IMG/VR virus record: IMGVR_UViG_3300025131_000443
Span: 1-23,513 of that record
Length of the DNA stretch: 23,513 bases
DNA from: a virus
Direction: 5' to 3' (one strand)
How positions within the stretch are numbered: position 1 is the first letter of the stretch; every line of letters starts with the position of its first letter. Below the pieces are notes generated by a model. It saw only the letters and a program-made list of their open reading frames with translations, had not been told where the DNA came from and ran no database searches. The position numbers were made by a program, and so were the translations under genes. Of the stretch, positions 1 through 23,513 are shown piece after piece.

Positions 1-1
1 T

Positions 2-124
2 TCATCTTGGACAAAGAATACAGACTATAAAATGGTTTGCCATCTTTGTATCAACAATGATAAAGGTATCTTTGAACATGACTATGACGCAACCACATGT
101 TCTGAATGTGGGGAAAGCTTATAA
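2..124 (+). CDS. C-terminal end of a zinc-ribbon protein (partial)
   Basis: An open frame enters from the left edge and stops at a TAA at 122-124, leaving 40 visible codons. The fragment holds two Cys-x2-Cys knuckles, VCHLC and CSECG, separated by about 20 residues rich in Asp, Asn and His. This is the usual pattern of a small zinc ribbon, and the protein ends four residues after the last Cys. The zinc ribbon is inferred from Cys spacing. The rest of the protein and its function are outside the window. The gene lies upstream of the connector genes and so is probably in the head or late module. Confidence 0.6.
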   Translation, partial: SSWTKNTDYKMVCHLCINNDKGIFEHDYDATTCSECGESL

Positions 125-144
125 ATAAATATACGGTAGTTTGA

Positions 145-154
145 TAGTATAATA
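145..154 (+). promoter_or_regulatory. Candidate late promoter box TAGTATAATA (copy 1)
   Basis: The box contains a perfect TATAAT at 148-153 and lies in the 86-base gap before the first structural gene. At the 17-base spacing the -35 position (125-130) reads ATAAAT, nothing like TTGACA. The same ten bases recur at 2061-2070 before the tail tube gene. A start about 7 bases downstream would put a small GGAC/GTCC hairpin (162-175, six-base loop) near the 5' end of the mRNA. Recognition by the phage sigma factor at 11,901-12,416 is inference. Confidence 0.5.
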
Positions 155-210
155 TATAGAAGGACATTTTCGTCCCCCAAGTTAAGATAAAGAACAGGAG
201 GAATTTAAGT

Positions 211-450
211 ATGACAACAATGACAGAAGGTGATGTACAAACAGATTTGAATGCGGTTAATGATCAGCTAACAACATTAGTTGACGAACTCAATAAGATA
301 AATGCTGCTAGAGAACAGTTAGTAACACAAATACAAAATCTAAATGGGGTAGCGATGTATCTTCGTGGTAAACTTCCTAGTGATGAGGAAGGTACAGTAG
401 ATGATACGACTAATTCAACAGAGAGGTCAGTTGAATATCCCTCTGATTAA
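211..450 (+). CDS. Small coiled-coil protein of the late module
   Basis: This 79-residue protein has a strong AGGAGG ribosome site just upstream of its ATG. Residues about 10-55 form a likely amphipathic coiled coil with regularly spaced Leu, Ile and Val. The last 25 residues are acidic and Ser/Thr-rich, so probably disordered. Short coiled-coil proteins of this kind are common among phage structural genes, but I recognise no defined family. It directly follows the candidate late promoter and ends 12 bases before the connector gene, so it is probably made with the virion proteins. A small virion component or assembly factor is possible. No function can be assigned from sequence. Confidence 0.75.
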   Translation: MTTMTEGDVQTDLNAVNDQLTTLVDELNKINAAREQLVTQIQNLNGVAMYLRGKLPSDEEGTVDDTTNSTERSVEYPSD

Positions 451-462
451 TAGGAGGTCTTA

Positions 463-1593
463 GTGGCAACTGGTTGGGAATTCACTAAAATATTTAATTG
501 GGATGGGGTAGGAACTGCGTCTGGTGATTATACGGATGTGACTTTGGAGGCACAATCTCCAGCAGGCACATCCTTCACTATTTTTAATACCGCAGCACAC
601 TACCTTTATTTAGGTCATTCTGAAAAATTTGATATGGCAGTATTTGATTTGGATTCTACAGGTAGTTTAGGAGCATTAACATGGCAATATTATAGTACTA
701 CAGCTTCTGAGTGGGTTACTTTTGTTCCGGGATCAGGAAGGTTCCAAGTTGATCCAGATGATTCGGAAGGAAGTCAATACAGCTTTGCTCAAGATGGAAT
801 TGAAATGTTTCCTATAAATTTATTGACAGGATGGGGCGCAACCACAATTAATACTATTAGCAGTTATTGGATACGAGTTACTGCTGCAACTGTTGCAAAT
901 GCCCCAACCGTTAAACGCATACAAATGAGAGCATATAACTCCTATTGTTCAACTAATGAGGTATTTAGACTCTTACAATTAAATAATGTTTTGGGAGGAA
1001 CTGATTTTTCTACATCATCTATTCCTTCTAAAGCATCTGTTGAAGATTATATAAATGAAGCACAATCATATATTGATATGAATACTCGTAAGTCATGGCG
1101 ACCCAATTATATTGCAGAAGAATATCATGAGTTTAATTTAAATGGGTTTAAATTAGATCGTCCTGATCCCTATAAAATTATAAGTACTGATATTTGGTCA
1201 GGTAGTGGTTGGGAGGCAAAAAGACAGGGACGAAGTAAAGATTATTTCTTAGTGCCATCTACAGGGATGGTTCAATTCTCTCGTTATTTCTTATTGCCCG
1301 CAAGGTTCACATCTTACAATGCTCCCGTTTGGAGGTGGGGTGGAGGTGAATTTACAATGCCTATTAAAGCAGAGTATTTATGTGGAAAGGATTTAAATAC
1401 GGATGTTAGAGAAGCAGGCATAGTTGAAGATGTTTGTAAGAAAATGGCAGCTATAGAAGTTATGCGAACAGCAGACTTTGGCAATGTTGCTGTAAGTGGT
1501 ATGGATAGAGTAATGCAATCAGAAAGAATTAATCAATGGCAAATGGAAATAGAAGACCGATTGGATTTCCTAAAAGCTTTTGAAGCCTTTTAA
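463..1593 (+). CDS. Putative head-tail connector/adaptor protein with N-terminal beta domain
   Basis: The 376-residue protein starts at GTG, five bases after a perfect AGGAGG; no ATG is better placed. Residues about 1-155 look like a beta-sandwich of the type seen in phage structural proteins, with LTWQYY, a W-x-x-F element and YWIRV near its end. Residues about 165-376 contain VEDYINEAQSYIDMNTR and a helical C-terminus, which resemble the gp6-like connectors that sit between portal and tail. Such connectors are usually about 100-200 residues, so the N-terminal domain would be an extra piece facing outward. It precedes a small tail-terminator-like gene and the tail tube, as expected. The family call is a pattern judgement and not certain. 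Confidence 0.55.
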   Translation: MATGWEFTKIFNWDGVGTASGDYTDVTLEAQSPAGTSFTIFNTAAHYLYLGHSEKFDMAVFDLDSTGSLGALTWQYYSTTASEWVTFVPGSGRFQVDPDDSEGSQYSFAQDGIEMFPINLLTGWGATTINTISSYWIRVTAATVANAPTVKRIQMRAYNSYCSTNEVFRLLQLNNVLGGTDFSTSSIPSKASVEDYINEAQSYIDMNTRKSWRPNYIAEEYHEFNLNGFKLDRPDPYKIISTDIWSGSGWEAKRQGRSKDYFLVPSTGMVQFSRYFLLPARFTSYNAPVWRWGGGEFTMPIKAEYLCGKDLNTDVREAGIVEDVCKKMAAIEVMRTADFGNVAVSGMDRVMQSERINQWQMEIEDRLDFLKAFEAF

Positions 1594-1602
1594 GGAGTTG
1601 TT

Positions 1603-2052
1603 ATGCCAACTGAACCACTACCGATTAACGAGTTTTTAGCTGATATAGAGGGACAATGGACGTATAGTAACGTTTCAGGATCGTCTTCAAAACCCGCTTT
1701 TATTGAAGTCACGGGAAGCGGAGAACCTATGAGATTTGATTTAAATGTTAATGATCATTTTATAGGAAGAGCGGGAACTCCTGCGATGGAAGAATATCCC
1801 ATAGCAAATTGGATTTATGGGAATAGATCATATAATATCGATTTAGAATTATACACATTAAATAGCCGACAAAGATTATATGATTTAATGAGAGAGTTAA
1901 GGCGTATTTGTCACTCTAGAAAACACTCCTTAACTAACTTTCAAAGACTACAATTTAACAGTTTTAACGAACAAACTACTGAACAAGCACGGGTTTGGTC
2001 AGGGACGGCTTCAATACAATTAGTAAATAACGCAATATTATTAGAAACTTAG
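1603..2052 (+). CDS. Putative tail terminator / tail completion protein
   Basis: This 149-residue protein starts at ATG after a GGAG-type ribosome site. It is a mixed alpha/beta protein. A Gly/Ser-rich strand region (residues 20-50) is followed by the strand NIDLELYTL, a basic helix containing RQRLYDLMRELRRIC, and C-terminal strands. Small proteins of this size and make-up between the connector and the tail tube gene are usually tail terminators or head-tail completion proteins, which cap the tube and join it to the head. The assignment rests mainly on position, size and strand/helix pattern. A neck protein is an alternative. Confidence 0.45.
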   Translation: MPTEPLPINEFLADIEGQWTYSNVSGSSSKPAFIEVTGSGEPMRFDLNVNDHFIGRAGTPAMEEYPIANWIYGNRSYNIDLELYTLNSRQRLYDLMRELRRICHSRKHSLTNFQRLQFNSFNEQTTEQARVWSGTASIQLVNNAILLET

Positions 2053-2060
2053 GGTAATTC

Positions 2061-2070
2061 TAGTATAATA
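2061..2070 (+). promoter_or_regulatory. Candidate late promoter box TAGTATAATA (copy 2)
   Basis: This box is identical over ten bases to the one at 145-154 and lies in the only sizeable gap inside the structural module, 32 bases before the tail tube ATG. TATAAT is at 2064-2069. The matching -35 position (2041-2046, inside the preceding gene) reads TTAGAA, only three of six bases of TTGACA. Placement just before the tail tube gene, usually among the most abundant virion proteins, fits an extra promoter. Confidence 0.5.
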
Positions 2071-2101
2071 ATATATACATAATCATTGGGAGGGTACAAA
2101 T

Positions 2102-4024
2102 ATGGCAATTTATCGAGCAGATCAAGCGGTTGTGACGTTTGCCGCTGAAGCTGGACAAGGCGGTTATCCTGAAGGTGCTACCTTTTCTAATCCAGTAAAT
2201 GGAAGTACTATAGACGGGGCAATAAATCCGGGCGATAGAACGGTAACAGTTGATTCTGATTCCATGCCTACTACAGGTAATAGTGCAGTTTTTATTGTTG
2301 TTGGAAATAGCGATGTTTCTACACCCGCAAATGCTCCTAAAGGCCCAAAAGAAGTACGAAAAATTGTAGCTGGTCTTGGCACTACATCTTTAACTGTGGA
2401 TACTCCATTTGGATTTGCTCATAGTGATGGAGCAGCTTGCGCTTATCTTACTGCCCAAAATGACGGAACCGCAGACGCTGTTGTAGCAGATGCAGGAACT
2501 GCCGCCACTACAGGAAAATATATTACTCAATTACCCGGTGTTTATGACGCTGTTGATGTACCTGACCCTGAACAAGCCTTTGAACCTAGATATATCCTTG
2601 GTGGATTAACCAACCGTAACTTTTATGAGATGTATAAAGGTCAGGAAACATTATCAGGATCAATTGGCAGTATGGTATTACTAAATGGATTCCCATTAAG
2701 GTTTCCTATTGGATCAGTTCAAACATTGCCTGTACATAATCAGACATTGGCTGGTGCAGCAGGAGGTAATCAAGTTGGTTGGGGTATTTCTAATGTAGGA
2801 GGGGCATGGGTAATCAATGGAGCGACTAAAAAAGGAGATGTATTTGTTCGTTTAGATGCTAGTGGTACTAAAGCTTTACCTATGGGTACGTATCTTGTTT
2901 TTGGATTTGCTTCTGATGCTACTCAATCCGCAATTCAAGGAATTTGTGATGGAGATTTTACAGAGATTACATCAACTACTACATATGAAGTACGACAGGT
3001 AGTATCTAACCACACGAGTACTTCTGATTATTCCGTACAGTTAAATGCTCCCTTACATTTCGCTCATGACGATAATGAAAAAGTTGCTTCTGTTAGTGAT
3101 GCCTTAGACGAAACTGATATAGCTACTGATGGTGCATTTATACATAAAATACAGGAGACTACTTCCTTAGACTCAATGACATGGAACGTTGCAATTCCTG
3201 ATTCTGACGGCACAAACATATGGCAAAGACGTTATGTTGGTGGAAAGGTAGGCAGTCTATCATTAAGTGCTGAAGAAGGTGGACTATTAACAGCTGGTTG
3301 GGATGGGGTACAATTTATAGATATGGTACACAATGTTAAAACTCATTTTAGTTTAGCTACAACACAAAAAATGATGCCTAGATATACAGCTATGCATGAA
3401 ATATTATCAACTAATGTTGGACGACAGGTACAAACTGTTGGTAGTGATGCTGTTACATACGCTCGTCCAAATACCGCTCCATACTATTTTTCTAATGGAA
3501 GTGTTCAATTATATGGAGCAACTGGAGATCAAACAATGGCGAGAGTAAGAAGCTTTGCGTTAAATGTTTCTAATGGTGAGGAAGCTAGATATTACATTCG
3601 TACTCAACATGAAGGGCGGAGATCACCATTTGAGATTTTTGAAGGTAATAGAGAATATACTATGTCTGCTACTATAGCAACTCCAGATTCTGCTGATCAA
3701 GGGGCTGTAAATAGTGAAACTGGATCAGTTGATCTTTGGAGAGAATTACTATTAGCTGGAGATTATCGAGGTACTGTTGCACAAGGAATGCGAGGTTTTG
3801 GAATACGGTTAACTTTTACAAGAGATAATGCTGGAAGTGGGGATTTTATTAGGATAGTTATACCAAATGATGGTACAGCTACTGAGGGAAGTAATGAACA
3901 AGGAGCATTTATACGATCTGCTCCGCATAATATAGGATCAGATAATCCAATTCAAGCAGATGCGGATATACAATTTAGAAGTATGAAAGTAGAAATTAAG
4001 GACGGAGAACCAATGTATCCGTAA
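2102..4024 (+). CDS. Major tail tube protein, enlarged by a duplicated beta domain
   Basis: This 640-residue protein has a GGGAGG ribosome site and its own candidate promoter. It is almost entirely beta-type, rich in Gly, Ser, Thr and Asp, and lies directly before the tail assembly chaperones, which is the normal place for the tail tube gene. Residues about 345-640 look like the tube fold, with long alternating strands such as KVGSLSLSAEEGG and ARVRSFALNVSNG. Typical tube proteins are 150-350 residues, so this one is about twice as long. The extra length comes largely from two related segments, about 43-115 and 243-332. These share GD-x3-V-x-x-D near the start, EVR in the middle (84-86 and 296-298) and FAH-x-D near the end (105-109 and 320-324). 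They may form surface domains on the tail. A role as a major tail protein with decoration domains is inferred. Confidence 0.65.
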   Translation: MAIYRADQAVVTFAAEAGQGGYPEGATFSNPVNGSTIDGAINPGDRTVTVDSDSMPTTGNSAVFIVVGNSDVSTPANAPKGPKEVRKIVAGLGTTSLTVDTPFGFAHSDGAACAYLTAQNDGTADAVVADAGTAATTGKYITQLPGVYDAVDVPDPEQAFEPRYILGGLTNRNFYEMYKGQETLSGSIGSMVLLNGFPLRFPIGSVQTLPVHNQTLAGAAGGNQVGWGISNVGGAWVINGATKKGDVFVRLDASGTKALPMGTYLVFGFASDATQSAIQGICDGDFTEITSTTTYEVRQVVSNHTSTSDYSVQLNAPLHFAHDDNEKVASVSDALDETDIATDGAFIHKIQETTSLDSMTWNVAIPDSDGTNIWQRRYVGGKVGSLSLSAEEGGLLTAGWDGVQFIDMVHNVKTHFSLATTQKMMPRYTAMHEILSTNVGRQVQTVGSDAVTYARPNTAPYYFSNGSVQLYGATGDQTMARVRSFALNVSNGEEARYYIRTQHEGRRSPFEIFEGNREYTMSATIATPDSADQGAVNSETGSVDLWRELLLAGDYRGTVAQGMRGFGIRLTFTRDNAGSGDFIRIVIPNDGTATEGSNEQGAFIRSAPHNIGSDNPIQADADIQFRSMKVEIKDGEPMYP

Positions 4025-4037
4025 CAAAGGAGGAGCG

Positions 4038-4439
4038 ATGGCAACGAAGAAAAGTCAAGCATTCGATTTCAATAATTATGTAATAGGAAGAGAGACAGAG
4101 ACAAAAACATTATCAATACCAGATACAGGAGAATCTTTTGAGGTTTCAATTAAACCCTTATCTTGGGCAAAGCGTAATCAATTCATCTCTAGGAATCTTC
4201 AATTGGGAACTGATGGGACAAGTGGATTTAATGCAGATGGATATGTACGAGACTGTTTAAAAGAACTGATAACAGAAGCCCCGTGGGGTAGAACAACGGA
4301 AGCTTTTTTATTATCTATTGATGATCGTCTTGGCGGAGCCTTAGAAACTTTAGTACCTAAAGCGTTTGATGCTGAATCGGAAAATTCGACTTCAGTAGAT
4401 GAAATAGACGAAATAAAAAAAGAGCCATCGTCTACATAA
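4038..4439 (+). CDS. Tail assembly chaperone, short form (lambda gpG-like)
   Basis: This 133-residue protein starts after AAGGAGG. It has an N-terminal segment with an ETKTLSIPDTGESFEVSI strand pair, then a helical body (SWAKRNQFISRNLQL, VRDCLKELI), and ends in an acidic tail. In lambda-type phages two overlapping genes between tail tube and tape measure make the chaperones G and GT. They bind the tape measure and tube subunits during assembly and are absent from the finished virion. Position, size and the -1 frameshift signal near the 3' end all fit. The stop of the short form is TAA at 4437-4439. Sequence similarity to gpG itself is not visible, which is normal for this fast-evolving family. 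Confidence 0.75.
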   Translation: MATKKSQAFDFNNYVIGRETETKTLSIPDTGESFEVSIKPLSWAKRNQFISRNLQLGTDGTSGFNADGYVRDCLKELITEAPWGRTTEAFLLSIDDRLGGALETLVPKAFDAESENSTSVDEIDEIKKEPSST

Positions 4440-4461
4440 GAGGAGTTGCTACCCCAACTTC
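4415..4461 (+). promoter_or_regulatory. -1 programmed frameshift signal (slippery A AAA AAA plus hairpin)
   Basis: In the frame of the upstream chaperone gene, 4415-4421 reads A AAA AAA, a perfect slippery heptamer, followed by G. After a -1 slip the new frame is open without interruption from 4421 through 4466 and on to the stop at 4652-4654. A possible hairpin pairs 4442-4448 with 4455-4461 (seven pairs, one of them G-U, with a six-base loop). It lies 20 bases past the heptamer, further than is usual for a stimulating structure, so its role is uncertain. Confidence 0.8.
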
Positions 4462-4465
4462 AACT

Positions 4466-4654
4466 ATGGAGGCGATATCTTTTAACTATTGGATTTTAAT
4501 AATAAAGATGTTAAAGGAAGGGATTCCTTGGGAATTACTCAAGGATGCTTCGTATGAAGATATGATTCAAATGTTAGGGATCGTATCTGCATTTAGACAA
4601 CTTGAGGATGATGAACAACGTAGACAAAATGCACAACAATCTATGCGTTTTTAG
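4466..4654 (+). CDS. Tail assembly chaperone extension (T part of a G-T fusion)
   Basis: The segment from its first ATG is 62 residues, helical, with LLKDASYEDMIQMLGIVSAF followed by a charged, Gln-rich end. The ATG has no ribosome site in front of it (the preceding bases are pyrimidine-rich), so independent translation is unlikely. Reading back in the same frame reaches the slippery site at 4415-4421. This gives a fusion of 128 residues from the upstream gene plus 77 from this frame, about 205 residues. In lambda the T domain recruits tail tube subunits to the tape measure. The true product is therefore 4038-4421 joined to 4421-4654. Confidence 0.75.
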   Translation: MEAISFNYWILIIKMLKEGIPWELLKDASYEDMIQMLGIVSAFRQLEDDEQRRQNAQQSMRF

Positions 4655-4663
4655 AGGTTTAAT

Positions 4664-6106
4664 ATGGCAGATGGACGACAAATATTAGAAATAGTAATGG
4701 GTGGCAATTCCGCATCACAAGGCGGTGGCATCGAGGGCAGCAGCGGCCCAAATAAATCAGAGAATGCTTTATCTACAATGGCAAAGAAATTAGGTTTGTC
4801 TAGTGAAAATGAAAAAGATACTGCCGAAGGTACTAAAGGTATGGCAAAAAAGTTTGATGGTTTTATTAAAAATCAACTTGGTATTTCTTTTAACCTTGCA
4901 AACATTCTAAAACAATCACAAATATTCACAAGCTTTGTCGGTACTATCTTCCAGTTAATGGGAGCATTAGTTGACGTTATTCTTGCTCCCTTTTTACCAA
5001 TATTAATTCCAGTTATAACTAAAGTTGCTAGTTGGATACCCGCAATTGGTAACGCTTCACAATGGGTGGCAGATAAATTGGTTGATGTTTTTGCTTGGGC
5101 TGGAAAAAAATGGGAAGAGTTTTCGGCGTGGTGGAGTGAGGTTAACGGCTTTCTAACACCCGTAAGAAATGTTGTGAATAGTATTTGGGATAAGGTTACA
5201 GAGTGGGCAAGCGATATATCGTTAAGTAATATTGCTATAACTATTACTCGTATATGGGAAGCTGCGGGGGACAGAATTAAAGGGTTTTTAGATGATATAT
5301 GGACGAATTTTAAAGGTTGGGCTGACGATGTAAAGAAAAGTGTTGATGATGTACCGGGAACCGTATGGACAAAACTTGGAAGAGGTTTGTTATGGTTAGT
5401 AAAAGGGGTTGCTAGATTATTAGATAATATGGTAAAAGGCATTTTAGGAGCCTTACCGTTAGGTGCTATATGGAAATTACTATATTCATTTGGTAAGACT
5501 GTATTTAAATTCTTTGGTGGTATAGGGCTTATGTTAGCTAAACTATTTCTGAGAGCTGGAAAGTGGATTATTACCGAAGGAGTTGGATGGTTAATGGGGA
5601 AAATTACAGGCTTATTAGGTAAAGTATTAAACCCTATTTGGGACTTGGCAAAAGCAGTTGGATCGAAAATACCATTTGTTGGGAAGGCATTTAAAAATTT
5701 AGATAATTTACCATTGATGGGCAAGGCATTAAAACGAGTTCCTGTTCTTGGTACAGTTGCTCAGTTAGGTTTTGGAGCATATGAAACATATCAAGCAACA
5801 AAAAAATATGGTTGGGAAGCAGGATTAGCTTTTGGTGCTAAGAATGTAGCTGCTGCTGGTGCTGGATTATTAGATGTGGTAGCCCCCGGTATGGGTACAG
5901 TAGCTGCCGCTGGAATAGATATTGGAGGAACAATTGCTCTAACCAAGTACTATGAAGGTGAATTAGCTAAGAAAGAAGCAACGAATGTGACCGTTAATTT
6001 ACAAACTACTGAAGGGTATGATATACAATCTAAACATTTTGCAGGGTTAAGTTCTAACGCTGAAATTTGGGAAGACATGGAATTTGATCTTGCGGCAGAT
6101 AGATAA
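4664..6106 (+). CDS. Tape measure protein
   Basis: This 480-residue protein follows the chaperones. It starts with a Gly/Ser-rich and Lys/Glu-rich segment (about 1-65). After that come long amphipathic and hydrophobic helices with many Trp residues, for example residues 80-125 with FVGTIFQLMGALVDVILAPF, and Gly/Ala-rich helices near 385-430. This is the usual make-up of tape measure proteins, which fill the tail tube, set its length and may enter the host membrane. The family rule of about 1.5 angstroms of tail per residue predicts a tail of about 70 nm, short for a siphovirus. No lysozyme or peptidase domain is visible. The next genes are tail-tip proteins, as expected. Confidence 0.8.
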   Translation: MADGRQILEIVMGGNSASQGGGIEGSSGPNKSENALSTMAKKLGLSSENEKDTAEGTKGMAKKFDGFIKNQLGISFNLANILKQSQIFTSFVGTIFQLMGALVDVILAPFLPILIPVITKVASWIPAIGNASQWVADKLVDVFAWAGKKWEEFSAWWSEVNGFLTPVRNVVNSIWDKVTEWASDISLSNIAITITRIWEAAGDRIKGFLDDIWTNFKGWADDVKKSVDDVPGTVWTKLGRGLLWLVKGVARLLDNMVKGILGALPLGAIWKLLYSFGKTVFKFFGGIGLMLAKLFLRAGKWIITEGVGWLMGKITGLLGKVLNPIWDLAKAVGSKIPFVGKAFKNLDNLPLMGKALKRVPVLGTVAQLGFGAYETYQATKKYGWEAGLAFGAKNVAAAGAGLLDVVAPGMGTVAAAGIDIGGTIALTKYYEGELAKKEATNVTVNLQTTEGYDIQSKHFAGLSSNAEIWEDMEFDLAADR

Positions 6107-6115
6107 GGGGGGATA

Positions 6116-6685
6116 ATGGCAGTAGAAGTATTTTTAAGAAATTGTCAACACTCAGTATTAAAAAGTACTAGTGTTTCTTCTGATGCTACAAAAATTGGCT
6201 ATGCATTGAAGTGTGATCAACTTTCAATAACTTATGCAAAAACACCAATACAAGTTCCTATTCCTCAAAATGATCCCCAACTTATTGACTTAGGTATTTA
6301 TAGACCGTCTTTAAGTTTAAGTGGTTTAGTTGAGACGGTGGGAGGAAACGCTAGTAATTCAATTACAGGTTTTGAAGGGTTAGCTTCTATTGAAATGTTA
6401 CGAACAACAGGAAGAGGTTCCCATGCTCAAGCAAAAACATATTATTTTCCCACAAAAAATAAACTAGAAGATTTTTGTTCAGGACAGGTGTTTACCAAAG
6501 CCACACCTTTAGAAGTAGAAATGGGAGATGCTTCGTTTCCTGTTTATGCTAGTTCTACTCAATCAACAGGTGGAGCAGTATATGAAGTTGCCTTACAACA
6601 ATTTAGAGTACAGTTAGATGCGACCAAAGAAGATCGTTATACTTTTAGTATGCAGTTTGTTGTGGGGGCGAGGCTGGATTCCTAA
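6116..6685 (+). CDS. Putative distal tail / tail-tip protein
   Basis: This 189-residue protein starts after a GGGGGG ribosome site and ends inside the TAATG that starts the next gene, so the two are probably translationally coupled. It is mainly beta-type. Residues about 35-65 read like a strand pair (YAKTPIQVPIPQNDPQLID), and residues 130-189 alternate hydrophobic and polar residues. Between tape measure and the large tip/fibre gene one expects the distal tail protein or another ring protein that closes the tube. The assignment is by order, size and strand pattern only. I see no diagnostic motif. Confidence 0.5.
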   Translation: MAVEVFLRNCQHSVLKSTSVSSDATKIGYALKCDQLSITYAKTPIQVPIPQNDPQLIDLGIYRPSLSLSGLVETVGGNASNSITGFEGLASIEMLRTTGRGSHAQAKTYYFPTKNKLEDFCSGQVFTKATPLEVEMGDASFPVYASSTQSTGGAVYEVALQQFRVQLDATKEDRYTFSMQFVVGARLDS

Positions 6686-9600
6686 TGTCAACCAGATTAG
6701 AGTATTGGGATGCAACCCCTCCATCGGGTAATCCTAGATGGACACAGGCGACTATATCATATGGTAGTGCCACAAACAATGCTGTTTTAAATTGCGATAT
6801 TGTAGAACGATTAGGACGATCTCGACAAGCTAAAGTTACCTTAATGAATCAAGGAACAGCTTTTAATACTGTTGGGCCTTTTACTAACGAATTTACTGAC
6901 TTCCAACGAATACGAGTTTTAGATGATGATGTTAACGTAGTTCTTTTTCACGGACGTATTTATGGTATTAAAGTTCATACTGATGCTAAATTTGGGGATG
7001 TTACAACAATTGAATGTTATGATATGTTACGAGAACTCCAAGAATATCCAACAGAGCATTTTAAGACCCCTATTCAATATGGAGCAAGCACAGGACAATT
7101 TAATAAAAATAGTACTCTTATTAAAAGCCTAATTGCTTCTGATTATGCTATTGATTCTAGTGCTAATATAGGTTCTGGAAGTATTACTTTTTCTGATACA
7201 GACAGATTTGAAACCTCTGCGGTTACTTTAGATCAAGATAATTATCCTGCTTATTATCCTAATAGGGGAGAAAAGAACGTATTAGGTCAAGTTGCCTCTA
7301 TTGCTCGACAAGACCCCCATAGTGGGGCTACTTATGAAGATCAATTTGGTTATGATTATTATTTAGACTCTAGTTTTGACAAGACGACAGATTACATCGC
7401 ATCATCTAATGCTACTTTACTAGGTGATACATTTAACTATTTTAAGCGGGGTACTCGCCCCTCTACTCCGGGAACACCGGGTACTGATGGAATAAATTGG
7501 AAAGGATTAAGAATCCATCGCCCCACAACAACATTTAGCGAAACGGGTAATTTAATTGCTATGTTAGATGGGGCAGGCTTTGAAAAACCCAAAGATGATC
7601 TATTTACTTCGGTAATTTTACAGTTTGATGAAACAACTGTTGCGTCTACAGTTGGAGGTAATTATGATGACATGTATGATTATGGTTGGGGTAATTCTTA
7701 TGTACAGCCACACGTAGCTTCTCATGATGGAAGATTCTTAGTTGAAGGTATTGACGGTGGAACTTTTGGTGGTAGTAATAGTGGTGTTTTTAAATGGCAA
7801 GGACGTAAATTTAGTCGTCTTTATGAGGTAAGTGTTAATGCAGAGTCAACAGATAATGTTGCAGCGGAATTTCTAACAAGTTCACATACACATGGTGGTA
7901 GTGACACTTCACATGGCAATGTATCACATGGAGGAGGTTCACATAGTCACCAAGTAGGAACAGTTGTTTATACATCGGCAACTAGTAGTACGGGTTTATT
8001 TTTAATTACTTTTGAAGAATCTTATATGGAAAAGACTTTTAATTATTTTTGTGATAATGCTGGTAGTACAGTAGTGTTAACAGGAGAAAATTCAGGTGCA
8101 ACATATACTTTTACTCCTAGTACTCATCGTATGAAAACTAAATTTGGAATTCAACGCCCTTATAGAATGCAGATTAGTGCTTCAAAATATTTAGATGCTA
8201 TTAGACAAGAAGCTGCAAATGCTTTATCTAAAAGTGTTTTGCCTCAAATGTCGGGACGTTTTAGAACTCTTCGTGCGCCCTATTATTATGTAGATATGTA
8301 TGCAGATACACATGATGGTACTGATAATACAATAACAATTACTCATATTAAACAAAATAGCGGTTCTTTTACTGCGGTAGGTACACCAAGTGACAACACC
8401 CTCGCTAATTGGGGATTGAAAGAAGGTATGACGATAGCAAAGGTAGATAGTAATGGGACTCAAACTGCATGGGGATGGATTACAGATATAACTGGTGCAG
8501 CAATTACATCAAATATTAGAAATGCAACCCATGACGGAGACGAAAATTGGGATTTATATACGGGTTCATCTAATATAATTAGAGTATATATGCCTGTAAG
8601 AACAGGACATTATACATATATAGTAAATGATGCTCAAGCGGTGGATGGATACCATTTTGTTGAAGAGGTAGGGTATACGGAAACTCAAGGGGCTATTGGA
8701 ACTAACTATAAAACCTATGGAACAAATAGTTCTACATACACTTATGAAGGGCCTTTTAAATCTAAATTACCTGAAGTTATAGTTGCTATTGATGAGACAT
8801 CTAAAAACATCGGTAAATTACATGACACTCCAGTTAGTTTAATGCCGTGGAGTTTTACTCAGGCGGATGGTTCGGGAGAGACAGGAAAATTTACTATTAA
8901 TAGTAGAACGAATATTTCATGGACAGCTGGATTATTAGATATAGGGGGTGTATATAAATATAAAATTAGGGCTGGAACTGGAGGTGATAGCGCAACATTA
9001 GTAACAACTACTACTGGTCAAATGGATGGATTACCATATGAATACGTTATATCTTTTGATAGTGATCAAACTCCTGATGGTAATAGTACATATGAAATCG
9101 TTTTTACTCTACGAAAAGATTATATAGATGATGTAGATAAAATTAAAATGGGTTGGGCTAGAGCAGGAGAAACTGCGGATGATGATGCTCAATTAGTCTT
9201 TGATAGTTCAATTGGAGATTTCTCAATTAAAACCAAGCTTTCTGCTATCTCAGAAAATCTGGGAACAATTACTAGAGGAACAGGATATTTCGGTTCTGGT
9301 GCTGTATATAATAGTAACCTAACTGGTATTGCTCTAGGCGATTTAGCAGATACAACAGGAGGTGGGAATACTTTTTCTAATGTAACCTTGGCAGCCCAAA
9401 CTTCGGGAGCATCTCAAGTATTTATATCAGGCGGTAAACTATATGCTGGTGCTGGTAATATTGCCCTACATGCAGGAGGGATTTCAATTGGTCATACGGA
9501 TGATGCTGCATTACAATTTAAAGCGGCTGATCCCATGGGAAGCCGACTTTTGGAAGGAAGGGTTCTTAATACTGATGCCACTCAATTTCATTGGACAGGG

Positions 9601-10605
9601 TATAGTGGACTCGATGAAATAGTGTGGAACAATCTAAATTTTTCGGCTATAGCCTCTTTACAAACAAATAATTCTGATGGTTTCTTTATAAAACTTCCGG
9701 GGTCAGCAAGTGCTGCTGCCGCTGGAGACTACTTAGATGTGGCAAGCGGTTCAGGTACTATCGGCAGCCCATATCAAACAAGATTCCAAAATGCGAAGCT
9801 AATTTTTAATGGTACATCGGCTTCTATGACATCTTCATATGGAATATTTAGATATGCATACGATGGTAATAGCAATGCTAATGATACATTAGCCTTCACT
9901 TTCAATCAGCAAAGCGCAACTCCTGCTTCCAATACGGCTCAATCTGTTTTTTGGATAATGCAATCTATAAGTGACTATTTAATATTAGAACCTAATTTAC
10001 CATATGGTACTACTAACTATGCTTGGATTGGAAAAAATAACCCATTAGTTGGTATGAGAAGTTATTATATCCAAGCGGGTGCTGGTAATGCGAGTGGGCC
10101 AAGTATAAGTTTTTATACTGATACTAATACAGGATTTTACTCATCAACTAGCGATACTATAAATATAGCACTTGGTGGCGTTAATAAATATCAATTTTCC
10201 ACAGGTTATCTTCAACCAACTAATGATGGGATTATTGCTTCAGGTCATACTAGTTATAGATGGGATACTGTTTATTCTCAAAATGGCGTTAGTACTGTAT
10301 CAGATGCAAGAGAGAAAACTGATATTCTTCCTGTTCCGTTAGGGTTAGATTTTATTAAGTCGTTAAATCCAGTATCATATAAATGGAAAGAAAAGCCAAA
10401 CACCTTAACTCATTACGGTATACTTGCTCAAGAAGTTTTAGAAACGTTAAAAGATTTTGGTATAGATTCTATGCAGGATTTTAGTGTTATTACAGGTGAT
10501 GAAGACACACGTTATGGTGCTAACTATACCGAATTTATACCTATTTTAATAAAAGCTATACAAGAATTATCAGATAAAATTAAAAAATTAGAGGAGGGTG
10601 AATAA
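6685..10605 (+). CDS. Tail-tip/fibre protein with C-terminal S74 intramolecular chaperone
   Basis: The 1306-residue protein starts in a TAATG overlap. Residues about 1-125 form a beta-rich head (for example VVLFHGRIYGIKVHTDAKFG) similar to tail hub proteins, suggesting it attaches to the tail tip. Residues 401-422 hold a His-rich loop with His at 401, 403, 410, 415, 420 and 422. Residues about 830-1200 are fibre-like, ending with NTGFYSSTSDTINIALGG, a common element just before S74 domains. From Ser1206 the sequence SDAREKTDI marks a Peptidase S74 chaperone (family: endosialidase CIMCD). This domain aids trimer folding and then cuts itself off on the N-terminal side of that Ser. YGILAQEV and a final helix (about 1285-1306) complete it. 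The mature protein should end near residue 1205. It is probably the receptor-binding protein. Confidence 0.85.
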   Translation: MSTRLEYWDATPPSGNPRWTQATISYGSATNNAVLNCDIVERLGRSRQAKVTLMNQGTAFNTVGPFTNEFTDFQRIRVLDDDVNVVLFHGRIYGIKVHTDAKFGDVTTIECYDMLRELQEYPTEHFKTPIQYGASTGQFNKNSTLIKSLIASDYAIDSSANIGSGSITFSDTDRFETSAVTLDQDNYPAYYPNRGEKNVLGQVASIARQDPHSGATYEDQFGYDYYLDSSFDKTTDYIASSNATLLGDTFNYFKRGTRPSTPGTPGTDGINWKGLRIHRPTTTFSETGNLIAMLDGAGFEKPKDDLFTSVILQFDETTVASTVGGNYDDMYDYGWGNSYVQPHVASHDGRFLVEGIDGGTFGGSNSGVFKWQGRKFSRLYEVSVNAESTDNVAAEFLTSSHTHGGSDTSHGNVSHGGGSHSHQVGTVVYTSATSSTGLFLITFEESYMEKTFNYFCDNAGSTVVLTGENSGATYTFTPSTHRMKTKFGIQRPYRMQISASKYLDAIRQEAANALSKSVLPQMSGRFRTLRAPYYYVDMYADTHDGTDNTITITHIKQNSGSFTAVGTPSDNTLANWGLKEGMTIAKVDSNGTQTAWGWITDITGAAITSNIRNATHDGDENWDLYTGSSNIIRVYMPVRTGHYTYIVNDAQAVDGYHFVEEVGYTETQGAIGTNYKTYGTNSSTYTYEGPFKSKLPEVIVAIDETSKNIGKLHDTPVSLMPWSFTQADGSGETGKFTINSRTNISWTAGLLDIGGVYKYKIRAGTGGDSATLVTTTTGQMDGLPYEYVISFDSDQTPDGNSTYEIVFTLRKDYIDDVDKIKMGWARAGETADDDAQLVFDSSIGDFSIKTKLSAISENLGTITRGTGYFGSGAVYNSNLTGIALGDLADTTGGGNTFSNVTLAAQTSGASQVFISGGKLYAGAGNIALHAGGISIGHTDDAALQFKAADPMGSRLLEGRVLNTDATQFHWTGYSGLDEIVWNNLNFSAIASLQTNNSDGFFIKLPGSASAAAAGDYLDVASGSGTIGSPYQTRFQNAKLIFNGTSASMTSSYGIFRYAYDGNSNANDTLAFTFNQQSATPASNTAQSVFWIMQSISDYLILEPNLPYGTTNYAWIGKNNPLVGMRSYYIQAGAGNASGPSISFYTDTNTGFYSSTSDTINIALGGVNKYQFSTGYLQPTNDGIIASGHTSYRWDTVYSQNGVSTVSDAREKTDILPVPLGLDFIKSLNPVSYKWKEKPNTLTHYGILAQEVLETLKDFGIDSMQDFSVITGDEDTRYGANYTEFIPILIKAIQELSDKIKKLEEGE

Positions 10606-10790
10606 TGCCAGACGTAACAGTAACTTTTACAGATGCTCAATGGGCTAGAATTGTCGCAGCCAGTTCTTATATAAAACCAATAGATGAATCAGGTGATGTA
10701 GATGCTGCTTATTTAATAACGTTGTGGACAAATTTAACAGCGGATTGGGTAAAAGCCCATGAAAGTGTTCAATCTGTATCCGATTTTTAA
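10605..10790 (+). CDS. Small protein coupled to the fibre gene
   Basis: This 61-residue acidic protein starts in a TAATG overlap with the fibre gene, after GAGGAGGG. It opens with MPDVTVTFTDAQWARI, a strand followed by an amphipathic helix, and has a second helix with LWTNLTADWVKAHESV. I have a loose impression of similar openings in short phage proteins near tail fibre genes, but I know of no established function. A fibre-associated virion protein or assembly factor is possible. It is the last gene of the structural block. Confidence 0.6.
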   Translation: MPDVTVTFTDAQWARIVAASSYIKPIDESGDVDAAYLITLWTNLTADWVKAHESVQSVSDF

Positions 10791-10801
10791 ATTAATAATT
10801 A

Positions 10802-11179
10802 ATGAAAGCTAAAAATAAGATTAAACGTCTTAGACAGAAAAACCCCTTTATGAAGATGCCAGAGATTGCTTTTACGGTGGGGGTTAATAGACAATACGTT
10901 CATGAGGTCTTGACAAAAGCTGGATTATCAACTATAATACCATCATACCGAAGCGGAACATACTGTAAGATATGTAATAAAAATACTAAATATAAAACAT
11001 TATTATGTTCTAAAGAATGTAAAATTAAATATTATAATTTAGAAGTAACGTGTTCTTTTTGTAAGAAAAGATTCTTACGTAATAAAAGAAAATTACAATA
11101 CAGTTATAGAATGGGTTATCAATATATTCATTGTAGTAAAAAGTGTTACAACAAACGAAGAAATCAGGAATTAGCTTAA
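10802..11179 (+). CDS. Helix-turn-helix protein with two treble-clef-type zinc fingers
   Basis: This 125-residue, very basic protein has a helix-turn-helix at residues about 17-42 (MPEIAFTVGVNRQYVHEVL). Two Cys4 fingers follow: C55, C58, C69, C73 and C84, C87, C111, C115, each ending in C-S-K-x-C. This arrangement suggests a DNA-binding protein. The fingers resemble those found with phage homing endonucleases, but I see no HNH or GIY-YIG catalytic motif. The ATG has no ribosome site, only AATTAATAATTA before it, so expression may be weak or coupled to the gene 12 bases upstream. A perfect consensus promoter lies inside the coding sequence (10,910-10,938). A transcription regulator at the early/late boundary is plausible but unproven. 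Confidence 0.65.
   Translation: MKAKNKIKRLRQKNPFMKMPEIAFTVGVNRQYVHEVLTKAGLSTIIPSYRSGTYCKICNKNTKYKTLLCSKECKIKYYNLEVTCSFCKKRFLRNKRKLQYSYRMGYQYIHCSKKCYNKRRNQELA
10910..10938 (+). promoter_or_regulatory. Perfect sigma70-type promoter inside a coding sequence
   Basis: TTGACA at 10,910-10,915 and TATAAT at 10,933-10,938 are separated by exactly 17 bases, a full match to the bacterial housekeeping consensus. It lies within codons 37-46 of the zinc-finger gene and points toward Hsp20, the sigma factor and the replication genes. The expected start is near 10,945. It would read the second half of the zinc-finger gene and then the early region. Whether it is used cannot be seen. Confidence 0.65.
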
Positions 11180-11197
11180 AATTACTTCAAAAACCCC

Positions 11198-11227
11198 TTG
11201 ACAAAGGTATTTTTCTCATGGTATACT
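11198..11227 (+). promoter_or_regulatory. Strong sigma70-type promoter for hsp20 and early genes
   Basis: TTGACA at 11,198-11,203, an 18-base spacer, and TATACT at 11,222-11,227 lie in the 97-base gap before Hsp20. The spacer ends in TGG, giving an extended -10 (TG at 11,219-11,220). The expected start is near 11,234. The short inverted repeat ATACG/CGTAT (11,232-11,236 and 11,249-11,253) overlaps the expected start and could be an operator, though it is only five base pairs. This is probably the main promoter for the operon that includes the phage sigma factor. Confidence 0.75.
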
Positions 11228-11276
11228 CTTTATACGTCTGAATTTGGGCGTATTAATAAGTATATGGAGGTAGAAA

Positions 11277-11714
11277 ATGACACTATCACGAAGATTTGAT
11301 CGAAGTTTACGTGAGTTATCTAACGTAAACGATATATTTGGGATGGATTTACTCCGTCCTTTCAGAACCTATCCTAATTATCAGGGTATAAACATAGATG
11401 TAGTAGAGACTGAAGCTGATTTTACACTAAAAGTTCCACTACCGGGATTAACGAGAGAAGATATTAGCGTATCTATTACTAATGGTACTTTAGAAATTAA
11501 TGCTGAAGCTAAAACAGAAGCTTCTGATGAAACTAAGTATGTGTATAGAGGTGTTTCAACATCTAAGTTTAATAAAACACTACCTAGACTAGAGGAACAG
11601 TTCAATATTGATCCCAAAAAAATAAAAGCCACTTATATTAATGGGGTTTTGGGGATTGTAATGCCTAAAAAGAAGGTTTCAACTGTAAAAACTATTGATA
11701 TTGAGATAGAATGA
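11277..11714 (+). CDS. hsp20: Small heat shock protein (Hsp20/alpha-crystallin family)
   Basis: This 145-residue protein has the full Hsp20 plan. A short N-terminal arm (1-36) is followed by an alpha-crystallin domain (about 37-131) containing VPLPGLTREDISVSI, YRGVSTSKFN and the family signature NGVL (122-125). An Ile-x-Ile tail (I140, I142, I144) docks between subunits. Hsp20 is an ATP-independent holdase that keeps unfolding proteins soluble. Phage copies, best known from cyanophages, may help virion protein folding or protect the infected cell. It starts after GGAGG, has its own strong promoter, and overlaps the next gene by four bases (ATGA). Confidence in the family is high. Its target proteins are unknown. 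Confidence 0.93.
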   Translation: MTLSRRFDRSLRELSNVNDIFGMDLLRPFRTYPNYQGINIDVVETEADFTLKVPLPGLTREDISVSITNGTLEINAEAKTEASDETKYVYRGVSTSKFNKTLPRLEEQFNIDPKKIKATYINGVLGIVMPKKKVSTVKTIDIEIE

Positions 11715-11899
11715 AGAAATTATTTAGTGTAGCCTTTGTAGTCTCAATATTACATTTGTTTGAGGACTTCTCTTTAGTATTAATTGGTAGATATACCGAA
11801 GTACATATAGGTATTGTCCTCATTGCAGTAGTTCTTTTTGGATTATTGATAGGTGCATTAGCGAGATTACGAGTAGTAAAGAAGTTTTTAGGAGAATAG
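11711..11899 (+). CDS. Small membrane protein, two predicted helices
   Basis: This 62-residue protein starts in an ATGA overlap with hsp20. Residues about 4-25 (FSVAFVVSILHLF) and about 32-53 (IGIVLIAVVLFGLLIGALA) are hydrophobic enough to span a membrane. A short loop separates them, and the C-terminal end is basic, suggesting that end stays in the cytoplasm. Two-helix proteins of this size can be holins, but no lysis enzyme lies nearby and the gene sits in an early operon, which argues against that. Its role is unknown. It could modify the host membrane or exclude other phages, but that is speculation. Confidence 0.65.
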   Translation: MKKLFSVAFVVSILHLFEDFSLVLIGRYTEVHIGIVLIAVVLFGLLIGALARLRVVKKFLGE

Positions 11900-11900
11900 C

Positions 11901-12416
11901 ATGGAAATTAATAACGACCTTATACAACAATGGGAGCCTAAGATTCAAAAGATGCTACAAGGTACAAGTATCATTGGAATGGATCGAGATGACATCGCCC
12001 AAGAATTAAGGATCGCTATTATGAGAGCCGCCAATGGATTTGACGAGGATAAGGGAGTAGTATTTCATACGTATTTACATACAGCAATGGTAAATACTAT
12101 TCGTACACTAATAACTAAAGCACAAAAGATGTTGAACCTTTCAAGTTTAGAACAGGAATTAAGTTTTAGAGATTCAGAAAATGATAATATTGGGGACGCT
12201 CTATTAATAGATGAGTCCGATACAATGATGAGCGATATAGAATTAGAAGGATTGTTTATAGCTAACAAGTTAAGTTATTCCGAACAGTCTTTCGTTAGGT
12301 TAAGATTAGAAGGAATGACAATGGAAGAGATTACTGATGATTTAGAGATGTCTGCGTATAGAGTACGAGAATCTTTAAGAGTAAAGTTTAGAGGATTAAA
12401 AGATGAGACGGCGTAA
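11901..12416 (+). CDS. Phage RNA polymerase sigma factor (small sigma70-family)
   Basis: This 171-residue protein has the two conserved sigma domains. Region 2 spans about 28-74, with DRDDIAQELRIAI, then the FDEDKG-x3-F-x-TY element and MVNTIRTLI, which in the family bind core polymerase and melt the -10 box. Region 4 spans about 124-166, a helix-turn-helix with SEQSFVRLRLEGMTMEEI and YRVRESLRVKF, which normally reads the -35 box. The linker (80-120) is acidic, and regions 1 and 3 are absent, as in small alternative sigma factors. It lies in the early operon, so its product would appear before late transcription. The likely job is to redirect host RNA polymerase to late phage promoters such as the boxes at 145 and 2061. 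Confidence 0.85.
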   Translation: MEINNDLIQQWEPKIQKMLQGTSIIGMDRDDIAQELRIAIMRAANGFDEDKGVVFHTYLHTAMVNTIRTLITKAQKMLNLSSLEQELSFRDSENDNIGDALLIDESDTMMSDIELEGLFIANKLSYSEQSFVRLRLEGMTMEEITDDLEMSAYRVRESLRVKFRGLKDETA

Positions 12417-12630
12417 GTTAGGTCGAAAACCCGGATTATTTCGCTTGACAAAACCCACAACGTCATGTAGAATCATCAGCGTAGAAAAGGAAGACGTAGT
12501 TATTTTGGGGGAGTTCGCTTCAATCGAAGAAGCAAAAACATATCTTATAAATTTAAAAGGTATAGTGGGGCGAACTCTCCACATTATTACTACTATAGAC
12601 AATAGAGCAGTTCATACTGAGAGGAGGTGA
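12403..12630 (+). CDS. Small basic protein of unknown function
   Basis: This 75-residue protein overlaps the end of the sigma factor gene by 14 bases, with GAGGA seven bases before its ATG. The first 15 residues are very basic (RRRKLGRKPG). The remainder alternates strands and one helix (CRIISVEKEDVVILG, then SIEEAKTYLINL), a compact alpha/beta fold. I recognise no family. An antisense frame of 68 residues covers most of it but lacks a ribosome site, and all sure genes are on the plus strand. A candidate promoter lies inside (12,445-12,473). Its stop codon overlaps the ribosome site of the helicase gene, which suggests coupled translation. Confidence 0.6.
   Translation: MRRRKLGRKPGLFRLTKPTTSCRIISVEKEDVVILGEFASIEEAKTYLINLKGIVGRTLHIITTIDNRAVHTERR
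12445..12473 (+). promoter_or_regulatory. Sigma70-type promoter ahead of the replication genes
   Basis: TTGACA at 12,445-12,450, a 17-base spacer and TAGAAT at 12,468-12,473 give 11 of 12 consensus bases at the optimal spacing. It lies inside the 75-residue gene and would start RNA near 12,480, about 155 bases before the helicase start codon. Like the promoter at 10,910, it is embedded in coding sequence and points at early genes. Confidence 0.55.
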
Positions 12631-12635
12631 TGATA

Positions 12636-13883
12636 ATGGAAAGTTATGATTACATAGAGTCTGGATTAATATTCGGACTAAACGATATTAAAACATTACA
12701 ACAATTTAAATACCAAGCAGAGGATTTTAAAACACATGGAGATGCGTATAGATTCTTAGTTCAATACTTTGATAAATATGCTGAGTTCCCAAAACCTGAA
12801 ACGTTAGTAGACAATTATCCTGCGTTAGATGCTTCTGCTCAAATGTTACATTTCGATTATGCGATAGACACATTTAAAAAACAAATTTTATTTAGGCGGA
12901 TTGTAAACACTTTTAACATAAATAAAGAGTTAATTCAAGAAGAACCTAAACGAGCGTTAAGTAGAATTATGGATAATTTATCAGATATTGAAGTTTTGTA
13001 TGATGAGGACATTACTCATTATAATAGAAATGCTTCAAATCGTTTTGATGCTATGAAAGATAGGCAGAAACAACGACAAATGGGGGACGGTCTTATGGGT
13101 ATACCTACTCCATTATCTATGATAAATCAGACAGGAGTAGGATGGATGCCGGGAGAATTAATCTCTCTGTATGCTAGACCTACTGTAGGAAAGACTTGGA
13201 TGTGTATACAAGCAGCTGCAACAGCAGTATTAAAAGGATATAGAACCTTGTTAATATCTACAGAAATGCCGATAGATGCTATTAGCTTACGTATGGATGT
13301 AGTTATGGCATCTATGATGGGATATGAGTTATCACATAAAGCGTTACGAAATGGCGATTCATGTAATGAAGATGACTACCAAAGATTTCTCGATGACATA
13401 AATGAACAACAGTTGTTAATTTGTGACCATATTGAAGGTTCAGGTAGTTTTACAGTTGATGCGATTGCGGGATTAGTGAGAAAACATTCTCCTGATTTTG
13501 TAGTTGTAGACGGTGTTTACTTAGTAAGTACAGGTATGAAGAAAGCTATGTGGGAACAATCCCACGCTGTTTTCTATGGGATGAAAAATCTTTGTTTATC
13601 GACAAATACTCCCATATTTGTATCTACTCAAGCAACACGAGAAGCCGCAGCAAATATGTATGTACCACCTAGACCTGATCAAGTAGCATTTGGGGATGCA
13701 TTAATAAGAGCGTCAGATGTAGTAATGGCAATGTCTCTTGTTGAAGAACAGGATGATAGACGAATTATACAGTATCAAAAGTATAGAGATGGTCAATTAC
13801 CTGTTGACGCATCTATGATGATGTGGGATGTCGATAAAGGACATATAGAAGAAACAGAGTTTGTAACAGGAGATTTATTTTAA
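12636..13883 (+). CDS. dnaB: Replicative DNA helicase, DnaB-like
   Basis: This protein (415 residues from the chosen ATG) unwinds DNA at the phage fork as a ring-shaped ATPase. An N-terminal helical domain (about 1-150) precedes a RecA-fold motor. Walker A is ARPTVGKT with K186 and T187 (Ala replaces the usual first Gly), Walker B is VVVDG with D292, and the QATREAAA motif and KYRDG near the end match DnaB. I chose ATG 12,636 because AGGAGG (12,622-12,627) lies eight bases upstream. The GTG at 12,627 and ATG at 12,630 are too close to it. The primase follows two genes on, so they probably act together. At 415 residues it is near the usual DnaB size. Confidence 0.88.
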   Translation: MESYDYIESGLIFGLNDIKTLQQFKYQAEDFKTHGDAYRFLVQYFDKYAEFPKPETLVDNYPALDASAQMLHFDYAIDTFKKQILFRRIVNTFNINKELIQEEPKRALSRIMDNLSDIEVLYDEDITHYNRNASNRFDAMKDRQKQRQMGDGLMGIPTPLSMINQTGVGWMPGELISLYARPTVGKTWMCIQAAATAVLKGYRTLLISTEMPIDAISLRMDVVMASMMGYELSHKALRNGDSCNEDDYQRFLDDINEQQLLICDHIEGSGSFTVDAIAGLVRKHSPDFVVVDGVYLVSTGMKKAMWEQSHAVFYGMKNLCLSTNTPIFVSTQATREAAANMYVPPRPDQVAFGDALIRASDVVMAMSLVEEQDDRRIIQYQKYRDGQLPVDASMMMWDVDKGHIEETEFVTGDLF

Positions 13884-13894
13884 AGGAGGAAAGT

Positions 13895-14089
13895 ATGAGT
13901 ATTATGGAATGGATTACAGGAAACAACATAAATAGAGAAAATAACATTGTTGTTAAAACCGCTAAAAGTAAAGGCCCAACCGCAGAGACAGTACCACTTA
14001 CTGTGGGAAATATCAAGAACGGTAAGGTCACGGACTCTAACGGTTATACTAGCGAAGTTGTTCTCTTTCTACGCAAAGGAAAGAAATAA
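13895..14089 (+). CDS. Small hydrophilic protein between helicase and primase
   Basis: This 64-residue protein starts after AAGGAGG and ends in a TAATG overlap with the primase gene. It begins with MSIMEWITGNN and then has Lys, Thr and Gly-rich strands (for example AETVPLTVGNIKNGKV) and a basic end. A small beta domain is likely. I recognise no family. Its tight placement between helicase and primase suggests it is made with the replisome and might be an accessory factor, but nothing in the sequence proves this. An alternative frame inside (13,947-14,174) has no ribosome site. Confidence 0.6.
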   Translation: MSIMEWITGNNINRENNIVVKTAKSKGPTAETVPLTVGNIKNGKVTDSNGYTSEVVLFLRKGKK

Positions 14090-14955
14090 TGGATTGGGCA
14101 GGAGTTTTATTAGACATAGGAATAGACATCCCACTACAAAAATCTCAAATAATAACTCTATGCCCTTTTCATGATGATTCACGAGATTCGTGTTCTATTA
14201 ATGTTGATAAGGGAGTATGGATTTGTTTCCGAGGATGTGGACAAGGATCATTACGAGGGTTCGTAAAAAGGATTCTTAATATATCATGGAAAGAAGTAGA
14301 TGCTTATCTAGGAAATAAAGAAGTAGAATTAAATTTAGATATATTCGATGAGATGATGGGAGATGTAGATGATGATTATATGCCCGAAATCGAATTAGAA
14401 TATAATAAGAATAGAGTTCCTAATTGGATTTTTGAACGAGGGTTTTCACCCGAAACACTAATTAGTTGGGAGTGTGGAATAGACTCATGGAGTAATTTAG
14501 TAATCCCTATTCGGGATGAAAAATCTAGGTTAGTTGGTAGTGTGTCTAGACGAATGAATGTGGAACCTAAATATCTATATTCAAAAGGATTAAAAAAATC
14601 AAGATTATTATTTGGAGGATATAAAATTGAGAAGTGTCCGTTTGTATGCATTACAGAAGGTACATTGGATGCTATGTGGTTAGAACAAAATGGTTACCCT
14701 GCGGTAGCAATATTAGGGGCGCATCTTTCTAAAGCCCAACAAGAGTTGTTAATTCAACTACCAACCGATGAATTGGTATTATGCTTGGACAATGATGAAG
14801 CAGGACAAATAGGATTAAATGCGGCTATGGCTTGCATTTCTGAACGATCTGTGGTATCATATGTTCAATTACCAAATGGGTTTAAAGATGTGCAAGAAAT
14901 TAGAAACATAAATATTTTAGACGAAACAATAAACAAAAGAACATTTTTTATATAA
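14089..14955 (+). CDS. dnaG: DNA primase, DnaG-like with CHC2 zinc finger and TOPRIM domain
   Basis: This 288-residue protein makes RNA primers for DNA synthesis. Its N-terminal CHC2 zinc finger has C25-P-F-H28 and C46-x3-C50, the standard ligands. A linker follows, then a TOPRIM fold with ITEGTLDA (E190) and CLDNDEAGQ (D234, D236), the residues that hold the catalytic metal ions. DnaG is usually about 600 residues. This phage form lacks the C-terminal helicase-binding domain, so contact with the DnaB-like helicase may come from elsewhere. It starts in the TAATG overlap with the preceding gene. The family call is firm. Confidence 0.88.
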   Translation: MDWAGVLLDIGIDIPLQKSQIITLCPFHDDSRDSCSINVDKGVWICFRGCGQGSLRGFVKRILNISWKEVDAYLGNKEVELNLDIFDEMMGDVDDDYMPEIELEYNKNRVPNWIFERGFSPETLISWECGIDSWSNLVIPIRDEKSRLVGSVSRRMNVEPKYLYSKGLKKSRLLFGGYKIEKCPFVCITEGTLDAMWLEQNGYPAVAILGAHLSKAQQELLIQLPTDELVLCLDNDEAGQIGLNAAMACISERSVVSYVQLPNGFKDVQEIRNINILDETINKRTFFI

Positions 14956-14966
14956 GGAGGTCAGAA

Positions 14967-15662
14967 ATGGCAGGAATAAGTAGAATAGTTAGTCAACGAG
15001 AAGCTTTTAGAAATCCAAACAAAGATCAGGTCGCTCATAAGGAAATCTGGTTTAAGGATGGTGATCAAGCCTTTATTACACCTGTAGCAACAGGAAACGA
15101 GGATGATGATAGATTAGATGATATCTATCTATATACATTCCGTGAAGATAATAGATGGATAAATTTATTGAAAGACGATAGTGTAGACACAAGTAGTGTG
15201 CCTGATAATGTACGTCCATCACATAAATTTGCTTTTTGGGGATTTGTACATGAAATAATTCATGCTGATAGAAGGCAGGAAGCATGGACAGAGATAGAAG
15301 GCCCCGGTGGAAGAAAGATGTATAGACAAGAAGTAAACGATTTTAAAGTAGTTGCCCTATCTTTCGGACGAAGTGATTATATTTGGAACCAGTTAGTTGA
15401 TGTATATAACGATTGGGGTACTTTAGATAAGGGTGTTATTAGAGTAAAGCGAACTGGTGTAGGGATGTATGATACTTCTTATCAGATTGCGGCTACAGCA
15501 CGAGATGAAGAGTTACCTACAGATAAATTACAAGAGGTTGCAGAGTTACAGACTATTCAGAGTTACTATAAAGAACGATATAGCGGTAATCCTGAACTAA
15601 GTTTAAATGGTACATCGTCTTTATATGGCGATGACGGTAAAAAGGAGGATTCATTATTTTAA
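14967..15662 (+). CDS. Probable single-stranded DNA-binding protein
   Basis: This 231-residue protein lies between primase and polymerase, after AAGGAGG. Residues about 25-190 are beta-rich with aromatic residues (KEIWFKDGDQAFITPVA, FKVVALSFGRSDYIWNQLV), consistent with an OB-fold as in phage ssDNA-binding proteins of the T4 gp32 or T7 gp2.5 type. The last residues, YGDDGKKEDSLF, form an acidic tail ending in Phe. That is the hallmark of SSB tails, which recruit polymerase, primase and recombinase. No Cys/His zinc site like that of gp32 is visible. The assignment rests on tail, fold impression and context. It would coat single strands at forks and during recombination. Confidence 0.7.
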   Translation: MAGISRIVSQREAFRNPNKDQVAHKEIWFKDGDQAFITPVATGNEDDDRLDDIYLYTFREDNRWINLLKDDSVDTSSVPDNVRPSHKFAFWGFVHEIIHADRRQEAWTEIEGPGGRKMYRQEVNDFKVVALSFGRSDYIWNQLVDVYNDWGTLDKGVIRVKRTGVGMYDTSYQIAATARDEELPTDKLQEVAELQTIQSYYKERYSGNPELSLNGTSSLYGDDGKKEDSLF

Positions 15663-15666
15663 TATC

Positions 15667-15683
15667 GGGGGGCTTTGCCCCCC
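15667..15683 (+). other. Perfect GC-rich hairpin between ssDNA-binding protein and polymerase genes
   Basis: GGGGGGC (15,667-15,673) and GCCCCCC (15,677-15,683) are perfect complements with a three-base loop, TTT, in an otherwise AT-rich genome. It starts five bases after the ssDNA-binding protein stop and ends four bases before the polymerase ribosome site GGAGG (15,687-15,691). The following bases are TTCGG, not a run of T, so it is not a standard terminator. It may cut down polymerase expression, protect the 3' end of the upstream message, or be a processing site. Confidence 0.7.
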
Positions 15684-15695
15684 TTCGGAGGCAAT

Positions 15696-17654
15696 ATGAT
15701 AATAGTAGATAAAGAATCATATGATAGAGAGTTAAATCATCTCTTATCTACTGATACATGGGTTGTAGATGTCGAAACAAACGGACTTAATTCATTTGGT
15801 ATGAATCAAATATGTGGAGTTGGAGTAGCAACAGAAGATTCCGCATATTATTTTCCCTTTAGACATCAACAAGGAACAAATCTACAACCCAATATATTAG
15901 TAGATTTAATGAAACATATGAACGAAAGAAAAAATTTAATAGGATATAATATCAAGTTTGATTTACACTTCTTATCTCAAGACGGTTTAGATATTACAGA
16001 TATGAATTTGATTGATGTATTAGTAATGGTACGTCTAACAGAACATTCAACTGTAAAAGATTTAGATTTAACATCAACTTTAAAACGTAGTTATGGAGAG
16101 GAAGCTGCTCAATATGATATAGAAACTAAAAAGTATCTTCGCAGTAATAAGTGGCATAAAGATTTTTCATTAGCCCCTGCGGATGTATTAGGAGAATATT
16201 GTATAAAGGATGTAGAGTGGACAAGACAATTATTTAATGATCGTCTTAAAAAAATAGAGCAGTCTAATCAAGTACCTATTTTCGATATGGAATGTGAATT
16301 AACTAAGATATTATTCCAAATGGAACAAAGAGGTATTCCTATAGATAGTAAATATGCTGCGGCTACAATTGAAAAGATAGATGTTCGTAAAGAAAGTGTA
16401 GCAACCAATGTTTTTACAACAGTTGGTAAAGAATTTAATTTAAGTAGTACGCAACAATTAGGTGAAATATTTAATGAGAACGGTATTTTTTCAACAGTAA
16501 ATACTCCTAAAGGAAAGCAGTCATGGGGTGAAGAAGCATTAATTAGAATCAATAATCCTTTGGCAGGGCTTGTTCGACAATACAGATCATTAACAAAATT
16601 ACAATCAACATATTTAGAACCTTATTTAGAAACGGATGTAATGCATACGTCATTTTGTAATTGGGGTACATTAACAGGAAGGCTCTCATCACGAGAACCC
16701 AACCTACAGAATATACCACGTAATCATTTTAAGTTGCGTGATGTTGAATTAACTGCCGATGAGCGTGAAGATACTATGAAACGTATTCATGCTATACTAG
16801 GTTCTAAAGGAACCGTACTAGATACTGAGTTATCAGACAACGTAATTGATACTTGGGGCTTTGTAGGTGACGAGTCATTTGACGAAAACGATACAGATCA
16901 GATTGCAATGAGGAGATTATTTATTTCACGAGAAAACTATTCGTTGCTTGGGTTTGATTATTCACAAATGGAAGTTAGAGTGTTTTTAAGTTATTTACAG
17001 AATGAAGAGATCGATGAGTTATTGAAAAAGTCAGACGTAGATTTTCATGGGGAAGCCGCAAAAATGGCATTCGATGTGGAAGAAGACAGTTCTGAATTTA
17101 AGTTCTATAGACAAATGGCAAAAGCTATAACCTTTGGAACTATATATGGTATTGGTAATAAGAAGTTAGCAGCACAACTAGGAACCTCACCTCGTGAGGC
17201 AGGACAATATAAAAAGAAATACTTCGCAGGCTTAAAAGGTTCAAAAGAGTTTTTTGATAAAGTTGTTCAAACTGTAGAATCACGAGGGTGGATTAAAAAC
17301 AGATTTGGTAGACAATATAGATTACCGAAAGATTTAGGTTATAAGGGAGTAAATTATTTAGTTCAAGGAACTAGTGCTGACATTATGAATGAACGAATGA
17401 TAGCTGTAGGTAAATACTTAGCAGATAAGAAAAGTAATCTATTATTACAGGTACATGATGAGATCATTTGTGAAATTCATCACGATGAATTAGGAACAGT
17501 ACCCGAAGATATAAAAGCGATGTTACAAGTAAATAGTTTAGATATTCCACTTTATGTAGATATGGAGATTTGTAACCCTTCTTGGGCAACTAAGAAAGAT
17601 TTTGTTTATACAAAACCTCAAGGGGTAGAAGATTACATAGATTGGGATTTTTAA
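15696..17654 (+). CDS. polA: DNA polymerase, family A, with 3'-5' exonuclease
   Basis: The 652-residue enzyme copies phage DNA. ATG 15,696 follows GGAGG. A TTG 21 bases upstream lies in the hairpin and is not a likely start. The proofreading domain is present: DVE (D25, E27), GYNIKFD, and EYCIKD. Polymerase motif A is FDYSQMEVR (D421). Motif B is RQMAKAITFGTIYG, with R472, K476, F480 and Y484 matching E. coli R754, K758, F762 and Y766. Motif C is QVHDE (D588). There is no 5'-3' exonuclease domain. Between NIPR (342) and RRLFIS (406) lie about 63 residues where E. coli Pol I has about ten, an acidic insertion. Phe at the 762 position is the ancestral state and gives normal discrimination against dideoxynucleotides. 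Confidence 0.93.
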   Translation: MIIVDKESYDRELNHLLSTDTWVVDVETNGLNSFGMNQICGVGVATEDSAYYFPFRHQQGTNLQPNILVDLMKHMNERKNLIGYNIKFDLHFLSQDGLDITDMNLIDVLVMVRLTEHSTVKDLDLTSTLKRSYGEEAAQYDIETKKYLRSNKWHKDFSLAPADVLGEYCIKDVEWTRQLFNDRLKKIEQSNQVPIFDMECELTKILFQMEQRGIPIDSKYAAATIEKIDVRKESVATNVFTTVGKEFNLSSTQQLGEIFNENGIFSTVNTPKGKQSWGEEALIRINNPLAGLVRQYRSLTKLQSTYLEPYLETDVMHTSFCNWGTLTGRLSSREPNLQNIPRNHFKLRDVELTADEREDTMKRIHAILGSKGTVLDTELSDNVIDTWGFVGDESFDENDTDQIAMRRLFISRENYSLLGFDYSQMEVRVFLSYLQNEEIDELLKKSDVDFHGEAAKMAFDVEEDSSEFKFYRQMAKAITFGTIYGIGNKKLAAQLGTSPREAGQYKKKYFAGLKGSKEFFDKVVQTVESRGWIKNRFGRQYRLPKDLGYKGVNYLVQGTSADIMNERMIAVGKYLADKKSNLLLQVHDEIICEIHHDELGTVPEDIKAMLQVNSLDIPLYVDMEICNPSWATKKDFVYTKPQGVEDYIDWDF

Positions 17655-17668
17655 GAAGGAGAAAACAG

Positions 17669-17971
17669 ATGAATAATAAAACGTTTGAAGAAGAGTGTAG
17701 AGCAATCGCTATAGAGGTGTCTGAGACGCTCATAGAGAAGCATAAAGAGTATGGAGTAGATAATATACTAATTTTCAAAGAACAGGGCTTAGTCGTCCGT
17801 GTATGGGATAAAGTAAGTAGACTAAAAAATATTGTGTGGAAAGGACAATCTCCAACAATATTAGAAGACACATGGAAAGATATGGCAGGATATGCTATGA
17901 TTGGAATGATGTTACAAAGAGGTACTTTTACTAATCCACTAGAAGGACAAGTCAAGGAGGAACAAAGATAA
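17669..17971 (+). CDS. DUF1599 / Nmad1-like protein, all-helical nucleotide-related
   Basis: This 100-residue protein starts at ATG 17,669, seven bases after AAGGAG. The frame is open further upstream, but that would overlap the polymerase gene. The sequence carries the DUF1599 pattern: KHKEYG, then RVWDKVSRLKNI, then EDTWKDMAGYAMIG. The family is also called nucleotide modification associated domain 1 and is related to the MazG-type all-alpha pyrophosphatase fold, common in phages with altered bases. It may hydrolyse or bind a nucleotide. It is near a MazG-like gene (two genes on), which supports nucleotide-pool work. No base-modifying enzyme is visible in the window, so an altered genome base is only a possibility. 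Confidence 0.75.
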   Translation: MNNKTFEEECRAIAIEVSETLIEKHKEYGVDNILIFKEQGLVVRVWDKVSRLKNIVWKGQSPTILEDTWKDMAGYAMIGMMLQRGTFTNPLEGQVKEEQR

Positions 17972-18192
17972 TGGCAAAAGTAAGTATGCATTTAGGATTC
18001 ACTTTTAGGGTAGGTGATCTATCAACGAATCAATATGGTCGAATAGACATGAATGTCGATCAAATTGATACAGAATTACCCTTAGATCAACAGTTAGAAG
18101 ATTCAAAACGAACTGCTGATAACGTATGGAAATATCTGCGGGAGTCAGTAGATACTAAAATTGATGAAATGTTAAACGAATCAGGGGGTTAA
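17971..18192 (+). CDS. Small protein of unknown function
   Basis: This 73-residue protein starts in a TAATG overlap with the DUF1599 gene, after a GGAGG some distance upstream. The first half has short strands (MHLGFTFRVGDL). The second half is an acidic helix (QQLEDSKRTADNVWKYLRES). It ends one base before the MazG-like gene, so it is part of the same operon. I do not recognise a family. Similar small proteins sit among phage replication genes without known roles. Confidence 0.6.
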   Translation: MAKVSMHLGFTFRVGDLSTNQYGRIDMNVDQIDTELPLDQQLEDSKRTADNVWKYLRESVDTKIDEMLNESGG

Positions 18193-18193
18193 T

Positions 18194-18463
18194 ATGACAG
18201 TAAAGAACGAATTAAGTAGAGCAGCGGTATTAGAAGATGTATTAGCAGAACGCCAACGACAAGATACTATGTATGGTGATCAAACACATCATTCTGATCC
18301 GTGGTGGAACATTATTGCCACCGAAGAGAATGGAGAAGTAGCACGAGCAATTTGGGAGAAGGACGATAAAAATATGTATGAAGAAATTGTTCAGGCTTGT
18401 GCCGTATATTTCGCATGGGCAGAGGCTATTCACAGGAGGAATAAGAATGAAACTAACAGCTGA
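18194..18463 (+). CDS. MazG-like nucleotide pyrophosphohydrolase
   Basis: The 89-residue protein matches the short phage MazG-like pattern. AERQRQDTMYGDQ leads, then EENGEVARAI gives the E-x2-E metal site, and EEIVQACAVYFAW gives the second acidic helix. MazG proteins split NTPs or dNTPs into monophosphate and pyrophosphate with Mg2+. In phages they may clear unwanted nucleotides or lower alarmone levels. The second site reads E-E-I-V-Q; a Gln where classical MazG has Asp is common in the MazG-like branch. It overlaps the recombinase start by 17 bases. Substrate is unknown. Confidence 0.75.
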   Translation: MTVKNELSRAAVLEDVLAERQRQDTMYGDQTHHSDPWWNIIATEENGEVARAIWEKDDKNMYEEIVQACAVYFAWAEAIHRRNKNETNS

Positions 18464-19388
18464 AGAGGTAATTAGCGATTTACTCAAAGATAAAAATATG
18501 AATTTAATGAGAGGTGATAGTGATGAATTTTCTTTTGGAAGAATTCCTTTCAATATTCCTGCTCTTGATAATCTTACTGGTGGTGGTATCCCGAAGAAAA
18601 GGATGACGTTATTGTACGGCCCAACCAATGTCGGTAAATCGTATCTTGCATCTCAGGTCGTAGCTAACGCTCAGAAACAAGGAGGAACAGCCGCATGGAT
18701 AGACACGGAATTATCGTGGGATTCAAAGTGGGTAACCAAATGTGGAATTGATGCCACAAATGTTTTAGTAGCACAACCTACTAATGGTGAAGAAGCTATG
18801 GACACAACTAGGGAATTAATGAGGGCGGGAGTAGATGTAATAGTTTTAGACAGTATTGCGGGACTTGTTCCTACAGCAGTACATGACGAAGACTTTTCAT
18901 ATAATCCGATGGCTTGGCAAGCACGGTTTGTTAACACCTCTCTCCCTCGTATACTCCCTAACCTAAAGAACGGTACAGCATTTATTGCTATTAACCAAGT
19001 TCGTTCTAGTATGGGGCCTGTAGCTTTAGATGCTATGCCGGGAGGATTAGCGCAATCGTTTTTCGCCCACTTCCTTTTACAGGTTCGTAGAAGCGGGTGG
19101 ATTAAAGAAGGTACACAGAATGTGGGGTTTGATATGGAAGTCCGTTTACGTAAAAGTAAAGTGGGTGGAGAAAATTGGAATTCCGCAGTCGTACCATTTA
19201 GAGTAGAAGGAGGAATAGATGTAGTCGAAAGTTACATACGAGAAGGTATACAAAATAAATTAATCAGTCAAGCGGGGGCATGGTACACATATAAAGATCA
19301 AAAGGCTATGGGATTAAACGGTGTACGCAAATTATTTACTGATAAAGAAGAACTCTTTAAAGCATTACAAGATGAACTTGCCTCCTAG
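18447..19388 (+). CDS. recA: RecA/UvsX-like recombinase
   Basis: The 313-residue protein pairs homologous DNA strands. ATG 18,447 follows AGGAGG by seven bases. The open frame continues upstream but has no other ribosome site. Walker A is GPTNVGKS (K64, S65), the catalytic Glu is in IDTE (E88), and Walker B is VIVLD (D135). The L2 DNA-binding loop falls in about 184-200 (NQVRSSMGPVALDAMPGG). The long C-terminal domain of bacterial RecA is missing, as in phage UvsX and Sak4-type proteins. It begins a block with two nucleases and a resolvase, so it likely drives recombination-dependent replication or repair. The end of the MazG-like gene overlaps its start, suggesting coupled translation. Confidence 0.85.
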   Translation: MKLTAEEVISDLLKDKNMNLMRGDSDEFSFGRIPFNIPALDNLTGGGIPKKRMTLLYGPTNVGKSYLASQVVANAQKQGGTAAWIDTELSWDSKWVTKCGIDATNVLVAQPTNGEEAMDTTRELMRAGVDVIVLDSIAGLVPTAVHDEDFSYNPMAWQARFVNTSLPRILPNLKNGTAFIAINQVRSSMGPVALDAMPGGLAQSFFAHFLLQVRRSGWIKEGTQNVGFDMEVRLRKSKVGGENWNSAVVPFRVEGGIDVVESYIREGIQNKLISQAGAWYTYKDQKAMGLNGVRKLFTDKEELFKALQDELAS

Positions 19389-19695
19389 AGATAATACACC
19401 GCAAGAAGTTATAATTAGGAAAGTTTTAGATGAACTTGGTTTGCGTCATGATGAGCAACATTACTTTTTAAACTTCATTGTAGATTTTTGGGTAGCTGAA
19501 CTAGGTATGGTTATAGAGGCTGACGGAGTTTACGGACATTTTAAAAAACGAGATATAAAAAGAGACATGGCATTAATGAGTGTCCCTCAAGTAAAACACA
19601 TTTTACATATTAAGGATACCCAATATGCTCAAATAAAGGAGATAATATGGCAGGCATTAAACAGATTGGCGGACGAACCACCAAAAAACCTGTAA
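19372..19695 (+). CDS. Vsr/DUF559-like endonuclease
   Basis: This 107-residue protein starts at ATG 19,372 inside the last codons of the recombinase. There is no clear ribosome site, so translation is probably coupled to the gene before. It has the Vsr/DUF559 nuclease pattern of the PD-(D/E)XK fold: TPQEVIIRKVLDELGL, FIVDFWV (D38), and VIEADG (E49, D51), with H56 and a basic stretch after. Vsr enzymes nick at mismatches, and DUF559 proteins are general phage nucleases. In a recombination block it may process branched or mismatched DNA. Vsr proteins normally have a zinc site with Cys and His, which I do not see here, so DUF559-type is the better name. Confidence 0.72.
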   Translation: MNLPPRDNTPQEVIIRKVLDELGLRHDEQHYFLNFIVDFWVAELGMVIEADGVYGHFKKRDIKRDMALMSVPQVKHILHIKDTQYAQIKEIIWQALNRLADEPPKNL

Positions 19696-20429
19696 AACGA
19701 AAGCCTACACAAAGAGTATCAAATCAAGATAAGTGGTTGTTAAAGACTATAGATAAGGCTATAGAACATCCTCAGAGGCCCGGAGGAACAGGAGTTTTCT
19801 ACCCTTCCATGTTGGGTAACCTTTGCGATAGATACCTTTATTTTGCTTATCACGGATTGTTGTTAACCCAACAAATATCTGCTCAAACACAGCGTATTTT
19901 TGATGTGGGTGGAGCATTAGAAAAGCGAATGGAAAAATATTTTACAAAAGCTGGTATTTGGTTAGCTTCAGAACAAACACTTAGAAATGAATATCCACCA
20001 GTTAGAGGAAGATATGACTTTTTACTAAGACATGAAGAGCATGAAAAAATTATATTGGAATTAAAATCAATTAATGAAAAGGGATTTAAACTTTTAAAAG
20101 CAGAACCTAAACCTGAACACCTTATTCAATTACAGATATATTTAAATATCAATGAAGTTGGAGTAGATCAGGGCATAGTGCTTTATGAAAATAAGAATGA
20201 TCAAAAATTAAAAGCTTTTAAGGTTGTAAAATCAATAGATATATGGGATAATATTAAAACTAGATGTATTAAGATACAGAATATGAAGTCCAATGAAGTA
20301 CCTCGCAATTGTGGGGGGGAATTTTATTGTGCTTGTAGGGAGGTAACATATGATTATGGAGAACAGGGAGACACAATGGACTCCGATGAAAGCATTAGGG
20401 AAGTCAACACAGTATCTACAGACTCTTAA
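19647..20429 (+). CDS. Cas4/RecB-like PD-(D/E)XK nuclease with probable iron-sulphur cluster
   Basis: This 260-residue protein starts at an ATG after AAGGAG and overlaps the preceding nuclease by 49 bases. The nuclease core is D124, E138-x-K140, and Q161-x3-Y165, the full RecB-family set. One Cys near the N-terminus (C60 in GNLCDRYLYF) and three near the C-terminus (C222, C228, C230) match the one-plus-three layout of Cas4 and AddB. In those proteins the four Cys hold a 4Fe-4S cluster. Cas4-type enzymes degrade one strand to make single-stranded tails, which the neighbouring RecA-like protein could use. No CRISPR genes or arrays are present, so this is a phage recombination nuclease. The last 30 residues are acidic and overlap the next gene. 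Confidence 0.82.
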   Translation: MAGIKQIGGRTTKKPVKRKPTQRVSNQDKWLLKTIDKAIEHPQRPGGTGVFYPSMLGNLCDRYLYFAYHGLLLTQQISAQTQRIFDVGGALEKRMEKYFTKAGIWLASEQTLRNEYPPVRGRYDFLLRHEEHEKIILELKSINEKGFKLLKAEPKPEHLIQLQIYLNINEVGVDQGIVLYENKNDQKLKAFKVVKSIDIWDNIKTRCIKIQNMKSNEVPRNCGGEFYCACREVTYDYGEQGDTMDSDESIREVNTVSTDS

Positions 20430-20865
20430 TGTACCAGAATTTAAAACTAATTTAGAAGATTCTGGTTTAGAGTATGGAAATTTATTAAACTGTGACAATA
20501 AACAATTAGAAGAATACTTGTTAGTTTATGGTGGCTTCAAAGCATATTTAGAAGGGCAAGTTTCAGACGCTGTAACTAAATCTAATGCTATTGAAGCAGC
20601 CTTTAATGAGGGTTATGCGACAGCAATCTATAGAATAGCAGATGAAAGAGAGACAGAAGGCAAAAAGAAATTGACACGAGAAGAGATTAGAGGGGCAGTT
20701 ATGGATAGATATGATCAATTAAAAGAATTAAGACGAGAAGTAATTGAACAAGAAGCTATTCACTCCAGATTACAAGGATTATTAAATGCTTATAAAGCAG
20801 CTTATGATGCCGTTTCTCGTGTAGTTACTTTAAGAACCTACGGGGAGTTTAAATCAAATGGATAA
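20350..20865 (+). CDS. Helical protein of unknown function in the recombination block
   Basis: This 171-residue protein has GGGAGG six bases before its ATG, although that means an 80-base overlap with the nuclease gene. Later starts (codons 3 and 13) are possible. Residues about 45-171 are strongly helical and charged, with likely coiled coil near 105-155 (RYDQLKELRREVIEQEAIHS). No catalytic motif is visible. It lies between the Cas4-like nuclease and the RuvC-like resolvase, with short overlaps, so it may be a recombination mediator or nuclease partner. I know of no family assignment. Confidence 0.7.
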   Translation: MIMENRETQWTPMKALGKSTQYLQTLNVPEFKTNLEDSGLEYGNLLNCDNKQLEEYLLVYGGFKAYLEGQVSDAVTKSNAIEAAFNEGYATAIYRIADERETEGKKKLTREEIRGAVMDRYDQLKELRREVIEQEAIHSRLQGLLNAYKAAYDAVSRVVTLRTYGEFKSNG

Positions 20866-21346
20866 TATAGCTTATTTAGGTGTTGATTGTTCCAGTAAAG
20901 CGATACACGCTGTCTGGATAGATGAAAATGAAAATATAATTTTGCAACAGAAGTGGGGATCAAAAGAAAAAGATTTTCTGTCAAGATTCGGCAAATTTGG
21001 TGAGGATTTTTGGGCTGATATTAGTACAATAAAACATACACTAAATTCATATGGAGACTTGATAGCCCGTGTAGAGGCTCCAATATTTATTCAAAATCCG
21101 AAAGCAACTATTTCAATTGCTTCTGTAACAGGTTTAGTGTGGTTTTTAAGTAAACACTACGGTATTAAATGTGATTATGTAGATAATACTAAATGGAAAA
21201 AAGATGTTGTAGGAAAAGGAAATGCTTCCAAAAAAGAAATTAAAGAATATGCAATAGAAAAGTGGGGAGAAGTATTCCCCGAACAAGATTTTGCAGATGC
21301 GGCTTGTATAGCATTATGGGCCAAACAGGAGGAAAGAAATGGTTAA
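20858..21346 (+). CDS. RuvC-like Holliday junction resolvase
   Basis: The 162-residue protein has the RNase H-like core of RuvC. LGVDCSSKA gives D10, ARVEAPIF gives E73, and DFADAACIALW gives D144 and D147, the expected four acidic residues. A basic stretch (KWKKDVVGKGNASKKEIKE) lies just before the last pair, as in phage resolvases. The enzyme cuts four-way DNA junctions, resolving branched replicating DNA before packaging. It starts eight bases before the end of the previous gene and lies two genes before the terminase, a frequent placement. Confidence 0.83.
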   Translation: MDNIAYLGVDCSSKAIHAVWIDENENIILQQKWGSKEKDFLSRFGKFGEDFWADISTIKHTLNSYGDLIARVEAPIFIQNPKATISIASVTGLVWFLSKHYGIKCDYVDNTKWKKDVVGKGNASKKEIKEYAIEKWGEVFPEQDFADAACIALWAKQEERNG

Positions 21347-21824
21347 TAGTTATAGAGGTAATATGGATGGGGATATACGGATTCAGTTTACAGAAAAGTA
21401 TTCAGAAAAAATAGAATATGAAGATAAACTTCCTGAAGGAATGACGGAAGAAGATATACAGAAAGAGTTTGGTAAAGTGGTCTATTGTGAATATACAGAC
21501 TGTTTTTGGAATAAACGAGTAAAAGACTTACAAAAAACTTGGGGAACTATAAGTGATAACCCAAATTTTGAACCTCTTTATCCAAATGAAATGGTTTGGA
21601 ATGCAGTCTGTACTAGACCAAATGAAATAGTAGTACGATTTAAATCTTTTAGAGATACATCAGGAGGACGAACACATGTACCGTATTGTTATAATACGGC
21701 AAATAATGGTAAAACAGGACATAAAGATTTTGGATCATTGTTACAGGGAGATGGTACTCCGTATGGAGGATCATTAGATTCACAAGCACCTACAATTGAT
21801 TACGATCCGGGAGCCTATCTCTAA
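21339..21824 (+). CDS. Cys-containing protein of unknown function before the terminase
   Basis: This 161-residue protein starts after AGGAGG and ends in a TAATG overlap with the small terminase gene. It has four Cys: two in VVYCEYTDCFWN (C-x4-C), one in NAVCTRPNEIVV, and one in VPYCYN. The spacing of the first three, with the N and E-I-V that follow, is loosely like the short zinc-type DUF1540 domain, but this is weak. The C-terminal 45 residues are rich in Gly, Asp and Pro and probably disordered. The location suggests a packaging or maturation role. No function can be assigned. Confidence 0.7.
   Translation: MVNSYRGNMDGDIRIQFTEKYSEKIEYEDKLPEGMTEEDIQKEFGKVVYCEYTDCFWNKRVKDLQKTWGTISDNPNFEPLYPNEMVWNAVCTRPNEIVVRFKSFRDTSGGRTHVPYCYNTANNGKTGHKDFGSLLQGDGTPYGGSLDSQAPTIDYDPGAYL
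21681..21699. repeat. Perfect seven-base inverted repeat
   Basis: CCGTATT (21,681-21,687) and AATACGG (21,693-21,699) are exact complements with a five-base loop. It lies within the Cys-containing gene, 125 bases before the small terminase. Phage packaging sites often lie close to this gene, so it could be a terminase recognition site. It could also be a chance palindrome in coding DNA. Confidence 0.35.
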
Positions 21825-22321
21825 TGCCTAAGAAGCTACCTGAGAAGGTTAAATTGAAAGCTTTAGAGATGTATTTAACAGGAGATCATTCTGCGAAGGA
21901 GATAGCTACAACTATCTCCAAACAGTTTAAAGTTAAAGTAGCGGCTCCTACTATATATGTATGGGCAAGATCAGATGATTGGAAAGGACAAAAAGCCTTA
22001 GTAAAATCTGATGCTACTGCCGCAGTTAAAGAAAGTGAAAGTCATAGGTTCGCAAGAATGCAGACCGAACATTTAGATGAGTATGAGAGATTGAGACAGA
22101 AAGCTGTTAATGAATTATCAACATTAACTTTTGATAGGGCTTCAGACGCAGCTAAAGCTTTAGATTTAGGTATTAGAGGGGAACGAGTTGTAATGGAAGG
22201 ACTAATTAACTTACAATTTGTACAAGATGTATTAAACGTATTGATCGAAGAAATACAGGATCAAGACATTATTAAAAAAGTAGCGATAAGATTAAAAACT
22301 ATTGTGCAGGAACAGGAGTAA
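21824..22321 (+). CDS. terS: Terminase small subunit
   Basis: The 165-residue protein begins with a helix-turn-helix (about 8-50: KVKLKALEMYLTGDHSAKEI, then AAPTIYVWARSDDWKG), the usual DNA-binding part that recognises the packaging site. A long helix follows (about 70-125), which in this family forms the ring-shaped oligomer, and the charged C-terminal end would contact the large subunit. It begins in a TAATG overlap and is followed at once by the large terminase gene. Size, order and helix pattern agree. Confidence 0.8.
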   Translation: MPKKLPEKVKLKALEMYLTGDHSAKEIATTISKQFKVKVAAPTIYVWARSDDWKGQKALVKSDATAAVKESESHRFARMQTEHLDEYERLRQKAVNELSTLTFDRASDAAKALDLGIRGERVVMEGLINLQFVQDVLNVLIEEIQDQDIIKKVAIRLKTIVQEQE

Positions 22322-22322
22322 T

Positions 22323-23513
22323 ATGGCAAAATCTGAAGACGTAACTACATTTTCGCAAGCGTTTGATTTACTTGCCGATGGTTTAACTACACATGAGACA
22401 ATTAAGACCGGGAGTTTTTGGGAGTTTCTTAGAGACATTTGGTCACAAGGATTCGATCATCCTGAATACTTTAGGGCTTGGCATGTTGGAGTAGTGGCTG
22501 AAGATATCGAAAGGTGTTTACAAGAAGGTTTAAATTATTGTGCTGTATTGCCACGATTCCATTTTAAATCTACAATTTTAGGTCACGCTTTTAGTATTTG
22601 GAGATTACTACAGGCTACAAGAGATATGTCTGTATTGTATTTATCTTATAGTGATGGTATGGCAAAGTATCATATTTCTGAGATAAATAAAGAAGTTAAT
22701 CGTAATCCAATTTTAATGAACTGGCTGAAAAATAGATCACCAAAAGCAGACTATTCTTTTAGATATCATCTTGGGGCAAAACCTGTAGAGATTATGCATG
22801 GAGGATTGTTTTCATTCAAACGTGGAATGCACGTTAATGGGGCTTTAATTGCAGATGACGTATTACGTGATCCAGAAAATCCCCTTAATCCTGCCCAAAT
22901 AAATAAAGTAGAAGATCATTTTCTTACGGAGTCTATGTTTATCCCATTAAAAGATATTCCTGTAATTGTGTTAGGAACGCCAATGATGCCGGGTGACCTC
23001 TTGACAAAGTTACAAAAAGATGATAGATTTATGACTAGAAATTTACCAGCGTTAGACCCTGCTCCAAATCGCAGAGTTTTAATGCCTGAGTTATATAGTG
23101 AAGAATGGTTATTACAACAACAAAAAGCAAGACCTAAGTCGTTTGCTTCTGAGTTTTTGTTAATCCCACACTTTTCAACCGAAGCATATTTTGAATCAGA
23201 AGACATTGAGAAATGTGAAGACACTACATTAGTAAATCATCCTGCAAGTAAGAAGTATAAAAAGTCTATTGATGAACAGTTATTTGCGGGCTTTGATGTA
23301 GGTAAAAAACGGCATCCTTCACACCTAGTTATATTTAGGCGTAGAGGAGAAGTCTTAGAACAGATTCATCAGTCATGGCTTGATGGATGGAACTATACAG
23401 ATCAAGTTGAATTTCTAAATGAGATTGCAGAAAACTTTGATATAATGCGAGGATACATAGATAATACTCGTGGGGAATTAGAAGATCGTGGATTAGCACA
23501 TATGTGGCGACCT
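22323..23513 (+). CDS. terL: Terminase large subunit (partial, runs off the right edge)
   Basis: The first 397 residues are present, from an ATG after AGGAG, and the frame is still open at the edge. This is the DNA packaging motor and nuclease. The ATPase has LPRFHFKST at 76-84 as its P-loop, where most terminases have Gly-Lys. Phe81 replaces that Gly. Walker B is ALIADD, and VIVLGTPMMPGD follows as the coupling motif. The nuclease domain starts with LFAGFDVGKKRHPSH, giving the first catalytic Asp of the RNase H-like fold, and a later D-x-T-R-G motif is visible near the end. Family confidence is high. Confidence 0.9.
   Translation, partial: MAKSEDVTTFSQAFDLLADGLTTHETIKTGSFWEFLRDIWSQGFDHPEYFRAWHVGVVAEDIERCLQEGLNYCAVLPRFHFKSTILGHAFSIWRLLQATRDMSVLYLSYSDGMAKYHISEINKEVNRNPILMNWLKNRSPKADYSFRYHLGAKPVEIMHGGLFSFKRGMHVNGALIADDVLRDPENPLNPAQINKVEDHFLTESMFIPLKDIPVIVLGTPMMPGDLLTKLQKDDRFMTRNLPALDPAPNRRVLMPELYSEEWLLQQQKARPKSFASEFLLIPHFSTEAYFESEDIEKCEDTTLVNHPASKKYKKSIDEQLFAGFDVGKKRHPSHLVIFRRRGEVLEQIHQSWLDGWNYTDQVEFLNEIAENFDIMRGYIDNTRGELEDRGLAHMWRP

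Follow-up and report, generated by a model that had tools for sequence, protein, structure and literature searches.

The late sigma factor of phage T4, gp55, directs transcription from TATAAATA late promoters that have no -35 element (PMC1524935). In phiEco32, gp36 serves promoters with the motif tAATGTATAtA, as do its relatives in SU10 and 7-11, and the early promoters are of the sigma70 type (PMC4331800, PMC4281155, PMC3594737). Promoters have been mapped in the P100-like Listeria phage CKA15, where early ones combine TTGACTT with TGN-TATWCT, a phage sigma factor is expressed in mid infection, and late ones read TGCTATATTA without a -35 (PMC12282133). Putative late promoters of a phage sigma factor, likewise without a conserved -35, have been described in Staphylococcus kayvirus 812 (PMC6445280). 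Given the precedents of T4, phiEco32, kayvirus 812 and CKA15, the kind of system considered below is already known: in the virus group studied here, a short -10-like motif precedes structural genes with no conserved -35, which would place the boxes among the late promoters that a phage sigma factor reads by a -10 element alone.

Each of these systems nevertheless differs from the present one. As in T4, a single phage sigma factor would act on the host core enzyme at a -10-only late promoter that ends with A at -6 (PMC1524935), but gp55 works together with gp33 and the gp45 clamp, whereas the present family has kept a sigma4-like domain as part of the sigma chain itself. The resemblance to phiEco32 lies in the use of host sigma70 early and, for middle and late genes, of a phage sigma factor whose motif is -10-like and short, some nine bases long; the motif is different, however, and we saw no middle class of boxes in the present group. 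The late motif of CKA15 retains TG at -15/-14 where the boxes described here have A at -14 and G at -13, and both CKA15 and kayvirus 812 belong to other phage lineages. Bacterial sigma factors of the SigH/ECF type share the two-domain build of sigma2 plus sigma4 (SigH model 9a4r, TIGR02937), but the present promoters lack a GGAAC-type or other confirmed -35. Profile comparison with hhalign gave a probability of 1% and no convincing similarity for gp36, and of 3% for gp55, where one 39-residue stretch in region 2.3-2.4 is 31% identical, short of a confident homologue. The late motif of phiEco32, TAATGTATA, is not the one that stands out here, the top intergenic 9-mer being AGTATAATA, and a literature search for the latter motif returned nothing relevant. 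By these comparisons the sigma factor does not detectably belong to the gp55 or gp36 families, and its motif is its own.

The DNA analysed, a stretch of 23.5 kb (the window; G000 in our numbering), has almost all of its genes on the + strand. From left to right it carries tail genes, Hsp20, the sigma factor, DnaB, primase, PolA and RecA, with terminase at the right end. Around the sigma gene we find the following features.

10802..11179, + strand: conserved protein of 125 aa; Cys pairs, possible HTH start; homologue in 52 records; rival candidate regulator
10910..10938, + strand: TTGACA-N17-TATAAT, 12/12, inside ORF 10802-11179; found in no records but the window and one near-identical to it, of uncertain role
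11198..11227, + strand: TTGACA-N18-TATACT, 11/12, upstream of the Hsp20-sigma operon
11277..11714, + strand: Hsp20 small heat-shock protein (Pfam HSP20, 4e-16), opens the early operon to which sigma belongs
11901..12416, + strand: phage sigma factor gene; sigma2 at residues about 4-81, linker 82-106, sigma4-like HTH about 126-170
12445..12473, + strand: TTGACA-N17-TAGAAT, 11/12, inside ORF 12403-12630, upstream of the DnaB-type helicase gene
12627..13883, + strand: DnaB-type helicase, first replication gene downstream of sigma

ORF 11901-12416 is a genuine gene of the sigma70 family; it has a good ribosome-binding site and encodes 171 aa. Pfam Sigma70_r2 (PF04542) matches residues 7-76 (E 7.4e-10; 38.9 bits against a cut-off of 24), TIGR02937, the sigma70-ECF superfamily model, exceeds its curated cut-off over residues 6-159, and the sigma factor family PHROG_351 matches at 1.5e-11. 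The preliminary description had credited the protein with clear regions 2 and 4. This holds for region 2; region 4 is weak in the window sequence taken by itself, where Sigma70_r4 stays under its cut-off (E 0.097), and emerges as a sigma4-like HTH in the family alignment and in the structure model. That model, built from 29 relatives, has helices in both domains (mean pLDDT 75.7) and a loose linker, residues 82-106 being modelled with low confidence and poorly conserved. Its best match among solved structures is the B. subtilis SigH model 9a4r; against the SigH equivalog model the ORF scores 32.2 bits where 294.8 are needed, and it lies far under every equivalog cut-off. Invariant residues of the family are concentrated in sigma2, where conservation peaks. 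The residues of the sigma4 recognition helix are fairly conserved as well, so that sigma4 could still touch DNA.

No genuine relative of the sigma factor from a phage came up in INPHARED. One hit of 31% identity, MT837064 (MT837064.1, locus L251), carries the label of a human-gut phage, yet the genes around the hit resemble bacterial housekeeping or chromosome genes, so that the protein is probably a bacterial sigma factor. A search of genome contigs for a host with sigma and DnaB profiles yielded no relative. A scan of IMG/VR with the window sigma, in contrast, recovered 75 loci, 42-100% identical, and box counts were made in 49 of the virus records that hold them.

The three promoters of host type near the early genes, described at the outset as near-perfect, match consensus at 12/12, 11/12 and 11/12 positions, and the class extends to the relatives. 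TTGAC-N17..19-TANNNT lies upstream of Hsp20 in 12 of the 14 records that have this gene, and a host-type promoter, in the relatives of the form TTGAC-N18-TANNNT, stands within 160 nt upstream of DnaB in 34 of 60. T at -15 and G at -14 each occur in 40 of 59 host-type promoters. We did not count a TTGACA kept in the primase gene ahead of an ssb-like gene (34 records): it lies inside conserved coding sequence and so probably reflects coding conservation. The 10802-11179 gene, which has no family match over cut-off, precedes the early promoter in most relatives.

At the other end of the window stand two boxes of a different kind.

145..154, + strand: late-promoter box TAGTATAATA, 56 nt upstream of the gene at 211 (head-tail region); box in 7/16 records at the orthologous gene
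162..175, + strand: small hairpin GGAC-attttc-GTCC, immediately downstream of box 1 and within the presumed late leader
2061..2070, + strand: late-promoter box TAGTATAATA, 31 nt upstream of the major-tail-type gene at 2102
2102..4024, + strand: tail gene of major-tail type downstream of box 2 (phrog_290 minor tail, 1.6e-7)

As had been proposed, these are identical boxes before structural genes with no -35 to speak of: the best match is 3/6 for box 1 and an ordinary 4/6 for box 2 (TAGAAA, 16-nt spacer), for which reason a generic scan scores box 2 at 10/12. They are the only exact copies of TAGTATAATA in the 23.5 kb. Note that one-mismatch matches in the window number 6, against 6.4 by chance, so that the window proves little by itself and it is the relatives that decide.

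Across the 49 records TAGTATAATA occurs 43 times, in 26 records, compared to three occurrences of the reversed pattern. With records oriented by gene strand, 42 of the 43 are on the coding strand, most of them 18-56 nt upstream of structural genes, although some boxes lie inside TerL or RNR coding sequence or before g162. An unbiased count of intergenic k-mers ranks AGTATAATA and k-mers overlapping it first among the 8-, 9- and 10-mers (46 forward versus one reverse); TGTATAATA is not enriched in this count, nor do the top k-mers contain a third promoter class that the sigma factor might serve. Counts anchored on genes, made in records with upstream sequence and at sites not picked by motif, give the same answer. 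The 100 nt ahead of the major-tail gene contain AGTATAAT in 29 of 30 records (20 of 21 when redundancy is removed), where shuffled upstream sequences lead one to expect about 0.9%; for the pre-portal gene the figure is 13 of 27 records, and 7 of 16 records carry the box at the head-tail gene. The box is absent ahead of sigma, DnaB, primase, PolA, RecA and most other genes of replication.

These boxes, with A-14 and G-13, carry no TGN extension. Nor do they have a TTGACA: at 32 non-redundant late sites its best match averages 3.09/6, and at random upstream positions 2.99. Lacking both TTGACA and TG extension, the late class is not merely a weak form of the host promoter. A weak, degenerate purine-rich -35 near -32, present at 20 of 35 late boxes in the discovery set, was found at 2 of 8 held-out boxes (P 0.21) and was dropped.

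Comparing sequences in this way reveals two promoter classes that are separated by the class of gene they precede. With functions of structural genes assigned from PHROGs and Pfam, late boxes stand before structural versus replication genes in the ratio 33/2 and host-type promoters in the ratio 3/21 (Fisher p = 8e-11, non-redundant), early and late being labels given by gene function alone. The same layout is seen in two near-complete records, G051 (81 kb) and G054 (82 kb): host-type promoters, many with TGN, precede most gene groups of an early module of small genes, and late boxes lie mostly upstream of virion operons. The contrast of host-type and other promoters that the preliminary description drew from one stretch, with sigma in an early-type operon, is thus reproduced in dozens of diverged relatives and in the near-complete records of 81-82 kb, and the search it advised for further boxes before late genes, carried out in near-complete relatives, places them mostly before virion operons.

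Local exceptions exist. About 28 nt upstream of the head-tail gene of G034 a canonical TTGACA-N17-TATAAT replaces the late box, and in G051 (43594/43614) and G054 (34598/34618) one gene beside the head-tail genes is preceded by both a late box and a host-type promoter, arranged in tandem. Hairpins of varying sequence follow the late box by a few bases at the same place in the window, G003, G012 and G019, and others do so before the g103 gene in G027 and G035, which makes two virion genes in all; perhaps such leader hairpins protect the 5' end of the mRNA.

Which factor reads the boxes? Each of the seven long records contains exactly one Sigma70_r2 protein, and of the loci anchored on DnaB, all 41 whose upstream DNA is long enough have sigma beside DnaB; the seven without sigma all have fewer than 400 bases upstream. 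Keeping in mind that every record was gathered via sigma or the adjoining DnaB, and that the DnaB scan revealed no sigma-free relative where sequence sufficed, any core gene would co-occur with the boxes equally well. The link between sigma and box is drawn by elimination, from there being one sigma factor per genome: the phage sigma is the presumed reader, and the 10802-11179 protein is another candidate.

We consider it probable that these viruses undergo a two-stage switch, from host sigma70 early to the phage sigma factor at AGTATAATA late boxes. Host RNA polymerase with host sigma70 would first read TTGAC-N17/18-(TGN)TANNNT promoters before the early genes, one of which would drive the operon that runs from Hsp20 through a TM protein gene and sigma to DnaB. 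The phage sigma would then bind the host core polymerase and direct it to AGTATAATA boxes before the virion operons, its sigma2 domain recognising a nine-base -10 element (A-14 G-13 TATAAT A-6) and its sigma4 domain probably docking on the core enzyme without reading a -35 sequence. That the boxes mark transcription starts, are used late and are read by the phage sigma, with a sigma4 that does not read sequence, we infer from conservation, position and gene content. Such a switch would give this phage group, for which we found no cultured relative, a promoter code and a map of gene timing, and the early and late operons of new contigs of the group could be told apart from sequence alone.

There are other scenarios that might explain the boxes. 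Imagine that the late promoters were read by host sigma70 with the help of a phage activator, for example the 10802-11179 protein, or of an anti-sigma factor that blocks contact with the -35, and that the phage sigma served other promoters. Since the core hexamer of the box, TATAAT, equals the host consensus, host sigma might indeed use the box with an activator; a conserved candidate regulator is encoded near sigma, and some relatives have a host-type promoter and a late box in tandem before one gene. However, the late boxes have neither TTGACA nor a TGN extension, which most host-type promoters of the group do have, and the top intergenic k-mers offer no third promoter class on which the phage sigma could act. 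We regard this scenario as unlikely. Considerably less probable still is that the boxes are conserved elements of some other kind, such as sites of transcript processing or regulator binding. What we have is conservation of sequence, and hairpins do occur in the leaders after some boxes; yet the boxes are strand-specific, lie 18-56 nt before start codons and contain a -10 hexamer, and in one relative the same gene has a promoter of host type where the box would otherwise stand.

That AT-rich DNA should have produced the matches by chance, next to an unrelated sigma gene, might be argued from the window, where one-mismatch matches are at chance level, but is next to impossible in view of the relatives, with 43 occurrences against three and with 29 of 30 orthologous tail genes against an expected 0.9%. 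The reversed-pattern, opposite-strand and gene-anchored controls rule out a chance origin.

Returning to recognition by the phage sigma, natural variation in sigma4 bears on how the box might be read. The turn of the sigma4 HTH is interrupted in several lineages by insertions that measure 5-37 aa; two are Cys-rich.

G042: Cys-rich insertion, 25 aa
G031, G032 and G037: Cys-rich insertion, 31 aa
G041, G043 and G044: insertion, 37 aa
G045: insertion, 5 aa

Despite the split HTH, the major-tail box of the insertion-bearing lineages is still GAGTATAATA, AAGTATAATA or TAGTATAATA in members where it is readable, which is suggestive of -10-only recognition; together with the conservation of sigma2, the insertions suggest that promoter choice is made by sigma2 alone. 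A stronger version, which we find slightly less than evenly probable, is that sigma4 in this family is a docking module only and sigma2 reading AGTATAATA decides wholly, hence the tolerance in several lineages of HTH splits of 25-37 aa, Cys-rich or other, with the box unchanged, in a virus group with bacterial hosts and with portal and capsid genes like those of haloarchaeal viruses. Natural sigma4 insertions alongside a constant box provide a testable case of the minimum that a sigma factor needs for promoter choice. Loci L050 and L069 are among the sigma genes with insertions in the sigma4 HTH.

The nearest named relatives of the portal (L101:10231-12195) and the major capsid protein (L102:274-1608) are the haloarchaeal tailed viruses HCTV-1 and HVTV-1, at 27-30% identity, in contrast to promoters and a sigma factor that point to bacterial hosts. 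A ribonucleotide reductase gene lies between terminase and portal (L101:7788-9725), and L101:12182-15931 encodes a protein of 1250 aa with eukaryote-type topoisomerase I and poly(A) polymerase/HD domains.
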